Source of the DNA: an uncultured Chthonomonas sp.
GTDB taxonomy: Bacteria; Armatimonadota; Chthonomonadetes; Chthonomonadales; Chthonomonadaceae
Reading direction: 5' to 3'
Length of the DNA stretch: 64,000 nucleotides
Assembly: GCA_903859705.1 (NCBI GenBank)
Contig: CAIONQ010000090.1
Span: 1 to 64,000, forward strand
Under the pieces are notes generated by a model. That model saw only the letters and a list, made by a program, of their open reading frames with translations. It ran no database searches and was not told where the DNA came from. The translations under genes were made by a program, and so were the position numbers. Positions 1 to 64,000 of the stretch are shown one piece after another; position 1 is the first letter of the stretch; each line of letters begins with the position of its first letter.

Positions 1-29
1 CGGCGCATGCCGTGGCCCCTCTCTGTTTA

Positions 30-101
30 TAGGCGGTATTGGATTTGAACCAATGACCCCTTCCGTGTCAAGGAAGTGCTCTACCACTGAGCCAACCGCC
101 T
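30..101 (-). tRNA. tRNA-Val (anticodon GAC)
   Basis: Read on the minus strand the segment folds as a complete cloverleaf. The acceptor stem AGGCGGT pairs with ACCGCCT, the D arm is GCTC/GAGC, the anticodon stem CTTCC/GGAAG encloses the loop TTGACAC, and the T arm is ATTGG/CCAAT around TTCAAAT. The loop places GAC at positions 34-36, which reads valine GUC/GUU codons. The discriminator is A and CCA is not encoded. Confidence 0.95.
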
Positions 102-137
102 GCGTGCACCAAAGTGTACCACAAGTGATGGGAGGCG

Positions 138-716
138 TCAAGATTTGAGATTAATAAATGGGCCGAGGGCCAGCAAGGTTTCAGCGGTTGCTTTTAGCCA
201 GGCGGTACACGCAATATAGCCGCCTGTGGATGCAGTCTCAACACCCACTGGCGGCGGTGCATAGTGGGTATCGAGAGTCCGTTTCCCGCCCGGTCTCCTC
301 TTTGTAGTAATCAGAGTTTGACGGTCGAGCACTCGGATCCAGATGCCAGGAGTTAGCTCAAGCTCATAGCTGTGTGGCAGCAAATTTGCGAAATCTCGTT
401 TGTTGGCAATTGCGCCAAGCACATCGAGTGGACAAGCTACCGTTGATAGTAGATGGTGACAGGGTCCAGCCATTCCCGGCGCTTCAGGGCGGAGCCTGGT
501 TCGCGGATGCTCCCGGTAATACGCATCTAGTTCCGACAAAGCGTTAACAAGGCGCGTAAGATTATCTGGTTCACGCAACGGCACGATGTCCAGATTTTAT
601 GTCTGAACTGGTGCCCCGTTAAACACAGCACAAATTCCGCCGACTACGATGAATTCCACGCGGCCGGCTGCCAGCGTCTGCAGGATTCTCTCAAAATCAG
701 ACACGTCTTCTGGCAT
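138..716 (-). pseudogene. Broken nucleotidyltransferase (MNT/AbiEii-like), stop codon at the active site
   Basis: Starting from ATG at 716 the frame reads a typical minimal-nucleotidyltransferase opening (FIVVGGICAVFNGAPVQT). It then hits TAA at 599-597 and continues in the same frame as NLDIVPLREPDNLTRLV to 138. In this family the interrupted place is normally the metal-binding DLD motif, so the stop falls just before it and the first Asp has become Asn. The remaining 148 residues (LDAYYREHP, LDVLG, LLPHSYELEL, VLDRQTLI) are well preserved. A GTG at 584 could start a truncated product, but it would lack the GG and DxD motifs. The start overlaps the upstream small gene by 20 bases, as expected for a two-gene toxin-antitoxin-like unit. 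I infer recent inactivation. Confidence 0.75.
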
Positions 717-915
717 TACGGAGCTTTCTGACCGAATTTGCATATCGCTGGGCCACCCGCAGTCTCTCAAGCGGTGTGAGGCTTAGCATCCATCGGATCA
801 GAGTGAGATTTGTGCCGTCTTCACTGTGCGCAGGCAGCCCCTGAGTGTCAGCGGCATCCGTGGCAGTTCTCTGACCTTCGTCCATTGACGGGGCGCTTAC
901 GGGTTTTCGGGGCAT
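697..915 (-). CDS. Small partner protein of the nucleotidyltransferase (possible antitoxin-like)
   Basis: This 72-residue protein has a disordered N-terminal half and a helical C-terminal half with LTPLERLRVAQRYANSVRKL. I recognise that pattern (LTP.ERL....) from small genes placed directly upstream of MNT-type nucleotidyltransferases. Its stop lies 20 bases inside the following nucleotidyltransferase reading frame, so the two were co-translated. A GGAGG lies 15 bases before the ATG, which is longer than usual spacing. No catalytic motif is visible. Function is unknown; the toxin-antitoxin-like role is inferred from arrangement only. The partner is now a pseudogene. Confidence 0.55.
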   Translation of the reverse strand: MPRKPVSAPSMDEGQRTATDAADTQGLPAHSEDGTNLTLIRWMLSLTPLERLRVAQRYANSVRKLRNARRRV

Positions 916-1035
916 ATATTACGATGCTCGCCTCCAGATCTTAAGATGCAGGTTTGCGATTTGCGCTAAACGGCGTTGGAAAATGTTACCTCATGACAGT
1001 CCAGAGCTCGGGGGAAAATGCTGGTTTCGGGGTGC

Positions 1036-1073
1036 AGGGTTCAGGGTTTGGTATGCCCTATACCCTGAACCCT
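1036..1073. repeat. Perfect 12-bp inverted repeat AGGGTTCAGGGT / ACCCTGAACCCT
   Basis: The arms 1036-1047 and 1062-1073 are exact reverse complements around a 14-base loop. The arms themselves are built of two GGGTTCA-like heptamers. The hairpin lies 20 bases beyond the 3' end of the minus-strand oxidoreductase at 1093. There is no T-run on either side, so it is not a classical intrinsic terminator. It may be an extragenic palindrome. Confidence 0.6.
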
Positions 1074-1092
1074 CGCATTTCCGAGCCCGAGG

Positions 1093-2118
1093 CTACTCCA
1101 GCGGCAAAACCTGTGTAAGGCCGCTATTGGCGGAGCGGAGGCCAGCTTCAAGGATTTCCTGTGCATCCCGGCTGACTTGGGGGCTGCAGTAGCCTTCTAT
1201 TTCTTCGCCAGTTTCGATGCAGTGCAGCAGGTACTCTGGACCGTTGCGGTATGGGTATACCAGCTCTGCCGGGGTTATCTCTTCGGTTGGCTGGCCGGGT
1301 TTCTGCAGGTAGACATTGCTTTTGAGGATGGAGAGTGCACCTTCGCTGCCGTACACAACGGGGTTGTTGCCTGCGTAGCCCACAGGTTGGGTCCAGCTGG
1401 CTTCACATAGGCCGAAGGCGTGCGGGTATTTGGCGATGATCATGCCATTATCATCCGATGCGGCATAGCCCGGCTCGGTGCCGAAGTAACCGCGCATTCC
1501 GGTTACAGAGTGCGGAAGGCCCAGTAGCAGGGCAGCCAGATCGGCGCCGTAGCAGCAGTAATCCATAAAGGCGCCGGCTCCATTAATCTCCGGCGTAATA
1601 AGATCACGAATGAAGCTTTTTTCACAACCGATGGCGATGGGGCCGTTGTGTGCAGAGCGATAGCGGGTGTTGTGGATGGTGCCAATTTCGCCACCCAATG
1701 CACGCTTCGCCAGTTCCTGCCATGCGGGCGACCAGGCTGTGGGCCAGTTTATAAGCAGCTTAGTGCCTGCTTGCAGGGCGGCGTTGTACATGCGGTTTGC
1801 CTGCGCCAGGGTTGCTGCCATGGGTTTTTCGCTAATAACATGTATGCCACGTGCAGCGGCTGCCTCCACTATATCGGCGCCTTCGCTATTGCCGCCCGCA
1901 ACCTGTAGCACATCCAACTCTTCGTTTTCCAACAGTTCTTGCCAGGAGTAGTAGGTGTTGGTTATGCCGGTTTGCTGGGTAAAGCGCTCCAGAAGATGCG
2001 GCTCATCATCGCCAGCACCAACCAGTTGGACATTCGGCAGGCTTTGCCAGATTGCAATTTCGCCCCAAACATGATCGTGAGACATGCATGCCACACCCAC
2101 TCGATAACTCTTTGCCAT
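1093..2118 (-). CDS. Gfo/Idh/MocA family oxidoreductase
   Basis: A 341-residue NAD(P)-dependent oxidoreductase-like protein. The N-terminal Rossmann fold holds the family's conserved EKP (HVISEKPMA), and a C-terminal beta-sheet domain follows. The usual GxGxxG at the first turn is replaced by ACMSHDHVWGE, so cofactor binding may be atypical. I place the start at ATG 2118 (MAKSYRVG) because AGGAG lies 10 bases upstream; upstream in-frame codons are poorly placed. It is the last gene of the nusA operon, 42 bases after ribF. Substrate cannot be told; the family mostly handles sugars and cyclitols. Confidence 0.8.
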   Translation of the reverse strand: MAKSYRVGVACMSHDHVWGEIAIWQSLPNVQLVGAGDDEPHLLERFTQQTGITNTYYSWQELLENEELDVLQVAGGNSEGADIVEAAAARGIHVISEKPMAATLAQANRMYNAALQAGTKLLINWPTAWSPAWQELAKRALGGEIGTIHNTRYRSAHNGPIAIGCEKSFIRDLITPEINGAGAFMDYCCYGADLAALLLGLPHSVTGMRGYFGTEPGYAASDDNGMIIAKYPHAFGLCEASWTQPVGYAGNNPVVYGSEGALSILKSNVYLQKPGQPTEEITPAELVYPYRNGPEYLLHCIETGEEIEGYCSPQVSRDAQEILEAGLRSANSGLTQVLPLE

Positions 2119-2160
2119 GTTTTGCATCGCTCCTGTGTGCTGAGTTTGTTGTAGCGGCAA

Positions 2161-3120
2161 TTAGCTGCGTGTTGCCGCCGAAAATTGAGAAAGAATATCC
2201 TTCGCCCTCTCGCAATCTGATTGCATCTGGGTTACGAGTGCATCCAGGTTGCTGAACTTTAGCTCTGGCCTTAGATACTCCACAAAGCGCAGGTTCAGTG
2301 CCTGCCCGTAGATATCTGCATCAAAATCGAACAAAAAAGTTTCAACCGTACGCTCTGTTCGGCCATCTTCCACAGTGGGCCGAACACCTATGCTGCAGGC
2401 CCCACTTAGCTGCAGCCCCAATTCTGGCAACTCTACCTGAACCGCATAAATGCCATTTGCTGGCACCACCTGCCTGTAACTGCAGGCCAGGTTTGCGGTT
2501 GGGAAGCCCAGGGTTCTGCCAACCTGCTTGCCCTGCACCACCGTTCCCGTGAGCACAAAGAGATGCCCCAAAATCTCTTCGGCGGCTGGCACATTGCCTG
2601 CAAGTATGTACTCCCGAATGCGGGTGCTGCTTGCAGGCAAATCCCCTACCATCACAGGCTCCAGTGCCAGCACATCAAAACCATTCTGTTGGCCAAGCAG
2701 CTTTAACCCGGCGGCATCGCCTGCCCTTCCCCGGCCAAACCTGAAATCGTGCCCAACAACAACCTGTTGTGCACCGAGGCGATCAATCAAAATATGGTGC
2801 ACAAACTGTTCCGGGGAAAGCTGAGAAAGCGCCTCATCAAAGTGGGCCACCACCAGGTAATCGGCATTCAGTTCCTGCACCAGAGAGATGCGCTGTTGAG
2901 GAGTGCTGATGTACGCCGGTGCCGCCTCCGGGCGAAGGAGCTCTGCTGGGTGCCTATCAAAGGTGAATACCACAGCTGGGCAGCCCCGTTTACTGGCCAG
3001 GGTAACGGCCGTTTGAATGATTGCACGGTGCCCAATATGGATGCCATCGAAGGCCCCAATTGCAACCACAGATTCCTGAAATGGCAGTTCGGCTGCATTC
3101 AGTCCATCAATAACCTGCAT
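2161..3120 (-). CDS. ribF: Bifunctional riboflavin kinase / FAD synthetase
   Basis: This cytosolic enzyme converts riboflavin to FMN and FMN to FAD. The N-terminal adenylyltransferase domain shows AIGAFDGIHIGH near residue 20 (nucleotide-binding HxGH-like motif) and later SSTRIRE. The C-terminal riboflavin kinase domain shows GRTLGFPTANL, NGIYAV and a final RPELKFSNLDALVTQM. The start is taken at ATG 3120 (MQVIDG), behind AGGA. Upstream in-frame ATGs would extend the protein into the truB tail repeat. The length of 319 residues is normal. It is 4 bases downstream of truB, and the truB-ribF pairing is widely conserved. Confidence 0.93.
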   Translation of the reverse strand: MQVIDGLNAAELPFQESVVAIGAFDGIHIGHRAIIQTAVTLASKRGCPAVVFTFDRHPAELLRPEAAPAYISTPQQRISLVQELNADYLVVAHFDEALSQLSPEQFVHHILIDRLGAQQVVVGHDFRFGRGRAGDAAGLKLLGQQNGFDVLALEPVMVGDLPASSTRIREYILAGNVPAAEEILGHLFVLTGTVVQGKQVGRTLGFPTANLACSYRQVVPANGIYAVQVELPELGLQLSGACSIGVRPTVEDGRTERTVETFLFDFDADIYGQALNLRFVEYLRPELKFSNLDALVTQMQSDCERAKDILSQFSAATRS

Positions 3121-3124
3121 CGGT

Positions 3125-4258
3125 CTATTCCTGCCCATCACCGGTTTTTTCACCGGCCCATTCCTCGGTAACCAGCACTTTCCCATCACCGGTTTTTTCA
3201 CTGGCCCGTTCCTCGGTAACCAGCACTTTTAGCGGACGAACGTATGGCCCGGTCTCCGCAGTTTTTCCGTCTTCGGCTTCGTTTTCTTCTTCGGCATCGG
3301 CTTCCGATTCCGATTTGATGCGAATTTCGGCAATTGCCACCAGGGTTTCGCCATCCGAGCTAAGTAGAGCACAGCGCTGCCCCACGGGTGGTGGCGCACC
3401 TGAATCCCAATTAATTAGTGTAGGATCAAGAAATCTGCCCTGCCGCGTAAGCAGCACTTGCTCCGGAGTTAACTTTGCGCTTTGCCACCCCACCACAGCA
3501 TCGGTAAGGGGCAGCAAGCAGTCAAGCAACCGCAATGGTTCCGACTCTGCCAGATCTTTCAGTGTATCCAGAGTGTAGGCATCCCCCAGCCCAAAATGAT
3601 AGCCGCCTACGCTGCCCACTTCTGTTCTGCGCAGGCTGCTCATGGCGGCACCGCAGCCCAGTGAGTGACCAATATCATGCGCTATCGTGCGGATATAGGC
3701 ACCTGCAGAGCAAGAGACGTCTATTACAGCTTCTGGCTTAGGGCCGGGCACAAAGGACACCAGGTCGAGGCAAGATACGTGGATTGGCCGTGCATCTCGC
3801 TCCACTTCCACGCCCTCCCGGGCAAGGTCATAGAGCCTGCGGCCCTCGTGGTGGAGGGCAGAAACCATAGGGGGAACCTGCAGTATATCTCCCCGGAGGG
3901 CGGGCAAAGCCAGCTCCACCTGTTCTGCAGTGAGGTGATCGGCGGGAGTTTCTGTAAGTGTATCTCCCCAGATATCCTGTGTGGATGTGGTTATGCCGAA
4001 GGTTATCCCAGCACGATATGTTTTTGAGGAAGCGCTGAGATACTCTGCCAGCCGCGTTGCGGTGCCCAGACATACAACCATGATCCCGGTTGCCTGCGGA
4101 TCCAGGGTACCGGTGTGGCCAACGCGCTTGGTGCGAAAAATGCGGCGAATACGCGCCACCACATCATGAGAAGTGATGCCGGCGGGCTTATCAATTACCA
4201 CAAAACCGTGTGGTTGCGGGAGATTGGTGCGGGAGTTCATCTGCGAAGAAGCAAGCAT
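3125..4258 (-). CDS. truB: tRNA pseudouridine(55) synthase TruB
   Basis: This enzyme isomerises U55 in the T loop of tRNAs. The catalytic motif GHTGTLDPQATG (Asp in TLDP) is near residue 52, and FVVIDKPAGITSHDVV and SAGAYIRTIAHDIG are also typical. The catalytic body ends around residue 310. After it come an acidic low-complexity segment (SESEADAEEENEAEDG) and the tandem 16-residue repeat, neither part of the TruB fold. The protein is 377 residues, longer than common bacterial TruB. The start at 4258 is 10 bases after nrnA; ATG 4240 is an alternative. Confidence 0.93.
   Translation of the reverse strand: MLASSQMNSRTNLPQPHGFVVIDKPAGITSHDVVARIRRIFRTKRVGHTGTLDPQATGIMVVCLGTATRLAEYLSASSKTYRAGITFGITTSTQDIWGDTLTETPADHLTAEQVELALPALRGDILQVPPMVSALHHEGRRLYDLAREGVEVERDARPIHVSCLDLVSFVPGPKPEAVIDVSCSAGAYIRTIAHDIGHSLGCGAAMSSLRRTEVGSVGGYHFGLGDAYTLDTLKDLAESEPLRLLDCLLPLTDAVVGWQSAKLTPEQVLLTRQGRFLDPTLINWDSGAPPPVGQRCALLSSDGETLVAIAEIRIKSESEADAEEENEAEDGKTAETGPYVRPLKVLVTEERASEKTGDGKVLVTEEWAGEKTGDGQE
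3134..3229 (-). repeat. Two tandem 48-bp units in the 3' end of truB
   Basis: Two adjacent in-frame copies encode KVLVTEE(R/W)A(S/G)EKTGDG at the extreme C-terminus of TruB. The copies differ at only a few bases, indicating recent duplication. The repeat ends directly before the ribF ribosome-binding site. Confidence 0.85.
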
Positions 4259-4268
4259 TCCGATCGTA

Positions 4269-5258
4269 TCAGGGGGTGCAATTTAACTGTCTTATTGCCT
4301 CCGCAGTTACTGCGGAAACGGCATCGGCAAGCGGCGGATCTACGGAGCAGCCAGATGCCAATCTGTGCCCACCACCGGCAAAAACATTCGCAATTCGGTT
4401 TACATCGGCACCTTCCCGTGCGCGCAGGCTAATACGTATTTTCTTACCGGGTATCTCCCGAAACAGCAGGGCAACATCCACAGTTTTTATGGCTCGGATC
4501 TGGTTTACAACACCTTCCGAATCCTGATCCGTGGCGCCAACCGCTTCAAAGTCGGCTGCCGAAATTGCGGTCCACCCCACCCTGCCATCCGGGGATAGCT
4601 GAAGATTGCTAAGCGCTCTGCCGAGAAGGCGAACGCTGGCTTCGGAGCGGGATTCAAACACCGCTTCGGTGATGGGCGCAGGACGAGCGCCGAGGCGCTG
4701 CAACTGTGCGGCTGTTTCAAAGGTTGACGGAGTAGTGTTGGGAAACCGGAAGGAGCCTGTATCCGTGATAACGCCGCACATAAGGCATTCCGCTATCTCT
4801 TTACAAAGTAGCTCTTTGCCAGATGCCCGCTCCAGATTCTGGATTAACGGCCAGATTAGTTCGGCAGTAGATGCAACGGTATCATCCAGGATGCGGATAT
4901 CACCGAAGGGACCATCTGCCACATGATGATCGATATCGATTACGGTGGGTGCCGCTTCAATAATAGGTAATACGCTGGTGCCAACGCGGATAAGAGTGCC
5001 AGCATCACAAACCACTGCGAGATCGAAATCTCGCCGATTAGTAGAGCTGAGAACCGTATCTGCGCCGGGCATCCAGCGATATATTTCGGGAACGCCATCG
5101 GCCAGCAACGGCACTGCCTCTTTGCCCAGAGTGCGCAACGCAAGGCATAGCGCAAGGGTTGAGCCCAGCGCATCGCCATCCGGGTTGATGTGGCTTGAAA
5201 CCACAATCTTGTTTGCAGCGAGCAAAGCGGTAACGGCCGCGGTAACCTGGCCATTCAT
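4269..5258 (-). CDS. nrnA: DHH-family oligoribonuclease / PAP phosphatase (NrnA type)
   Basis: A 329-residue DHH/DHHA1 phosphoesterase. NPDGDALGS near residue 24 and DIDHHVADGPFGD near residue 112 are the metal-binding DHH motifs. GGGHRLASGCSV near the C-terminus is the DHHA1 substrate motif. NrnA-type enzymes degrade nano-RNA and dephosphorylate 3'-phosphoadenosine 5'-phosphate. The ATG shares one base with the rbfA stop (TGATG), so translation is coupled. Position between rbfA and truB is classic for this family. Confidence 0.92.
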   Translation of the reverse strand: MNGQVTAAVTALLAANKIVVSSHINPDGDALGSTLALCLALRTLGKEAVPLLADGVPEIYRWMPGADTVLSSTNRRDFDLAVVCDAGTLIRVGTSVLPIIEAAPTVIDIDHHVADGPFGDIRILDDTVASTAELIWPLIQNLERASGKELLCKEIAECLMCGVITDTGSFRFPNTTPSTFETAAQLQRLGARPAPITEAVFESRSEASVRLLGRALSNLQLSPDGRVGWTAISAADFEAVGATDQDSEGVVNQIRAIKTVDVALLFREIPGKKIRISLRAREGADVNRIANVFAGGGHRLASGCSVDPPLADAVSAVTAEAIRQLNCTP

Positions 5259-5686
5259 CAGAGGGAGGTTCCTTCACCATTGGCATCAGTATCCAACCCA
5301 CCAACAACTACAGTTTCTTCGGCGGCTTCTGGCGTGGCGGGGCGCAGATCGGCTTCTACGGAGTGCAGCAGTTCAAATATCCGCTGGCCACGTGCAATGC
5401 CAACATCGTTATGAAACGACAGATCCGGGGCAACCCTCAGGTGTGCGCGGCGAGCGAACTCACCTCGCAGCATGCCGGATGCGCTATTAAGCGCCTTCAG
5501 GCTCTGGGTTTGCGCAGCCTCATCGCCGAGTACGCTCACGAAGATTTTGGCGTGGCGCAGGTCTCGGGAGATTTCAGCGCCAGTCAGTGTTACAAACCCC
5601 AGTCGCGGGTCGCGCAGATCGCGGCGGATCATTTCGCTAACCTCCTGCACCAGTTGTTCCTGTATTTTTTCCTGTCTCAGCGTCAT
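5258..5686 (-). CDS. rbfA: Ribosome-binding factor A
   Basis: A 30S maturation factor with a KH-like fold. The start MTLRQEKIQEQLVQEVSEMI at 5686 and the segments DPRLGFVTLTGAEISRDL, AKIFVSVLG and LHFHNDVG-like LSFHNDVGIARGQRI are diagnostic. The ATG begins one base after the ylxP stop. The protein is 142 residues with an extra 30-residue acidic/glycine tail (PEAAEETVVVGGLDTDANGE). It lies in the infB-rbfA-truB block as in most bacteria. Confidence 0.93.
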   Translation of the reverse strand: MTLRQEKIQEQLVQEVSEMIRRDLRDPRLGFVTLTGAEISRDLRHAKIFVSVLGDEAAQTQSLKALNSASGMLRGEFARRAHLRVAPDLSFHNDVGIARGQRIFELLHSVEADLRPATPEAAEETVVVGGLDTDANGEGTSL

Positions 5687-5687
5687 G

Positions 5688-5969
5688 TTACAGCATCTCC
5701 AGTTCCACTTCGCAAACCTCCACCAGGGGGTTGCTTTCAAAGGTATCTAACACCTTATCCAGCACTCGGTTTACGAACTGGCTATCATTGGCTACGCAAG
5801 CCACCCCAATAACGGCCTGCCGCCATTTGTCCAGATCATCCACTTCTGCGATAGAGACATTGAACTTCTGCCGCGTTGTCTCAATCAGGCTCTTGATAAT
5901 CTGGCGCTTGTCTTTAAGCGACTGTGTGTCCTGCATGCGCAGCACCACAGTGAGGGTTCCTATGTGCAT
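5688..5969 (-). CDS. ylxP: DUF503 / YlxP-like protein
   Basis: A 93-residue protein matching the YlxP family: MHIGTLTVVLRMQDTQSLKDKRQIIKSL at the start, FNVSIAEVDDLDKWRQAVIGVACV in the middle. The family sits between infB and rbfA in many Gram-positive and related bacteria and has a ferredoxin-like fold. Its exact role is unsettled, with ribosome assembly suggested from context. It is separated from infB by a hairpin-bearing 74-base gap. Confidence 0.88.
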   Translation of the reverse strand: MHIGTLTVVLRMQDTQSLKDKRQIIKSLIETTRQKFNVSIAEVDDLDKWRQAVIGVACVANDSQFVNRVLDKVLDTFESNPLVEVCEVELEML

Positions 5970-5980
5970 TGTTTATTTGG

Positions 5981-6017
5981 CAAGCCGCCGCGCGGGCATT
6001 CCCGTAGCGGCGGCTTG
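5981..6017 (-). terminator. GC-rich hairpin between infB and ylxP
   Basis: CAAGCCGCCGC at 5981-5991 pairs exactly with GCGGCGGCTTG at 6007-6017, and the inner bases GCGGG/CCCGT extend the stem. Read on the minus strand it is followed by CCAAATAAAC, not a T-run. It is therefore more likely an RNA-processing or stabilising hairpin, or partial attenuator, than a full terminator. Confidence 0.5.
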
Positions 6018-6043
6018 CGTAATGTGCATTTGCTGCCAAACTA

Positions 6044-7999
6044 TCAGGTTCTGGCAACAACTTTCATCTCGAAGCACTCCAGCACATCGCCGGGTTCGAA
6101 TCCCACGTTGTAATCTGCGAGAGTAACACCGCACTCATATCCGGTGGCCACTTCACGAACGTCGTCCTTGATGCGTCGCAGAGTATCGATTTTGCCGGTG
6201 AACAGCAGGTCTCTGCCACGGTGAACGCGCACCTGGGCACCACGCTGCAGTTTGCCATCGTTGACATAGCAACCAGCAATGATGATTCCCTTGGGTGTGC
6301 GGAATGCCTGGCGAACCTCAGCGCGGCCAAGCGGCGATTCCTCGTAGATGGGGGTAAGCAGGCCTTTCATAGCCGCATCCATATCCGCTACGAGATCATA
6401 GATGATGTTGTAGGTGCGAACGTCTACGCCATCACGCTCGGCGGCGCGCTGTGCGCCGGTTTCCGTTTTTACGTTGAAGCCAAGAACAATTGCGCCGGTG
6501 CTTTCGGCATACAGCACATCCGATTCATTGATGCTGCCAACGCCGCTGTACTTGATGTTAAGACGAACTTCGGTTTCTTTCTTGTTCGCCTCAAGCTCAT
6601 GCAGCTGGCCAACTACGGCCTCTACGCTGCCCTGAACATCACCTTTAACAACGAGCGCCAGATCCTTAATGTCTCCATCCTGCATCTGGCGCGACATATC
6701 GGCAATAGTCATGCGCTTGGCCGGGCCAGAATGCAGGTTGGCACGTGCCTTCTGCTGTCTGCGCTCTGCAACCTGCCGCGCTTCCTTCTCGTTCTTCACT
6801 ACCTCTACTGTATCGCCTGCGGAGGGCGCGGCGTTCAAACCAAGTACTTCAACAGGCGTGGCGGGAGTGGCTTTTACCAGTTTTTCGCCGCGCTCGTTGG
6901 TCATAGCCTTCACTTTGCCATAGGTAAGGCCTGCTACCACACAATCGCCTACACGAAGAGTGCCGGACTGAACCAGCACGGTGGCAACCGCACCGCGGCC
7001 CGCAACTATCTGCGCTTCAATGATAGTTCCGTTCGCATGGCCACTGGGATCTGCCTTCAGATCTTCAACATCGGCAACCAGCAAGATGTAATCCAGAAGA
7101 TCCTTAATGCCTTCGCCTGTTTTTGCAGAAAGCGGAACCGCGATAACCTCGCCGCCATACTCTTCCACAACCAGGTTGTGTTCAGTAAGCTGCTGTTTGA
7201 TGCGATCCGGGCGGGCATCCGGCTTATCCATCTTGTTGATGGCAACGATCATCGGGGCGCCAGAAGCCTGAGCGTGGTTTATGGCTTCTACGGTTTGCGG
7301 CATGATGCCATCATCCGCTGCCACAACCAGAATGATGATATCTGTTACACTGGCACCACGGGCACGCATAGCGGTGAATGCCTTGTGGCCAGGAGTATCG
7401 AGGAATGTGATTTTGCGGCTTTCCCCATTGTGCTCCATCTCCACCTGGTAGGCACCGATGTGCTGAGTGATACCGCCGAATTCGCCACCAACTACGTTGG
7501 TTTTGCGGATAGCATCCAGAAGGGTGGTTTTACCATGATCGACGTGCCCCATGATGGTTACCACGGGTGGGCGAGATTGTGCGGTGCCACTTGGTGAGCG
7601 ATGCTTGTGCACAACCGCTGCAACGGGCTTTTCTTCTGTTTTAATCTTAAGTGTAAAGCCATACGCTGCGGCCAGCCTATCGGCCAGGGCGCGCGTGAGG
7701 CGCTGGTTGATTGCCACAAGCTCATTCATTTCCATGAGCTTTTTCTGAGCAACGTTTGCCTGAATGCCAATTGCGGTAGCGATATCCTTAACGGTAGCAT
7801 CTGCCGCAACCTCGGCTACTTTGCCGGAATCGGCTTTAACAAACAGCGCACGTACATCATCTGCGGTTGCTTTATCGATAACTGCCGTGGGGCCGCTGGC
7901 TTCCACACCCAGATCTGCAAGCGCCTTAATAAGGTCTGCCGCGCTCATATTCAGTTCTCTGGCAAGATCCGCCAGGCGTATACCAGGAATTGGTGCCAT
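6044..7999 (-). CDS. infB: Translation initiation factor IF-2
   Basis: This GTPase delivers initiator tRNA to the ribosome. Two IF2_N-type helical domains ([30 protein letters not shown]) come first. The G domain follows with [21 protein letters not shown] and SAKTGEG, then domains II-IV. I start at ATG 7999 (MAPIPGIR) because AAGGAG stands just upstream. The frame is open back to 8125, but that stretch shows no conserved sequence. At 651 residues it is a compact IF-2 without the long charged linker. Confidence 0.95.
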
Positions 8000-8125
8000 T
8001 CTCTCTCCTTCAGTCTCCGAAACCAGGCCCGCATGCCGCCGCACTTGTGGGGCGATTATGCACGCAGTCCTTCTCTGTTTGTTGCCTGCCTGAGCAGCGC
8101 GCGACAATGTAATATGCACGTGCAC

Positions 8126-8425
8126 TCAGCTTGCGGGCGTGTCTCCATCGGACGCCGGCCTGGCGTCTGCAATCTTCAGCAGCTCATCAAACAGTTCGGA
8201 AGAAAGCTGGCTAACCTTGAGAGATCGTTCCAACTTTTTCTGTTTGCGCGCCGTGCTGATGCACTCGGGCCGAGCGCAGACATAAGCGCCCCGGCCAGAA
8301 ACTTTACCGCGGGCATCGTAAACCGCGGAGCCATCCTTGAGACGAACAACGCGAAGCAGATCGCGCTTTTCATCGGTCTCCCTACAGGAGACACAGGTTC
8401 TTATCGGTACATGATATGGCTTCAT
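8126..8425 (-). CDS. ylxR: YlxR (DUF448) RNA-binding protein
   Basis: A 99-residue protein with the YlxR signature: RTCVSCRETDEKRDLLRVVR, then GRGAYVCARPECISTA near residue 50. The family lies between nusA and infB almost universally; RnpM/YlxR proteins have been linked to RNase P RNA binding. The frame is open to 8719, but only the portion from ATG 8425 (MKPYHVPIRTC) resembles the family. No clear Shine-Dalgarno precedes that ATG. Confidence 0.88.
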   Translation of the reverse strand: MKPYHVPIRTCVSCRETDEKRDLLRVVRLKDGSAVYDARGKVSGRGAYVCARPECISTARKQKKLERSLKVSQLSSELFDELLKIADARPASDGDTPAS

Positions 8426-8837
8426 GCTGTTTGGCGGTACAAGTGGCGATACAAAGCGGCGAGTGCGCATAGGCGCGACAATGCCTTCAGCTTTATAGTG
8501 CCGATGCGGCAGCCCGAGGTGGAGAACAGAGGAGCGAAGGTGGAGGCGGAAGGCACATGCCTTTGCCGGCGTGGAGATACGCGGCGACCATAGGCGTGTG
8601 CAACAGACTGCGCTCTTTGGCGAGGGCAGCCCGGGGCATGCTATTCCATGATCATAGCTGCGCTCCCGCGAAAACCATGAAGCAAACCTGGTGCTGCAAC
8701 CAGCAACCCGCCGCTTCAAGCATCATAACCTTTGCTGTTCTCATCCTCGTATCAACCGCTTATACCCAATCTTTCTCAGTTTGTCGGCGCCGGTTGCCGC
8801 AATGTGCCGCTTCGGCGCCGATGAATACTGATTATAT
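8426..8837 (-). other. 412-base gap between nusA and ylxR
   Basis: Unusually long for this operon, in which the genes are otherwise nearly adjacent. I see no recognised gene family on either strand, although the ylxR frame stays open upstream to 8719. The minus strand has a TATAAG-like hexamer about 100 bases below nusA that could be an internal promoter, without a convincing -35. No known RNA motif was recognised. Confidence 0.4.
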
Positions 8838-10046
8838 CTACGCCTGATCTTCTTCTGCTGTTTCTTCTATGCTCTCTTCTGCATCGGGCACTTCTGCCTG
8901 TCGCAGTAACTCTGCGGCATCAGATGCCGCGGAGCGCCGAGGAGCAGTAACAGCTTCATCACCATCACTATCGCCTAAGTGATCTGTCATAGACATCAAC
9001 GCTGCACGTGCAACCTGTGCCTCGCTGCGGATATCAATGCGCCATCCGGTTAAGCGTGCGGCAAGGCGCACGTTTTGACCAGATTTGCCGATTGCCAGCG
9101 ACAACTGGCTATCAGGAACCACTACGAACGCGCTTTTCGCCTCTTCGTTTACGTTTACTGTAACCGCCTTGGCCGGAGAAAGAGCCTCACCGATAAATGC
9201 AGCCGTATCGGCATTCCAACGTACGATATCGATTTTCTCATCGTACATTTCGTTAACAACCGCCTGAACGCGGCTGCCACGGTGCCCAACGCATGCACCT
9301 ACTGGGTCTACCTTCTCGTCGCGGCTAACCACCGCGATTTTGGAGCGTGCACCAGGCTCGCGAGCTACGCTCTTAATGGTTACGATGCCGTCTGCGATTT
9401 CTGGCACTTCCAGCTCGAAGAGTCGGCGGATAAGGCTTGGATGCGTGCGCGATACAATAACCTGCGGTCCCTTGGGAGAATCCCGCACTTCCAGAACGTA
9501 CACCTTAATTCGGTCGTTAAACTTGTAGGGCTCGGTCTCAACCTGTTCCTGAACGGGAAGCAATGCATCGAGCTTACCCAGGCCAATAATAACGTTTCGG
9601 CCCTCACGGCGCTGAACGGTTCCGGTAACCACCTCACCTACGCGCTCGTTGAATTCATCGAAAACTTTTTTGCGCTCCGCTTCGCGGATGCGCTGCACAA
9701 CTACCTGTTTGGCGGTTTGCGCGGCAATGCGCCCGAAGTTACCCTGGGGTACATCATAGACCAGCGTTTCACCCACAAGAATTTCGGGATTAATTGCCCG
9801 AGCATCCGTAAGAGTAATTTCGTTGTTCTCATCGAAAACTTCGTCTACAACGGTTTTCTCGCAGAAAACTCTGAAAGGGCTTGCAGCAGAGCGGCCGGAG
9901 TCTATTCGCACTTTTACTTCGCCGGTGCTGTTGTTATTGCGTTTGTAGGCTGTAGCGAGAGCGGATTCAACGGTCTCGATCAAAGTATCGAGCGGTATGT
10001 CTTTCTCTTTTGCTATCTGCTGGAGGGCTTCAATAAATTCGCTCAT
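8838..10046 (-). CDS. nusA: Transcription termination/antitermination factor NusA
   Basis: This RNA polymerase-associated factor controls pausing, termination and antitermination. Visible in order are the N-terminal RNAP-binding domain (MSEFIEALQQIAKEKDI), an S1 domain (GEVVTGTVQRREGRNVII), KH1 (VDPVGACVGHRGSRVQAV) and KH2 (LAIGKSGQNVRLAARLTGW). An acidic tail of about 60 residues ends the protein. At 402 residues it lacks the C-terminal repeats of E. coli NusA. The start has AGGAGAG 9 bases upstream. It is first in the operon; no rimP lies between the promoter and nusA. Confidence 0.95.
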   Translation of the reverse strand: MSEFIEALQQIAKEKDIPLDTLIETVESALATAYKRNNNSTGEVKVRIDSGRSAASPFRVFCEKTVVDEVFDENNEITLTDARAINPEILVGETLVYDVPQGNFGRIAAQTAKQVVVQRIREAERKKVFDEFNERVGEVVTGTVQRREGRNVIIGLGKLDALLPVQEQVETEPYKFNDRIKVYVLEVRDSPKGPQVIVSRTHPSLIRRLFELEVPEIADGIVTIKSVAREPGARSKIAVVSRDEKVDPVGACVGHRGSRVQAVVNEMYDEKIDIVRWNADTAAFIGEALSPAKAVTVNVNEEAKSAFVVVPDSQLSLAIGKSGQNVRLAARLTGWRIDIRSEAQVARAALMSMTDHLGDSDGDEAVTAPRRSAASDAAELLRQAEVPDAEESIEETAEEDQA

Positions 10047-10194
10047 AGCCGCATCTCTCCTGCCGCCTTGTCAGCGTGTCCTGTGTATTCGGTTGTATGC
10101 ATACCTTAACCGGCATGACTGCGCGGCAGCGCCGGGACGAATCCGCATGCCTGCCGCGTCGTATTGATGGTGCCGTACCATACCAAACAAATAT

Positions 10195-10218
10195 AGGAGT
10201 GGGCCACGCCCCACTCCT
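10195..10218 (-). promoter_or_regulatory. Leader hairpin upstream of nusA (attenuator candidate)
   Basis: AGGAGTGGG (10195-10203) and CCCACTCCT (10210-10218) form a perfect 9-bp stem with a 6-base loop. On the minus strand the hairpin is followed by ATATTTGTTTGG, moderately T-rich. It lies inside the roughly 200-base untranslated leader of nusA. An attenuation role, perhaps with NusA autoregulation, is inference. Confidence 0.5.
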
Positions 10219-10250
10219 CACATACGGCCCGTAATGTGACTTGATGTGTG

Positions 10251-10279
10251 AGTATAGCATAGCGACCCCTAAAAAGCAA
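10251..10279 (-). promoter_or_regulatory. Sigma-70 type promoter for the nusA operon
   Basis: On the minus strand TTGCTT (10279-10274) and TATACT (10256-10251) are separated by exactly 17 bases. The predicted start is near 10244, giving a leader of about 200 bases before nusA. Confidence 0.7.
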
Positions 10280-10355
10280 GTATAACACCCCCTTCGCGGG
10301 TTGCTGGCGGGCCTGCGTATCCGTCAAACGGGGGACAATGCTCGGAAAGCCACCG

Positions 10356-10364
10356 TGGTATAAT
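10356..10364 (+). promoter_or_regulatory. Extended -10 promoter for the ccm operon
   Basis: TGGTATAAT is a perfect extended -10 element. No good -35 hexamer is present, which is acceptable with an extended -10. The predicted start is about 28 bases before the ccmA ATG. It is divergent from the nusA promoter about 80 bases away. Confidence 0.65.
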
Positions 10365-10398
10365 TCTGAGCAGTAAGCTGAGCGTAACAGCCACGGTA

Positions 10399-11118
10399 AT
10401 GGAGACTAAAACGAAGGTGGATCAGGCCGAAGTTAATGCAGAAGTTACCGGCTTGACGGCACGGAATTCCGATGCCGAAGCCCGACGGATATGCATCCGA
10501 TTTCGGGAAGTTACCCACCGTTTTGGCCCCCGATCCGTACTTGAAAACATTTCTGCAGAGGTGCATACCGGCCAGGTTGGCATTATTACCGGATCTAATG
10601 GATCTGGCAAGAGCACGCTGTTGCGTGTGGCAGCGGGCCTGCTTACCCCGATGGCAGGTGAGGTTGAGATACAAGTAGATGGGCGGACGCTTTGCCCAGA
10701 TGACAGGCGATCGGCGATTGGGCTTGTTGCGCCAGATCTCACCCTATACAGGGAGTTAACCGGCGCCGAAAATCTGAGCTTTTTTGCGAGGTTAAGGGGA
10801 ATTGACCCAACGCGCGAAATGCTGATTGAAGCCCTGACTGAGGTTGGCCTGCGCGGCAGAGGGAGGGACATGGTTAGTGGTTACTCCTCTGGAATGCGGC
10901 AGCGCCTGAAGTATGCATTTGCCATGCTTGGCCGCCCGCCAATATTGATGTTGGATGAGCCAACAGCCAACCTGGATGTAGAGGGGATTGCCATGGTGGA
11001 GCGCGTGGTTGCTATACAAAAAGCACGGCCAGACGGCGGCATTGTGCTTGTTGCAACCAATGAACCGCGAGAAACGGCATGGGGAATTCCGTTGATACAA
11101 CTGGAGGCAACACGGTGA
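10399..11118 (+). CDS. ccmA: Heme exporter ATP-binding protein CcmA
   Basis: A 239-residue ABC ATPase energising release of holo-CcmE in cytochrome c maturation. Walker A GSNGSGKST is near residue 66, the signature SGYSSGMRQR near 155 and Walker B ILMLDEPTANLD near 183. An N-terminal extension of about 30 residues precedes the domain. It is first in a six-gene operon and overlaps ccmB by GTGA. The Shine-Dalgarno is weak, so the exact start is not certain. Confidence 0.88.
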   Translation: METKTKVDQAEVNAEVTGLTARNSDAEARRICIRFREVTHRFGPRSVLENISAEVHTGQVGIITGSNGSGKSTLLRVAAGLLTPMAGEVEIQVDGRTLCPDDRRSAIGLVAPDLTLYRELTGAENLSFFARLRGIDPTREMLIEALTEVGLRGRGRDMVSGYSSGMRQRLKYAFAMLGRPPILMLDEPTANLDVEGIAMVERVVAIQKARPDGGIVLVATNEPRETAWGIPLIQLEATR

Positions 11119-11945
11119 GCGGTAACACTGCGGCCAATTCCTCCGTAAATAATGCGGGCATTAGCGTTGGGAACCAGGCGGCCGTGAAAGCCGCAAACTG
11201 GTTACCACAGGCCATTGCACTGTACAAAAAGGACATACTTGCCGAAACGCGAACGCGCGTTGCCATCAATTCGGTAGGGCTTTTTGCCTTTGCAAGTCTG
11301 TTTTTGCTTACGCTTGCAACGCGCGGTCTGGGAGAGGTACAGTCTATTCGAATACTGTCCCTGCCTCTACACGGCATTACCCTTGCCGATGTTGAGAAAG
11401 CGCAAATTCCAGCATGGACCGGCCCCAGCAAGTTAGGACTGCTGTGGGTACTGCTATGTTTTGCGGCCTTCGCGGGGTTGGCACATGGCTTTGTTCACGA
11501 AGAAGAGGCGGGAACAGGAACAGCGCTGCGGTTAACGATGAATCCACAGGCTGTTTATGTTGGCAAGTTGAGCTTCAACCTCACTTTGCTGTCACTTATT
11601 GCGGTATTAGTGACTCCTTTCTATATGGGACTAACCGGCATGCACGCCGGAGCGTGGCCGGCCTTTCTGGTAGTGATGCTGGGAGGATGCCTTGGTTTAG
11701 GAAGTACCGCCACAATCATTGCGGTTCTGGCATCCAAGGCCAGGGGCTCTGGAGCGCTTTTCGGTGCCATTGGGCTTCCGATCATAGTGGTGTTTTTGAT
11801 GCTTCTGCTGAATGCAGCGAACACCTTATATAATGCGGAGGCAACAACCATGCGGATGGTGCAAGATTTTGGCGGCCTTATGAGCTTCGGAGTGCTGCTG
11901 ATTTCGGTGAGCGCGTTCACATTCAAATTTGTGTGGGAAGAGTAA
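11115..11945 (+). CDS. ccmB: Heme exporter membrane protein CcmB
   Basis: This is the membrane partner of CcmA, with six hydrophobic segments (e.g. VGLFAFASLFLLTLA, GLLWVLLCFAAFAGLA). LYKKDILAETRTR at the N-terminus and FVHEEEAGTGTALRL after the second segment match CcmB (E-x-R and the HEEE/GT motif). I choose GTG 11115 because GGAGG stands 7 bases upstream and the codon overlaps the ccmA stop as GTGA. An ATG 36 bases earlier lies deep inside ccmA. The product is 276 residues. Confidence 0.88.
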   Translation: MSGNTAANSSVNNAGISVGNQAAVKAANWLPQAIALYKKDILAETRTRVAINSVGLFAFASLFLLTLATRGLGEVQSIRILSLPLHGITLADVEKAQIPAWTGPSKLGLLWVLLCFAAFAGLAHGFVHEEEAGTGTALRLTMNPQAVYVGKLSFNLTLLSLIAVLVTPFYMGLTGMHAGAWPAFLVVMLGGCLGLGSTATIIAVLASKARGSGALFGAIGLPIIVVFLMLLLNAANTLYNAEATTMRMVQDFGGLMSFGVLLISVSAFTFKFVWEE

Positions 11946-11951
11946 GCGACA

Positions 11952-12674
11952 ATGGCACAAACAGGCACAGCAAATAACACAGGATCTGCCACTGCACCGG
12001 GCCGCCTTGCGCCCTGGAAAATTGCATGTGGCGCGATCATGGTGTACGTCATATATGGATCGTTTTTTGTTGCTGGCGGAGCAGAAGGATTTAGAGTTGG
12101 CGGCGATGGAGCCAGAGCCATCTTCTTTCATGTGCCAGCGGCAATTCTCAGCTCTGTACTCTATTTTGCGGGAATGTGGTACGCAGCGGTTTTTCTGTTC
12201 GGTAAAAAACAAAACGATATGGAGGCAGATGCCAAATCCGGCATATGTATGGAGCTTGGTGCGCTTTTCTGCCTGTTGGCAACCATAACGGGCAGCATTT
12301 TCGCTGGAATTCAGTGGGGGGTGTTCTGGAACTGGGACCCTCGTGAAACCTCCATTATCGTAATGCTACTGCTGTATGCAGCCTACTTGATTTTGAGAGG
12401 CGCCATGGCCGGTAAACCCGCAGCCCGGGCGCGCTTATCTGCAGTGTATGCTTTGATTGCCCTTGTGCCCGCACAGTACTTGATATGGGCTGTGCCGCGG
12501 CTGCTTGAGGGCAATCATCCAACCAATACATTGCGAGACCCGGCCATGACCAGCCTGGGCTACAAGCTGGTGCTTTACCCATCTTTCCTCGCATTTGCAA
12601 TGCTGACTGTCTGGCTATTCCAGCTTCGCTTCCGAGCCTATCGCCTGGCTGCCAGCCGGGAGGAGACCCTGTGA
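11952..12674 (+). CDS. ccmC: Cytochrome c biogenesis protein CcmC (heme handling)
   Basis: A 240-residue six-helix membrane protein of the HHP family. The tryptophan-rich WWD motif appears as WGVFWNWDPRET near residue 119. Conserved periplasmic histidines are at FHVPAAI (first loop) and GNHPTNT (later loop). CcmC presents heme to CcmE in the periplasm. It follows ccmB by 6 bases and overlaps the small downstream gene by GTGA. Confidence 0.9.
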   Translation: MAQTGTANNTGSATAPGRLAPWKIACGAIMVYVIYGSFFVAGGAEGFRVGGDGARAIFFHVPAAILSSVLYFAGMWYAAVFLFGKKQNDMEADAKSGICMELGALFCLLATITGSIFAGIQWGVFWNWDPRETSIIVMLLLYAAYLILRGAMAGKPAARARLSAVYALIALVPAQYLIWAVPRLLEGNHPTNTLRDPAMTSLGYKLVLYPSFLAFAMLTVWLFQLRFRAYRLAASREETL

Positions 12675-12808
12675 GTCACCAAACAATACTTGGCCTAATT
12701 ATGGCCGTGCCCCTGCTAACATGGCTGGGAGTTTTTCTTTACCTGATCAATATCGACCGAACTCTCCAAAGGCTGGAGAGCACCAGGAAAGAGCAGGATG
12801 ACCTGTGA
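12671..12808 (+). CDS. ccmD: Small CcmD-like membrane protein (45 residues)
   Basis: Starting at GTG 12671 (overlapping the ccmC stop as GTGA, with GGGAGGAG 6 bases upstream), this short frame encodes one membrane segment, ILGLIMAVPLLTWLGVFLYL. A charged tail follows (INIDRTLQRLESTRKEQDDL). Single-helix proteins with an R..RLE tail between ccmC and ccmE are CcmD, which couples holo-CcmE to the CcmAB transporter. The stop overlaps the ccmE GTG. Easily missed because of its size and GTG start. Confidence 0.75.
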   Translation: MSHQTILGLIMAVPLLTWLGVFLYLINIDRTLQRLESTRKEQDDL

Positions 12809-13248
12809 AAAAGACATACCTTATCGGTTTGCTGGTAATCAGCGCCGCACTCGGATTTACCCTCTGGGCTTTTAGCAACTCATTGAGCCCATTTGTAGAC
12901 ATTCGCACGGCACGCCAGACCACCGGCTCGTGCCAGGTTCGGGGCCTTATTGTAAAAGACACGAACCATGCCGCACGTTACGATGCGTCTACCCGTTCTT
13001 TCCGCTTCTGGATAGTAGATAAGAACAAAGACCTGTGTGAAGTGGTTTACCACGGCGCCAAGCCGGATGCGTTTGATGCGGCAAAAGGCCTCTCGGCCTC
13101 TGGAAGCATGACCCGCGCTGCAGATGGCACCGAGTTCTTTAACTCCGACAGCCTCTCGGTTCAGTGCCCTTCCAAATACGATGATGCCAAGGCAGACTAT
13201 GGCAAGAAGCCAGCGGGCTCAGCACCCAAATTGGGAGGTCAGATTTAA
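12805..13248 (+). CDS. ccmE: CcmE, CxxxY variant heme chaperone
   Basis: A 147-residue protein with one N-terminal membrane anchor (TYLIGLLVISAALGFTLWAF) and an OB-fold domain. It shows CQVRGLIVKDT, FRFWIVDKNK and VVYHGAKPDAF, as in CcmE (canonical V.Y.G..PD.F). Near the C-terminus classical CcmE has HDENY-type heme attachment through His. Here it is CPSKY (C121 to Y125). This CxxxY form is known from System I* of Desulfovibrio and archaea. The GTG start overlaps the upstream stop; the TAA overlaps ccmF as TAATG. Confidence 0.9.
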   Translation: MKKTYLIGLLVISAALGFTLWAFSNSLSPFVDIRTARQTTGSCQVRGLIVKDTNHAARYDASTRSFRFWIVDKNKDLCEVVYHGAKPDAFDAAKGLSASGSMTRAADGTEFFNSDSLSVQCPSKYDDAKADYGKKPAGSAPKLGGQI

Positions 13249-15866
13249 TGTCCCAGCTAGGTCCAATTTGGACGGCCGCGGGGACGCTTGGTAAGGTTGC
13301 GCTTTCGGTCGGTCTGATTGCGTCCTTGCTTACCGTCATCGCATATATACTCGCGCTTCGCAAGGATGCTGGCAAAAAGCCACTCCTTGCAGCGCGGGCC
13401 CTCTACACGATTTCGGCAGTTGGCATGCTGGCAGCGTTTGGCCTGCTGATTGCCATTGTTTATGGATACCATTTTGAGTATAAGTATGCTGCGGATCACA
13501 CCGGAACGGGCATGAGCACGTGGTACCGCCTTGCAGCTACTTGGTCGGGCCAGGAGGGATCCTTCCTTTTGTGGGGAGGATGGACAGCCCTTATCGGTTT
13601 CCTGGTGTTTGCATGTGGTGGCAAATATGAAGCCCGCGTTATGCCGTTTTACGTTTCCGTAATTGGCATGCTTTGCGCAGTGCTACTGAAGCAGAGCCCC
13701 TATGAACTGCTTCCTGCGCCCTCCCATGCGGAATTACTCGCAAACCCATCATGGCATTTTCCACCCATGGAAGGTGCAGGGCTGAACCCATCACTCCAGA
13801 ACTACTGGATGACGATTCATCCGCCAACCATCTTCTTTGGGTTTGCCTCCCTCCTGGTTCCGTTCTGCTATGCAATGGCCGCGCTGATATGGCGAGACTA
13901 TGATGGCTGGACCAGCCGGGTAATGCCGTATTCTCTGCTCTCCTGCGGTACCCTTGGCCTTGGCCTGTTTATGGGCGGCTACTGGGCATATGAAACTCAG
14001 GGATGGCACGGATTCTGGGCATGGGATCCAGTTGAGAACGCGAGCTTCTTCCCGTGGCTTTCGGTAACAGCTCTTGTGCACGGCCTCGTGGTTCAAAAAA
14101 GCCGTGGAGGCATGGGTAAAACCAACACATTCCTTGGAATTCTCTCCTTCTGGCTCTTCTTACTGGGAACCTTCCTCACACGCTCAGGTGTTCTGGCGGA
14201 AGTATCCATCCACGCATTTGCCAATATTGGGAAGAGCGGCCTTGCGTTAATGGTTGCCATGATGCTGATTTATGGCCTTGGTGGCCTGGCATTGTGGCTG
14301 TGGCGAGTGAAAGATATACCGGGTAGGAAGACAACTGGCGACACCCTGGTGAGCCGTGATTTCGCCTTCTTTATGGCGGTAACCCTGCTGATACTGGCCT
14401 GTGCATTTGTAACTCTGGGCACAACGGCACCGTTGGGGCAGAAGATGCTGCACAAGCCGCTCAGCCCACCGCAGGCTGTGTTCTACAACCGATCTATGAT
14501 GCCGCTGGCGATTATTGCCGGCCTACTAATGGGATGCGTTCCGTGGCTTGCTTGGAAGAAAACAGACCCGGACAAGTTCCTGCGTAAGCTGGTTGGCCCG
14601 TGGCTGCTGATGGTGGTTTTCGGTTCGCTATTGCTTGTGTGGGTTCTGGGGGCAGAGCGAGCCTGGGTGGCATCCCGAGACCTATCTGATGAGGCCGTTC
14701 AGAACACAATGAAGGCATGGGTTAACCCCAGCTTGCAACGTGTTTCTGTAATCCTGCTAGCTTCAGTTGGATTCCTTGCAGTGCTCTCAAACTCGGCACT
14801 TGCTGCACGTGTTTTCCGGAAAAAACCCTTTGCGGCGGGCGGATGGTTGGCACACGTTGGCATTGGCGTTATGATGATAGGTGTTGTTGTATCCAATACC
14901 TACGAGCGTACTGAGCGCATAGACCTTATTCAGGGGCATGGCCCGAAAACAGCTTTCGAATATCAGTTTGAATTCGAAAAGATGACTGCCAAGCCAATGG
15001 ATATGAGGCCGCTAAACCCGGATTATGTTAAAGACAACGCTGTACAGATGCGCGTAACTCCGCCCGAAGGCGAAGGCAAGCAGGCAGATGGCAGCAGAAC
15101 CTTCCTGGTATCTCCGCGCTGGTTTGTTTATAACCTGGCCACTGCACGATTTGAGGATGATGCTCAGGCTATCAGGTGGCCAGACATCCGCAAGTACATG
15201 GGACACGACCTGTATGTTGGCCTGGCAGCAAACCCGGAGTTTGTGTTTATCGACCCGGATAACCGCAATACGCGCCAGCAGCTAACGCTGCAACCCAAGC
15301 AGAAGGTGCCGTTTGGCCCTTACACCATCGGCTACTACGATAAGTTCGGCACTCCTGGTAAAGAGCAGGGCGTTCGGTTGGCCATTTTAAAGCCAGACAA
15401 CACCGTTGTGGAAGCGGACCCGGTTATTAGAATGGCGATGGGTGAAGACGGCAAGATGCACCTTACTCAGGACGAGTATGCTGTAAAACAGCTTCGCGAT
15501 GAGAACCAGGTACCCGGTGTTGCACGCCTCGACAATATCGATCCGTCAACAAAGGCTGCAACAGTTAGCCTCAGCTTACCCGGTGCTAACACCACTGGTG
15601 TATGGGTTGTGCATGCCGAAGTAACCTATAAACCATGGGTTAACCTCGTATGGGGCGGTGTGCTTGTAGCGGTGCTGGGGATATTTGTTGCAGGTATACA
15701 CCGAACACTGGAAGCACGCAAAGTGCTGGCAACCGGGCGAGAAGAGGCGTTCCTGGATCTTGGTGAGGAAGAAGAAGAGCCTGCCAGCGTTGTGCCGGGG
15801 GCAACTCCATCGCGTACGCCGCCGGTTGGAAAATCGACCCGTCGTAAGCCAGCCAGTCAGGCTTAA
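13248..15866 (+). CDS. ccmF: Cytochrome c heme lyase CcmF
   Basis: An 872-residue polytopic membrane protein with about 15 hydrophobic segments. The heme-handling WWD motif is GWHGFWAWDPVENASFFPWL near residue 255. It is followed by GTFLTRSGVLAEVSIHAF and, earlier, the HPP-containing segment WMTIHPPTIFFGF. CcmF attaches heme from CcmE to apocytochromes. A soluble periplasmic domain near residues 560-800 precedes the last helix. The tail has an acidic stretch (GEEEEEP). No ccmG or ccmH follows in the next genes. Confidence 0.95.
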   Translation: MSQLGPIWTAAGTLGKVALSVGLIASLLTVIAYILALRKDAGKKPLLAARALYTISAVGMLAAFGLLIAIVYGYHFEYKYAADHTGTGMSTWYRLAATWSGQEGSFLLWGGWTALIGFLVFACGGKYEARVMPFYVSVIGMLCAVLLKQSPYELLPAPSHAELLANPSWHFPPMEGAGLNPSLQNYWMTIHPPTIFFGFASLLVPFCYAMAALIWRDYDGWTSRVMPYSLLSCGTLGLGLFMGGYWAYETQGWHGFWAWDPVENASFFPWLSVTALVHGLVVQKSRGGMGKTNTFLGILSFWLFLLGTFLTRSGVLAEVSIHAFANIGKSGLALMVAMMLIYGLGGLALWLWRVKDIPGRKTTGDTLVSRDFAFFMAVTLLILACAFVTLGTTAPLGQKMLHKPLSPPQAVFYNRSMMPLAIIAGLLMGCVPWLAWKKTDPDKFLRKLVGPWLLMVVFGSLLLVWVLGAERAWVASRDLSDEAVQNTMKAWVNPSLQRVSVILLASVGFLAVLSNSALAARVFRKKPFAAGGWLAHVGIGVMMIGVVVSNTYERTERIDLIQGHGPKTAFEYQFEFEKMTAKPMDMRPLNPDYVKDNAVQMRVTPPEGEGKQADGSRTFLVSPRWFVYNLATARFEDDAQAIRWPDIRKYMGHDLYVGLAANPEFVFIDPDNRNTRQQLTLQPKQKVPFGPYTIGYYDKFGTPGKEQGVRLAILKPDNTVVEADPVIRMAMGEDGKMHLTQDEYAVKQLRDENQVPGVARLDNIDPSTKAATVSLSLPGANTTGVWVVHAEVTYKPWVNLVWGGVLVAVLGIFVAGIHRTLEARKVLATGREEAFLDLGEEEEEPASVVPGATPSRTPPVGKSTRRKPASQA

Positions 15867-15936
15867 GACACACTTAAGACTCTTTAAGTTTGTTTTAATA
15901 TTCATTTAAGTAAACTTTATTATCATTCAGTCCACT

Positions 15937-15978
15937 GAGGGCTGCCGATCCGGTATCTCCGGAACGGCAGCTCTTTTC
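15937..15978 (+). terminator. Intrinsic terminator after ccmF
   Basis: GAGGGCTGCCG and CGGCAGCTC form the outer stem with inner CCGG pairs, followed by TTTTCTTCT. It lies 70 bases after the ccmF stop and separates the ccm operon from the next cassette. Confidence 0.75.
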
Positions 15979-16093
15979 TTCTGCTGGTGTTCAGTTTCCA
16001 CTCTCGCACTCTGTGTTGTAATACCAGAAGCGATGTCTTACACCCTCATGAAAAGCAACCATGCACAATTCAAATATGGGAGAACATGCAACA

Positions 16094-16471
16094 ATGCCGC
16101 GGCAAAGCACCACAAAGGCGCTGCTGGCAGCCGCAGCAGTAATCGTACTTGCTGGCCCGGGCTGCTCCAGATCAGGGCAACAAATCATGGGAGAGGCACC
16201 GCCATCCGCAGCCTCAGCAGTAGTGTCCGAAGCTACGAAATCAAAACCCGGCACTCGCTGCACGCTTAGCGGTGAGATGACGGAGAAGTGCCCGGTTGCG
16301 GGCTGCTGGTTTATGCTTCGAGACAAATCCGGGGTTGTAAGAATAGATACCAAGGCATCCGGCTTTGTAGTTACCTCGGTACCACTGCACAGCCGCGTAA
16401 CTGTAACGGGAAGTGTGGCAGGTGGTGCCGGCATGGAAACAACAGTGGCTGCCACCGGAATTCGTTACTAG
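16094..16471 (+). CDS. Lipoprotein with CPVAGCW motif, OB-fold-like
   Basis: A 125-residue secreted protein with an N-terminal hydrophobic stretch ending in the lipobox LAGPGC (Cys near residue 24). The mature part has EKCPVAGCWFMLRDKSGVVRIDTKASG and then VPLHSRVTVTGSV, an alternating beta pattern like small OB folds. The two cysteines of CPVAGC could bind a metal or form a disulfide. ATG 16094 is chosen with GGGAG 11 bases upstream; ATG 16061 and 16076 are in frame too. It is first in a five-gene cassette with ABC permeases. Function is unknown. Confidence 0.65.
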   Translation: MPRQSTTKALLAAAAVIVLAGPGCSRSGQQIMGEAPPSAASAVVSEATKSKPGTRCTLSGEMTEKCPVAGCWFMLRDKSGVVRIDTKASGFVVTSVPLHSRVTVTGSVAGGAGMETTVAATGIRY

Positions 16472-16472
16472 T

Positions 16473-17162
16473 ATGAAGCGTGCTCATTTTGTATGGCTTA
16501 CAGTTGGCGCGATAGTGGCTATGGCTGGCGCACGCGCACTGACAGCCGGAATTTGGCAGCAGAACCATGGCACACAAACCATAGATCTAACACAAAGCAA
16601 TGTCCACCACTTTCAGCTGCACGAGCAGGAGGCGGCGGGCCTTTGTCCATGGCGTACACCTGCGCAAGATCTGGCTCGATTTTTTCCTGGTGCAAACGGA
16701 AGTATAGAAACACTGATTGTTGTAAGCAACCATCGCACGGAGATTACCGCTCTGCTGGGCCGAACACCCACTGGCGATGAGAACGCCCTCAGGGCATACC
16801 GAGTATCGGCACAGGGCCGGTATGTTGGTTTGATAGTTCCGAGGCGAGTACGTGGAGAACACGGACTAATAGAGGTTGTGTTTGCAATAAGTGCAGACAA
16901 CAACCAAATGCTTGGAGCACGAATTCAGCGCCTGCGCGAACCTGAAGCTGCCGAGAAGGCGCTAACAAGCGATGCGTGGCTCAAGGGCTTTTACGGAGCA
17001 ACCGTTGCCACTGATTGGACAGCCCTGGCAGGGAAAATTGTGGAATCCACAGCTATCAGCAGTGCCAGTTCGATTTCTGAGGCTGCCAGAGTAGTAATGG
17101 CTATTGCAGGGGCATCTGCCGGCAAAGCCAATAGTGCACACCCGGTGGTGAAATCCGAGTGA
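16473..17162 (+). CDS. Secreted protein resembling an FMN-binding domain
   Basis: A 229-residue protein with an N-terminal signal/anchor (FVWLTVGAIVAMAGARALTAG). The central part, GRYVGLIVPRRVRGEHGLIEVVFAISADNNQMLGARIQRLREPEAAEKA, follows the pattern of RnfG/NosR FMN-binding domains (G.I.VV..I...G.I..V.V). The C-terminal AISSASSISEAARVV resembles ISGATISS with the flavin-attachment residues degraded. FMN binding is therefore uncertain. ATG 16473 begins one base after the lipoprotein stop, and its own stop overlaps the permease GTG. Confidence 0.5.
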   Translation: MKRAHFVWLTVGAIVAMAGARALTAGIWQQNHGTQTIDLTQSNVHHFQLHEQEAAGLCPWRTPAQDLARFFPGANGSIETLIVVSNHRTEITALLGRTPTGDENALRAYRVSAQGRYVGLIVPRRVRGEHGLIEVVFAISADNNQMLGARIQRLREPEAAEKALTSDAWLKGFYGATVATDWTALAGKIVESTAISSASSISEAARVVMAIAGASAGKANSAHPVVKSE

Positions 17163-18325
17163 TACGCTTCGCCATCAAAAACCTCTGCCGTAGGCCTATA
17201 CGTACTGCCCTTACAGCAGGCGGCGTAGCGGCTGCTGTTTGTGTGCTTGCTTCTCTACTTGCATTTGGCGAAGGATATCGCAAGAGCCTCGATATAGAGC
17301 TCAAACGGATGGGCATACAGATGATGCTGGTGCCACCAGGGTGCCCCTACGATGCTGCTGCACGCGTGTTAAAGGGCAAGGCGCTGGATGTGTCCCTGCC
17401 CGAATCTGCACTGGCTGCAGTACGGCTGGATTCGGCCGTAGCGCAGGCAGCTCCCCTGCTAATGGCTGCCATCCCCCGCCCTTCTGAAGGCCGAACCGAT
17501 ATGTGGGTGGGAATAGACGAAACTCTACTGCCACTGAAACCCTGGTGGAAGTTTGCGGGCAAATCTGGATGGTTCACAAACCCTTCCAGCGTGATTATGG
17601 GGAACGAGGCTGCCGTTACAGAGATGCGACGTGCCGGCGACAGCCTGTATAGCCCGGAAACCAAACGCGAGTTTCACATTAGTGGAATTCTGGAGCGAAG
17701 TGGCACCAGTGATGACAGCATGTTCTTTGTGCCAATACAAACGGCTCAAGAGATGTTTCATCAGGAGGGCAGGATTACTGCCGTTGGCATCAGGCTGAAA
17801 GATCCCTCTCAGGCCGCCACTGCGGCGGTGAGGTTTCAGCAGATACCGGGCGCACAGGTAGTCACCATGGGCGAGATGATGGGCACCTTCACCACCCTTG
17901 TAGATTCCGTTCGAACGTTGATGGTTGGCATTGCGGGCCTGGCCCTGGTTGTAAGCGGCCTAACCGTGTTTAACACAATGCTGGCCATGGTAATGGAGCG
18001 CACGCGAGAACTGGGTGTAATGCGTGCTGCAGGGGCTGGCCGGGGACATCTGCTGAAATTACTATTTACGGAGAGCCTGTTGCTCACCGGGTTTGGCTCC
18101 GGGCTTGGACTGCTGATAGCTGTGCTGTTCTCCTCTACAGCAGAGCATTTTGCTCGGATGGCAGTGCCGCTTGCACCAGACGGCAGACTGATGGACCTTA
18201 GCCCGGCGATTGCTCTGCAATGCGCGGGAGCAGGAATTCTGGTTGGAGCGGTTGCCGGCATCTATCCCGCCTGTCGTGCCGCTGCTTTGCAACCAATAGC
18301 CGCGATGCGGGAGAGTGCGCAATGA
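17159..18325 (+). CDS. MacB/FtsX-type ABC transporter permease (first of pair)
   Basis: A 388-residue permease with one N-terminal membrane segment, a periplasmic domain of about 210 residues and three C-terminal segments. The FtsX core reads VFNTMLAMVMERTRELGVMRAAGAGRGHLLKLL. GIYPACRAAALQPIAAMRE at the end is typical of MacB/LolC permeases. The periplasmic domain carries PPGCPYDAAARVLKG near residue 60. It overlaps the next permease by ATGA. Such permeases do not usually move substrate through a channel but transmit force to periplasmic partners. Confidence 0.85.
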   Translation: MIRFAIKNLCRRPIRTALTAGGVAAAVCVLASLLAFGEGYRKSLDIELKRMGIQMMLVPPGCPYDAAARVLKGKALDVSLPESALAAVRLDSAVAQAAPLLMAAIPRPSEGRTDMWVGIDETLLPLKPWWKFAGKSGWFTNPSSVIMGNEAAVTEMRRAGDSLYSPETKREFHISGILERSGTSDDSMFFVPIQTAQEMFHQEGRITAVGIRLKDPSQAATAAVRFQQIPGAQVVTMGEMMGTFTTLVDSVRTLMVGIAGLALVVSGLTVFNTMLAMVMERTRELGVMRAAGAGRGHLLKLLFTESLLLTGFGSGLGLLIAVLFSSTAEHFARMAVPLAPDGRLMDLSPAIALQCAGAGILVGAVAGIYPACRAAALQPIAAMRESAQ

Positions 18326-19521
18326 ACCGACTTATGCTGGTGTTCAATAGCCTGCTGAGAAGGCGTATGCGCTCTTCTGTTACGGTGCTTGGTGTGGCTA
18401 TAGGCTCTGCCGCGCTCTTTAGTATGCTTTCGTTTGAAAAGGGTTACCAGGACGGCATCCGAGCTGAACTGGATCATCTGGGAGCCCATGTGCTGGTGGC
18501 TCCAAAGGGATGCCCCTATGATGCGGCATCCATGGCGCTACATGGAGCAAGCTGGCCCTGCTATCTGAAAGAGGAGTATCTACAGCGCGTTCGCAGCACC
18601 GGAGGTGTGGCAACGGTTGCACCGCTGCTTATGAACGCGGTGTACAGCACCCAATCCTCTACGCCAACCGTTTATGTTGGTGCAGACAGCCAGATACTTG
18701 ATCTAAAGCGTGATTGGCGAATAGATGGAGAGTTCCCTCAGGATAGTGGCTCATGCCTGCTTGGCTCCAGCGTGGCGCATAGCCTTAATGCCACGGTTGG
18801 TTCCAGTGTGCAACTTCCTGGCATTGGCTTGGATGACGCTACTAAGCCGCCGATGGTCCATGTTTCCGGCATTATTCGCTCTACAGGGCAATCAGATGAT
18901 ACGTTTGTGTATCTTCCTCTGGATAGAGCTCAGGCCCTTTTTAAACGGCCGCATCAGTTAACACATATGCTGGTGCGCCTTAAAGACCCCAATATGCTGG
19001 AACGCGTAGTTTCCGATTTGCGTGGATGCGACGCTGGAATGGATATGAACGTGGTGCCCGTGGCCCATGTGTTTCGCTCCATACAAAACTTGGTTAACAC
19101 AACAAGAATGCTCCTTGCCTGTGTTGCGTTTGCGGGCCTATTTGCCGCATGTGCGGGCGTAAGCAATGCCATTATGATGTCGGTAACAGAACGTACACGG
19201 GAGATAGGCGTGATGCGTGCGGCAGGTGCCTCACGTGGAGATGTGTTTGGGTTAGTGCTGGCAGAAACAGGCATCACAACAACTGTAGGCGCTGTTATAG
19301 GCATGCTGCTGGCAATGGCATCCGGCCCCGCAGTTGAGGCGTGGATACGTTCTCGATTACCCTTTTCGCCGAATGGTGCACTTATCAAGCCTGATCCTGG
19401 GTTGATGGGCCTATGTGTGCTCGTGTCTGTTCTAACGGGCCTTGTTTCTGGCATGGCACCAGCTATTCGGGCATCCAGAATATCCCCGGTGCAAGCAATG
19501 CGTGATAGTGAGGTTATGTAG
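18322..19521 (+). CDS. MacB/FtsX-type ABC transporter permease (second of pair)
   Basis: A 399-residue paralogue of the preceding permease, same topology. The core is NAIMMSVTERTREIGVMRAAGASRGDVFGLV, and the protein ends with RASRISPVQAMRDSEVM. The periplasmic domain shows APKGCPYDAASMALHG at the equivalent place, so the GCPYDAA motif is conserved between the two. The start is ATG 18322, overlapping the first permease's TGA. Together the two probably form a heterodimer served by the ATPase encoded next. Confidence 0.85.
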   Translation: MNRLMLVFNSLLRRRMRSSVTVLGVAIGSAALFSMLSFEKGYQDGIRAELDHLGAHVLVAPKGCPYDAASMALHGASWPCYLKEEYLQRVRSTGGVATVAPLLMNAVYSTQSSTPTVYVGADSQILDLKRDWRIDGEFPQDSGSCLLGSSVAHSLNATVGSSVQLPGIGLDDATKPPMVHVSGIIRSTGQSDDTFVYLPLDRAQALFKRPHQLTHMLVRLKDPNMLERVVSDLRGCDAGMDMNVVPVAHVFRSIQNLVNTTRMLLACVAFAGLFAACAGVSNAIMMSVTERTREIGVMRAAGASRGDVFGLVLAETGITTTVGAVIGMLLAMASGPAVEAWIRSRLPFSPNGALIKPDPGLMGLCVLVSVLTGLVSGMAPAIRASRISPVQAMRDSEVM

Positions 19522-19525
19522 CACG

Positions 19526-20215
19526 GTGGCAACCACAACAGAAAAACCGATTATAGAGGCACAGAACCTGAGCCGAGAGTATGCCCGTGGGCCCGAACAT
19601 GTGAATGCACTTAGCAATGTTAGCTTTCATGTAATGCCAGGTGAGATGACCGCCATAGTTGGGCCAAGCGGAGCCGGAAAATCCACGCTATTACACCTGA
19701 TAGGGTGTATGGATTTACCAACATCAGGCTCGCTACATATCGATGGTGTGGATACTGCTGGCCTGAAAGACAGGCAACTTACGCGTTTACGGCGCGATTC
19801 GGTTGGTTTTGTATTTCAGCAATTTGGCCTCATTCCTACGTTAAACGTGCTGGAAAATGTGCTTATGCCAACCCTGTTTAGCGGCCGGCAAGAAGCGGCT
19901 CGTGCTCTACAGCTACTGGAACAGGTGGGCTTGGCACACAGGGCAAAACACCGCCCACATGAGCTCTCGGGAGGCGAAATGCAGCGAACCGCGATTGCCC
20001 GAGCGCTTATCAACTCTCCGCGCATACTGCTTGCGGATGAACCAACGGGAAATCTGGACTCCGCCAGTGGTGCAGAGGTCCTACAACTCTTCAAATCCCT
20101 GAATTCCAAGGGACTGACCGTGGTGCTTGTAACGCACAACGAATCTGCAGCTGCAACGGCGAGCCGCAGGATGACAATCGCAGATGGCCAACTCGTGGCC
20201 GATATACGGCAGTGA
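19526..20215 (+). CDS. ABC transporter ATPase, LolD/MacB type
   Basis: A 229-residue ATPase with Walker A GPSGAGKST near residue 43, Q-loop VFQQFGLIPTLNVLENV, signature LSGGEMQRTAIARAL, Walker B ILLADEPTGNLD and the H-loop VLVTHN. The sequence class (LIPTLNVLENVLMP) is the LolD/FtsE/MacB group that works with FtsX-type permeases, consistent with the two encoded upstream. GTG 19526 lies 4 bases after the permease stop; GAGG is 12 bases upstream. Confidence 0.9.
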   Translation: MATTTEKPIIEAQNLSREYARGPEHVNALSNVSFHVMPGEMTAIVGPSGAGKSTLLHLIGCMDLPTSGSLHIDGVDTAGLKDRQLTRLRRDSVGFVFQQFGLIPTLNVLENVLMPTLFSGRQEAARALQLLEQVGLAHRAKHRPHELSGGEMQRTAIARALINSPRILLADEPTGNLDSASGAEVLQLFKSLNSKGLTVVLVTHNESAAATASRRMTIADGQLVADIRQ

Positions 20216-20284
20216 AATAATCAACATCAACAGGCTGAATACCGTCTCGGATTCGGCAGTATTCACCAGGAGGGTCGATCTCAT

Positions 20285-21040
20285 ATGCATTCATCACAGA
20301 AGATCAAAAACGGGTTCACACTAATCGAGCTGCTTGTAGTTATCGCAATTATAGCAATATTGGCTGCTATCCTTTTCCCGGTGTTCGCTCAGGCCCGTGA
20401 AAAGGCTCGCCAGACCACCTGTACATCCAACGTGAAAGAGCTTGGCATCGCGTGGATGATGTACGTACAGGATTACGACGAAACGTATCCGCCAACAAAC
20501 TCCACGCAGAACCCTGCATCTGGCTGGGTAAACTCTACAACCTACACAACAAAGTACCCTTGCAAGCCCTGCCGGCCGCACCTTGCCTCAGATCAATCCG
20601 TAACGTATGATCCAACCATCTATGCAATTCCATATATTAAGAACTACGATATTTTTAAGTGCCCCAGCGATACTGGCATAGGCACCTTTACCGTAAATGG
20701 CGTAACGTACACCGATCCCAGTGGTGGCCTACCGCTATGGAAAGTAGAGCACACTAGCTACTGCCTGAACACCGTGATGACGCGCGTAGGCAGCCTGGCG
20801 GGAATTATTCTGCCAGCTGAAACCTACATGGGTGCTGAGGTAATGTCCTTCCACATGGGTAAGGGTACTGCACAGCAGGCTTGGGCAACTGCAACACCCG
20901 GGCAGAGCAACATTGGCCCACGGCGTGTAGCATACTTCTGCGATGGCCACGCAAAGATCACCTCAGATGGTTTCATTGCATCACAGTGCAGCCCTCAGCC
21001 ATCATTGCCAACCGATAGCGGATTGATGCCCGTTCAGTAG
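20285..21040 (+). CDS. Type II/IV pseudopilin-like protein (prepilin N-terminus)
   Basis: A 251-residue protein with a class III signal peptide: [24 protein letters not shown], cleaved after Gly by a prepilin peptidase, with Glu at mature position 5. The following [20 protein letters not shown] is very characteristic of the expanded pseudopilin families of Armatimonadota. The globular domain has paired cysteines (CKPC) and ends with [19 protein letters not shown]. The Shine-Dalgarno is AGGAGGG, 10 bases upstream. It is likely a surface or secretion pseudopilin; such paralogues are typically scattered as single genes, as here. Confidence 0.88.
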
Positions 21041-21067
21041 CCTCTAACGGTTGCGTTAACACCATTC

Positions 21068-21115
21068 AACCCGCTCTTATCCGCGCTCCAAGCCGGACAA
21101 GAGCGGGTTGTTTTG
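21068..21115 (+). terminator. Intrinsic terminator after the pseudopilin gene
   Basis: AACCCGCTCTT (21068-21078) pairs exactly with AAGAGCGGGTT (21099-21109), followed by GTTTTG. Confidence 0.85.
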
Positions 21116-21138
21116 CGTTTGTGCAGTGCAGCAGGGTG

Positions 21139-21144
21139 TATAAT
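21139..21144 (+). promoter_or_regulatory. Probable -10 element for hslU
   Basis: A perfect TATAAT lies 64 bases before the hslU ATG, directly after the preceding terminator. The -35 region has no good hexamer at 16-18 bases. Confidence 0.45.
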
Positions 21145-21207
21145 GAACCAGCGCATAACGACCCTTCACCTGCCTCCTATTTACACCAAATCTGTTAAGA
21201 GCGGACC

Positions 21208-22710
21208 ATGCCTGAAATTAGCGAAGAGTTAACTCCACGTCAGATAGTTGAAGAGCTCGACAAGTACATTGTTGGGCAGAAAAACGCCAAACGCGCCGTT
21301 GCCGTAGCGTTGCGGAATCGCTATCGGCGTAGGCTGTTGCCGGATGATTTGCGAGAGGAAGTAATTCCCAAAAACATCTTAATGATTGGCCCCACTGGCG
21401 TAGGTAAGACAGAAATTGCGCGTCGGCTTGCCAGTCTGGCACATGCTCCCTTTGTGAAGGTGGAAGCTACCAAGTTTACCGAGGTTGGATATGTTGGGCG
21501 CGATGTGGATTCCATGGTGCGCGATCTGATTCAGGCAGCAATCCGCATGGTTGAGAAAGAGAAGATTGAAGAGGTTAAAGAAGAGGCCGCTAAGCGGGCA
21601 ATAGATAGAATTGTAGATATTTTGCAGCCTCTAAAAACAGGCGATAAAGAGCGTAAGCGAGATGCCTCGGAGCAGAGCGATTTTTCAGCCACCATCCGGC
21701 AGATGATGGGCCCCCTGTTTGGAGATAGCACACGCGTAGAGCAAGTTAAGCCAGAACCAACACCAACACCGGAAGCTGCTGAAACAGCATCTGAGGAAGA
21801 ACGCAAGGATAATGCTCGGCGAGAACGTATTAGGAGCCGCCTGCGAGATCAGGTAGTGGCAGGTGTTAAGGATGCCGATAAGATAGATATCAGCGTGGAA
21901 GAATCTCAAAGCATGATGTTTATGCCAAGCATGCCTGGGGGCCAGGAAGACGGCGGCATGGATATGCAGAACATGCTGGGTGGGATGTTGCCCCGTAGAA
22001 CCAGGCAGCGCCACGTTACCATTGCCGAAGCCAAAAAGATTTTTGAACAGGAAGAGGCAGAACACCTGATTGACCGGGACAGCGTTACCCGTGAAGCGAT
22101 ATCGAGGGCGGAACAGAACGGCATCATCTTCATCGATGAGATAGATAAGATTGCGGGAGCCGGGCGGAGCGGTGGATCGGGCGGGCCAGATGTATCCCGC
22201 GAAGGTGTGCAGCGAGATATACTGCCGATTATTGAAGGTACTACGGTCAACACAAAGAGTGGCCCGGTAAAAACCGATCACATCCTATTTATTGCTGCCG
22301 GTGCATTTCATGTATCGCGACCTTCAGACTTAATCCCGGAGCTGCAAGGCCGGCTGCCGATACGTGTAGAGTTAGAGAACCTTACGGAAGCAGACTTCCG
22401 ACGCATACTTACCGAGCCCCGCAATGCCCTTACACGCCAGTATGTTAGCCTACTGGAAACGGAAGGCGTGAGCATAGTATTTGAAGACGATGCCATTGGG
22501 GAGCTTGCACGCATTGCTGCGGAGGTGAACCGAAAGAGCGAGAACATTGGCGCACGCCGCCTGCATACCATTCTTGAGCGATTGCTGGAAGAGGTGTCTT
22601 TTGAAGCTCCTGAAATGAACGGCGTTCATATCACCATCAACGCGGGATTTGTTAAGTCCAAGTTGGATGGCATTGTGCAGGATGAAGATCTATCCAGATA
22701 CATTTTGTAG
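21208..22710 (+). CDS. hslU: HslU (ClpY) protease ATPase subunit
   Basis: A 500-residue AAA+ unfoldase that normally feeds substrates to the HslV peptidase. [17 protein letters not shown] starts it. Walker [10 protein letters not shown] is near residue 57, [21 protein letters not shown] follows, Walker B is [11 protein letters not shown] near 310 and sensor-2 is [21 protein letters not shown]. The C-terminus LSRYIL is the tail that inserts into HslV. The intermediate domain (about 115-260) contains a long charged, proline-rich insert, explaining the slightly long size. hslV is not adjacent on either side. Confidence 0.95.
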
Positions 22711-22732
22711 GCGTTTTATGAGTGCAAACAGA

Positions 22733-22782
22733 ACAGGGCCACGATCCCATTATTGTGTGATCGTGGCCCTGTTTGCATTGTT
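22733..22782. terminator. Bidirectional terminator between hslU and the isomerase gene
   Basis: ACAGGGCCACGATC (22733-22746) pairs perfectly with GATCGTGGCCCTGT (22759-22772), a 14-bp stem. T-rich flanks lie on both sides (TTGCATTGTTT on plus; TCTGTTTGC on minus), as expected between converging genes. Confidence 0.9.
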
Positions 22783-22791
22783 TGGCAGAAA

Positions 22792-23787
22792 CTACTTCTT
22801 GCTGGTTAGCGCATCGTAGCCCGGCACGTTAACCTGCACGGTTGAAGACTTTCGGAATTCCGCAATCTTCTTATCTGCAACCTCAAGCCCGCCGGCCTTC
22901 TTCAAAGCAGCAAGCCGCTCTACCTGGCCACGTACATCGGCCAGGGTCCGGGTTACGGCATCCTGCTTTACAGTTAGCTTAACAATCCAGTAAACCAACA
23001 CCTTAGCTCCACCATTGCCAGGATCGAACATAACACCGATGGGATCGGTGAATTCGCCCAGCTTTAACGCGGCAACCTTGGATTTGATTTCCTGGGGTAG
23101 GTTCTTATCGGTGGCATCAAAAACGCCAATTTGGCCGCCATTATCCCGGGTTCGCGGATCTTCGGAATACGTTTTAGCTGTGGCTTCAAACGTTTTGCCG
23201 GCTTTTAGCTCGCCCTGAACCTTGATGGCGGTATCGATATTGGTGGTTCTGATTGCCGAAAGGCCCCAGCGCTCTGGCGATTTGTAATGTTCGACGTTAT
23301 CGTTGTAGAACTTCTCGATCTCCTCCGGAGTTGCCGGCTGTTTGCCGGTAGCCAGATTGAAACGAGAGATCTGCACCTTAACATCGTAAAACAGGTCCTC
23401 TTTGTTGATTGTATGCTCATTAAGGGCAGCAATCACGCCTTCCTGTTTCATCACGATTGCCAGCTCCGAATTAACTTCGGCATCCGTAGGCATAACGCTG
23501 TTTTTCTGGGCCAGCTGAATAATCAGCCGTTCATTAATCAGCGAATTTAGCACGATGTAGCCGGCGCTTTCGGTGCGCATAGCAGGCGGCGTTGTTGGCA
23601 CCAGAAAATCGGATCCCTTAACTCGCTGTAAGCGAGTGTAGAACTCTTTTTCGGTGATTCCCTCATTGTTTATGGTGGCTACAACCTTCTCCTGGGCGTA
23701 ACCCTGGGTTTCTGAAAAGATCCCCAGGGCAACAATAACCAGAGTAGAGAGCAACCCAGCGTGCTTGAGCGCCGCCTGTATCAGCAT
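22792..23787 (-). CDS. Secreted peptidyl-prolyl isomerase (PpiC/SurA type)
   Basis: A 331-residue protein with a signal peptide (LLSTLVIVALGIFSETQGYAQ). A SurA-like N-domain (VVATINNEGITEKEFYTRLQ) and a parvulin domain around residues 175-270 follow. The parvulin domain is recognisable from LSAIRTTNIDTA, EDPRTRDNGGQIGVFD and LKLGEFTDPI. It probably acts as an extracytoplasmic folding chaperone. It is 24 bases upstream of the ppdK stop when read on the minus strand order ppdK then this gene, so they may share a transcript. Confidence 0.85.
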   Translation of the reverse strand: MLIQAALKHAGLLSTLVIVALGIFSETQGYAQEKVVATINNEGITEKEFYTRLQRVKGSDFLVPTTPPAMRTESAGYIVLNSLINERLIIQLAQKNSVMPTDAEVNSELAIVMKQEGVIAALNEHTINKEDLFYDVKVQISRFNLATGKQPATPEEIEKFYNDNVEHYKSPERWGLSAIRTTNIDTAIKVQGELKAGKTFEATAKTYSEDPRTRDNGGQIGVFDATDKNLPQEIKSKVAALKLGEFTDPIGVMFDPGNGGAKVLVYWIVKLTVKQDAVTRTLADVRGQVERLAALKKAGGLEVADKKIAEFRKSSTVQVNVPGYDALTSKK

Positions 23788-23811
23788 TCTCTGTCTCCTG
23801 TGCGCGCGAAC

Positions 23812-26481
23812 TTACTTATCGCGCTCTTTGCCATCACCGATGGCTGCCTGCGCTGCTGCGAGGCGTGCAATCGGAACGCGGAATGGAGAGCAAGAAACGT
23901 AGTTCAGACCAATGCGATGGCAGAACTTAACGCTCTCTGGCTCGCCGCCATGCTCGCCGCAGATACCAAGTTTGATATCTGGTCGAACCGTTTTCGCACT
24001 TGCAACAGCCATCTTCATCAGCTGGCCAACGCCCTCCTGATCGATGGTATCAAATGGATCGTGTACAAGGATCTTCTTTTCGATGTACGGCAAGAGGAAC
24101 TTGGCAGAGTCATCTCGGGAGTAACCGAAGGTCATCTGCGTCAGGTCGTTGGTGCCGAAGCTGAAGAACTGCGCCAGTTCTGCAAGCTGATCCGCAATCA
24201 AAGTTGCGCGCGGGATCTCGATCATGGTACCGAACATGTAGGGCAGTTCGATTCCGGAATTCTCGATTACGCCACGGGCAACCGCTTCCAGCTGGGTCTG
24301 AACCGATTTCAGCTCATTTACATGGCCAACAAGCGGGATCATGATCTCTGGAAGCACTTCGATACCGGTTTTCTTAACTGCAACCGCTGCTTGCAGTATC
24401 GCCTTCACCTGCATCTCAACGATGCCGGGGAATACAATTGAAAGGCGACAGCCGCGGAGGCCCATCATCGGGTTGGATTCGCGCATGCCTTCAACCGCGT
24501 GAAGCAGGGCGGTTTTCTTCGCCAGCTCTTCCGGGTCGTTGCCCTTTTCACGGAGAAGTGCTACTTCCACGTTCAGGGTATCGAAGTTCGGCAGGAACTC
24601 GTGCAGCGGCGGATCGATGAGGCGAATGGTAACGGGCTTACCATCCATCACCGCAAAGATCTCTTCGAAGTCCTTCTGCTGAATAGGCAGGAGGCGGTTG
24701 AGAGCATCCTGGCGGATCGCTTCATCGGTAGCAAGGATCATTTCCTGAACGATGGGTAGGCGGTCCTGCTCGAAGAACATGTGTTCTGTTCGGCACAGGC
24801 CAATGCCTTCGGCGCCCAGTTCGATGGCCTGCTTGGCATCGCGCGGGTTGTCTGCGTTGGTGCGAACTTTAAGGGTTCGGAAGCCATCTGCCCAGGTCAT
24901 CAGCTCGCCAAATGCGCCAGATACTTCCGGAGCAATAAGCTTGAGCGCACCCAGGTAAACATTACCGGTGGAACCATCCATGGTAATGATATCGCCTTCG
25001 TTAACCGTAACTCCGCCAGCAGAAGCGGTTTTCGCTTCTGTGTTCACCTTAAGTGCTTCTGCACCGGCTACGCAGGGGATACCGAAGCCACGTGCAACAA
25101 CTGCTGCGTGGCTGGTCTTACCACCGCGAGCGGTGAGTACACCCTGTGCGGCAAGCATTCCGTGAACATCGTCCGGGTTGGTTTCGTCGCGAACCAGGAG
25201 AACCTTTTCGCCGGCTCCGCCGTGTACACCGCGCTCGGCAGCGGTATCGGCATCGAATACAACCTTGCCAACTGCGGCGCCAGGAGAGGCCGCCAGGCCC
25301 GAAACAAGCAGGGTTGCGCTTGCGAGGGCTGCCGGGTCGATGCGTGGGTGAAGCAGCTGATCTACATGAAAGCCAGTTACGCGGTTAACAGCTTCAGCAG
25401 TAGTGATAAGGCCCTCGTGCACCATATCTACTGCAATGTTAACAGCGGCCGGGCCAGTTCGCTTACCAACGCGGCACTGAAGCATAAATAGCTTGCCGTG
25501 CTCGATGGTGAACTCGAGGTCCTGCATGTCCTTGTAGTGATGCTCAAGTGTGTTGGACATCGCGATGAACTGGTCGTAAACTTCTTCGTTCTGCTTCTGC
25601 AGTTCGGAGATCGGAACAGGGGTGCGCACGCCGGCAACAACATCCTCGCCTTGCGCGTTCATCAGGTATTCGCCGAACATCGCCCGCTCACCCGTGGATG
25701 GGTCTCGGGTAAAGGCCACGCCGGTACCACAATCGTCACCAGCATTGCCGTAGACCATGCTCTGAATATTAACGGCAGTGCCGATGTTATCCGGGATCTT
25801 CTCGGTGCGGCGGTATACAATGGCGCGATCAGTGTTCCAGCTCTTAAACACGGCCTCAATGGCCAGCGCAAGCTGCTCGTATGGATCGGTTGGGAAGTCT
25901 CGGCCAGCATTCTCATGCACGTGTGCCAGGAACTTCTCGCAGATGATCTTAAGATCGTCGGCTGTCAGATCCAGATCGTTGCTTACGCCCTTGGCGTCCT
26001 TGTACTCCTGGAAAATATGGTTGTCAAAATCATGCTTGGAAAGGCCGAAGGCCACATCCGAGAACATCATGATGAAGCGGCGGTACGCATCGTACACAAA
26101 ACGCGGATTGTCGGTTTCAGCGATGAGGCCAGCAACTGTAGATGCGTTAAGGCCAAGGTTAAGAACCGTATCCATCATACCGGGCATGGAGAACTTGGCA
26201 CCGGATCGAACAGAGACGAGCAACGGCTTGCTGGCGCCACCGAACTGGCGGTCCATCGTCTTCTCAACGGCCTCCACCGCGGTTCTCACCTCATCCATGA
26301 GGCCTGCAGGCAGCGTTTTGCCGCTGGCATAGTACTCGTTGCAGGTATCGGTGGTGATGGTGAACCCGGGAGGCACCGGAAGCCCGATATTGGTCATTTC
26401 GGCTAGGTTGGCGCCCTTGCCACCGAGGAGGTCGCGCATCTTAGCGTTACCCTCTTCAAACAGGTAGACCCGCTTGGTCAT
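23812..26481 (-). CDS. ppdK: Pyruvate, phosphate dikinase
   Basis: An 889-residue enzyme converting pyruvate, ATP and Pi to PEP, AMP and PPi. The N-terminal ATP-grasp domain starts YLFEEGNAKMRDLLGGKGANLAEM. The phosphohistidine domain has GGKTSHAAVVARGFGIPCV near residue 450, and the PEP/pyruvate barrel has GIGLCRTEHMF, FGTNDLTQMTFGYSRDD and GICGEHGGEP. I start at ATG 26481 (MTKRVYLFEEG), the usual family start. AAGGAG stands 12 bases upstream, and an upstream in-frame extension is not conserved. It works in gluconeogenic or reversible glycolysis. Confidence 0.96.
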   Translation of the reverse strand: MTKRVYLFEEGNAKMRDLLGGKGANLAEMTNIGLPVPPGFTITTDTCNEYYASGKTLPAGLMDEVRTAVEAVEKTMDRQFGGASKPLLVSVRSGAKFSMPGMMDTVLNLGLNASTVAGLIAETDNPRFVYDAYRRFIMMFSDVAFGLSKHDFDNHIFQEYKDAKGVSNDLDLTADDLKIICEKFLAHVHENAGRDFPTDPYEQLALAIEAVFKSWNTDRAIVYRRTEKIPDNIGTAVNIQSMVYGNAGDDCGTGVAFTRDPSTGERAMFGEYLMNAQGEDVVAGVRTPVPISELQKQNEEVYDQFIAMSNTLEHHYKDMQDLEFTIEHGKLFMLQCRVGKRTGPAAVNIAVDMVHEGLITTAEAVNRVTGFHVDQLLHPRIDPAALASATLLVSGLAASPGAAVGKVVFDADTAAERGVHGGAGEKVLLVRDETNPDDVHGMLAAQGVLTARGGKTSHAAVVARGFGIPCVAGAEALKVNTEAKTASAGGVTVNEGDIITMDGSTGNVYLGALKLIAPEVSGAFGELMTWADGFRTLKVRTNADNPRDAKQAIELGAEGIGLCRTEHMFFEQDRLPIVQEMILATDEAIRQDALNRLLPIQQKDFEEIFAVMDGKPVTIRLIDPPLHEFLPNFDTLNVEVALLREKGNDPEELAKKTALLHAVEGMRESNPMMGLRGCRLSIVFPGIVEMQVKAILQAAVAVKKTGIEVLPEIMIPLVGHVNELKSVQTQLEAVARGVIENSGIELPYMFGTMIEIPRATLIADQLAELAQFFSFGTNDLTQMTFGYSRDDSAKFLLPYIEKKILVHDPFDTIDQEGVGQLMKMAVASAKTVRPDIKLGICGEHGGEPESVKFCHRIGLNYVSCSPFRVPIARLAAAQAAIGDGKERDK

Positions 26482-26841
26482 CTCTGGGAAATCTCCTTCT
26501 CTCAGTCTCTCTGGTATCTGCTCGTTCTCGTGTATTTGCACCCCGGCTGAATGCAGCAAGGATGGCATGATAAAGCTGGGTAACGCCGTAAATATCGGCG
26601 CCGGATCAGTTTTTTCACAAATGTAACTTTTTGGCTGATGAACCGCGTCATTGTACCCGATGGAGCGTTACACGGTAAAGGCTGGATGGTTGGACTCGCC
26701 ACAGGCAACTGTTTTGCAAATTATTTGCTAACATGCCCATGGTAATGCCACCACGCTGTCATACCTCAACCGCTAAACTGGCATCCATCAGCCACACAAC
26801 ACAGTAAACGGCAACGTTGTGGCTAAAGAAAGGTAGCATCG
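26482..26841. other. Divergent intergenic region, ppdK / DUF2325-like gene
   Basis: This 360-base AT-richer gap must hold the promoters for both divergent genes. I see no consensus pair for either; on the minus strand a weak TTGTGA / GATATT combination with 18-base spacing lies around 26600. No RNA motif or repeat is apparent. Confidence 0.4.
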
Positions 26842-28689
26842 GTGACTATTAATACTAACATTTACCCGGGCAGCGAAATCTATACATCGTTGGATGCGTT
26901 CGCCGCCTATATTGCGGATTACCGTAACAGGCTGGCAAGCGCCAGGCTCGCCAGGTTGTACCGCGCACACTGGCTGCAAGCCCTACAGGTCATTAACGAG
27001 GAAATTAGCACGCTGACGCCTGCAGACGACATGACACTTCATGCAGAGCTGTTAAGCGTGAAAGCAGAGTTTGAACATCTGCTTGGTGGCGTTACCGCGG
27101 TAGAACAGCACCTGGATAAAGCAGTTACGCCGCCTTCAGAGGTGGATGCCAGCCAGCCAGCAGCTGTTTTCAGTGACAACGCTCAAATGATGACCTCATT
27201 AGTTGCTCCCTCTGCACCGGTAGAGGAACTACCTCAATTGGTAATGAGTGCTGCACCTGACGATGGCCACGCTAGCCCGCCAAGCGAGGTTGAAGTAGAT
27301 GCAAAGACGCTCGAATACCTTAATTCCTGCCTGGCAGCTCTGGATGCAGGCATCGACTCGTTCCAATCCAGGCAATCTGCTTACCGTCCAGAATCTGATG
27401 CGGCATTTAGCGAAGTGGCACGCCTCAAAGCGCTGGTTTGCCAGCTGAACGCCGTGCATGCCGATGCCTGCGCGCACGGAGCCGGAGTCAGCATCCGGCC
27501 CAGAAGCCGTTCCCTGATGAACCGGCTGGAGTATGAACGTGCTGTACTTAGCGATACTGGCGACTCTACCCCGTTTGATGCCGATGTTCTATCAGATCTC
27601 AGCCCTACTATCACCGCTGAGCAATGGAGAGACCTGGCAGAGTGGTACACAAAGCTGAGCGATGGATATGCTGTGCTCGGCGAGATCAATGCGAAGTACA
27701 ACGATGCAGAGCGCGCAGACCTTGGCAAGGTCTACAACGCACTGGGGGCATCCCAGGCGTGCCTCAAGGTGTTACTTGATGAGGTGGAAGGGCGCGAACA
27801 GCTGGTTAACCGCATGTACCGACGCGTGCGCCAGGAGTGGGGAGAGCGTGGTTTTCTTACGGGGCTAAATTCAACCACGCCCTGGGACGAGCTGGTTGAG
27901 CAATCTTCGGATCTTGAATTGGCGCTGGCGGAAGCAGAACGATACATTGCCTCACGCCGCGCAGAAGATGCAAAGAGAGACAGGCAGGCATCAACTACTG
28001 AGGCGCTTTGTAGCCTGTTTAAGGCAGAGCCAAACTTAGGCGGCACGCCGGCCTTGCTAAACACACATCGGCAACGCCTGTTTGAGCGGCTGGATGCCTG
28101 CATTGCGGCCGGAGTTTCTCCAACTAACAAAACCGTTCGCAACCTGCTCATGGCCAATGGAATAGTGTTGTTAAGCGGTGAAACCAGGTTTAAGAAGCAC
28201 CTTGAGGCGGTAAAGACCGAGCTGGCGCGCAAAGGATCGCAAGCTCCGGTTGAGGATTCATCAAAGCCCGCGCAAGGTGAATTGGAAGAGGTAACAAAAT
28301 CTGAGGAAGAGGTTGAGCAGCCCACAGATGCTGAGACGGCTACGATGGCTGCTGAGCTAACGGCGGTATGCCAGAAGCGCCGAATCCTCATCCTTGGAGG
28401 CGTTGCCAATGCCCGAATCGTAACTGAGCTGAAGGAGATGCTGGAAGGAGCGGAAATTCAGTGGTTGGGCACCAACAAATCCAGCAAGCCCTCAAAGTAC
28501 GAAAGCGAGATCAAGCGCAGTTGGGTAGTGCTGTTTGCCAAGAACATGTCCAGCCATGCTGTGGGTACCATGGGTAAAGAATGGGTTAAGGGGGCAGGCG
28601 GCAAGTTTGCGTTTATAACTGCTGGCTACTCAAGCAAACAGTTGATCAGGCTGCTACATACTACGTTGCGGCCAGAGCCAATTATCTAA
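26842..28689 (+). CDS. Large unknown protein with C-terminal DUF2325-like domain
   Basis: A 615-residue cytosolic-looking protein with no signal or membrane segment. Residues 1-500 are mostly helical with several heptad-rich stretches (coiled-coil-like). The last 110 residues read KRRILILGGVANARIVTELKEML, IQWLGTNKSSKPSKYESEI, VVLFAKNMSSHAVGTMGKEW and FITAGYSSKQLIRLL. This order (a Rossmann-like GG, then a polar motif, then VVL.....SH) is that of DUF2325. The GTG start follows AAAGG. It has no co-directional partner. Function is unknown. Confidence 0.6.
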   Translation: MTINTNIYPGSEIYTSLDAFAAYIADYRNRLASARLARLYRAHWLQALQVINEEISTLTPADDMTLHAELLSVKAEFEHLLGGVTAVEQHLDKAVTPPSEVDASQPAAVFSDNAQMMTSLVAPSAPVEELPQLVMSAAPDDGHASPPSEVEVDAKTLEYLNSCLAALDAGIDSFQSRQSAYRPESDAAFSEVARLKALVCQLNAVHADACAHGAGVSIRPRSRSLMNRLEYERAVLSDTGDSTPFDADVLSDLSPTITAEQWRDLAEWYTKLSDGYAVLGEINAKYNDAERADLGKVYNALGASQACLKVLLDEVEGREQLVNRMYRRVRQEWGERGFLTGLNSTTPWDELVEQSSDLELALAEAERYIASRRAEDAKRDRQASTTEALCSLFKAEPNLGGTPALLNTHRQRLFERLDACIAAGVSPTNKTVRNLLMANGIVLLSGETRFKKHLEAVKTELARKGSQAPVEDSSKPAQGELEEVTKSEEEVEQPTDAETATMAAELTAVCQKRRILILGGVANARIVTELKEMLEGAEIQWLGTNKSSKPSKYESEIKRSWVVLFAKNMSSHAVGTMGKEWVKGAGGKFAFITAGYSSKQLIRLLHTTLRPEPII

Positions 28690-28701
28690 CGGAAAGTTGG
28701 A

Positions 28702-28732
28702 TCGAGGCCACAGCTACTCGCTGTGGTCTCGA
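28702..28732. other. Hairpin spanning the smpB stop codon
   Basis: TCGAGGCCACAG (28702-28713) pairs with CTGTGGTCTCGA (28721-28732) with one G-T-type mismatch. It lies between two converging genes and includes the smpB stop. No T-run follows, so a terminator function is only possible. Confidence 0.45.
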
Positions 28733-29226
28733 GAAACAAATTGCCGGCGTTCCTCGCGTTCCTGATCTCGTTCGGCAATGCTGTCTCGCTTGTCCCAGAG
28801 CTTCTTTCCTTTTCCCAGGGCAATTTCAATCTTGGCAAAGCCACGTTGAAAATAGAGCGCGAGTGGCACAATGCTAAAGCCTTTTTGCTCGCACCTCACT
28901 CTCAGCTCTTCAATCTCCCACTTGTGCAGCAGCAACTTACGCTTGCGCACTGGCTCCACGTTGTTTCTGTTGCCCTGCTCAAATGGAGAAATGTGCATGT
29001 TATACACCCATGCTTCGCCATTCTCTATTCTGATGAAGGCATCCGTAATGTTGAGCTTACCCGCGCGCAGCGATTTCACCTCGGTGCCAACAAGCACCAT
29101 GCCAGCATCGTAGCTCTCCATAATCTCATACTCGTGCCGTGCTTTACGGTTGTATGAGATCTGCTTTCGCGCGTTGCGATCCTTCTCGGCTTCTTCAGAT
29201 GTAACTGGTTTTTTATTGCCTGCCAT
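28714..29226 (-). CDS. smpB: SsrA-binding protein SmpB
   Basis: A 170-residue tmRNA partner for ribosome rescue. ISYNRKARHEYEIMESYDAGMVLVGTEVKSLRAGK and NMHISPFEQGN are the conserved beta-barrel segments. The C-terminal tail KGKKLWDKRDSIAERDQERE is the part that enters the decoding site. A 20-residue charged N-terminal extension precedes the domain. The start is ATG 29226 with CAGGG nearby. I did not find ssrA in the flanks. Confidence 0.95.
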   Translation of the reverse strand: MAGNKKPVTSEEAEKDRNARKQISYNRKARHEYEIMESYDAGMVLVGTEVKSLRAGKLNITDAFIRIENGEAWVYNMHISPFEQGNRNNVEPVRKRKLLLHKWEIEELRVRCEQKGFSIVPLALYFQRGFAKIEIALGKGKKLWDKRDSIAERDQEREERRQFVSRDHSE

Positions 29227-29506
29227 ATTCTGGCCCTGCTCCTGCACCGGGATCCTGCCGCCCAACCGGGCAACAGCGAAAGTGTGTACCTATTATGCCA
29301 CCTTGGTGGGGCTGTGTTACAGTACAACCCAGTATTGCCCCACTCCCACTGTTTTGGTAAAATCAAAGCACATTGATGTCGCCGATATTGACCTCACATG
29401 CCGACAGGTAAAACCAACCTTTGTAATTACCAGTAGTACTATTTATACGCACAAATATAATTGGTAGATACCGCTATATAAGCATGAATGGCGAATATGC
29501 CTGAAT
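29227..29506. other. Intergenic region between smpB and ftsK
   Basis: About 280 AT-rich bases between divergent genes. Apart from the ftsK promoter at its right edge (29507-29535) I see no gene, repeat or RNA motif. Confidence 0.4.
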
Positions 29507-29535
29507 TTGACCGGCAGACAGATTTCTGATATAAT
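29507..29535 (+). promoter_or_regulatory. Strong sigma-70 promoter for ftsK
   Basis: TTGACC (29507-29512) and TATAAT (29530-29535) are 17 bases apart, and TGA directly before the -10 makes it an extended -10 as well. Transcription would begin near 29542, at the GGAGG Shine-Dalgarno, leaving a leader of only about 16 bases. Confidence 0.8.
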
Positions 29536-29557
29536 CTGTACGGAGGTGCGCCTGCAA

Positions 29558-32062
29558 ATGGCAAACGTTTCTCGTACGCGCGGCGCTGCACAGCCATCCC
29601 CTACCGACAGGCGTCGCCAGGATATTATTGGTCTGCTGATTTTTTTTGCTGGCGCAGCTGGCCTGCTTAGTCTTGCCTGGACCCAACCCGGTTTTCTTCC
29701 CGATAAAGTGAGTGATCTTCTGCGGATATTTGCAGGGATCGGTTCCTATGCTGTGCCAGTTCTGCTCATGGCAATTGGAACCATGTTTCTGCTGGGTTAC
29801 GAACGCCTCACGTTCACGCATGCCTCTTATGGCACGCTCATCATGTTTCTTGTGTTTGTATCGGTGCGTCATCTTGCAGTCCACCCCTTCGGAACCCCTA
29901 TCGACAAAACATCGGTTATGGCTGGCGGCGGGTTTCTTGGTGCGGCAATCGGCAAATCGCTGGATATGCTCTGTGGGCGGGTGATTGGCGAGCTCTTTTT
30001 AACGATTCTTACCCTGATAGGTGTGGTGCTACTCGTAGATCAGCCACTTATGGTTATTTTTCAGCGCGTTCATGCGCGCGGCAAGGCTGGCGCCCAGGCT
30101 GCGCAACGTGGATTTGCGCGCAGTGCACAGGCCGGGGCGGCGCTGTTGCCCGGTACCCGCGACGAGGAAGCGCTAGAAGCTGAAACCCCAATAATTAAGG
30201 GGCCGAAGCCCAGTGCGGCAACCTTTAGCCTGGGTTCAGACAGAGATGCCCGAGCAGCACAGATTGCTAACCGCGCCATAAACGGGGAAACGGACGCCAC
30301 CGAAGAGGGCGAGCACAGCCGAACTGCTCGCAACGCATCGACTCTATTCGGGTTCTTCAATCGTACGAGATCCGATAAAGGGGATGCAGAGGCACCACAA
30401 GAAGAACGACCAACAGTGGCAGAAGTGCCAGCACCAATGGATGATGCTCCCTTTGATGCGGAGCCAATTGCTCCAAAGCCGCGCACCCGATCGGCGAAGA
30501 TTACTCCTGCCCCAAGCCTTACCGATACAGATACAGAGATAGTGCTTTCAACTCCTTCTTGTGATGCCACAGACATGCCGCTTGAGCCACCGTTTGTGTT
30601 GCCGCCTCTTAACCTGCTAAAAGAGTCGCCACCTTCGGTATCTCGGAGATCTCCGGCAGAGCTAACAGACAGAATTCGCACCATTGAACAGACGCTGGAA
30701 CAGTTTAACATTGGCGCAAACGTTGTGGAAGTAGCAAGTGGCCCCAGCGTTACAAGGTTTGAGATTCAGCTTGCTCCCGGAATTAAAGTAAACAAAATTG
30801 TCAGCCTGGCTGATAACCTCGCCATGAGCCTTGCCGCCATCGATGTTCGCGTTGAGGCACCTATCCCTGGTAAATCGGCTATTGGCCTGGAAGTTCCAAA
30901 CGCCAACCCTGTTACCGTTAGCCTTCGCGAATGCCTTGATACCGATGAGTTCCGCAACGCTCCCTCCAAGCTGACCATTGCTCTTGGCAAAGATGTGGCG
31001 GGCCAGTATCGGTATGCAGACCTCACCAGAATGCCCCACCTTCTAATTGGCGGATCTACAAACAGCGGCAAATCTGTTTGTTTGAATGCGATCATCGCCA
31101 GCCTCCTTTACCGCGCCACACCGCGCGAAGTAAAGATGCTGATGATCGATCCGAAACGTGTGGAGCTTAGTTTGTGGGATGGCATCCCCCACCTCATGCA
31201 TCCGGTTGTAAAGGATGTAAAGCAGGCGGCCGGCATATTCCGTGCCGCACTAAAGGAGATGGATAACCGCTACAACCTGTTTGTTGCATTGGGTACGCGC
31301 AACATCGAAGGTTACAATCAGAAGGTGCCGGAAGGCAGCCGTTTGCCATACATTGTACTTATTGTGGATGAGCTTGCGGACCTGATGATGCAGCAGGGAC
31401 CTGAGATAGAAACAAGCATATGTCGGCTGGCACAGTTGGCGCGAGCCACGGGCATCCACCTTGTGATTGCTACACAGCGGCCATCTGTTGATATCATTAC
31501 CGGTACGATCAAGGCAAACATTAGCTCACGCATTGCTTTTGCAGTTGCTTCGCAGGTAGATAGCCGAACTATTCTGGATATGACCGGAGCAGACAGACTG
31601 GTAGGCAGGGGCGATATGTTGTTTATGCCCATCGATGCCTCCAAGCCGCAGCGAATTCAGGGTTGCTATCTGGGCGAAACCGAAACAAATGCCCTTGTAG
31701 AGTATCTAAAAGAGCAGGAGAGACCAGAGTTTACGATCAGCCTTAGCGAAGGATCTGGCGACGCTGGATCCATGGGTGCAGGTGCATCCGACGATGTGGA
31801 TGATCAGTTCTTCGAACAGGCAGTGCGCCTGGTGGTGAATAACGGCCAGGCGTCTACATCGATGCTTCAGCGGCGGTTTCGCATTGGCTATACACGGGCC
31901 GCACGCATTGTTGAGATGATGGAAGAACGCGGAATTGTTGGCCCGCTAAACGGTGCCAAGCCACGTGAGATATGTATTACGCGCGACGAAGTGGAACGCA
32001 TGTTTAACCCTGGAGGCACCTTGCCGAGCGTTGCAGATTATGAGGATGAAGGCGATGAGTGA
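29558..32062 (+). CDS. ftsK: DNA translocase FtsK/SpoIIIE
   Basis: An 834-residue septal DNA pump. Four or five N-terminal membrane segments are followed by a proline/acid-rich linker (about 170-380). The motor domain carries the alpha/beta region (GPSVTRFEIQLAPGIKVNKI), Walker A GGSTNSGKSV near residue 496 and Walker B LIVDELADLM. The C-terminal gamma winged-helix for KOPS recognition is RRFRIGYTRAARIVEMMEERGIVGP. The start is ATG 29558 with GGAGG 11 bases upstream. An apparent upstream extension in frame would cover the promoter. Confidence 0.95.
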   Translation: MANVSRTRGAAQPSPTDRRRQDIIGLLIFFAGAAGLLSLAWTQPGFLPDKVSDLLRIFAGIGSYAVPVLLMAIGTMFLLGYERLTFTHASYGTLIMFLVFVSVRHLAVHPFGTPIDKTSVMAGGGFLGAAIGKSLDMLCGRVIGELFLTILTLIGVVLLVDQPLMVIFQRVHARGKAGAQAAQRGFARSAQAGAALLPGTRDEEALEAETPIIKGPKPSAATFSLGSDRDARAAQIANRAINGETDATEEGEHSRTARNASTLFGFFNRTRSDKGDAEAPQEERPTVAEVPAPMDDAPFDAEPIAPKPRTRSAKITPAPSLTDTDTEIVLSTPSCDATDMPLEPPFVLPPLNLLKESPPSVSRRSPAELTDRIRTIEQTLEQFNIGANVVEVASGPSVTRFEIQLAPGIKVNKIVSLADNLAMSLAAIDVRVEAPIPGKSAIGLEVPNANPVTVSLRECLDTDEFRNAPSKLTIALGKDVAGQYRYADLTRMPHLLIGGSTNSGKSVCLNAIIASLLYRATPREVKMLMIDPKRVELSLWDGIPHLMHPVVKDVKQAAGIFRAALKEMDNRYNLFVALGTRNIEGYNQKVPEGSRLPYIVLIVDELADLMMQQGPEIETSICRLAQLARATGIHLVIATQRPSVDIITGTIKANISSRIAFAVASQVDSRTILDMTGADRLVGRGDMLFMPIDASKPQRIQGCYLGETETNALVEYLKEQERPEFTISLSEGSGDAGSMGAGASDDVDDQFFEQAVRLVVNNGQASTSMLQRRFRIGYTRAARIVEMMEERGIVGPLNGAKPREICITRDEVERMFNPGGTLPSVADYEDEGDE

Positions 32063-32142
32063 AATCATTCACTTTAATCGAACGAATGGACAACTGAGCT
32101 CGTCGTTATCTGTACTCATGCGGAAGGCGAGGTTACACCGAA

Positions 32143-32757
32143 ATGTCAGTTAGCGTCTGGAAACTTGCGGAGTCGATTATGGCGCCCGCTCCGGGCGTTG
32201 CGCTGGACCTTGAAGAGCGCAAGCGCGAGCGAGCCATTCTGGACCGATGTGCGGCCGGAGATGAAAAGGCGATTCGTTGGGTACTTGATAAGTATCGCGA
32301 TCGTGTGGTTCGGCTTTCCTCCCACGTGCTCCACAATCCCCGAGAGGCTGAGGATGTGGCACAGGAGGCATTTGTTAAGGCGTTTCGTCAGATTGGTCAG
32401 TTCCGTGGCGAATCTGGCTTTTATGCCTGGCTCTACCGCATTGTAATCAATCTTTGCCTGGACAGAATGCGTCGCAAATCCTCCACTTCGGAAATGCCTC
32501 TGGAAGAGAGCATTGGCTCTTTTGTAGCGGTGAACCCGGATGTAGAGAAGCGGCTTTCTGTAGAGCAGGTTCTGAATTCGCTCACTCCTCCCATGCGTGC
32601 AGCTCTTGTGTTGCGTGAAGTGGAAGGTTTGGAGTATGCCGAGATCGCGGATGTTCTGTCAATTCCGCTGGGTACAGTGCGCTCGCGTCTGAACACAGCG
32701 CGAGAACAGTTCCGAAAGCGCTGGCTTGCCCTGCAGGAGGAGGCGAATCATGTTTGA
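32143..32757 (+). CDS. ECF RNA polymerase sigma factor
   Basis: A 204-residue sigma-70 family protein with region 2 (LSSHVLHNPREAEDVAQEAFVKAF, FYAWLYRIVINLCLDRMRR) and region 4 (ALVLREVEGLEYAEIADVLSIPLGTVRSRLNTAR). It is linked by a short acidic loop. There is no region 3, as expected for an ECF factor. The last codons overlap the anti-sigma gene (ATG 32750), so sigma and anti-sigma are translationally coupled. RpoE-like, probably autoregulated. Confidence 0.92.
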   Translation: MSVSVWKLAESIMAPAPGVALDLEERKRERAILDRCAAGDEKAIRWVLDKYRDRVVRLSSHVLHNPREAEDVAQEAFVKAFRQIGQFRGESGFYAWLYRIVINLCLDRMRRKSSTSEMPLEESIGSFVAVNPDVEKRLSVEQVLNSLTPPMRAALVLREVEGLEYAEIADVLSIPLGTVRSRLNTAREQFRKRWLALQEEANHV

Positions 32758-33382
32758 TACATGTCGCGCCTGCCGAAAAAGGCTTGCTCTGCGCTCCGAA
32801 GGTAGATTACCAAGGTCTCAATGGGCCAGGCTTGAGCATCATCTTTCGCATTGCAGATCCTGCAAACGGGTTGATGAAGCCGACCGCTCTCTGCATCTTG
32901 CGTTGAGCCGATCTCATTACACGCATTTTTCCATGACCCGGGACCGCTCTGAAGCGTTTGATGACCGGGTGATGAATATGGTGCTTAACCAGAGGCAAAC
33001 ACTCTGGAGCCGCCTGCTGGAAACATTTCAGGACAGATGGCTCATTCTCAAGCAATACATTGCTGATTCTATGGCATCGCAGGTCGCTGCGGGCGCGGTA
33101 CTTGCCGCCGCCGGCGCGGCCTGTTTTCTTGCCGTTGCTACCCACCCCGGGGCTCTGAAATATGCCCATGGTTCGGAAATCCGGCATGCTTCTGCATTAC
33201 GCTGGTTAAATGGGCCGCCGGTGCCAGTGGAGTCTCTGGCCGGCAACCAATCGCCACGGCAGGCTATTCTATGGTCTACGCCTTCTGATTCGAGCAGATC
33301 TTCTGTCGCAGCTCGAACAGATGAATCGGTAAAGCAGCCTGCAAAGTATCCTACAGAGCAGCGGGCGCGTGGAAAATTCTGA
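32750..33382 (+). CDS. Zinc-finger anti-sigma factor, membrane anchored
   Basis: A 210-residue protein with an N-terminal zinc-binding anti-sigma motif: HHLSHCRSC near residue 35 (HxxxCxxC), preceded by CRACRKR. One membrane segment follows near residues 105-128 (VAAGAVLAAAGAACFLAVA), then a 75-residue extracytoplasmic tail. This is the usual arrangement of a membrane anti-sigma holding its ECF factor. The start GGAGGAGGCGAATC-ATG lies inside the sigma gene; the 3' end overlaps the next gene by 14 bases. Confidence 0.85.
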   Translation: MFDTCRACRKRLALRSEGRLPRSQWARLEHHLSHCRSCKRVDEADRSLHLALSRSHYTHFSMTRDRSEAFDDRVMNMVLNQRQTLWSRLLETFQDRWLILKQYIADSMASQVAAGAVLAAAGAACFLAVATHPGALKYAHGSEIRHASALRWLNGPPVPVESLAGNQSPRQAILWSTPSDSSRSSVAARTDESVKQPAKYPTEQRARGKF

Positions 33383-35312
33383 GCGCATTGGTGCGCCAAA
33401 AGCTTCTGGTTGGCTGTACGGTTTCTTAATTGGCCTTGCAGCCAGCCTTGCTATTTTGCCGTCTGTTAGAACTCTTGTTGTTTCTCAAGCAGAATATGCT
33501 GCAACGCAGCATAGTGCCGATGCAGCAGCCGTTATTCCGCACTCCATGTCTGGATATGATAGAGCCCAGATCACCCGTGCAGCTCTCTCTTTCTCCGATG
33601 ATTACCTCATTCAGGTTGGCCGCGCAACGGTAGACCCAGGTGAGCTTCCATCATCTCGCCGGGGCAAACCTGCAAAGGTAACTACAGTTACCGATAATGC
33701 GCTGGTTCGCATTGGACAGTTACCTGTACATTTCCCCTCTTCCCCTGGCGCCTACGCGCACTTGTCTCGATACATGATGGCCGACCGCATCCACTTATTG
33801 CGGCCAGACCTGTTCAGGCAAGACTCTGATGCAACAGACGAAACAGCGCTTGCATCTGAAGGTTCCATTTTTCCTCGCCCTGCCCCTGCAGATATCAGCC
33901 TTACAGAATGGGCACTTAGAACCGGAGAACGCAGGGATAAGGACAATGCCTACTGGCCCGCGATGCTGGCAGTTACGGCGTTTTCTGTAGGCAGGGATGA
34001 AGATGGCCAGGATGCACTAACCAGAGCAGCAACAAAATCCCGATGGGATTCCTATATCTATGAGGAAGTTCTGGGCCAGTGGCGCCTGCTATCTACCGCC
34101 TATGGTGACAACGGGGCACTTCAGAAAATTGGCCCGCTTTCCCTGGTATCGTTTCCGCACCTGCGCGAGATCCGGAGAATGGGCCGCGCGGTACGCGCAA
34201 TTGCAGACAGGCAGGAGCAGGCCGGCCTTTATCATCAGGCTGCCATGAGCAGACTACAACTCATGCGTACCGGTGAGATTATGGTAAAGCGCGCACCATG
34301 GGCGTATGAAGCACTAGCTGGTGGAGATCTGATCCTGATTTCTGCTTCCAATCAAGTAGACTCTTCCAATGCGCAGCGCCCATCAGGGGCGTCAACGGCG
34401 GCACAATTTGGTGTTTCATCTGAGTTTATCGACCTGATTCGGCGCGCACGCCTTACATCCAACCTACCCTGGGTAGAAGATAAGGTAAAGGAAGCAATTA
34501 AGTTACGGCAGCGCGTAGATATTGCTCGATTGGATACTAGCTACCCCGGAATACCGCCGGGCATTCCAGTGGCAAACTTGTTTGGCACTTGGATGGCTGG
34601 AGTTGCAATACTGCAAGAAACGTTTCTCACGGCAGTGTGCATCATAATTGCGATACTGCTGGAACTGTGTAACACAGCATTTCCTAAGAGCCGCCGCTTT
34701 TTAGCAGGGGTGGCAGTAGCCAGTACCTGCGTTAGCATTGGCCTCACATTCAGTAGTTCACCATCGGCAGTTCACTGGATTTGGACAATACTATGTGCCT
34801 GCCTAACCATTATGCAGGTTATCTACTGGCGAACCTTCCCCGGTTCGGCACAGGGCGCAACACCCTACCGTGGATTAGTTCTCACTGCCAGGGGACCCTG
34901 GTTGTTTGCTCTACCAGTGGCACTCCTTGCGGGGCTGAGCACAGTAGTGTTCCGTCCGCTTCTTAGCGCAATGCATCCGGTGGCGGCCGCTCTGTACAGC
35001 CTCACGGATACGTCACTCATAGTTAATCAAAGGGCTGCACTTGAACTGGCCGCCACAGCCACTATTGCCCCGGCACTTGTGCTGCTGCTACAGGGAATTA
35101 GCGTGTACGTGCGACGCAGGAATAGCGACAGGGCCATTGGTTCCCCATTTGCTCTCAGGGCAGCTGTGCCATCCCTCATTTGCCTCATACTGCTTTATGT
35201 TGCACTCCTCAATCGCACCGTTCTGCTGGACAAGCAGTATGGGCGGGCGTTGAGCGATGCCGCTCGCAACGATCTTCAGTGGGTACTAACACATTCATCA
35301 AGCTCCGGGTAA
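33369..35312 (+). CDS. Membrane protein of unknown function in the ECF operon
   Basis: A 647-residue protein starting at GTG 33369 inside the anti-sigma gene. One N-terminal membrane segment (LYGFLIGLAASLAILPSV) is followed by about 375 extracytoplasmic, mainly helical residues (possible TPR-like repeats, e.g. WPAMLAVTAFSVGRDEDGQDAL). Six or seven C-terminal membrane segments follow. No family is recognised. Coupling to the sigma/anti-sigma pair suggests it senses or transmits an envelope signal, or is the regulon's main target. Confidence 0.7.
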   Translation: MENSERIGAPKASGWLYGFLIGLAASLAILPSVRTLVVSQAEYAATQHSADAAAVIPHSMSGYDRAQITRAALSFSDDYLIQVGRATVDPGELPSSRRGKPAKVTTVTDNALVRIGQLPVHFPSSPGAYAHLSRYMMADRIHLLRPDLFRQDSDATDETALASEGSIFPRPAPADISLTEWALRTGERRDKDNAYWPAMLAVTAFSVGRDEDGQDALTRAATKSRWDSYIYEEVLGQWRLLSTAYGDNGALQKIGPLSLVSFPHLREIRRMGRAVRAIADRQEQAGLYHQAAMSRLQLMRTGEIMVKRAPWAYEALAGGDLILISASNQVDSSNAQRPSGASTAAQFGVSSEFIDLIRRARLTSNLPWVEDKVKEAIKLRQRVDIARLDTSYPGIPPGIPVANLFGTWMAGVAILQETFLTAVCIIIAILLELCNTAFPKSRRFLAGVAVASTCVSIGLTFSSSPSAVHWIWTILCACLTIMQVIYWRTFPGSAQGATPYRGLVLTARGPWLFALPVALLAGLSTVVFRPLLSAMHPVAAALYSLTDTSLIVNQRAALELAATATIAPALVLLLQGISVYVRRRNSDRAIGSPFALRAAVPSLICLILLYVALLNRTVLLDKQYGRALSDAARNDLQWVLTHSSSSG

Positions 35313-35660
35313 GTGGTGTAAGTACCGTAAATTGTTCACGCCCGTGGTATCTCCGGAGGAGATCCACTCCTCGGAGATCACCGCGACAACAAATCTTCCC
35401 CAACTGCAGCAAATTAACAGTGCGGTGGATGGCCGTTGGCCGCTCACAAGCCGCGCCAGGCTCTGTTCACAACAAAGTACAGAGACTACAGTTCATCCGG
35501 TTCCCTGATCTGATCGACCAGGCAGCCAACCAATTAGCTCCGAAATACTCAGAATACCATCCAGGTAAACGTAAAGAACCCCTGTCTGCAGGGCAGACAG
35601 GGGTTCAATGTACTTCCAGTACATTGCACCGCAATGCAGTGCAATGTACTGGTTACTTAC
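35313..35660. other. Hairpin-rich convergent intergenic region
   Basis: Between converging genes. At 35348-35380 ATCTCCG(G)AGGAG pairs with CTCCTCGGAGAT, one bulged base, perhaps ending the plus-strand operon. At 35607-35627 CAATGTACT and AGTACATTG form a second stem, echoed again at 35640-35650 by CAATGTACTGG. A short ACTT tandem repeat (35652-35666) runs into the end of the minus-strand gene. I see no gene. Confidence 0.55.
35576..35606 (-). terminator. 14-bp perfect hairpin, terminator of the PQQ-propeller gene
   Basis: GAACCCCTGTCTGC (35576-35589) pairs perfectly with GCAGACAGGGGTTC (35593-35606) around a three-base loop. On the minus strand it is followed by TTTACGTTT. Confidence 0.75.
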
Positions 35661-38591
35661 TTACTTAACTGCAGTAACCACTGCGGTGCCGGTAACGCCA
35701 CCAGACGTTACAACGATTACGTGCGGACCAAGGCCGGAAACCGGGTAGTTGATAACTCCGATACCGTTCTTGAACGTTACGTTCTGCAGTCCAACAAACG
35801 GGAACAGCTGACCGAGGTAAGGCACATTGTTATATGCCCAACCGCTACGGCCTGTTGGCTGGTTATCGAACTGCTGGATCGGAACCGGCGTACCATCTGC
35901 TCCCATACCTGCCGGAACAGCATCGTAGATCGGAATGGTGCCGTTCAGCGGAAGCAGTACGCCAGTTGCCGTAACTGTCTTAATCGTTACTGCAACCTTA
36001 CCGCCATTCTTAACGAGGCTGGACGCCTGAACCACGAAGTGGTCCAGTCCGCGAGTATTGGTGCCTCGCACAACAATCGGTGCAGCTGCCAGGCCCTGGA
36101 TCATGTTCATAGCACCAGCAGTGGACTGCTCCTGAATGAATGGATGGCTGGCATTCGGCTGAACGCTGTTGTGGCCATAGTCATCAACTACATACAGGTC
36201 GTATCCGTTGTTGTTAACTGTGGTGAAGGCGTACGGCAGAATTGCGTTTGCTGAGTTGGCAAATGATACGTTTGCAATTGCGTGAAGTGAGCCGTTATCC
36301 AGATCTCTGTAGTACACATGTGCCAGAGAGTTCAGCTTGATGGGCTGGTTATCCGGGCCAATGGCGGTGATCATGAAGTGAACGGTTTGCTTCTGGTTGA
36401 TTGCGATAGCATCTGTTGCACCTCCAGAAAGTGCAACCGATACCCAGTAGTTAACCGGGCCAGATACCAGGAAGTGATCTGCCTGAGCTCCGGTGGGCGC
36501 CACTCCAGTAGGATACATACCGAACACGGTGAGCTGCTTGTTGCTGCCAACATAAACCTTGCCATTGGCAACGGTTGGCACCGCAAAGTTACACGGATCG
36601 GGAACAGTGTCTCGTGCACCGGTTGCCAGTGCGCTGTAAACCTGCGGGATAACACCATTCACCCAGTGGGCAGGATTAGCATCGTAAGCATGGAGTACGC
36701 CGATAGGAGTAAGTGCGCCAATTGGGTTGTAAGGTCCAAAGAAGAACGCCGTTGTAGGATTGATATCCGGATCGTCGTTAACGTTGGAGGGAACAACCTG
36801 CTTCTCGAGTGTCCACACAAGCTGGTTTACAGGCGGGCCAGCGGGGTTGGTTACGCCATCGCCAGATATGCTCGGTGTAGAACCCGGATAGTCGAAGACA
36901 CCGGACTTACCGTACACATCGCTCACAGGGGCAGCTGCGGTGGCACCATTCCCGAGATAGCCGAAGTTGCCAAGATCCAGAGGGTCCTGACCGAAGGTAA
37001 ACGCCTTCAGAACGTCTCCAGAACCCTGGTAGAACAGCGTTCGGGTGGGCGTGGAGAAAGCAGGAACACCGTAAACCGGGCCAACAGAGCGTGGAAGAGA
37101 CTGAACAACCTGGCTGTCATCGCCAGCATTGAAGCCGCCCATTACCTGAGCGAGCGCCGTGGTGCCACGATCTACAACGTAGATGGTGCCTTCGATGCCT
37201 GCTGCTACTGCAAGGTTCGGGTTGCTGGCTGGGCCAATGCCAGCGGGCAGAACCACAACGCCGCCAGAGCCGAGATCTGAGAACGACGAAGTCTGGTTAG
37301 ACCAATCGAACGGAGTGAAGTAATCTACAACTGGCCAACTGGGATTCGGGGGAACCGCAGTGCCATTGTTTGGGGCATTAAAGTTAAGCTTTACTATGCT
37401 CTGGGCATACTCGGTACCGCCAAGGTCAACATTGAAGTTACCAATGCCGGTAGCAACAATGATGTTATCAAACTCATCGATAGCGGGGCCCGCGCCACCT
37501 GCCCACACGCCTGCTCCGGCGGGAACGCCATTGGCATCAGCCGAACCATTGGGTGAGAGGCAGAAAGCACCGGTCTGTACAATCGATTTCTGATCTGCAG
37601 CTACCTTGTAAGTAACTATCCAGCCATGAAGAGGATTGATCTCGCCGTGGCCGCCGAACGCAATTACAAGCGTGCCATCAGAAAGCATTTTCAGAGCTGC
37701 CTGCTGGTTTTCGTTCAGCGCATTGAGGCGTACTACTGGGTTGCCGTTCGCGTCCAGTACTGCATCATCGCCGGTGCCAGAGACAGCAGCATTGATAGGG
37801 AACGGGCCGCCGAATTTCTCTGCGCCGGTTACCAAATCTATTGCATGCAGGTACTGATAGAAATCTGTATTATTGCGAACCTTGGACACCAGGAACATGG
37901 TTCCGGTTGTGCCCTTGGTTACCGGGTCCACCGCTGTTGTGATAATTGGAGTACCAGTGATAGAGATCTCTGGCTGAATATCAACGGTGCCAACTTCATC
38001 AGAGGATACCGGGCCAATAAGCAAACTGGGGTAGTTGAATGTTTTATACCACAGCGGCTTCAGGTTGTTGTTGGTATTATCATCTGCATCATATGCATAG
38101 ACGCTGTTATGCTCGGTGGCAACGTAAACTACATTGTGGTAGCTATCGGGCGTAACGGGCAAAGTCTGATGCGGCACAGTTGGGAAGTAAACATTCGGCA
38201 CATATAGTGGCTGTGCATACGCCGCACCATCAAGTGGGCGAGTAAACAGCTTACCGAACTTACCGGATGCGATATTGTTGGGGTCCAGAAATACTGAGGT
38301 GGGGTTCAGAACTGTCTCGGTATAAATTTCACCTGTGTTCTGAACGTTGTTATGCCCCATCAGCACTTTGGATATAGACACCGTCATCGGCGACTTAGGA
38401 ATGATCGGAGATTTCGGGGCAGTTACAACTCCCCCGCCATTTACCTTTGTCTGCGCATGCACAGTGCCAGAAGACACCCCAAGCAGGCCAACTACAACCG
38501 GCAGCCCGGCGGTAACGTACCGGGTGGCACGGCCCAGCCGGCGCCAGGGGTACCTGGGTCGGGTTTGCATTTTAGGCGAAATAGAGCGCAT
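35661..38591 (-). CDS. Secreted PQQ-like beta-propeller protein
   Basis: A 976-residue exported protein with signal peptide (YVTAGLPVVVGLLGVSSGTVHAQ). Residues about 90-680 look like a quinoprotein propeller: VYVATEHNSVYAYDADDN, VGTVDIQPEISITGTPII, IYVVDRGTTALAQV and VANGKVYVGSNKQLTVFGMYP are blade motifs typical of the Acidobacteria-type PQQ-domain proteins. The last 300 residues are beta-rich Ig-like. The start is ATG 38591 with GGAGGAG 12 bases upstream. Whether a quinone is bound cannot be said. It could be an adhesin or scaffold rather than a dehydrogenase. Confidence 0.75.
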   Translation of the reverse strand: MRSISPKMQTRPRYPWRRLGRATRYVTAGLPVVVGLLGVSSGTVHAQTKVNGGGVVTAPKSPIIPKSPMTVSISKVLMGHNNVQNTGEIYTETVLNPTSVFLDPNNIASGKFGKLFTRPLDGAAYAQPLYVPNVYFPTVPHQTLPVTPDSYHNVVYVATEHNSVYAYDADDNTNNNLKPLWYKTFNYPSLLIGPVSSDEVGTVDIQPEISITGTPIITTAVDPVTKGTTGTMFLVSKVRNNTDFYQYLHAIDLVTGAEKFGGPFPINAAVSGTGDDAVLDANGNPVVRLNALNENQQAALKMLSDGTLVIAFGGHGEINPLHGWIVTYKVAADQKSIVQTGAFCLSPNGSADANGVPAGAGVWAGGAGPAIDEFDNIIVATGIGNFNVDLGGTEYAQSIVKLNFNAPNNGTAVPPNPSWPVVDYFTPFDWSNQTSSFSDLGSGGVVVLPAGIGPASNPNLAVAAGIEGTIYVVDRGTTALAQVMGGFNAGDDSQVVQSLPRSVGPVYGVPAFSTPTRTLFYQGSGDVLKAFTFGQDPLDLGNFGYLGNGATAAAPVSDVYGKSGVFDYPGSTPSISGDGVTNPAGPPVNQLVWTLEKQVVPSNVNDDPDINPTTAFFFGPYNPIGALTPIGVLHAYDANPAHWVNGVIPQVYSALATGARDTVPDPCNFAVPTVANGKVYVGSNKQLTVFGMYPTGVAPTGAQADHFLVSGPVNYWVSVALSGGATDAIAINQKQTVHFMITAIGPDNQPIKLNSLAHVYYRDLDNGSLHAIANVSFANSANAILPYAFTTVNNNGYDLYVVDDYGHNSVQPNASHPFIQEQSTAGAMNMIQGLAAAPIVVRGTNTRGLDHFVVQASSLVKNGGKVAVTIKTVTATGVLLPLNGTIPIYDAVPAGMGADGTPVPIQQFDNQPTGRSGWAYNNVPYLGQLFPFVGLQNVTFKNGIGVINYPVSGLGPHVIVVTSGGVTGTAVVTAVK

Positions 38592-38599
38592 AGCGAGTA

Positions 38600-38745
38600 A
38601 GTTCTCCTCCCTGAAAGATCCAGAGTGTTGACATCGGCGCACGTGTGCAGCTTGTCCACGCCGCATAAAAATGGGTATCAGTCCTGAACAGCTCGCAAAA
38701 ATCGGCGAGCCTCCACGTTCATTAGCTGGAGACGTTCGGTCTATT
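38600..38745 (-). promoter_or_regulatory. Structured leader upstream of the PQQ-propeller gene
   Basis: On the minus strand three consecutive stems can form: GTCTCCA/TGGAGGC (38733-38709), GCTCGC/GCGAGC (38710-38691, loop CGATTTTT) and CGGCG/CGCCG (around 38666-38634). A GATACCCATTTTTATGC string lies between the last two. A TAAAAT -10-like hexamer lies at about 38744. I could not match it to a known riboswitch class. Confidence 0.4.
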
Positions 38746-38861
38746 TTACCCTCTTGAGTTCGTACGACATCTGCTTGATTCCTTCAATCAGGGAAAATAA
38801 TTTCATTAGAATTCGTAGCATTGTCTTTAAACGCGCAATTACCACGCCCTACTGGCCACGT

Positions 38862-39854
38862 TTAGAACATATTAGAGCTGTGTACTTGTTTAAACCGCGA
38901 TGTCGGATCAATGTGCGTTCTGGCATGATATACTGCCGTGCATATCTCTCCAACTCCTGTAGCAATCAGGTCAAGCTTCCCTTCATAGGAGGCAATGTCG
39001 CCGGCAGCATACACTCCTTCCAGATTGGTCCGCATGTACCTATCCACGGGCAGGCGCGAACCATCTAGCTCAATTCCCCAACTCTTTATTGGTCCAATGT
39101 CAGCCTTAAACCCAAGGGCACAAACTATTTCATCCACTACAAGTGTTTGTAGAGTTCGTGTTCGATTCTCCAGCAGCGTAATTTCAATTCCAGAATCGCC
39201 TTTTGTTGCATTTGCAACCTCGGTCCACAGCTGAACAGGCAGTCCAGACCTATTTAACAGCCAATCCACGCTCTCTTCATGTGCTTTGAACACATCTCTA
39301 CGATGAATCAACGTTACAACAGCACCTGCTTCTGCTAGCGTTCTACACCAATCCACTGCGGAATCGCCCCCACCAATTACCAGAACACGCTTCCCGATCA
39401 ACCGATTCACATCCTGCACATGGTAGGAAACTCCGTTGCCCTCCAACTCAGCAATGCCAGGAACCGACAGGCGGATGGGAGAAAATGCGCCCGCACCAGC
39501 CGCTAGAATGAGAGTTTTGCTGCGGAAAGCCCAAGACTGGGTCACCAACTCAAGTTCGCCATCTGGAAGCCGATTCAGTTCCAGCGCCTTATGGTTCATG
39601 TGCAGTTCAGCACCAAACTGCGTTGCCTGCTCAAGCAAATTCCCCGCAAGCTCCTTGGCCAGCACCCGCTTAAAGCCCGGCATATCATATATATACTTCT
39701 CTGGATATAGTGCCATAAGCTGACCGCCAGGCTGTGGCAAGCTATCTATAACTCTCACCGTCATCTGGCGCATTCCGGCATAAAAAGCCCCAAACAGCCC
39801 AACCGGCCCAGCTCCAACAATCGTTACATCCGCCACTTCGCTAGTTTCAAGCAT
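38862..39854 (-). CDS. Ferredoxin/flavodoxin-NADP reductase, thioredoxin-reductase-like
   Basis: A 330-residue flavoprotein with FAD site VGAGPVGLFGAFYAG near residue 13, NADP site VIGGGDSAVDW near 160 and GVYAAGDIASYEGKLDLIATG near 285. The CxxC redox pair of thioredoxin reductase is absent. The sequence GQLMALYPEKYIYDMPGF is typical of the YumC-type ferredoxin-NADP+ reductase. The start is ATG 39854 with GGAG 7 bases upstream. It supplies electrons to or from ferredoxin. Confidence 0.9.
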   Translation of the reverse strand: MLETSEVADVTIVGAGPVGLFGAFYAGMRQMTVRVIDSLPQPGGQLMALYPEKYIYDMPGFKRVLAKELAGNLLEQATQFGAELHMNHKALELNRLPDGELELVTQSWAFRSKTLILAAGAGAFSPIRLSVPGIAELEGNGVSYHVQDVNRLIGKRVLVIGGGDSAVDWCRTLAEAGAVVTLIHRRDVFKAHEESVDWLLNRSGLPVQLWTEVANATKGDSGIEITLLENRTRTLQTLVVDEIVCALGFKADIGPIKSWGIELDGSRLPVDRYMRTNLEGVYAAGDIASYEGKLDLIATGVGEICTAVYHARTHIDPTSRFKQVHSSNMF

Positions 39855-40095
39855 AGCTAACTCCCTTTGTTTACTCAACACTTACTATATATATAGTACG
39901 TACGGTTGGGGCAACACCAACAGCAAATTGGCAGAGAGAGTAACGATACTATACGTTTGATTGTATTAAACCCCTACCCACAGTTGGTGATAAGTGCCGT
40001 ACTGTGGAAATCCCCAGTGAAAAGACTGTGGTTGTACACAGTGTGTCTAAAACTGATTTGGATGATAATAGACATGTCTTATACAGCAATGCCCG

Positions 40096-40530
40096 GTGAG
40101 GCAGAAGAGAGTGCCGGGGAATGTGGAGCAATGCGCGTTGAGTGAGTGTGTAACTGTACTTCTGGCGGATGATGACGCTTGCATCCGACGGTGCCTGAAA
40201 TATGCCGTTGAGTGTGACTGCAAACTCTCAGTAAAATGGGAAGCAGATAACGGCATTCAAGCAGTAGCTCTCGCCCAACAGCAGCATCCAGACGTTGTTC
40301 TCATCGACGTTCAGATGGCGCGCATGAATGGGGTAGAGGCTACGCGGTGCATCCGCAGCCGGAACCCGAATGTGAAGATAGTTGTTATGGGACTGTACGA
40401 ATCAGATCGTGAACAGGCACTAGCAGCAGGTGCGAATGCATTTCTGATTAAAGACAGCGGGTGTGATGCGTTCCGTAAAACGATACACAGCCTGCTTATC
40501 GAAGAGAGTTCTGATACGGAAGAGATATAG
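40096..40530 (+). CDS. Single-domain response regulator (receiver only)
   Basis: A CheY-like receiver: VTVLLADDDACIRR (acidic pocket DDD), VVLIDVQMARMNG (phosphoacceptor Asp), then VVMGLYESD and FLIKDSG (Lys). There is no output domain; it ends after helix 5 with an acidic tail. The canonical Thr/Ser after beta-4 is replaced by Gly (VMGLY), which may affect signalling. The start is uncertain: GTG 40096 or GTG 40111 are in frame. It lies 35 bases before an ECF sigma gene, suggesting a joint regulatory unit; no histidine kinase is nearby. Confidence 0.75.
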   Translation: MRQKRVPGNVEQCALSECVTVLLADDDACIRRCLKYAVECDCKLSVKWEADNGIQAVALAQQQHPDVVLIDVQMARMNGVEATRCIRSRNPNVKIVVMGLYESDREQALAAGANAFLIKDSGCDAFRKTIHSLLIEESSDTEEI

Positions 40531-40565
40531 AGAGACGGTAGCGAGGGAGACACAGGAGGAATTCG

Positions 40566-41234
40566 ATGTCGGCTCTGTCCATAAATTCCAATACACAGCA
40601 TGAGTTTGAACAGCTTTTTATGCGTAGCCAGCGCCGGGCCTATAATTTGGCCTATCGGCTTACCGGCAACGCAGCGGATGCAGAAGATGTTGCCCAGGAC
40701 GCATATGTTCGCGCCTGGACTAACTTTGAAACGTATGATTCGTCCAGAAGCTTTGAAGGCTGGCTGTTCCGCATTATCACCAACAGGGTAATTGATATGC
40801 GCCGCCGCCAGAAGCGCGTGCCCATGTACTCACTGGATACGCCGGTACAGGGCGATGAAGATGGGCAGCCGCTTGCTCATGAGTTTGCCGCACCAGATAG
40901 CAACCCGCAGGACATCGTTATCGACCCTGTAATGGATGAGAAACTGCAGAGAGCTCTGGATTCTCTGCCAGCAGATTACCGAACTGCAATTCTGATGTGC
41001 GATGTTGAAGAGAAGAGCTATCAGGAGATAGCACTGCAGATGCGGTGCGCCATTGGCACCGTTCGCAGCCGAATTCACCGTGCAAGAGTAATGCTGCGAA
41101 AGCAGATGGAACCAGGCACGCCGCCTCGAGGTCGCTCACGGCGCAGTGCGGTTCGCACAACAGTAGTAACTGAAGTTGCCACGGTTAAAAGCGCCCCATC
41201 TGCAAGAACACATACTGCACTGGCCGCTGCCTGA
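40566..41234 (+). CDS. ECF RNA polymerase sigma factor
   Basis: A 222-residue ECF factor: region 2 LAYRLTGNAADAEDVAQDAYVRAW and FEGWLFRIITNRVIDMRRR, region 4 LPADYRTAILMCDVEEKSYQEIALQM with the helix-turn-helix CAIGTVRSRIHRARVML. About 45 basic and then Ala/Thr-rich residues extend past region 4. No anti-sigma gene is adjacent, unlike the other two ECF genes of this window. AGGAGG is well placed before ATG 40566. Confidence 0.9.
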   Translation: MSALSINSNTQHEFEQLFMRSQRRAYNLAYRLTGNAADAEDVAQDAYVRAWTNFETYDSSRSFEGWLFRIITNRVIDMRRRQKRVPMYSLDTPVQGDEDGQPLAHEFAAPDSNPQDIVIDPVMDEKLQRALDSLPADYRTAILMCDVEEKSYQEIALQMRCAIGTVRSRIHRARVMLRKQMEPGTPPRGRSRRSAVRTTVVTEVATVKSAPSARTHTALAAA

Positions 41235-41256
41235 GAGTAACACGGTAACCTGTGAT

Positions 41257-41296
41257 AAAAACGCCTCTGCAAACTTCCTTTTGCCGAGGCGTTTTT
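41257..41296. terminator. Bidirectional intrinsic terminator
   Basis: AAAAACGCCTC (41257-41267) pairs with GAGGCGTTTTT (41286-41296), giving T-runs on both strands between converging genes. Confidence 0.9.
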
Positions 41297-41319
41297 GGGT
41301 TGTTGCTGTAAAATACGGA

Positions 41320-42105
41320 TCAAACTTCAAATGAGAGTCCGTCGTAACTCAGTTCTATCCCGGGCGGAAGCATCGCATTAACCTCACTATGTTCGAAGTT
41401 GTGGGATAGGTGCGTAAGGTAAGCATGCCGGGGCGCAAGCTCTTTAATTACATCCAATGCCTGATACAACCCGAAATGTGTTGGGTGCGGCTCAAATCGC
41501 ACAGCATCCAGTATCAACACATCCAGATTTCTAAGCCCGGCCATAGTTTCTTCTGGGATTTTGCTAACGTCTGTTACATAGGCAAGGGCCCCAACGGAGC
41601 CATCCGGCCTTTGTGCCTCAAAGCGATACGAGGTAACCGAAATGCGGCCATGAAGTACCTGCATATTGGATACAGCCATTCCACCCAACTGCAGGTCGCC
41701 CCGCAACTCATGCAGTGAAACCCTCGGTTTTCCCCCACCCTTTTGCGTCTCCACAAAGATGTAGGGATATATGCGCCGGATATCTGCAAGGTGCTCTGCC
41801 ATGCCAAAAACAGGGATTTCAGCATCCGCAAGGTCATTAAATCTGCGCAAATCATCCAACCCCATCACATGGTCCGCATGGGTATGCGTAATTAGTACCG
41901 CATCCACCCTGCGCAAACCAAGAGCAAGCGATTGCATTCTCAACTCTGGCGTGGTGTCTACAAGTATATTGTAATCACCATTCGTTACCATAATTGATGG
42001 CCGAAACCGCTTGTTTCTGGGGTCTGTAGATGTGCAAACATCGCAGTCGCAGCCTATCATGGGCACTCCATGCGATGTTCCGCTGCCAAGCACCGTCACC
42101 TTCAC
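41320..42105 (-). CDS. PhnP-like metallo-beta-lactamase fold hydrolase
   Basis: A 261-residue phosphodiesterase-type hydrolase. LGSGTSHGVPMIGCDCDVC at the N-terminus and ITHTHADHVMGLDDLRRFN near residue 73 are typical of the PhnP/YycJ group. TDVSKIP, LDAVRFEPHPTHFGL and HLSHNFEH supply further metal ligands. The cysteines of GCDCDVC may bind structural zinc. GTG 42105 overlaps the stop of the upstream oxidoreductase by GTGA, so the two are co-translated. Substrate probably a cyclic phosphodiester. Confidence 0.85.
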   Translation of the reverse strand: MKVTVLGSGTSHGVPMIGCDCDVCTSTDPRNKRFRPSIMVTNGDYNILVDTTPELRMQSLALGLRRVDAVLITHTHADHVMGLDDLRRFNDLADAEIPVFGMAEHLADIRRIYPYIFVETQKGGGKPRVSLHELRGDLQLGGMAVSNMQVLHGRISVTSYRFEAQRPDGSVGALAYVTDVSKIPEETMAGLRNLDVLILDAVRFEPHPTHFGLYQALDVIKELAPRHAYLTHLSHNFEHSEVNAMLPPGIELSYDGLSFEV

Positions 42106-43181
42106 GCGGTGCCTCCTGCTCGGTTTGGAATGTTCACGGTTGTGCCGGTTCTCGCGGCCTCATACGCTGCACACACTACGTCCACAACGTGGGCTCCGTG
42201 GCTTGCCGGAGAGAACAGGCTATCTTCACCCCGAATGGCGGTGCAGAAGTTACCAACCGGTGTACCAGCATGGGGCAGCTCATCTTCTTTAAAGTGCTGC
42301 GTTGGGTGTCCATGAATTTCGATCGTTGTATCAAATTCAAAGCCATTCACTGTGATGACTCCGCCAGACGCGCCGAATACGTTGCGTACGCGGCGGCCAG
42401 CAAAGCCGCTATCGCCAATACTGTTGATGGTTACAATGGCACCGTTCTCCAGAGTAATGATAAGCGATGCACGCATATCGCTCGGCGTTTCATCCATGGT
42501 GCAGGCAACTTTAACGGCTCGCTGGCCAGTTACCCACAGCACTTCGGAAACAAGGTGAGAACCTCCATCGATAAAGTAGCCACCGCCATTGGCTTCCGGG
42601 TCGGAGCGGAAGCTGGTTGGTGCAACAATACCAGGCAAATTGGCCGGTGCAGGCGCTTTGCCAAAAACATATTCCGCGTTTCCGGTCCAGTACATAGCCG
42701 CGCTCTCAAGCTCACCCATCTCTTTACTTGCCAGCGCATGCTTCATTCTGTGGCAGTGTGCCCAGAAAGGCGGATTCAGAGCAACTCCCAGGTGCAGTCC
42801 TGCCCGTTCTGCCCGTGCAACCAGATCCCATGCTTCGGCTGGCTCAATGGTCATTGGCTTTTCAAGCAGCACATGAATGCCTTTATTTAACGCTGCCACG
42901 GTCTGTGCATAGTGCAGATTGTTCGGAGTGGCAATCAAAACGGCATCTAACGTCTCATACTCCAGCATTGCCTCCCAGTTTTCATAGGCATGCTCAGCAT
43001 CAATGCCGAAATGGTGCGCCAGCTTTTCACGTGCAGCAGCATCTCTACGGCAAAATGCAACAAGGTCTACCCCCTCATCGCGTTGCGCGTCTGGCATATG
43101 CCGCCGAGATGCAAACCAGCCAGCCCCAATTACTCCCAGCCTTACAGGCCGATCCCACTTATTCACAGCGATTTCTCCCAA
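42102..43181 (-). CDS. Gfo/Idh/MocA family oxidoreductase
   Basis: A 359-residue dehydrogenase with a proper NAD(P) motif [15 protein letters not shown] near residue 17, ATPNNLHY and the conserved HVLLEKPM near 93. The C-terminal sheet domain contains [21 protein letters not shown], the usual catalytic-His region. Substrate unknown, likely a sugar or inositol. The first 12 residues ([12 protein letters not shown]) are not conserved; a later start is possible. It is upstream of, and coupled to, the PhnP-like gene. Confidence 0.85.
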
Positions 43182-43325
43182 TTCTTTTCACACTTGCGCC
43201 ATGGTTCGCAGCATGGCACTTCAATTCGCAGGGAATTACCGGCGCGGCGCAGAACTTCGAAACCAAGCCGCTGGCTTTCCCGAGCCGAGCACATAATCTT
43301 TCGTTTAAAAGAAGGCACTCACATT

Positions 43326-43652
43326 ATGAGCTTTTTCAAGATTTCGGAGCAAGCCGACAAACAGCTTTTCCCCGGAGTATCTATCAGAACTGTATCTGGT
43401 GATGCCATCATGATGTCGTTTGTTACGTTTCATTATGCGGGCGCGGATGTGCCCATGCATAGCCACCCGCACGAACAAACCGGCACGGGGCTAGAGGGCG
43501 CATTTGAACTCACTATTGATAATGAAACGCGCATCATTCGTCCTGGCGATGCTTACACCATTCCCGGCGGAACCCCGCACAGTGCCCGCTCTGTAGATGG
43601 GCCAGCCCTTGCCCTGGATATTTTTAATCCCATTCGGGAAGATTACCTGTAA
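43326..43652 (+). CDS. Cupin-domain protein
   Basis: A 108-residue single cupin. Motif 1 is [22 protein letters not shown] (metal-binding H.H....E..G pattern) and motif 2 is [18 protein letters not shown]. It probably binds a divalent metal and a small acidic or sugar ligand. GAAGG is 10 bases before ATG 43326. It heads the plus-strand group cupin-deoC-ALDH-PHP, separated from deoC by 28 bases. Confidence 0.85.
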
Positions 43653-43680
43653 GTAAGCCATCGTATAACAGCAAACCGTT

Positions 43681-44634
43681 ATGACTCATCCACGAAACCC
43701 AGGCATGCCTCTCGATCTTGAGTGGGCACTAAAACAGAACATCAACCGCTCCGCCATCGAGCGCAGAACCGCTGCCCTACCCGGCCGCCGAACTGTTAAG
43801 AAGCAATGGCAAGTTGCATGGCTACTGCGTGCCGTAACATGTATTGATCTTACCACGCTTGCCGGCGATGATACTCCTGGCAATGTGCGCCGACTGTGCG
43901 CGAAGGCCAGAAACCCCGTTCGCAAAGATGTTCTGGATGCACTGGGTGCGCAAGATCTTGGGATTACGGTTGGTGCTGTTTGTGTTTACCATGAGATGAT
44001 CGTACCGGCGCTGGATGCTCTCAATGGATCTGGAATACCGGTTGCGGCAGTGTCTACAGGTTTCCCTGCGGGATTAACACCATTTCACCTTAGAGTGGCA
44101 GAGATTGAAGAATCGGTACGTGCCGGCGCCGGGGAAATTGATATCGTAATATCCCGCAGGCATGTGCTTACTGGCAACTGGGATGAGCTATACGATGAGG
44201 TGGTTCGGTATAGATCCGCCTGTGGTGAAGCACACTTAAAAACCATACTCGCAACTGGCGAATTGGGCACACTTCAAAACGTGTATCGCGCCTCCATGGT
44301 ATGCATGATGGCAGGCGCCGATTTTATAAAAACCAGTACGGGAAAAGAGAGCGTTAACGCTACCCTGCCCGTTAGCCTGGTCATGGCACGCGCTATTCGA
44401 GATTATGCCGAACGCACGGGCTGGAAAGTCGGCTTCAAACCCGCCGGTGGAATACGAACTGCAAAGCAGTCTCTGGATTGGCTGGTTCTGATGAAGGAAG
44501 AGCTGGGCGATGCCTGGCTATGCCCGGAGCTGTTCCGATTTGGAGCAAGTGGCCTGCTTACCGATATCGAACGCCAGCTGGAACATAACGCAACTGGCCG
44601 GTATGCCGCTATGAACCACCAGCCAATGGCTTGA
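43681..44634 (+). CDS. deoC: Deoxyribose-phosphate aldolase DeoC
   Basis: A 317-residue TIM barrel cleaving 2-deoxyribose 5-phosphate to acetaldehyde and glyceraldehyde 3-phosphate. VCVYHEMI, AVSTGFPAG and GAGEIDIVISRRHVLTG are conserved segments. The Schiff-base lysine is in FIKTSTGKE near residue 220, and the second lysine is in VGFKPAGGIRT near 265. It is longer than E. coli DeoC by an N-terminal extension of about 60 residues, as in the group paired with ALDH16. The ALDH follows after 34 bases. Confidence 0.93.
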   Translation: MTHPRNPGMPLDLEWALKQNINRSAIERRTAALPGRRTVKKQWQVAWLLRAVTCIDLTTLAGDDTPGNVRRLCAKARNPVRKDVLDALGAQDLGITVGAVCVYHEMIVPALDALNGSGIPVAAVSTGFPAGLTPFHLRVAEIEESVRAGAGEIDIVISRRHVLTGNWDELYDEVVRYRSACGEAHLKTILATGELGTLQNVYRASMVCMMAGADFIKTSTGKESVNATLPVSLVMARAIRDYAERTGWKVGFKPAGGIRTAKQSLDWLVLMKEELGDAWLCPELFRFGASGLLTDIERQLEHNATGRYAAMNHQPMA

Positions 44635-44668
44635 GTACGCTTCTTGGATTAAGGTTTAGAACAGACCA

Positions 44669-47092
44669 ATGAATACCAGTGAGATATTTAAATCTATGGA
44701 ATACGGACCAGCACCCGAGAGCGCTGCCGATGCCCTGCAATGGATTAAAGGCCACAGCAGTAACGGTAAGTTTGACCTGTTTATTGATGGCGCATGGCTA
44801 CAGCGGGCAGACAATGCCGAGCTGGAAACAACAAACCCAGCCACCGGGGATAAGCTGGCAACAATTACAGTGGGCACGGGTGCCGATGCCTTACTGGCCG
44901 TGCGTGCAGCCCGGGCTGCGTTAGATGGTTGGCAGGCCATTGGCCCGAATGGGCGCGCAAGGTACCTGTACGCCCTGGCACGGCTTATTCAGAAGCACTC
45001 ACGTTTGTTAGCCGTGTTGGAAACGCTGGATAATGGCAAACCCATCCGGGAAAGCCGGGATATTGATATACCACTGGCCGCACGCCACTTCTACCATCAT
45101 GCAGGCTGGGCTCAGCTTCTTAACACCGAGTTTCCTGGTTACACGGCCGTAGGTGTGGCCGCACAGATCATCCCCTGGAACTTCCCACTGTTGATGCTTG
45201 CCTGGAAGGCCGCACCGGCGCTGGCGGCGGGCTGCACCATTGTGCTGAAACCGGCAGAGAATACGCCGCTAACGGCGCTGGCATTTGCGCATCTCTGTAC
45301 CGAAGCTGGGCTGCCGGGCGGAGTGGTGAACATCCTAACCGGCGATGGATCTACCGGGGAAGCACTCACCCGCATTCAAGGGATCAGCAAGATTGCCTTT
45401 ACAGGCTCCACGGAGGTTGGGCGCGCTATTCGCAAGTCTACCGCAGGCACAGATATCAAGTTGACTCTGGAGTTGGGGGGCAAATCTCCCTTTATTGTGT
45501 TTGAAGATGCCGATCTGGATAGCGCTGTTGAGGGGCTGGTAGATTCCATCTGGTTTAACCAGGGCCAGGTATGCTGTGCAGGCTCTCGCCTGCTGGTGCA
45601 GGAGAGCATTCAGGAGCGCTTTATAGCATGCGTTAAAGCACGAATGCAGAAAGTCCGAGTTGGCAGCCCTATGGATAAAACCGTGGACATGGGTGCGATA
45701 GTATCCGAAGTCCAACGCGAGCGCATCCAATCTATGGTGGCCACAGCACAAGAAGAAGGCGCCGAGGTTTGGCAGCCATCGGGCACATGCCCCTCTTCTG
45801 GGTGCTTCTATCCGCCAACGCTTATCACCGGCACAGGAATGACTTCCACAGTAATGCAAGAAGAGATTTTTGGGCCGGTACTAACTGCCATCAGCTTTAG
45901 AACTCCGGCAGAAGCGGTGGAGATTGCAAACAACACGCGATACGGGCTGGCTGCAAGCGTATGGACCGAGAGCATAAGCCTTGCTCTGGATGTTGCGCCT
46001 AAACTCAAAGCAGGCACGGTATGGATCAACAGCGCCAACCTGTTTGATGCTGGCTCTGGCTTTGGTGGATACCGTGAAAGCGGTTTCGGCCGTGAAGGCG
46101 GCCGCGAAGGAATGTGGGAGTATCTTAAGCCTGCCCAATCGGCCACTGGGTATTCCGCTGAGTATATCCTCGAACACACCGATTTAGGAGATGAAGATCC
46201 CGAACCGGAAGAGGCAGTTCTGCCAACCCATGCAGCAACAACAGGTATGGACCGCACTGCAAAACTTTACATTGGCGGCAAGCAGGCACGGCCAGATTCT
46301 GGTTATTCGCTGCCAGTAGTCTCCCCGGATGGGCGTGAAATTGGGTTGGTGGGTGCGGGCAGTCGGAAAGATATTCGTAATGCCGTGGAGACTGCAAGGG
46401 CGGCCTTGCCCGGCTGGGCCGGTGCCACTGCGCATCTGCGCGCACAGATTTTGTACTACATTGCGGAGAACCTTGAGGTACGCGCCACAGAATTCGCTGA
46501 GCGCATTTCTGTGCAAACAGGCAGATCGTTTGAAGATGGCGCCACTGAAGTGGCCCTTAGCATCGAAAGGCTATTTACCTGGGCAGCCCTGGCGGATAAA
46601 GTTGATGGTGCTGTACACTCCACACCTGGCAGGCAGGCAACTCTGGCAATGGTCGAGCCAGTAGGTATCATCGGCATTGGCTGTGCATGGGAGCAGCCCC
46701 TGCTTGGCCTCGTAGCCACCGTTGCGCCGGCTATCGCCCTGGGAAACACTGTGATTTTGGTGCCATCCGAAAAGCATCCGCTGAGCGCAACGGACTTGTA
46801 TCAGGTACTGGATACATCCGATCTGCCAGCAGGCGTCGTGAACATTGTTACCGGCCCACGCGATCCCCTGATGCAAACGCTGGCTTCCCACGATGAAGTA
46901 AATGCCGTGTGGTACTGGGGAACGCATCCTGGAGTAAAATCCGTTCACGAGCTCTCCGCAGCAAATCTCAAGCGCACCTGGGCAAATGGCGTTAGCAACG
47001 ATGCATGGCTCTCAACAAGCACAACTGCCCTCGAACGTTTCAAACACGAAGCCACACAGGTTAAGAATATCTGGATACCTTATGGGGTGTAG
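44669..47092 (+). CDS. Two-domain aldehyde dehydrogenase (ALDH16 type)
   Basis: An 807-residue protein with two ALDH modules. The first has LELGGKSPF (general-base Glu) and FNQGQVCCAG, with the nucleophile at Cys302. It is followed by EEIFGPVL and a normal C-terminus. The second (from about residue 530, AKLYIGGKQARPDSGYSLPV) keeps the NAD-domain outline. It lacks the ELGGK and GQxC motifs and is truncated, a non-catalytic pseudo-domain. That arrangement defines ALDH16; bacterial members keep catalytic Cys in domain 1. With deoC next door, its likely job is oxidation of an aldehyde released by DeoC. Confidence 0.88.
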   Translation: MNTSEIFKSMEYGPAPESAADALQWIKGHSSNGKFDLFIDGAWLQRADNAELETTNPATGDKLATITVGTGADALLAVRAARAALDGWQAIGPNGRARYLYALARLIQKHSRLLAVLETLDNGKPIRESRDIDIPLAARHFYHHAGWAQLLNTEFPGYTAVGVAAQIIPWNFPLLMLAWKAAPALAAGCTIVLKPAENTPLTALAFAHLCTEAGLPGGVVNILTGDGSTGEALTRIQGISKIAFTGSTEVGRAIRKSTAGTDIKLTLELGGKSPFIVFEDADLDSAVEGLVDSIWFNQGQVCCAGSRLLVQESIQERFIACVKARMQKVRVGSPMDKTVDMGAIVSEVQRERIQSMVATAQEEGAEVWQPSGTCPSSGCFYPPTLITGTGMTSTVMQEEIFGPVLTAISFRTPAEAVEIANNTRYGLAASVWTESISLALDVAPKLKAGTVWINSANLFDAGSGFGGYRESGFGREGGREGMWEYLKPAQSATGYSAEYILEHTDLGDEDPEPEEAVLPTHAATTGMDRTAKLYIGGKQARPDSGYSLPVVSPDGREIGLVGAGSRKDIRNAVETARAALPGWAGATAHLRAQILYYIAENLEVRATEFAERISVQTGRSFEDGATEVALSIERLFTWAALADKVDGAVHSTPGRQATLAMVEPVGIIGIGCAWEQPLLGLVATVAPAIALGNTVILVPSEKHPLSATDLYQVLDTSDLPAGVVNIVTGPRDPLMQTLASHDEVNAVWYWGTHPGVKSVHELSAANLKRTWANGVSNDAWLSTSTTALERFKHEATQVKNIWIPYGV

Positions 47093-47147
47093 GGTGTGGT
47101 ACCCTCATTGAGAATAATTAACGATTTTGAAGGGAAACAAAACGTCT

Positions 47148-48449
47148 ATGGCGACAAATAGTGCCGCACTACAGGATTCAGCCAGCCCGGCCGATATATA
47201 CGCGGGCATCGGCTCTGTAAGTGAGATTGTTGCGCTTGCCGCACTTGTAACATCCACCGCTCGCAAACCAGCAAATGCGCACATTCATCTGCCCCCAAAC
47301 TTCTCTGCTTTCGATACCGTAGAGCAGGCAGTGCAGCTTGCGGCTGACCAGGGCATCCGAGTACTTGGCGCCAACAACTATTACGATTATTCCGTGTATA
47401 CGCAGTTCGGCACGCAATGTGCTGAAAAGGGAATTCTGGCGCTCTACGGCACCGAGATTATCTGCATGATCGATTCTCTTCGTAATGCCGGTGTTAAGCT
47501 GAACGATCCCGGAAACCCTGGCAAAATGTACCTCTGTGGCAAGGGAATCTCCCGCTTTGCGCCGCTATCAACAGAAGGTGCTGCTCTGCTCAACACCATT
47601 CGCAAAAACGACTCGTCGCGTATGGCGGAGATGGTGAAGAAGCTCTCCGAATGCTGTGCAGAGGCTGGCCTTAGCGTAAGATTAACTGAGGCCGGAGTTA
47701 AGCAGATGGTGGTGGAGCGCCATGGCTGTTCACCAACCACCGTATACCTGCAGGAGCGCCATGTTGCCCAGGCGCTGCAGGAAGCAATTGAAAATGAGAT
47801 TGCCCCTGAGGAGCGTAGCGCCGCACTTGAAAAACTGTTTGGCACCACGGCCAAAAGCGCCCCGGATGATAGGGCAGGCATTCAGAATGAGATACGATCT
47901 CACCTGATGAAGGCGGGCAAAAAAGCTTTTGTCCCGGAGACTTTTGTAGATTTCGACCATGCGCGCAAGCTCATTCTTGCCCTCGGGGGCGTCCCATGCT
48001 ATCCCATACTCGCGGACGGCGCCTCCCCCCTGTGTGGATACGAAGAGAACACGCAGAAACTGGCATCCGAAACGCGCGCACGGGGCCTCCACTGTACCGA
48101 GCTGATACCCGTGCGCAACTCTCCAGAGCAGGTGCTGCGCTACGCAAAGGCTATGCGTGAAGCTGGCTTTATTGTTACCGCCGGAACAGAACATAACACG
48201 CGAGACCTGATCCCCCTGGAGCCAACATGCCTGAATGGAGAGCCTATCCCGGACGAGGCTTTGGCGATCTTCTGGGAAGGTGCCTGCGTTGTGGCTGCCC
48301 ATCAGTTCCTTGTTACCAACGAGCGATCTGGCTTTGTGGATGGCAGTGGTGCCCTGGCAGGCAAATATAGCTCGCCGGATGCACGCATCAAGCATCTTGC
48401 TGCTGTTGGCGCGGCCGTAATTGAAGCCGTTACGCGCAGTAAGGCGTAA
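47148..48449 (+). CDS. PHP-domain protein
   Basis: A 433-residue protein with a PHP-type metal site: AHIHLPPNFSAFDTVEQAV near residue 45, then VLGANNYYDY and YGTEI near 100. Later VDFDHAR and a C-terminal AGTEHNT add ligands. The residues follow the PHP phosphoesterase pattern, although the first motif reads HIH rather than HxHT. ATG 47148 is chosen over TTG 47127. It is last in the cupin-deoC-ALDH group. A role in sugar phosphate or nucleoside breakdown is inferred from context only. Confidence 0.65.
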   Translation: MATNSAALQDSASPADIYAGIGSVSEIVALAALVTSTARKPANAHIHLPPNFSAFDTVEQAVQLAADQGIRVLGANNYYDYSVYTQFGTQCAEKGILALYGTEIICMIDSLRNAGVKLNDPGNPGKMYLCGKGISRFAPLSTEGAALLNTIRKNDSSRMAEMVKKLSECCAEAGLSVRLTEAGVKQMVVERHGCSPTTVYLQERHVAQALQEAIENEIAPEERSAALEKLFGTTAKSAPDDRAGIQNEIRSHLMKAGKKAFVPETFVDFDHARKLILALGGVPCYPILADGASPLCGYEENTQKLASETRARGLHCTELIPVRNSPEQVLRYAKAMREAGFIVTAGTEHNTRDLIPLEPTCLNGEPIPDEALAIFWEGACVVAAHQFLVTNERSGFVDGSGALAGKYSSPDARIKHLAAVGAAVIEAVTRSKA

Positions 48450-48463
48450 CTATCGGATCAAAT

Positions 48464-48496
48464 GCGGGGGGATGCCACAAATTGGCATCCCCCCGC
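48464..48496 (+). terminator. Strong hairpin after the PHP gene
   Basis: GCGGGGGGATGCC (48464-48476) pairs perfectly with GGCATCCCCCCGC (48484-48496) around a 7-base loop. It is 15 bases past the stop. No T-run follows, so termination may be Rho-assisted or the hairpin may protect the 3' end. Confidence 0.65.
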
Positions 48497-48817
48497 AGCT
48501 GACTCAGAATAATCCGCAGTTTTTGCCTCGGTTACGAAATCACAAATTCGGAATGTCGCCGCTGCTGAACGGCACTTCTCTGCATGTTTTGTTGTCTGTA
48601 TACCCGCGCTTACAAATCAAAGTGGCCCCGATTTGTGGTGGTTTAGTTTACGTAAATGGCTATGTTGGGCTACTTCCACATTAATACCGGGTGCCTAATA
48701 ACCGATGCTGCCGGGTACATGTAATAGAAACGCCCACTACTGTTAGCACCGTGGCGTTGGCGCAAGCACATACACTCGGTCAGTGGGCTTCACCCGGCCA
48801 GGGTGATACTGCAAATC
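48497..48817. other. Intergenic region without recognised content
   Basis: About 320 bases between two converging genes. No coding family, tRNA or repeat is recognised; short open frames here lack family similarity. Confidence 0.4.
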
Positions 48818-49378
48818 TCATTTTTGCGAGTTATCGATTTGGATATTCGCTATTGAGCATCCTGAAGCCGGGTTATTTAGCAAGTAAACCTCATCTTCTA
48901 TCATGACGCCAGCCAGATTGTGCGACAACGAGATTGAGCAAAAAGATGGAGTAACATCGGTTACGGATCCATCAGCAACGATAGTAAGTGATGGGCCATT
49001 GCGCCTGATTATAACAACACGGTCTCCCAATTTGATGTTATCGGTAGAACCGCGATTCACTCCAAGTCGACTGCTGATATAGGCACTCACAATTGCCGGG
49101 TGGTGTATCACATCCGCATCTCCACGAGATTGGATAGGATGAACACGCAGTTCCTCTGCAAGCTTCTGCCGCGCTACAGCCAACTTTCGTTCCAATTGAG
49201 AAATGGTTTCAATTAGGTGCCTTGCACTCCTGCTGGGTTGCGTGCCGGGCTGAATTTGTTGTCCTGTGTCACCACGGTAATCGCAGCCATTTGGAACGCT
49301 TTTGATACCAGCGGAAGTTTGAAAAGGAATACAAATAGCGGCTATTGCCAGGGAAGCTATACAAAACTGTTTGATCAT
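48818..49378 (-). CDS. Secreted coiled-coil protein of unknown function
   Basis: A 186-residue protein with a signal peptide (MIKQFCIASLAIAAICIPFQTSAG). A short coiled coil follows (HLIETISQLERKLAVARQKLAEEL), then a beta-rich C-terminus (DNIKLGDRVVIIRRNGPSLTIVADGSV). The coiled coil plus beta barrel recalls MreC/FlgT-like C-domains, but similarity is weak. The start is ATG 49378 with GGAGG 8 bases upstream. No operon partners. Confidence 0.55.
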   Translation of the reverse strand: MIKQFCIASLAIAAICIPFQTSAGIKSVPNGCDYRGDTGQQIQPGTQPSRSARHLIETISQLERKLAVARQKLAEELRVHPIQSRGDADVIHHPAIVSAYISSRLGVNRGSTDNIKLGDRVVIIRRNGPSLTIVADGSVTDVTPSFCSISLSHNLAGVMIEDEVYLLNNPASGCSIANIQIDNSQK

Positions 49379-49644
49379 AACGAATGCCTCCATAAGCCGG
49401 GATATTAAGTGAACGACTTTGATGCGATCACTTTTTGTTTCGCGCAAGCAAAAGATCTTGCCATTCGGAATAGTGCCTTTGAAAGCTTTCATGCAGCAAC
49501 GGGCTAATAGGTTCAGCTAATTCATAGCGAAGCAGCGGCGCCGCAACGATACGCATGGGAACTACGCCAGCTGGATGGCCAGGCAACCCCGTTTACTCGC
49601 TGCCTGTAAGGCACGCTCAAACACCTACTTAGCCCCGGCAACGA

Positions 49645-50463
49645 TCAAATAGTAACCGCAGAAAAGCCACCATCTACCACAATATTCTGCCCCGTTACAA
49701 AGGAAGACGCACGCTGAGAGGCCAGCCAGATAACAGCGCCAGCAAGCTCCTCTGGCCTACCAAAGCGAGCCATGGGTGTATGGCCAATTATCTGCCCGCC
49801 ACGTGCCGAATAGCTACCATCTGCATTGTATAGCAGGGTCCTGTTCTGTTCTGCCGGGAAGAAACCCGGGCTTATGGCATTCACCCGTACTCCGCTGCCT
49901 GCCCACTCTCTGGCCAGAAACTGAGTGAGGTTTATTACGGCCGCTTTTGCCGCAGAATAGGCAACAACGCGGCTCAGTGGTGTTATGCCAGAGAGGGATG
50001 CGATGTTGATTATGCTGCCAGTGCCCTGCTCTATCATGCCTGCACCGAATACCTGACACGGCAATAATACGCCTCCCACCAGGTTGAGGTCAAAAACTCC
50101 TTGCCACGCATCCAGAGGCATCTTGCAGAAATCACTTCCGGGCGGCAGTGTGGCATCCGGCCGGTTACCGCCTGCAGCATTCACCAGAACATCTACCGCC
50201 CCATGCGCTGTTTCTGCAGCCGAACGTGCGTGGTGAAGAGAATCAGCATCCAGTGCATCTGCCATCGCGAATGTAGCTGTGCCGCCCGCTGCATGGATGG
50301 TATCAACACGCTCCTGCCCACGCTCTGCATTGCGCCCAACAACGGTAACAGCAGCCCCAGCGGCAGCCAGCGCTTCGGCCATGCCTCCGCCCAGGGCGCC
50401 GGTTCCACCAAGCACCACTGCATGCCTGCCGGTAAGATCGAACAGTGAGGCAACTGGCATCAA
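49645..50463 (-). CDS. SDR oxidoreductase, probable fructuronate/mannonate reductase
   Basis: A 272-residue classical SDR. The cofactor motif is GGTGALGGGMA near residue 18, NAAG near 92 and catalytic Ser-Tyr-Lys as IASLSG ... YSAAK near 170. The C-terminus is TGQNIVVDGGF. The sequence around AAGGNRPDATLPP is characteristic of the SDR class annotated as D-mannonate oxidoreductase. The ATG overlaps the uxaE stop (ATGA region), and UxaE produces D-fructuronate, which supports the assignment. Confidence 0.78.
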   Translation of the reverse strand: MMPVASLFDLTGRHAVVLGGTGALGGGMAEALAAAGAAVTVVGRNAERGQERVDTIHAAGGTATFAMADALDADSLHHARSAAETAHGAVDVLVNAAGGNRPDATLPPGSDFCKMPLDAWQGVFDLNLVGGVLLPCQVFGAGMIEQGTGSIINIASLSGITPLSRVVAYSAAKAAVINLTQFLAREWAGSGVRVNAISPGFFPAEQNRTLLYNADGSYSARGGQIIGHTPMARFGRPEELAGAVIWLASQRASSFVTGQNIVVDGGFSAVTI

Positions 50464-51737
50464 TCCACCTCCGCGCTGTGGATGAACAGAGGTACAAGAT
50501 GCCGCTCAAACAGATTTTCACGCACGCATCTTGAAATGGCTGGCTCACAGGCAACCAGCATATCCAGGTACCGGTCTCCCATCTGTGCGGCCACCTTATA
50601 GCCCACATGTATCAGCTGCCGAAGCGAGGAGTTGTACTCCTGGCAGCCAGGCTGGTGGCGCAGAGCGTTTACATACTGTTCGGAACTCCACCCATTAACC
50701 GTTTCTGTAGAAGGCAGTTTACTTTTATCTATATCGATCACGCTGGCATACGGCGCACACAGGTCATCACACTTATAAATCGCACCAGCATAAATCTCTT
50801 TTGCAAGCGCAAGCCCTTCACCGCCCGATTCTGCAAGCCCAATAACCTCTTCCAGCCAGGTGGTTCCTGCGGTTTTCAGGTGTAGCCCTGCGCCGGTTGC
50901 CAGCACGGCCTCTGCAATTGGGCGGTAGATGGAGAATTTATCTGAGCCGGAATGCACACTCAGCTTCAGATTGGCAGGCAGTCCATACCGGCTGATGGCA
51001 TCTGCAATAACCGCCAGATCATCTCGAAACTCGCGTTCAAACTGCTCAGTATCTCCAACATAATCCACGCCTTTGTTAAATCGGCCTGTAAACTTAGGAG
51101 CGATGGTTTGCAGCGGGATCTGCTCATCTGCCAGGGCCGCCAGGATAATCAACAGCTCAGGAGGAGTTTGTGGGGCATCGGTTTCATCCATCGATACTTC
51201 CGTTATGAAGTTATCGGCTCCACGATTATTCGCGATGTATCGGTAGATCCGGCCCGCCTCTTGCACCGCAGCAAGGTACTTGGCAGCAATGGCAGCGGAG
51301 GATTCTGGAGTTAGGTTAAGGGGAGCTTCAATACCAGCTATGGTTAAAGGATATCTGCCGCTAAGTTCAGGATGCCGATCCAGAAACGCCTCAACAGAAC
51401 CAGCAGGCGGAGCCGCGCCAATAGAATCTGCCACATCGATCGTAAAGAAATCAGAAACTGGGAGAAAGCGGTCGACCGTTTCAAGGCGAATATGATCGGC
51501 ATCCACATGGAATGGATGCTGCCAACCAAGCGCAGCAACAGCACTTTGTGCAGCAGCAAGCACGCTCGGGGGCTCCGAGCCAACAATTAGATGCTCCCGG
51601 TTGCTTTTATTCCACACCGGCACCACAACCGGCCCACCCGGAAGCTCGGATGCCTGCTTAAGTGCGCTAAGCTGCGCCTTTGCCTGGTGGGCAAATCTAT
51701 CTCCTACCCCAAAAGAAAACCGTTCAAGCTCCAGCAA
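50460..51737 (-). CDS. uxaE: Tagaturonate epimerase
   Basis: A 425-residue enzyme of the UxaE family, epimerising D-tagaturonate to D-fructuronate. Recognisable segments are FSFGVGDRFAHQAKAQL, TEVSMDETDAPQTPPELL, APKFTGRFNKGVDYVGD and LSVHSGSDKFSIY. It starts with TTG 51737 (LELERF) behind GAGGTGG. With the downstream SDR it would bring galacturonate-derived tagaturonate into the mannonate branch, bypassing altronate. No mannonate dehydratase or kdgK lies in the window. Confidence 0.88.
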   Translation of the reverse strand: MLELERFSFGVGDRFAHQAKAQLSALKQASELPGGPVVVPVWNKSNREHLIVGSEPPSVLAAAQSAVAALGWQHPFHVDADHIRLETVDRFLPVSDFFTIDVADSIGAAPPAGSVEAFLDRHPELSGRYPLTIAGIEAPLNLTPESSAAIAAKYLAAVQEAGRIYRYIANNRGADNFITEVSMDETDAPQTPPELLIILAALADEQIPLQTIAPKFTGRFNKGVDYVGDTEQFEREFRDDLAVIADAISRYGLPANLKLSVHSGSDKFSIYRPIAEAVLATGAGLHLKTAGTTWLEEVIGLAESGGEGLALAKEIYAGAIYKCDDLCAPYASVIDIDKSKLPSTETVNGWSSEQYVNALRHQPGCQEYNSSLRQLIHVGYKVAAQMGDRYLDMLVACEPAISRCVRENLFERHLVPLFIHSAEVD

Positions 51738-52108
51738 AGTGCCACCTCACCAATTATCGGATACCCGGGTATTTAATCATATCGGATTTGGAATCCTTCG
51801 ATGCAATATTGAAGGCAGGCATAGTCGCGCCTCAACAGGTGACACCTCCAGCAGTGGAAAGTAACTTTGCTTCATCGTGCAGCACGAGCAAATGGTAACA
51901 GGCCCCAATTTCCGTGACCGCAAGGCTATGAAGCAGCATGAAACTTTGGCTATCAGCTTTGATTGTAACGGCTTCCCAATGCATCGTGACACCTGTTCAG
52001 ATCGCAATTGACAAGGTTTGCGATAAATACTATACTGGTTACAGATGAGCAATCTGAGTTGTCTCATTTGTTTCATTTTGCATTCGTTTCAATCAGGAGT
52101 ACACCCCG
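51738..52108. other. Divergent intergenic region with palindrome ATACCCGGGTAT
   Basis: The 12-base perfect palindrome at 51761-51772 lies about 25 bases before the uxaE start on the minus strand, a plausible operator position. On that strand TTGCAT and TATGAT are present but 19 bases apart. A consensus plus-strand promoter is annotated separately. The rest (about 51800-52000) shows nothing I recognise. Confidence 0.45.
52008..52036 (+). promoter_or_regulatory. Near-consensus sigma-70 promoter
   Basis: Perfect TTGACA (52008-52013), 17-base spacer and TATACT (52031-52036). The predicted start is near 52043, leaving a 66-base leader before the secreted-protein gene at 52109. Confidence 0.85.
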
Positions 52109-52543
52109 ATGCGTATTTCTTGTTGTGCAACAGCGGCAATAACAGCCTTTCTGGTTAGTTGCAGCTTTCTGTCTGCCCACGCCGAGTCCTCTACCCTGTC
52201 CATAACACCAGATAGCGGATATTCGCTGTTCGGATGCCTTTGGACGGACACTGTGACTTTGTCAGATCCAAGTTCTACTTGGACCTCCGCAGGACTTTCG
52301 TTCCGAAAACTGGGATCTCTTCTCGCACTTCCTGGCTACGTTTGCGACATCGATGCAGACAGTGGACGATACCATGGGGGAACTCTGGTGGCTACGATTC
52401 CACCAACAGTCCCTGAGGGGCTCTGGGTAGCTCGGCAGGCAAACATTGGAAATAGCCCCGATGGGAGTCAGTGGATCGACATACAGGAACAGCTGGTGTT
52501 GGTGTATCCCGGCGATACCCCAAATCCCACACTGGGCCAGTAA
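52109..52543 (+). CDS. Small secreted protein, unknown
   Basis: A 144-residue protein with a signal peptide (AAITAFLVSCSFLSAHA|ESS; a lipobox-like LVSC is also visible). The mature part is beta-rich and Ser/Thr/Gly-rich (TLSITPDSGYSLFGCLWTDTVTLS, GLWVARQANIGNSPDGSQW) and contains two cysteines that may pair. The Shine-Dalgarno AGGAG is well placed. The strong promoter suggests high expression. No family recognised. Confidence 0.65.
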   Translation: MRISCCATAAITAFLVSCSFLSAHAESSTLSITPDSGYSLFGCLWTDTVTLSDPSSTWTSAGLSFRKLGSLLALPGYVCDIDADSGRYHGGTLVATIPPTVPEGLWVARQANIGNSPDGSQWIDIQEQLVLVYPGDTPNPTLGQ

Positions 52544-52628
52544 ATTGTGCGAAGGTGGGGCCGCCGTTCCAAGACCTGCCTCACCTTCTTGAGTTATTAA
52601 CATTCTTGTTCCGGTCATGGCTTTGTAA

Positions 52629-54461
52629 ATGGAGCGCCGTAACTTGCATACAACGAGTTTGATATGTCAAAGGCAGCTACTTTATCGTTCTGCCGTTTTG
52701 ATTTTATGCGCAATTGCTGTATTTCCAACTAAAACCCGGGCTAATCAGCCACCTCAGCCAAATTCTATAGACTTACCTGGAGATAGCAGGCTCTCAAACA
52801 AGCTCTCCATTGAACGGTACGCAACAGAAGCAGGTTCACTACTCTCTATAATCAGCGATAACAGCGTTAAACTTCAGGCTGGCGATGAGTGCACTCACCT
52901 GAAATTGAACTTGCGCTTACGCAGCCGAAATAGAAGTGAGATAATGATGGCCCTGAGCCAGCTTATCCGCGGGTACTGGGCTCCAACCCGTACCGGCTAC
53001 ATACTCAGAATGACCGATCGGGATGTGCTAACGCGCAAGGAATGGTGGAGGGCATTCGAGGCACAAAGAGAGAGTGCCATAGCAGCAAGACGAGAACTAT
53101 TCCTTACAGCAATGGATACTCCGCCGAAAGAGCCCAAGGCACCTCCCGGCAAACAGCTTGATCCATCATCAATTAATGGATATGCCTATTCCAGGCGAGC
53201 GTACGCACTTTTTCATGGTCTGCCAGATGATGTTAAACGCGATATTGCGGGCGCCTGCAACGTATACGCCCTGTACACAGGCTTTTATGGCGGTAACCAG
53301 ATTGGTGGCAGCGTACCGGTAAAGTATGCATCGCTGAGTGCGGGGGCCAGGGAGGCTTTGCAGCCAGAATTTGATGCACTGCCAGGAATTGATGACGACA
53401 CGAAAAACAAATCGACGGTTCTCTTCACAAATCTTGGCTTCCAGGTTAATGTTAGCCTGTGCTTGCCTAAACTCGGTATCAGCTTCACAACACTGAGCCT
53501 TCACGTAATTACGCGCTTTCCAGATACAAAACCGCTCTACCTTGATCACCCGAAACTGCCGGAAAACGTCCGGTCGCTTGGTAAGTCTGCCACCGCTGAC
53601 CTCAGGTTATTGGCAAAATACCAGGAAGCAACGTTTTGGCCCAGTGAGAAACCGGCGGTGTTGCCGGTAACTGGTAACAATCGCTGCTTTTTACAAATGC
53701 TGCGCCGGCTTGCCTCCAACACAACCATCGAGTTCGTTACCGATTGTTACTTCAAAAAGTGTGACTTAATGACATTGGACGAACTTGCCAGGCCAGTTGG
53801 CAATGTAAACGATGAATTAAACTCAATGGCAGTGGCTACGGACGTTAGCTGGAAGCAAACCCAGCTTGGCATTACGTTGATCAGAAACAACAGGTGGTAC
53901 CGCGATGATGCAACTCAGGTGCCCCAAAGTGCATTAGCAGAGATTCTTGCGCGAAACTTCCGTTTAGCAACCGTAAACTCGGGCGGCAATAACGACAAGA
54001 ATTCGCAAAATCCAGCGAGGCTACAGGCGGAGGACGATGCCACACTCCTACAGACCTATTCCCCATGGCAGCTTACTGTTGGCATAGCATGGTACATCGG
54101 GCAGGGCAACGAGCTTGAAGCCATCGGTTCGAAAACAAACAATTCCATGCCCAACCTGCCACTGGCCCGATTGGCGGATCGAGTGATGCGCGAATACAGT
54201 TCGCTCATGCTGTACCATGGTTTTGACGCACCGTCGCGAACAGCTTTATTTAGTACCGGACTACCAGTCCGGAGCCTTCCAGACCAAATGGTTAAGCAAC
54301 TGGCCGGGCTCGTTACGGATCCAGGCTCGCTATTCACTCAGGATGTATCCATCACGTTTGCACACATGAAAGAGACGGAATTGGTGTTTACTTATGCACC
54401 TGCTTTTGGGCCGCAGGACGTGCGCCCGGCACTTATTTTCAGCACTGGGGACTCACACTAA
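52629..54461 (+). CDS. Secreted protein of unknown function, 610 residues
   Basis: The N-terminus has a signal peptide (YRSAVLILCAIAVFPTKTRA). Residues 60-125 (LSIERYATEAGSLLSIISDN, LRLRSRNRSEIMMALSQLIRGYWAPTRTGYILRM) resemble the STN/secretin short domain pattern: a beta strand, helix, and a final 'thing that reads back as R.TGYILR'. The rest has no recognised domain. It follows the 52109 gene by 85 bases and probably shares its promoter. The Shine-Dalgarno is weak. Confidence 0.6.
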   Translation: MERRNLHTTSLICQRQLLYRSAVLILCAIAVFPTKTRANQPPQPNSIDLPGDSRLSNKLSIERYATEAGSLLSIISDNSVKLQAGDECTHLKLNLRLRSRNRSEIMMALSQLIRGYWAPTRTGYILRMTDRDVLTRKEWWRAFEAQRESAIAARRELFLTAMDTPPKEPKAPPGKQLDPSSINGYAYSRRAYALFHGLPDDVKRDIAGACNVYALYTGFYGGNQIGGSVPVKYASLSAGAREALQPEFDALPGIDDDTKNKSTVLFTNLGFQVNVSLCLPKLGISFTTLSLHVITRFPDTKPLYLDHPKLPENVRSLGKSATADLRLLAKYQEATFWPSEKPAVLPVTGNNRCFLQMLRRLASNTTIEFVTDCYFKKCDLMTLDELARPVGNVNDELNSMAVATDVSWKQTQLGITLIRNNRWYRDDATQVPQSALAEILARNFRLATVNSGGNNDKNSQNPARLQAEDDATLLQTYSPWQLTVGIAWYIGQGNELEAIGSKTNNSMPNLPLARLADRVMREYSSLMLYHGFDAPSRTALFSTGLPVRSLPDQMVKQLAGLVTDPGSLFTQDVSITFAHMKETELVFTYAPAFGPQDVRPALIFSTGDSH

Positions 54462-54493
54462 TTTCGCCCACATTGGCGAACAAGACAATATCA

Positions 54494-54875
54494 ATGATAA
54501 TCGACGCTCTGGATAATCCTGTTCCTACGGTTGCCGATATCGACCAAACCTGAGAGTTGTATCAGCGGGTTCTGGGGTTTGAGACAGTTACTTCTGCAGA
54601 TGGCCGCCAGGCGCTACGCTTCGGCATCCAGAAGATCAACCTGCATGAAGCGGGCAAGGACGTATTACCACGAGCACAGGCCCACCCCCGGCTCGGCAGA
54701 TCTGTGCTTTATCACAAGTACCCCTATTACGATAGTACATGCCGAGTTGCATGCAAATGAGATTGACATACAGGAAGGTCCCATCCACAGAACAGGCGCA
54801 ACAGGCACTCTTATCTCCATATACCTGAGAGAACCGGTTCAAAACCTGAGCGAGATTTCGCCCTACCTGCCTTAA
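54494..54875 (+). pseudogene. VOC-family (glyoxalase-like) pseudogene
   Basis: From ATG 54494 the frame reads MIIDALDNPVPTVADIDQT, stops at TGA 54551, then continues in frame as ELYQRVLGFETVTSADG and LRFGIQKINLHEAGKD. Around 54680 homology jumps to another frame (PTPGSADLCFITSTP, then EGPIHRTGATGTLISIYLREP) and ends at TAA 54875. Reassembled, it is a standard single-domain VOC protein of about 125 residues. The first metal-binding His (usually DHLVLTV) is Pro here. One nonsense mutation, one frameshift and a lost ligand show clear decay. Confidence 0.8.
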
Positions 54876-56047
54876 TGCCCGGCACCGGCACCAGGTACGC
54901 TGGTCGCTCGCGGTTTCCATGGGTCAGAAAACCGTGGATCGTTGATCACGCTCCTATCCGTGAGGGAACAGAGGAAGGCGACCAGCGCCTTCTTATCACG
55001 TGGCGTTAAAGGAAAACCCACAATCCTTGGGTCTTTATTGGGGTTCAAGCTGCCATCGCCTTTGTTGGGTCCTTCGGTTATCTTCCTTCCGGCAGCGGCG
55101 TAATGCTCTATGACACCTTCCAACGTAGCGATGCTTCCATCGTGCATGTAGGGCGGGTGCAACTCTACGTTTCTGAGCGAAGGTGCTTTAAACTTGCCAA
55201 CATCCTGCGCCTTCTTTGTAAACTCGTAAATGCCAGCATTGGTGGCCGGGTAAGAGATGGGGCCAGCCACATTGTACAAGCCTGTATTGGAGTACTGCAG
55301 CCAGCGCCTTTTGCCGCGTGCGGCATCTTCGGAGTCTGCAAAATTGAAGCCACCATGGCAGTGAAAGCAGTTGTACTGCCAGCTAAAAAATAGCTCTTCT
55401 CCGCGCTTCGCCAGCTCCGATATAGCATTGCTATCGTGTTGGTAATGGTACTTATCGTAGGGAGATCGCGCGGAGATAATAGTGCGTTCAAAACAGGCAA
55501 GTGCGCGCGTCACATTCTCAAGCCGGAACGGTTTGATATCGGAAGGAAATGCAGATTTGAACAGTCGTTGGTAGGTACTATCTGCTTTCAGAAGCGCCAG
55601 AAACCTATTGTCTGTATTAAGCCCGAGTTCGAGTGGGTGTTTGCCAAACATTGGCACCAAAGCCTGATCTTCTAACGTGCCTACACTGGGATTGCTCCAC
55701 GTTAACGCGGGGGCGTAAGCTATGTTCACCAGCGACATAGATTTACGTACGCCTGGCTCACCAGTAGAACCGGTACTCAAGGCCCTGTTATCGGCAAACG
55801 CATACTTTTGCTGATGGCATGATGCGCAGGCCTGTTTACCATTTCCTGAGATTCGGTTGTCGTAAAACAGATAACGGCCAAGTTCGGCTCGCGCTACCGA
55901 CATCGGGTTGTCTACGGGCACTGTAGGAACGGGAAAACCCTTTGGAAGATTCCATCTGTACCTCTGCGGGCCACCTCCCGGTTCGAGAGCCGATATCGCC
56001 GCCGGGGTAATTCCGAGCATCACAATGGCCAGCGCCAGCCGCTTCAT
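54872..56047 (-). CDS. Diheme cytochrome c peroxidase (MauG/CcpA family)
   Basis: A 391-residue secreted protein with signal peptide (LALAIVMLGITPAAISA). Heme sites are CASCH near residue 90 and CFHCH near 245. Other family segments are AELGRYLFYDNRISGNG, SLVNIAYAPALTWSNPSVGTLEDQA and KAPSLRNVELHPPYMHDGSIATLEGVIEHY. It would use the ccm maturation system encoded elsewhere in this window. Whether it reduces peroxide or oxidises a partner protein like MauG cannot be told. The ATG overlaps the upstream gene's stop (ATGA). Confidence 0.92.
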   Translation of the reverse strand: MKRLALAIVMLGITPAAISALEPGGGPQRYRWNLPKGFPVPTVPVDNPMSVARAELGRYLFYDNRISGNGKQACASCHQQKYAFADNRALSTGSTGEPGVRKSMSLVNIAYAPALTWSNPSVGTLEDQALVPMFGKHPLELGLNTDNRFLALLKADSTYQRLFKSAFPSDIKPFRLENVTRALACFERTIISARSPYDKYHYQHDSNAISELAKRGEELFFSWQYNCFHCHGGFNFADSEDAARGKRRWLQYSNTGLYNVAGPISYPATNAGIYEFTKKAQDVGKFKAPSLRNVELHPPYMHDGSIATLEGVIEHYAAAGRKITEGPNKGDGSLNPNKDPRIVGFPLTPRDKKALVAFLCSLTDRSVINDPRFSDPWKPRATSVPGAGAGH

Positions 56048-56559
56048 TTGCCCTTCTCCTCCAACCGAACTACACGGATTGAACTCACCATCCGTACCGA
56101 GCGCGCACCTTCTTTATCTGTTGGTATTGCAATCCGAAATGGCCCCTCATAGTTGAATAGTGGTTTACCGTCCATTTTGATGGCAAGCACAATCTTCAGG
56201 TTTCCAAAGTTTGAGTCTATTTCGCCAATGGTAAAGGGTACCGAGTATCCATCGCGAGCACTGACAAGCAGTATCTGATGGAGAGCCTGCCCCCTTATAT
56301 GGGGGCCCGAAGACAGAATACCAAACTTAAGCAGCACATCACGCAGCAATGGGCCAGTGTAAAGCACTTTTGTGCCATCATCCGCCGTTACAGATGCACC
56401 TACCTGTTTATATTTCGCAAGGTCAGCCACAGATAAGTGGATAACTTTGCTATCAACAGTCACAATCTCGAGGTATTTTTGTTCAGATGCGGGAGTAACC
56501 TGCGCAGTTGTGCTTGCGGTTATAAGCATCAAACAGACGAATGCAAACAGACTTCTCAC
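56044..56559 (-). CDS. Secreted protein resembling the molybdopterin-binding oxidoreductase fold
   Basis: A 171-residue protein with a signal peptide (LFAFVCLMLITASTTAQ). The pattern LSVADLAKYKQVGASV, YTGPLLRDVLLKFGI, DGYSVPFTIGEID, and PFRIAIPTDKEGARSVRMVSSIRVV follows small sulfite-oxidase-type (SUOX) domain proteins. It lacks the cysteine that ligates molybdenum, so it is probably a cofactor-less member. It is co-translated with the diheme peroxidase. Confidence 0.6.
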   Translation of the reverse strand: MRSLFAFVCLMLITASTTAQVTPASEQKYLEIVTVDSKVIHLSVADLAKYKQVGASVTADDGTKVLYTGPLLRDVLLKFGILSSGPHIRGQALHQILLVSARDGYSVPFTIGEIDSNFGNLKIVLAIKMDGKPLFNYEGPFRIAIPTDKEGARSVRMVSSIRVVRLEEKGK

Positions 56560-56647
56560 TGAAAAACCTCCACCGATACCACACCAAAACCCACTCTGCG
56601 ATTAACTTAACGTTCACACGTTTGCCGCGAATGTACGTAACAGTGGC

Positions 56648-56965
56648 TTACTTACCAGCGTTCCGTTCAGCGATAAGTGCCGTATTGTAGGGAAACAGCT
56701 CGGCACGCATCACACCTTCATTCACTGCAGGGTCTGCAGTCATTATTGATAGCGCCGCTGCATCCGTGGGAGCATTGAAGATAACGATGCCAAAGGAGCT
56801 CTCATCGCAGTTCATGGTCCTCCCAGCCAGTATCACAACACCCTCTGCCATCAATCTCTTGAGATAGTCAAAATGCCGCCCCACAACATTGGCTTCGAAA
56901 TCGGTTGGGCCCGTAATCAGCATATCACCACGCGCCGGTTGAATGCGGTACAAAAACTGGCTCAT
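56648..56965 (-). CDS. YciI-family protein
   Basis: A 105-residue protein with the dimeric alpha/beta-barrel YciI pattern: FLYRIQPARGDMLITGPTDFEA, HFDYLKRLMAEGVVILAGRTM and ALSIMTADPAVNEGVMRAELFPY. The conserved His and Asp of the family appear as H33 (region RHFDYL) and MTADPAV. Probably a small cytosolic enzyme of unknown substrate. Standing alone between secreted-protein genes. Confidence 0.8.
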   Translation of the reverse strand: MSQFLYRIQPARGDMLITGPTDFEANVVGRHFDYLKRLMAEGVVILAGRTMNCDESSFGIVIFNAPTDAAALSIMTADPAVNEGVMRAELFPYNTALIAERNAGK

Positions 56966-56998
56966 GAATTCTCCCTGTCGGCACGCTTACGGCAGTGC

Positions 56999-57838
56999 CT
57001 ATACGTACTCATCGTTATCTGGCTCAAGCTTTCTGAACTGCAATGCCAGAGCCGATAGTTGTTTATCGTTGCCGCGCTCACATTTCCTTAGCAGAGCATG
57101 CAGCAATTTATTACTATCCACACCATAGTGTACATAGTTTGCAAGCACTTTCATGTCTTTTCTGGCATGGACCGCCTTGGGGATTGAGGCCGGGTACTTC
57201 ATAAAGAGCTTTCCAAGCACGTCTGTTTTCTGCTCGGATAGGTCTCCGTCGGTGGTAGCACGCAAGAATATCTGCATCATTTTTGCCGAATGCTGAATGC
57301 GGTACAGGTTGAACATCTGTTCACATGCATGCTCACATGTGTCCAGGTTGCCCGTATCGAGATCGACACACCTGGCTACAGCACAGGCATTTTCTTCAAA
57401 GTTGATCCTATACACCGCCAGAACAAAGCCCACCGACATTCTGCCTCGAGGCTTTAACTTCAGTGCAGCCTGCAGGGGCAAGAGTGTTGCACGTGCTTCC
57501 GCTCGGCTTACTTTTGCAAAAAGTGCCCTGGCACGGGCCTCCGGATGGCTCTGGCCCGGATCTGCATTAATCGTACCAAACCGTGCCATGCAGCATCGTA
57601 TGAGGGTGCGCTGCCCGGCAGTCAACTTGCCTCGCCCTCCCAGATCACCGGAAACCGCTTCAAGGTTTGTGGATACTGCATCTGTCATCCAGGCTTCCGG
57701 ATGCTTCATAACACTATCCAGCGCTCCGGCATGGCACACATTAAGTGCTCCGGTAAGAGTTGCGACGATGCACATGATATTAGCCAATACGCGGAACCGA
57801 AGCAAATGGAAGCTTCGTATGGTGTTCTGTTGATACAT
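56999..57838 (-). CDS. Secreted protein of unknown function
   Basis: A 279-residue protein starting at ATG 57838 (MYQQNTIRS) with GGGAG 5 bases upstream. A hydrophobic segment (LRFRVLANIMCIVATLTGALNVCHA) serves as signal peptide. The mature part is helical and cysteine-rich (RCCMARF, ENACAVARCVDLDTGNLDTCEHACEQ), suggesting disulfides. No recognised domain. Confidence 0.6.
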   Translation of the reverse strand: MYQQNTIRSFHLLRFRVLANIMCIVATLTGALNVCHAGALDSVMKHPEAWMTDAVSTNLEAVSGDLGGRGKLTAGQRTLIRCCMARFGTINADPGQSHPEARARALFAKVSRAEARATLLPLQAALKLKPRGRMSVGFVLAVYRINFEENACAVARCVDLDTGNLDTCEHACEQMFNLYRIQHSAKMMQIFLRATTDGDLSEQKTDVLGKLFMKYPASIPKAVHARKDMKVLANYVHYGVDSNKLLHALLRKCERGNDKQLSALALQFRKLEPDNDEYV

Positions 57839-58075
57839 GTACTCTCCCACCCTCATATCCCAATAGGAACCATGCCTGAGCCGAACATCTTATGTTACGG
57901 ATTGTGCCGTATACTGGCTTCAGCGTTCGGGCGTGAACCGCACCTACATTGTCTGACAACCAATATCGCTGCATGTACTTCGAAACTGCCCGCAGGATTC
58001 TGAGGTATACTGTATGGACGTCCCGATTCTGATCTATTTCTACAGCAAGCGAAATAGTTCACCCGAGGAAAGCTG

Positions 58076-58330
58076 ATGCTGCGCTATCTCAATATGTTCG
58101 TTACCATCGGCGCCGCGCTGATTTTGATCAGCCTTGCCGGTTTTGCTACCGGTGGCAAATTCCTTATGGAGCCGGGCCAGGCGCTGGACCCCATTGCAAG
58201 CGTTGTGTATCTCATCGCAGGCGTTATGATGGTGTTTAACGGCGTTCTTTCGGCGAATACCGCGCTCCCGCATGCTGCTCCTGCTCCGGCAGAACAGAAG
58301 CCGGCGGAGAGCAAAGAACCAGCAGCCTGA
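58076..58330 (+). CDS. Small two-helix membrane protein
   Basis: An 84-residue protein with two hydrophobic segments (LNMFVTIGAALILISLAGFATG and VVYLIAGVMMVFNGVLS) and a soluble Ala/Pro/Glu tail (APAPAEQKPAESKEPAA). GAGGA is just upstream of the ATG. No family recognised. Confidence 0.65.
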   Translation: MLRYLNMFVTIGAALILISLAGFATGGKFLMEPGQALDPIASVVYLIAGVMMVFNGVLSANTALPHAAPAPAEQKPAESKEPAA

Positions 58331-58427
58331 TTTCGATTTTCGTGAATGTTACTCTCAGGGCCCGCTGAGGTCCGCCCTAACAGGCGGCACAGTGCGATTG
58401 GCGCCGAGATTTCAGGAGTTGTATAGA

Positions 58428-58727
58428 ATGCGCAAGCCAGACGAGATTGTACGCGAAGTTGTATGTAACGAAACCGGCAAACCGATGGCAAAGATTCCGC
58501 TGTGGATGGCCGACGTTAAGGTTAAGTTCATCAGCGATGAAGCCAGGCAGAAGCACCCTGCTCTGCCAAGCCTTGCAGATATTGAGCCACTTCGCCGCGC
58601 CAGCGCTTCCTCAGAACCAGATGCGCTGAAAGTAATTGAGTCTAAGGGCATCGCAGCAATCGATGATCCGGATGCGGGCTTCGACGACGTAGAGGTTGAG
58701 GAAGCCGAAGACGAAGACGACGACTAA
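58428..58727 (+). CDS. Unknown 99-residue protein with acidic tail
   Basis: Starts at ATG 58428 with GGAG 10 bases upstream. The head, EIVREVVCNETGKPMAKIPLWMADVKVKFISDEARQKHP, looks like a small folded domain. It ends in a run of Asp and Glu (DDVEVEEAEDEDDD). No family recognised. A terminator follows. Confidence 0.6.
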   Translation: MRKPDEIVREVVCNETGKPMAKIPLWMADVKVKFISDEARQKHPALPSLADIEPLRRASASSEPDALKVIESKGIAAIDDPDAGFDDVEVEEAEDEDDD

Positions 58728-58776
58728 TCGGCGTTTAGCATCGAATGCGTATTCGGATGTAGTTTACGAGTCTATA

Positions 58777-58808
58777 GGCACCGGCCAGTTTGGCCGGTGT
58801 CTCTTTTT
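58777..58808 (+). terminator. Intrinsic terminator
   Basis: CACCGGCCA (58779-58787) and TGGCCGGTG (58791-58799) form a perfect 9-bp stem with a 3-base loop, followed by TCTCTTTTTG. Confidence 0.85.
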
Positions 58809-58975
58809 GTGCAATCCGTACTGTGGTGGAATTTTTGTTCTTGCGTTTAGATCCTGCAGCAAATCCGCAATTATCCGTTCGTAAGCAATACCAGCCAATT
58901 ACCAGGTATCTGGAGTAAATAAAATAGTGATTCATCCGGGCCCTTGTCACGTTTTATAATTGGAGGCTCAATCAA

Positions 58976-59518
58976 TTGGATGAAACCGCACTGATACACT
59001 TGGCTGCCCGTGGAGACATGCAGGCGTTTGAGGCAATCGTTCAATCCCATCAGCACCGGGTAGTGAGATATGCAGAGCGCATACTACACGATTCTGGCCT
59101 TGCCGAAGATGTGGCTCAGGAAACGTTCATAAGGCTGTGGCGAACGCTGAAAACATGTACTCCTGACCGAAACCTCACGGCTTACATTCTGAAAACAGCT
59201 CGCAATCTGTGTATGGACGTCCTTCGTGGTTCAAGCCAGCTTCAAACAGCCGCCACAGACCTGGTAGCTTCACCCAACGAGCAGGGACCTCAACAAGTTG
59301 CCGAGCGCTCTGCGCTTCAGCATGCTGTGAAAGCAGCCATTATCGCCCTACCAGAGCCTCAACAATTAGTCTTTGTCTTGAGTCACTACGAGGGCTTATC
59401 TTACCAACAAATTGCTGAGATATTGGGCTGCCCGGTTGGCACCGTTGCATCACGCAAACGCCTTGCCGTGGCAACACTCAGAAGGCGGCTACTGCCATGG
59501 ATTACGGAGACAAAATGA
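58976..59518 (+). CDS. ECF RNA polymerase sigma factor
   Basis: A 180-residue ECF factor: region 2 RILHDSGLAEDVAQETFIRLWRTL and ILKTARNLCMDVLR, region 4 LPEPQQLVFVLSHYEGLSYQQIAEILGCPVGTVASRKRLAVATL. It starts with TTG 58976, GGAGG 9 bases upstream. The stop overlaps the anti-sigma ATG. Third ECF factor in the window. Confidence 0.9.
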   Translation: MDETALIHLAARGDMQAFEAIVQSHQHRVVRYAERILHDSGLAEDVAQETFIRLWRTLKTCTPDRNLTAYILKTARNLCMDVLRGSSQLQTAATDLVASPNEQGPQQVAERSALQHAVKAAIIALPEPQQLVFVLSHYEGLSYQQIAEILGCPVGTVASRKRLAVATLRRRLLPWITETK

Positions 59519-59964
59519 ACTGTCAGTACGTTTGCAACCGCCTTTCGGCGTTTATAGATGGCGAGCTTAGCAGCGAAATCGCGCTACAGATTGATCAACA
59601 CCTGTGTGAATGCACCAGTTGCAGCAACTGGCACTCTGAACTTCTGGAAACGCTTGCGCTAACGAATTCGGGCAATGCAGCGCAAACAGACATATGGTCA
59701 AAAGTGTATTCCGGTATACAAAAAGAACCCGCCTACACAGATACTGGGCTCAAACAGGAGATCCTTGCATTGAGAAAGGACATCGAGCACCTGCGCTCAG
59801 AAATCCGATCACTGCAAGCGCACCTGACCCCAAAAAACCTATCGGCATCACAATCAGACGCGCTGCTCATGTTCCCAAACAGTTCACTGGGGCAAGAAGG
59901 CGGCTCCCAGTCTGCATGCAGCAGTGCAATCGCGGCACCAGAAAGGAATAGACAATGGAACTGA
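59515..59964 (+). CDS. Soluble zinc-finger anti-sigma factor
   Basis: A 149-residue protein with CNRLSAFIDGELSSEIALQIDQHLCECTSC near the N-terminus; HLCECTSC is the HxxxCxxC zinc motif. There is no membrane segment, so this is a cytosolic anti-sigma, unlike the one at 32750. A coiled-coil stretch (LKQEILALRKDIEHLRSEIRSLQAHL) follows. Coupled to the sigma gene by ATGA and to the downstream PilT-like gene by a 10-base overlap. Confidence 0.85.
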   Translation: MNCQYVCNRLSAFIDGELSSEIALQIDQHLCECTSCSNWHSELLETLALTNSGNAAQTDIWSKVYSGIQKEPAYTDTGLKQEILALRKDIEHLRSEIRSLQAHLTPKNLSASQSDALLMFPNSSLGQEGGSQSACSSAIAAPERNRQWN

Positions 59965-61001
59965 CCGACCTGTTAGCTCTGGCAATTGAAGAAGACGCAT
60001 CCGATTTGCACATCATTACCGGGCAGCCCCCTGCTCTGCGCGTTGGTGGCAAACTTACACGTCAGGATAGCCCAGTGCTATCGACGGAGGAGGTTATTGA
60101 GCTGCTGCGGCCACATGTTTCTCAAGATCAACTTGAGATGATTTCTGCACATGCAGGCGATGTGGAGCTGTTTATACGTTGTAATGGTAGGCTGTTTCGG
60201 GGGTGTACTTTCAGGGAGTTTGCAGGGGTGGGCGCAGCGTTCAGGCAGATACCACAACATATTCCAACTCTGAACGAACTGTACGCCACTTCGCCAGAAC
60301 AACAAGTAAAGGACACCCTGCAAGCAATAACACGCATGGATCAAGGGCTCGTGGTTGTAGCAGGGCCTTCTGGCAGTGGCAAGTGCACCACGGCTGCGGG
60401 GCTGGTAGATACGATTAACCGCGAATGCTGTAAACGCATAATGGTAATAGACAACGTGATGGATTATGAGTTTTGCAGCCATAACAGTATCGTAACTCAG
60501 CACATCATTGGCCGAGATGTTGCCTCGTTTAACCAGGCAGCATTTACGGCAATGAACGCAGATGCCAACGTAGTTTATGTAGGTGAGTTACTAAGCATGG
60601 AGATGATGCGCCTGGCTCTGGGCCTGGCAGAAACCGGCCATCTGGTATTTGCAGTATTGAATGCAAACGGCGCTTCCGAGGCAATCGAGCGTATGTCCGA
60701 AGTGTTCCCCGAACCGCGAGATACAATACGGCGCATACTGGCACGGAATTTAGTTGCCGTTCTAAGCCAGAGGCTGCTGAAAAGATCGGACAAACCCGGA
60801 CGTGTGGCTGTGCTTGAAGTCCTTCTGAAGTCTGCGAGAATTCAGCAACAGATTGCCGCAGGTGAGCCAGATTTTACCCCTGCAATTGAAGCGGAGAGCG
60901 GCACAGGCATGCAGAGCATGGAGCAGGCAGTAAATAAACTGGTTGGCGCGGGAATTATCAGCGCAGAAACCGCGGCAGCGGTGTTATCTCACCGAGGTTA
61001 A
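59955..61001 (+). CDS. PilT-like protein with degenerate ATPase motifs
   Basis: A 348-residue protein with the PilT fold over its length: LLALAIEEDASDLHIITGQPPALRVGG, then GLVVVAGPSGSGK and LALGLAETGHLVFAVLNANGASEAIERM. Key sites differ from active PilT. Walker A is GPSGSGKCT (Cys144 for Ser), the Asp box IEDPIEY is IDNVMDYEF (165-173), GEMRDLE is GELLSME (210-216), and the His box GTLHTN is AVLNAN. ATP hydrolysis is therefore doubtful. AAAGGA precedes ATG. Encoded with an ECF sigma/anti-sigma pair, not with pilus genes. Confidence 0.8.
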   Translation: MELTDLLALAIEEDASDLHIITGQPPALRVGGKLTRQDSPVLSTEEVIELLRPHVSQDQLEMISAHAGDVELFIRCNGRLFRGCTFREFAGVGAAFRQIPQHIPTLNELYATSPEQQVKDTLQAITRMDQGLVVVAGPSGSGKCTTAAGLVDTINRECCKRIMVIDNVMDYEFCSHNSIVTQHIIGRDVASFNQAAFTAMNADANVVYVGELLSMEMMRLALGLAETGHLVFAVLNANGASEAIERMSEVFPEPRDTIRRILARNLVAVLSQRLLKRSDKPGRVAVLEVLLKSARIQQQIAAGEPDFTPAIEAESGTGMQSMEQAVNKLVGAGIISAETAAAVLSHRG

Positions 61002-61087
61002 CACTTGTGATTCACCGCACCGGTTGTGTTTAACAACTGTTATTGGTTTGAACAACCCAGGTAGTTGCAGATCAATTCTGACCGATG

Positions 61088-62953
61088 CTAAAAGCTGCAA
61101 TGACCAATCGTTATAAGTGCCTCGGCAACCTCACCAAACGGGCGTCCATTGGCGGTGAGCGATGCGGCTATAGGCTGCCGTTTGCAGGCTGTAGCGGCAG
61201 GAACCACCTGTAAGCTAATTTCAACCTCTTCTCTGGCCCCGGCTACAACATCGGCTTCCGGGGCCAACCACCCTTCTGGCAAGGTAAGCGCTACCGAAAG
61301 CGTCGCCACGGTTGGGTACGGGTTGCGAAGATGAACCGTGATCTCAAAGGGCTGCGCTGCCTGTAAACGAGTGCGGTAGGGCCAGATCCACCCACCCCAG
61401 CTATCCATATTGAAATGCACATCCGTGTCTGCAAGCGGCATAGATCGTTTTGCAGTTTCTGCATAGTCGTTGGTCCACCGCTCTATATGCCGGAAGAATG
61501 CATCATCCGTAAAAAAGGCGGGCTGGTGGCCCTGGATAACGATGTCTGGCCGATACTCCAACATCCACTTTCCGCTCTCAACATACCCGTCCAGCAAGGC
61601 ACCATTGCGGAACACATGATTCTGTGCTCGGCGGTTATGCTCAAAATCCTCGGCACCCTTGTAAAAGAAGTACTGATCCCCTGTATGGGCAATGCGCTTG
61701 CCATCGGCTTCAAAACCAATCAGAGATGCGTACCGTGTATGCCCGTTCATGGGATGCAACTTGAACGTGTACTCCTCCCAGGTGAATGGCTGCTCCAGTG
61801 AGAGCTTGCGATCTATGCGGCTGGCAACGGGCCAACAGCATGGGAAGCAATGCGCTTCTGGATATTCCAATAGATCTGAGAAGTTCTCAGCAGCCCAGCA
61901 CTCGGTTCCATATATACGTTGAAGCACAGGGATGCCGCAAACATGGTCGTCGTGGAAGTGGCTCACCAGTACGGCCTCAATCCGGTCAATGCCAAGCTGT
62001 CGCTTTAGGCCATCCATTCCGTGGAGCAATGCCCTGCGTCGAGCCGGGCGAGGATACGATTGCCAATTTGCCGACGTGAAGGAATGGTATCCATAATCGA
62101 TGGCTATTGCTTTGCCGGATTCACTTATTACATACCAGGTGTTGGCTACCGATTGCGTATCTCGCCAGAGATGATCGGTAACGCGCTCGAGTGCCGGGGC
62201 ATGCAGGCTCTCCAGTGAGGCTGTTTTTCCATCGCGCACTTCCAGCAGGGAGCGCATAGAGTGTCGAAGCTCGGTAAGTGCCTCTTCAATCTCTGAAGAT
62301 ATCGGTGCCCCAAGGCTGGGCAGAAGCAAATCTGGCGAATATGCGGTTAGCTCCAGAGCAGACCAGTATACCTGGGCCGCACCTGGCATATCGTTGTAGT
62401 TGTACTGCAGAGGTGCGATACGTGGTACACGCCCGGGGCTGTGAATGGTTTCGCCACAGAATACGCCTCGACTTCCATCGGCAAGCTGCACGCCGAGCCC
62501 AATCTGGCTAACAGTAGCGCCAGGAAGTGGCAGCACATCAACCTTCAGCCCGCAAGCGGGTACGTCAAAGCTATCATAATCCCTCAACACACCGGCCACT
62601 GGGATGGGCCAAACTGGTGCAAACAGATCCCATAGATTGTCATAAATGATATAGGTTTCACGTTCGCGAAAGTGCTGAGATGGGTCTTCAAATATGGCCA
62701 GCTCGTACTCTGGAACGTATATAGGAATACCCGCAGCGGCAGCATCTGCCGCCCCGGCTGAGTGATCTCGGAAATAGTGTGTGCACAGCAGGGCCGTAAC
62801 GGGTTCTGGCAACTCGGAGCGATGCTGAAGCCAGCGGCCAGTACCGGCGTTTATAACAGCAACGCCCTGCGGGCCAGCTACCGCGTATACATTGCAGCTT
62901 TCGCCCCCGGCATAAAGCCACAGGCCAACTGCTATCTCATTCCAGAACTTCAT
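61088..62953 (-). CDS. Tandem metallo-beta-lactamase-fold protein with NEW3-like tail
   Basis: A 621-residue protein with two MBL folds. The first (to about residue 235) has THYFRDHSAGAA near 60, an altered HxHxDH. The second (about 270-520) has the intact SHFHDDHVCGIP near 340 and later HTGDQYFF. The C-terminal 100 residues (ITVHLRNPYPTVATLSVALTLPEGWLAP) look like an NPCBM-associated NEW3 beta domain. It is 9 bases from the sugar ABC permease genes upstream, suggesting a hydrolase for imported carbohydrate derivative. Confidence 0.75.
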   Translation of the reverse strand: MKFWNEIAVGLWLYAGGESCNVYAVAGPQGVAVINAGTGRWLQHRSELPEPVTALLCTHYFRDHSAGAADAAAAGIPIYVPEYELAIFEDPSQHFRERETYIIYDNLWDLFAPVWPIPVAGVLRDYDSFDVPACGLKVDVLPLPGATVSQIGLGVQLADGSRGVFCGETIHSPGRVPRIAPLQYNYNDMPGAAQVYWSALELTAYSPDLLLPSLGAPISSEIEEALTELRHSMRSLLEVRDGKTASLESLHAPALERVTDHLWRDTQSVANTWYVISESGKAIAIDYGYHSFTSANWQSYPRPARRRALLHGMDGLKRQLGIDRIEAVLVSHFHDDHVCGIPVLQRIYGTECWAAENFSDLLEYPEAHCFPCCWPVASRIDRKLSLEQPFTWEEYTFKLHPMNGHTRYASLIGFEADGKRIAHTGDQYFFYKGAEDFEHNRRAQNHVFRNGALLDGYVESGKWMLEYRPDIVIQGHQPAFFTDDAFFRHIERWTNDYAETAKRSMPLADTDVHFNMDSWGGWIWPYRTRLQAAQPFEITVHLRNPYPTVATLSVALTLPEGWLAPEADVVAGAREEVEISLQVVPAATACKRQPIAASLTANGRPFGEVAEALITIGHCSF

Positions 62954-62962
62954 AGTTCCACC

Positions 62963-63898
62963 TTAACCCTTTATGGCCCCCACGGTAATGCCCTTGGTCA
63001 ACTTCTCCTGCAAGAACAGGTACACAATGAGCGCTGGCGCCATGGCGATTACAAGGCCGGCAAAAAGTAGCCCAAAATCGCTCTTATACTGAGCCTGCAT
63101 GCTTATGCTGGCCAAACCAAGTGGCAAGGTTTTGAGCTTATCTGAGTTGAGAAAAACCAGTCCAAAAAGATACTCGTTCCACAACCCCAGAAAATTGAAG
63201 ATTGCCACTGTTACCAGGCCGGGTTTGCCAATGGGCATCATAACAGAGAAGAAGGTTCGGTACTCGCTTGCACCATCCATCATGGCGGCTTCTCGCAGCT
63301 CTGCGGGAAGTGTTTTGAAAAAGGCAGTTAGCACAAACACTGTAAATGGAAGGCTAGCGGCTACGTAGATGAGAATGAGGCCAGCATGAGAATCGTGGAG
63401 AGAGATCGTAAGCTCACCAAACCCCATGCTTCTCACTGGGGGAGCCAACATGCGCGTAAGCCATTCGCTCATATCGGAGAATTGAAAAAACAGCGGAATC
63501 AGGATTAGCTGCATCGGAATTAGCAGCCCGGCCATGAACAGCGTGTATATAACTCCTCTACCCTTAAACTCGAAGCGGGCTAACACATATGCGGCCATGC
63601 TTCCGAGCAATAATATGAGCGCAAGGCTAATGCCCACTACCTTTACACTGTTGAAGAAGTAGTCTGAAAAGTGAGAACCAATCCAGGCTTTGCGATAGTT
63701 TTCAACAAACACTGCCATGTGCGCGGCGGATGGATGTGTAATCAGGTCTGGCAGGCCAAGCGGATTGCGGTACATCTCCTGCGTGGATTTGGCACTGGTG
63801 TAAAGCACCCATAGCATAGGAAACACCACTGCAAGGAGATATAGCGAAAGCAGGAAGTACTTTATTCCGGTAAAAACCCGGTTTGCTGCAGCATTCAT
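62963..63898 (-). CDS. Carbohydrate ABC transporter permease (MalG type)
   Basis: A 311-residue permease with six membrane segments. The EAA loop LREAAMMDGASEYRTFFSVMMPIGKPGL near residue 205 contacts the ATPase. The N-terminus (FLLSLYLLAVVFPMLWVLYTSAKSTQEM) and ending EKLTKGITVGAIKG are typical of MalG-like components. It starts 4 bases after the next permease's stop on the minus strand. Confidence 0.9.
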   Translation of the reverse strand: MNAAANRVFTGIKYFLLSLYLLAVVFPMLWVLYTSAKSTQEMYRNPLGLPDLITHPSAAHMAVFVENYRKAWIGSHFSDYFFNSVKVVGISLALILLLGSMAAYVLARFEFKGRGVIYTLFMAGLLIPMQLILIPLFFQFSDMSEWLTRMLAPPVRSMGFGELTISLHDSHAGLILIYVAASLPFTVFVLTAFFKTLPAELREAAMMDGASEYRTFFSVMMPIGKPGLVTVAIFNFLGLWNEYLFGLVFLNSDKLKTLPLGLASISMQAQYKSDFGLLFAGLVIAMAPALIVYLFLQEKLTKGITVGAIKG

Positions 63899-63902
63899 AG
63901 CA

Positions 63903-64000
63903 TCAGTACTCCAGAGCCTCGCGCTGCAGCAGGCGGCGGCTTACAACGGTTACTATCAGCACCAGCAGGAATAGAAGCACAGCAATTGCGGTGCCATAGC
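63903..64000 (-). CDS. Carbohydrate ABC transporter permease (MalF type), C-terminal fragment
   Basis: Only the last 31 codons are in the window: GTAIAVLLFLLVLIVTVVSRRL followed by a short charged end (LQREALEY). One membrane helix and a basic tail before MalG is what the second permease of a sugar importer looks like. The gene continues beyond the right edge. Confidence 0.75.
   Translation of the reverse strand, partial: YGTAIAVLLFLLVLIVTVVSRRLLQREALEY

Follow-up and report, generated by a model that had tools for sequence, protein, structure and literature searches.

In the System I* cytochrome c maturation (Ccm) system of Desulfovibrio, heme is bound by the cysteine of a CxxxY-type CcmE (available text of PMC3601427), and in Methanosarcina acetivorans residue C120 of CcmE is needed for heme (available text of PMC9084895). 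CPSKY is the form of this motif in 25 of 36 variant CcmE proteins, with chloroflexi and firmicutes among the groups included (PMC3601427, as far as its text is accessible). According to the same partly accessible study, about one third of bacteria with a variant CcmE contain CcmH (Stevens 2011, PMC3601427; the wording prints "System I CcmE" at this point, the asterisk having been lost, to judge from the context), and absence of CcmH is not a characteristic feature of variant-CcmE systems. How Ccm can function free of CcmH has been a standing question since System I* was described. Stevens 2011 considered that other Ccm proteins might have compensatory features, and in the accessible part of that paper bioinformatics gave no evidence of them (PMC3601427). 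The literature searched, including the accessible part of PMC10290634, holds no description of this Ccm system for Armatimonadota, most subscription journals being outside that search.

The window (the whole stretch of DNA analysed, 64,000 nucleotides from an uncultured Chthonomonas sp. of the armatimonadotal order Chthonomonadales) carries a run of ccm genes on the forward strand. The ATPase subunit of the heme ABC transporter, ccmA (10399..11118; PF00005, 88.6 bits), has TIGR01189 ccmA as its top NCBIfam match (124.5 bits, cut-off 131.6) and is followed by the membrane subunit ccmB (11079..11945; PF03379, 26.9 bits, exceeding the cut-off of 24.9). The WWD-domain heme handler ccmC (11952..12674; PF01578, 72.9 bits) matches TIGR01191 ccmC with 89.2 bits (cut-off 186) and contains the sequence GVFWNWDPRET. 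Next is a ccmD-like ORF for a small membrane protein of 45 aa (12671..12808; PF20077 CcmD_alt, 22.5 bits, cut-off 23.5) with a single hydrophobic stretch and an R..LE tail; its GTG start overlaps the ccmC stop and its own stop overlaps the ccmE start. The sequence-only reading had not listed this ORF. Of 16 relatives examined, 12 have a look-alike in the ccmC-ccmE gap, and in the other four the gap as defined is too short (three) or has no fitting ORF (one). The run is completed by a Cys-type (CPSKY) ccmE of 147 aa (12805..13248; PF03100, 41.6 bits) and by ccmF, a heme lyase of 872 aa (13248..15866; PF16327, 86.7 bits; PF01578, 82.7 bits), whose ATG overlaps the ccmE stop. Since starts and stops overlap from ccmC through ccmF, these genes apparently form one operon. 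In the order, ccmB, C, E and F adjoin in 20 of 20 stretches, and ccmA is found in 17 of them. The window therefore holds CcmA, B, C, D and F as System I* requires, CcmD scoring just below its cut-off but in a conserved position.

Directly behind ccmF, neither ccmG nor ccmH was found in the window, as the sequence-only reading had said. The region there (16061-20215) is instead occupied by an OB-fold lipoprotein-like ORF with KCPVAGCWF (PF04076, 24.1 bits, below its cut-off), an unknown ORF, a pair of MacB/FtsX-type permeases and an ATPase of LolD type. This set was not found beside ccm in the order's 20 stretches, where a single LolD-type match on the opposite strand is the exception; some of these stretches extend little beyond ccmF, several of them ending soon after it.

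The ccmE ORF runs from a GTG start at 12805 to a stop codon at 13246-13248, and residues 39-126 of its product match PF03100 at E 1.7e-10 (cut-off 24.6 bits), far beyond chance. Where the E. coli type has HxxxY, the window CcmE has CPSKY (Cys121 to Tyr125; 13165..13179, forward strand, in the CcmE reading frame), with TGC at 13165-13167 as the Cys121 codon. The replacement of the heme-binding histidine motif claimed from the sequence alone is thus real. The cysteine aligns, in a weak match (E 0.44, 13.6 bits), with that of CcmE 2kct, which we take to be the protein from Desulfovibrio vulgaris. By analogy with the characterized CxxxY proteins, heme would be carried covalently on Cys121. Across the phylum, 198 of 291 genomes have a CcmE match (PF03100), as do 28 of the 31 genomes of the order. 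The motif was read in 83 of these 198 genomes: 82 have CxxxY (CPSKY, CPSRY or CPTKY), one has CPSKE (locus L220 of genome G215, in which the tyrosine is missing), and none has histidine. These counts uphold the proposed extension of System I* to Armatimonadota, which taken alone is modest, Cys-type CcmE being already known from chloroflexi and firmicutes.

The remaining maturation factors were sought in the whole genome (6,244,938 bases in 179 contigs; completeness 95.66%). PF03100 returns one CcmE match only, that of the window. No CcmH match is obtained with either PF03918 or a 22-row CcmH alignment, so the CcmH of canonical, E. coli-type System I is not found in the genome. The Pfam model gave one true CcmH (in genome G004) just 25.5 bits, indicating that divergent members exist; of 16 genomes with CcmH-free loci, none of them alignment rows, the alignment recovers CcmH in 14, with scores of 50-173 bits. 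TIGR03142 yields no CcmI match in this genome or in any of the 31 genomes of the order, an absence that is less firm since this narrow model matches 2 of 14 control genomes and not E. coli. For CcmG, TIGR00385 (CcmG/DsbE) gives 18 thioredoxin-like matches, none above the curated cut-off, and one DsbD_TM protein is encoded. The ResB/CcsB of System II is likewise not found (no PF05140 match), and a hidden System II was rejected for the window genome. A draft genome can have lost a gene, yet the single-contig relative G044, from the family of the window, is also without a CcmH match, and no CcmH was found in the 20 order stretches. The finds that would have undone the sequence-only reading, a second, His-type ccmE or a ccmH or ccmI elsewhere in the genome, thus did not turn up, with the narrowness of the CcmI model to be borne in mind. 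One CcmE together with no CcmH, CcmI or ResB match fits the System I*-like maturation it had proposed, and the locus is most likely, from its gene content, a working System I*-type ccmABCDEF cluster and the only c-type maturation system detected in the genome.

A further claim, which couples CxxxY CcmE to the lack of CcmH in known System I*, fails. A sample of 80 loci from many other groups was drawn from among the matches listed by a search for CcmF relatives; the query was a short CcmF from a CcmH-bearing genome, so the sample is biased toward short CcmF and CcmH. A CcmE ORF is present in 72 of these 80 loci, with cysteine at the site in 68, histidine in three and an incomplete sequence in one (among the matches listed). 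CcmH lies inside the same locus in 64 of the 80, including 54 of the 68 Cys-type loci, and whole-genome searches of the remaining 16 found it elsewhere in 14, that for L124 being a 50-bit fragment (again among the matches listed). Overall, a CcmH match, which may at times be the close relative NrfF, is present in 78 of 80 genomes and in 67 of 68 Cys-type genomes among the matches listed. CxxxY is thereby ruled out as a marker of CcmH loss, in agreement with the counter-statement in the available text of PMC3601427. To judge from these sequences, the motif alone is uninformative on CcmH, and here CcmH absence tracks with an enlarged CcmF, a feature that the sequence-only reading had not noted, and not with the motif. 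A Cys-type CcmE with CcmH is already in print; the enlarged CcmF is what is new here. As a separate observation, the three His-type CcmE proteins (L113, L133, L152) form a group nested within the Cys-type ones in the CcmE tree (support 86-88), and the histidine of this line may, with weak support, be derived from cysteine.

CcmF of the window aligns with the CcmF chain of 6zmq at 161.1 bits. Its model (pLDDT 87.2, pTM 0.86) resembles the solved CcmF 6zmq with Z 36.2 over 573 residues at 3.1 A and, for residues 10-360, CcsBA 7s9y with Z 23.5. The histidines H191, H278, H322 and H536 and the WWD are invariant across 30 long CcmF rows; in the WWD segment (residues 252-264; 14001..14039, forward strand) the invariant positions are G252, W253, G255, W257, W259, D260, P261, V262, E263 and N264. 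The protein thus shows the fold, the WWD and the four histidines of the CcmF heme lyase family.

From the transmembrane histidine H536 to the last membrane helix, the window CcmF has about 260 residues. Short forms have 115-143 residues in the same segment (85 measured, the outside ones among the matches listed) and come mostly from CcmH-bearing genomes; the outside loci have 115-132 in 80 of 80 cases among the matches listed. The 35 complete Armatimonadota CcmFs comprise 30 with 209-271 aa (window included) and five with 117-143 aa, with none between; the short ones belong to G001-G004 and G006 (family codes f4-f6). Twelve further long CcmFs (206-319 aa) were counted in 20 further stretches, seven of which have no measurable CcmF and one an incomplete one (L222, 170 aa); among them, L230 (G144) and L231 (G112) are second copies. 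The truncated CcmF of L162 was counted as neither long nor short. In a tree of the CcmF core, with this segment left out, the 30 long forms group as a single clade (SH-aLRT 100), with the five short Armatimonadota forms placed among other groups. The CcmE tree likewise places 16 rows of the long-CcmF group in one clade (99) and the four short-CcmF rows of Armatimonadota elsewhere. As the long CcmF is a single clade, its link with CcmH loss amounts to one evolutionary event, and the association may be a coincidence. There are also exceptions: G001 and G002, and L144 and L151 among the matches listed outside the phylum, combine a short CcmF with no CcmH match, and G005 has CcmE and no CcmH. Thus, CcmH can be missing even where the extra domain is not present, as reported for Desulfovibrio. 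A plasmid search for related CcmFs returned 194 records, all below 60% identity and none covering 80% of the query. In three Acidobacteria loci (L110, L116, L123), a CcmH match lies within the open frame of CcmF (780-849 aa), and the two proteins look fused.

Within the phylum, CcmH matches occur in four of 291 genomes by PF03918 and in five by the 22-row alignment, which finds nothing in the other 286. It was counted in three genomes (G003, G004, G006), where the gene lies directly behind ccmF; these three proteins were alignment rows and so match the alignment by construction. All three genomes belong to outlying families and have a CPSKY CcmE together with CcmH. The contig with the G006 CcmH is 7,442 bases long, the genome is 72% complete and its CcmF and CcmE group with other phyla, so this CcmH is possibly misbinned; G003 and G004 are better founded. 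The G136 match (137.9 bits) is on a 3,044-base contig, probably a contaminant, which also carries part of a short-type ccmF and ORFs resembling ccmG and ccmI, and that in G199 (21.7 bits over 49 positions, a fragment) was left out of the count. The CcmH of G003, G004 and G006 (L065:3627-4714, L062:167-673, L063:6865-8323) is a Cys-rich variant with LVCLCGCG, LVCKCGCG or LICSCPDCG. In G004 and G006 it is followed by a small CcmI-like protein ending in a zinc ribbon (in G006, PF13240 at 21.7 bits, below its cut-off).

ResB matches are found in 59 of the 291 genomes at E 0.001, 51 of them above the cut-off, and four of the 33 genomes with a match above 100 bits also carry CcmE. G058 (L073, L189) has, besides a Ccm set whose CcmF is long, a 182-bit ResB match, and G230-G232 have a strong ResB match and a CcmE match; Systems I* and II may coexist in these genomes. 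Four genomes of one family (G112, G129, G143 and G144; family code f15) each show two CcmE and two surplus-domain matches.

The additional length of the window CcmF lies in a second periplasmic domain. The first beta-domain, or beta cap (residues 551-659; 14898..15224, forward strand), follows H536, aligns with short CcmF and is beta in the models. The second, surplus beta-domain (residues 664-796; 15237..15635, forward strand) has no counterpart in short CcmF. When profiles of the two domains are compared, a score of 36.4 (probability 85.5, 56 columns) is obtained, against a maximum of 13.2 in 60 column shuffles and 14.9 for the reversed profile. This suggests that the surplus domain is, in part, a repetition of the beta cap within CcmF.

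A profile of the surplus domain matches 192 of the 291 phylum genomes, weak matches included. Among the 198 genomes with CcmE it matches 179, and 13 of the 192 matching genomes have no CcmE match. The 19 CcmE genomes without a surplus match include G001, G002, G004, G005 and G006, CcmF length having been measured in few of the 19. Within the 179, the only CcmH matches are those of G003, whose CcmF was measured as short, and of the probable contaminant in G136. The surplus match of G003, where the segment measures 141 aa, is weak (E 1.5e-5). Of 38 genomes from outside the phylum, 10 give weak matches (20-31 bits), all in ORFs of 657-723 aa, so weak surplus matches may be cross-matches to the ordinary cap.

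In structural comparisons, the model of the isolated periplasmic domain (pLDDT 91.7) has CcsBA 7s9y as its top neighbour, residues 103-304 of which match CcmF residues 677-784 (model residues 127-234) with Z 8.5 at 2.5 A over 81 residues. Flavivirus envelope proteins score almost the same (Z 8.4 at 3.6 A), which makes the CcsBA value a tie; the closed CcsBA form 7s9z gives Z 7.2, and Foldseek with the isolated domain finds no match at E 0.001. In CcsBA, the periplasmic region spans residues 98-633, and deletion of residues 100-109 or 229-308 abolishes function while heme binding is still 50-100%; a role of this domain in CXXCH presentation was proposed by its authors (all from the available text of PMC6299221). 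The available part of PMC10663686 describes a beta cap covering the active site of CcsBA and notes one in CcmF. A conserved cysteine that might stand in for the CcmH thiols was sought in the surplus domain; cysteine occurs in 2 of 26 rows, at most once per column.

The overall best explanation of these results, to which we assign a probability of roughly 0.75, is a System I*-type ccmABCDEF with heme on Cys121, a CcmH-free ligation step and a two-domain CcmF cap. CcmABCD would load heme onto Cys121 of CcmE rather than onto the usual histidine, and CcmF would receive the heme from CcmE and attach it without CcmH. The second beta-domain would hold the apocytochrome at the active site or present it there, as has been proposed for the first periplasmic domain in CcsBA of System II. 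Since the surplus domain has no conserved cysteine, some other protein must reduce CxxCH, perhaps the DsbD-like and thioredoxin-like proteins encoded in the genome. Gene content, motif, absent matches, extra domain and predicted fold are what was observed; the heme on Cys121, function without CcmH and the role of the extra domain are what we infer. That the surplus domain takes over part of the CcmH/CcmI role is, by analogy with CcsBA, a real possibility somewhat short of an even chance. More tentatively still, in most of the phylum CcmF might have duplicated its beta cap into a CcsB-like, apocytochrome-presenting domain, making CcmH and CcmI dispensable by System II-like capping.

A comparably plausible account, also a little below even odds, is that this is an ordinary System I* as in Desulfovibrio, in which a Cys-type CcmE and CcmABCDEF are enough, CcmH is not needed, and the extra domain is an ornament of the lineage with some unrelated task, for instance in stability, client choice or surface contacts. 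The Desulfovibrio Ccm operon indeed functions in E. coli with neither CcmH nor CcmG present (available text of PMC3601427), a few genomes combine a short CcmF with no CcmH match, and the long CcmF is one clade. However, no credible CcmH co-occurs with a long CcmF in the sample, 78 of 80 outside genomes with short CcmF have a CcmH match (among the matches listed), and the extra domain is widely kept, in 192 of 291 genomes with weak matches included, all of which speaks against mere ornament.

An unlikely alternative is a hybrid of Systems I and II, in which the enlarged periplasmic region would be homologous to ResB/CcsB instead of repeating CcmF's own cap. In its favour, the C-terminal part of long CcmF matches ResB at hhalign E 2.4e-7 over 236 columns, compared with 72 columns for short CcmF (single-pair values, without shuffle control), weak ResB matches occur inside long CcmF ORFs, and CcsBA is a structural neighbour, with its tied Z. 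Yet without the flanking membrane helices neither beta half matches ResB, and, taken by itself, the surplus domain is not similar to it in sequence (E 0.088). A ResB fusion in long CcmF, suggested by the weak matches in the ORFs, was therefore rejected, since these matches vanish once the flanking helices are removed; common ancestry plus structural resemblance is retained. Short CcmF also matches ResB (E 1.1e-6), with the short CcmF of L062 giving 15 bits to Pfam ResB, so the common ancestry of both synthases explains part of the likeness. Moreover, the two CcmF beta halves match each other better than they match ResB.

That CcmH is present but divergent or in an assembly gap, leaving a System I with Cys-type CcmE, is very improbable: 67 of 68 sampled Cys-type systems do have a CcmH match (among the matches listed), PF03918 barely recognized the true G004 CcmH and the genome is 95.66% complete, but the alignment that finds CcmH in 14 of 16 test genomes finds none in this one, nor in 286 of 291 phylum genomes including single-contig G044, nor in the 20 order stretches.

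A candidate client is encoded in the same window. The diheme cytochrome c peroxidase of the MauG/CCP family (54872..56047, reverse strand; PF03150, 152.7 bits) has two heme-binding motifs, CASCH and CFHCH, and is likely, by its sequence, a client of the ccm system, as had been suggested from the DNA alone. Upstream of it on the same strand (56044-56559), a small molybdopterin-binding-domain protein is encoded (PF00174, 37.3 bits).

If the capping proposal is true, a System I synthase would use a System II-like mechanism, and the surplus CcmF domain is a candidate for the compensatory feature missing from System I*. The 133-residue domain can be named as a direct test object for the compensation idea. 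One phylum offers the contrast, with outlying families that have Cys-type CcmE and short CcmF (CcmH in three genomes) on one side and, on the other, a large clade, also Cys-type in its CcmE, that has long CcmF but lacks CcmH. Two traits that are easily treated as one, the CcmE cysteine and the loss of CcmH, are thereby separated.

Compared with known systems, the window shares with System II CcsBA/ResBC (7s9y, 7s9z) the WWD core and, in the model, a beta-domain resembling CcsBA 103-304 (with tied Z), whereas no ResB gene match is found in the genome and heme would come through CcmE. With E. coli-type System I and 6zmq it shares the CcmF fold, the four histidines and the WWD; E. coli has a His-type CcmE and CcmH, and the 6zmq chain is 660 aa long compared with 872 here. 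Like Desulfovibrio System I* (available text of PMC3601427), it has a Cys-type CcmE and no CcmH; CcmG is absent in Desulfovibrio, and here there is no ortholog above cut-off (PMC3601427, same extent). In contrast to that system, there is also no CcmI match here, and the window CcmF may differ from that of Desulfovibrio in its second periplasmic beta-domain. The Ccm system of Methanosarcina acetivorans is similar in its Cys-type CcmE and in having neither CcmH nor CcmI (available text of PMC9084895). However, M. acetivorans has no CcmD and its CcmF is split in two (PMC9084895, same extent), whereas the window encodes a CcmD-like ORF and one long CcmF chain.

What the first reader, a model, noticed from the sequence alone, without database searches (positions are those of the whole stretch)
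58976..61001. PilT-like pseudo-ATPase co-translated with an ECF sigma/anti-sigma pair
All four diagnostic ATPase sites of the PilT-like protein are altered (Walker A Ser to Cys, Asp box, GEMRDLE, His box), while the fold is kept. Being translationally coupled to a soluble anti-sigma factor, it may have been recruited as a regulatory or sensing protein, for example binding nucleotide without hydrolysis or binding the pilus machinery. I know of no described system of this make-up.
Basis: partly seen in the sequence, partly recalled or inferred. Interest (0 to 1): 0.65.

Follow-up and report, generated by a model that had tools for sequence, protein, structure and literature searches.

The report
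Sigma factor operon with broken pilus motor
A gene switch (a sigma factor and its inhibitor) is encoded together with a disabled copy of the motor protein that retracts bacterial pili, and the same three-gene unit recurs in at least ten species of one bacterial phylum, which suggests a previously undescribed way of wiring a pilus-motor protein to gene expression.

Summary
The window has an ECF sigma factor, a soluble zinc-finger anti-sigma factor and a PilT-fold protein in one overlapping operon (58976-61001). The PilT-like protein keeps the fold (AlphaFold2 pLDDT 90; nearest solved structures PilT and PilU) and the P-loop lysine, but five of nine residues invariant in working PilTs are changed. 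Profile searches of 291 genomes of the phylum find exactly ten such operons, in four families. Sigma factors and PilT-likes each form one clade. Every PilT-like in the set lacks catalytic residues that 88 other PilTs of the phylum keep. The middle protein varies (zinc finger, bare coiled coil, or carrying MshEN or sigma-70 domains), but always keeps an anti-sigma 'helix 4' and a tail after a coiled coil. Seven operons share GAAG-N17-[CT]GTT upstream of the sigma gene, and two more share a weaker form: probable autoregulation. One operon continues into pilB-pilC. The Walker A cysteine is private to this genome, and catalytic Glu211 is retained. Most likely a pseudo-ATPase that binds the anti-sigma factor and reports pilus-motor state to the sigma factor. 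Unit: shown computationally. Signal and interaction: inferred.

The parts
58776..58802 (+). Intrinsic terminator-like stem-loop ending the upstream gene; separates the operon from it
   Evidence: 12-bp stem followed by CTTTTT; consensus match only
58927..58957 (+). Predicted ECF-type promoter (GATT-N17-CGTT, variant of the GAAG-N17-[CT]GTT element shared by the operon family)
   Evidence: Scored with a matrix built only from seven other operons: 12.0 bits; 7 of 127,940 window positions reach that; element in 7/10 operons at exactly 17 nt
58976..59518 (+). ECF sigma factor, TTG start behind GGAGG
   Evidence: Sigma70_r2 63.6 bits, Sigma70_r4_2 56.7 bits; clade with nine other operon sigmas 98/85
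59515..59964 (+). Soluble ZAS (zf-HC2) anti-sigma factor with helix-4-like DIWSKVYSGI, coiled coil and tail LLMFPNSS
   Evidence: zf-HC2 30.2 bits, cut-off 22.2; HxxxCxxC, helix-4-like stretch and tail compared across ten members
59955..61001 (+). PilT-fold pseudo-ATPase (catalytically degenerate)
58428..58727 (+). Left flank: small acidic protein, conserved in relatives; not part of the unit
   Evidence: found in 30 of 31 genomes; next to the MBL gene without the triplet in the same-genus genome G001
61088..62953 (-). Right flank: double metallo-beta-lactamase-fold protein, convergent; not part of the unit
   Evidence: the two flanks lie about 50 bp apart in G001

Best explanation
The operon is an autoregulated ECF signalling module whose third component is a pseudo-ATPase derived from the type IV pilus retraction motor PilT. 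Proposed mechanism: the middle protein holds the sigma factor through its helix-4 segment (and, where present, the zinc-finger domain). Its coiled coil and C-terminal Pro-containing tail dock on the PilT-like protein. The PilT-like protein, which keeps the P-loop lysine and the PilT fold but not a full catalytic set, does not power retraction; it works as a conformational or nucleotide-occupancy sensor, probably by joining or contacting the pilus motor or platform, and through the anti-sigma factor makes sigma release depend on pilus-motor state. Freed sigma transcribes its own operon from the GAAG-N17-CGTT promoter and presumably a regulon. Shown computationally: operon, conservation, co-inheritance, degeneracy, fold, shared promoter element. 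Inferred: complex formation, direction of control, pilus as the signal, regulon.
For: Ten operons with the order sigma > middle protein > PilT-like (10-sigma profile 215-272 bits, next hit 163). Held-out sigmas score 179-230 against at most 135 background when the first four members are left out in turn. PilT-likes form one clade 100/99 and sigmas one clade 98/85. All ten PilT-likes lack one to five of nine core residues; 88 other PilTs of the phylum are intact. Catalytic Glu is Asp or Ala in 7/10, P-loop Ser/Thr is Cys, Trp or Gly in 5/10, His2 is lost in 5/9, R after Walker B is lost in 8/10. In PilB, His2 (H420) contacts the gamma-phosphate (PMC5424180). Fold kept: pLDDT 90.3, TM 0.8-0.9 to PilT and PilU. 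Helix-4-like segment in all ten middle proteins, even the six without zinc finger; in class I anti-sigmas helix 4 binds sigma2 (PMC7406223). Pilus links: MshEN domains in two middle proteins, operon followed by pilB-pilC in G111. Shared promoter: GAAG-N17-[CT]GTT in 7/10, chance 0.0042 per 120-nt region. Precedent: ATPase-deficient PilB still signals in M. xanthus (PMC5544727).
Against: No interaction, activity or regulon is measured. Two members (G078, G080) have lost only one of the nine core residues and may still hydrolyse ATP. Only one of ten operons adjoins core pilus genes. The distribution is sporadic (10 of 291), and the same-genus genome G001 lacks the unit at this site. PilT-like branches are long, so clade support could be partly inflated. 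The MshEN segments lack the RLGxx c-di-GMP motif, so no ligand is implied.
Confidence: 0.5

Rival explanations
1. The PilT-like protein is an output, not a sensor: the sigma/anti-sigma pair answers some other signal (for example redox through the zinc finger) and switches on a modified motor subunit that tunes pili, as PilU does with PilT, by forming mixed or stacked hexamers.
For: Shared promoter makes the PilT-like part of the sigma regulon. PilU is a PilT-dependent second retraction ATPase without AIRNLIRE, and AIRNLIRE is altered here too (PMC6762196). Zinc-finger soluble anti-sigmas are often redox sensors (PMC7406223).
Against: Six of ten middle proteins have no zinc finger, while coiled coil and tail persist. 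The PilT-like stays in the sigma operon in all ten instead of moving to pilus loci, which favours a signalling partner.
Confidence: 0.27
2. A nucleotide-occupancy sensor unrelated to pili: a domesticated RecA-like ring that binds ATP/ADP (or another nucleotide) and transmits energy status to the anti-sigma factor.
For: P-loop Lys 10/10 and the second arginine finger 10/10 retained while hydrolytic residues are lost.
Against: MshEN domains in two middle proteins and pilB-pilC behind one operon point to the pilus machinery. Trp at the P-loop Ser/Thr position in three members should disturb Mg-nucleotide binding.
Confidence: 0.15
3. Decaying passenger: a duplicated pilT that was captured behind an ECF pair and is drifting without function.
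For: Sporadic presence; catalytic sites differ between members; the same-genus genome lacks the unit at this site.
Against: Ten ORFs (one cut by its contig end) at 31-42% identity to the window protein across four families, without internal stops, same order and overlaps, co-clading sigmas, retained fold core and shared promoter.
Confidence: 0.05

Closest known systems
PilT / PilU type IV pilus retraction ATPases (TIGR01420)
   Same: Full-length fold, P-loop lysine, first His of the His box, second arginine finger; best PDB matches are PilT4, PilU and PilT
   Different: Below the family cut-off, catalytic set incomplete in all ten, AIRNLIRE altered, encoded in a sigma operon
ECF sigma factor with soluble ZAS class I anti-sigma (for example SigR/RsrA, RpoE/ChrR)
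   Same: Sigma r2 + r4, overlapping zinc-finger anti-sigma, predicted autoregulation
   Different: Extra pseudo-ATPase gene; anti-sigma ends in coiled coil plus tail; six members lack the zinc finger, three of these carry MshEN or sigma-70 domains
PilB as signalling protein in Myxococcus xanthus (PMC5544727)
   Same: A pilus motor ATPase acts as a signal carrier independently of hydrolysis
   Different: PilB is the working extension motor and signals to Dif proteins, not to a sigma/anti-sigma pair
SpoIIIAA and sigma-G in Bacillus sporulation (PMC2703783)
   Same: A T2SS/T4SS-family ATPase is needed for activity of a sigma factor
   Different: SpoIIIAA needs all four ATPase motifs and is thought to power a channel between the two cells; no operon with an anti-sigma
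FlgM/sigma-28 of flagella (own knowledge)
   Same: Gene expression coupled to the state of a surface-appendage machine through an anti-sigma factor
   Different: FlgM is exported; no ATPase partner, unrelated proteins

Membership tests
PilT retraction ATPase (TIGR01420) | Score above the curated cut-off (319.1 bits) | tested here: not met
   258.7 bits
PilT retraction ATPase (TIGR01420) | N-terminal plus RecA-like ATPase domain fold over the full length | tested here: met
   AF2 pLDDT 90.3; Foldseek TM 0.81-0.89 to PilT4/PilU/PilT over about 343 columns
PilT retraction ATPase (TIGR01420) | Complete Walker A, Asp box, Walker B with Arg, His box pair | tested here: not met
   Window: S to C144, E to D166, D to N205, R to L213, H to N236; K143, E211, H229 kept
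PilT retraction ATPase (TIGR01420) | C-terminal AIRNLIRE motif | tested here: not met
   RIQQQIAA in the window; the Asn is absent in all nine full-length members
PilT retraction ATPase (TIGR01420) | Powers pilus retraction | not testable with these tools
   needs genetics or biochemistry
ECF sigma factor | Only sigma regions 2 and 4 in about 180 aa | tested here: met
   Sigma70_r2 and Sigma70_r4_2 above cut-off; sigma70-ECF TIGR02937 112.7 bits, cut-off 42.9
Class I (ASD) zinc anti-sigma factor | HxxxCxxC zinc motif and co-transcription with its sigma | tested here: met
   zf-HC2 above cut-off and 4-nt overlap in the window; zinc motif missing in six of the ten family members
Class I (ASD) zinc anti-sigma factor | Binds and inhibits its sigma | not testable with these tools
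   inferred from family
Operon family described here (ECF / helix-4 coiled-coil protein / pseudo-PilT) | Same gene order, sigma clade, PilT-like clade | tested here: met
MshEN c-di-GMP receptor | RLGxx 24-residue motifs | tested here: not met
   no RLG in any of the ten middle proteins, though PF05157 hits two

The most novel reading that the evidence does not exclude
A new kind of ECF signal transduction in which a domesticated, hydrolysis-dead pilus motor ring, instead of a membrane protease or ligand-binding anti-sigma, gates sigma release through a coiled-coil and tail adaptor, giving direct transcriptional read-out of type IV pilus motor state; the adaptor has repeatedly swapped its input domain (zinc finger, MshEN, sigma-70 pieces).
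Probability: 0.35. Interest if true: 0.88.

Novelty: new variant of a known kind. Interest (0 to 1): 0.72.

Why it matters
How bacteria turn pilus contact and retraction into gene expression is a long-standing question, and known routes run through chemosensory or two-component systems. A conserved operon that puts a catalytically degenerate retraction-motor homologue directly behind an anti-sigma factor offers a short, testable path. It also gives a natural series of PilT pseudo-ATPases at different stages of catalytic loss, and shows an anti-sigma factor whose zinc-finger domain can be dropped or exchanged while its helix 4, coiled coil and tail stay.

Tried and rejected
(1) 'Unique to this genome': the first searches with the single PilT-like protein in 60 relatives and the genome-contig scan found only canonical PilTs; cross-reading phylum-wide anti-sigma and PilT hits and then the sigma profile overturned this. 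The genome-contig scan used exact 8-mers of the window protein and returned none of the other nine operons, so it says little about other phyla. (2) PilT-like and anti-sigma profiles alone as a census: leave-one-out showed they rank some true members below canonical PilTs or other zinc-finger proteins; the sigma profile is the reliable marker, although G042 was weak (129 bits held out) and was found by position. (3) A first motif table picked up neighbouring PilB ORFs as 'canonical' and was redone. Two apparent degenerate paralogues (L277, L299) were wrong-strand translations. (4) c-di-GMP sensing by the MshEN-carrying middle proteins: motif absent. (5) Plasmid-borne sigma relatives: only distant ECFs below 60% identity. 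(6) A published description: none found for sigma plus PilT operons, within an open-access library only.

Full report
What is in the window. The ECF sigma factor starts at a TTG (58976) behind GGAGG and ends at 59518. The anti-sigma factor starts inside the sigma stop (ATGA, 59515) and ends at 59964. The PilT-like protein starts at 59955, ten bases before the anti-sigma stop, and ends at 61001. Pfam finds Sigma70_r2/r4_2, zf-HC2 and T2SSE. The PilT-like protein scores 258.7 bits with the PilT family model against a cut-off of 319.1.

Degeneracy. Against 48 canonical PilTs of the same phylum, invariant at all nine core positions, the window protein differs at five: P-loop Ser to Cys144, Asp-box Glu to Asp166, Walker B Asp to Asn205, the Arg behind Walker B to Leu213, and the second His to Asn236. 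It keeps P-loop Lys143, catalytic Glu211, His229 and Arg97. Published work assigns these sites: catalytic Glu, Asp-box Glu for Mg, arginine fingers, and the second His on the gamma-phosphate (PMC5424180; PMC6762196). Forty more distant PilT paralogues of the phylum are intact as well (two that looked degenerate had been read on the wrong strand). AlphaFold2, with an alignment of distant PilTs, gives pLDDT 90.3 and pTM 0.87, and Foldseek's best matches are PilT4, PilU and PilT: the fold is kept.

Is it only here? The nearest genome (same genus, G001) has the two flanking genes about 50 bp apart with nothing between them, so the operon is absent there: a lineage-specific insertion or a loss. Single-protein searches gave no orthologue among close relatives. 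Phylum-wide searches of 291 genomes changed this: in G078, G080 and G076 an anti-sigma hit sits shortly before the best non-canonical PilT hit, and reading those loci shows sigma > anti-sigma > PilT-like in the same order. A profile of the four sigmas then exposed more: G115, G111, G100, G073 and G074, each with a PilT-like two genes downstream, and G042. A profile from ten sigmas finds exactly these ten (215-272 bits), with the next at 163. They fall in four families (codes f1, f14, f15, f24) of the phylum. The ten PilT-likes form one clade (100/99; 99 with other paralogues), and so do the ten sigmas (98/85). Parts of the two trees agree (G073 with G074; G100, G111 and G115 together; G042 outermost), as expected for a co-inherited unit; the positions of G076 and G078 differ, and branches are long.

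The phylum is not named by the tools. G100 is a single 5,231,762-bp contig, which fits Fimbriimonas ginsengisoli (5.23 Mb, PMC4072686), and G003 is a single 3.44-Mb contig, which fits Chthonomonas calidirosea from memory. On that inference the phylum is Armatimonadota and the window lies in the Chthonomonas family.

Family-wide degeneracy. All ten PilT-likes lack between one and five of nine core residues, but not the same ones. P-loop Ser/Thr is Cys (window), Trp (G115, G111, G100) or Gly (G073). The catalytic Glu is Asp (G115, G111, G100, G073, G074) or Ala (G076, G042). The second His is Asn, Phe, Ser, Ala or Gly in five of nine. The Arg behind Walker B is lost in eight. AIRNLIRE has lost its Asn in all nine full-length members. 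P-loop Lys and the second arginine finger are kept in all ten. Hydrolysis has thus probably been lost or weakened repeatedly while the protein was maintained, the usual mark of a protein whose use is no longer catalytic. The least degenerate members (G078, G080) may still be active.

The middle protein. Only four of ten have the HxxxCxxC zinc finger (window, G078, G080, G076). G115, G111 and G100 are 94-98 aa. G074 carries MshEN twice, G073 a sigma-70 region 1.2/2 plus MshEN, and G042 two sigma-70-like segments in 687 aa. What all ten share is a stretch of the form D[LIV][WTSR]xx[VI]xxx[IL] (with small variations), mostly behind a Trp, then a C-terminal coiled coil, then a tail with a conserved Pro (FPNS, FPFAP, TPFAP and so on). 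In class I anti-sigmas, helix 4 binds sigma2 and blocks core polymerase (PMC7406223). I infer that the first shared element is helix 4, and that coiled coil and tail are the interface to the third protein.

Control of the operon. The 120 nt before the sigma gene hold GAAG-N17-[CT]GTT in seven of ten operons, at this spacing and at most once at any other tested. Background in other held loci gives a 0.0042 chance per region. A matrix from those seven, not including the window or G078, finds the best site in both at the corresponding place (12.0 and 18.6 bits; seven of 127,940 positions in the window reach 12.0). The motif was chosen after looking, but the sharp spacing and the two independent hits make sigma-dependent autoregulation likely. 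The window site is 58927-58957, behind a terminator-like hairpin at 58776-58802.

Links to pili. The PilT origin; MshEN domains (otherwise in PilB/MshE-type motors) in two middle proteins; and G111, where a PilB-like ATPase and a PilC-like platform gene follow the PilT-like gene on the same strand, while a canonical PilT with pilus genes lies on another contig. The other nine operons are not seen beside core pilus genes in the stretches read.

Most likely working. A three-part module: sigma, adaptor/anti-sigma, and a PilT pseudo-ATPase that senses motor state or nucleotide occupancy and sets the adaptor's grip on sigma. There is precedent for a pilus motor ATPase as signal carrier independent of hydrolysis (PilB in M. 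xanthus, PMC5544727) and for a T2SS/T4SS-type ATPase needed for sigma activity (SpoIIIAA, PMC2703783), but neither has this make-up. The main rival is that the PilT-like is an output that modifies pili, as PilU does. No paper describing a sigma/PilT operon was found in the open-access library.

Limits. No binding, activity or regulon data; other phyla were not searched properly; G073 is cut by its contig end; in G080 a TnpB-type gene lies between the anti-sigma and PilT-like genes; the long PilT-like branches call for caution over exact relationships.

Noticed in passing
L250:5351-7414 (+) (G042): Middle (anti-sigma-position) protein of 687 aa holds two sigma-70-like segments (r2 twice, r4 twice) between a helix-4-like start and the coiled-coil tail: an apparent anti-sigma fused with sigma pieces.
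   Followed up: partly
L244:663-1772 and L246:1552-2640 (-) (G073, G074): Middle proteins carry MshEN domains (one with sigma-70 region 2) without the c-di-GMP RLGxx motif.
   Followed up: partly
L243:2500-4209 (-) (G111): PilB-like gene behind the pseudo-PilT; its N-terminus reads RLGERLIRDGLLAEEQLRQALERQ, which fits the MshEN_N c-di-GMP motif by eye.
   Followed up: partly
L126:2004-3167 (-) (G080): TnpB/Cas12f-like gene (PF07282; PF01385 just under its cut-off) inserted between the anti-sigma and PilT-like genes.
   Followed up: yes
L125:8497 (+) (G078): Second strong match (20.3 bits) to the operon's promoter matrix, just downstream of the PilT-like gene and facing an oppositely oriented gene; possible small RNA or chance.
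   Followed up: no
window 20312 (+): Prepilin-like start [31 protein letters not shown]; such genes are numerous in F. ginsengisoli (PMC4072686) and are candidates for a pilus-linked regulon.
   Followed up: no
window 58428-58727 (+): Small acidic protein of unknown family, present in 30 of 31 genomes searched (own included), no Pfam match.
   Followed up: no
window 32227-32727 and 40599-41111 (+): Two further ECF sigma genes in the same window, not close relatives of the operon sigma.
   Followed up: no
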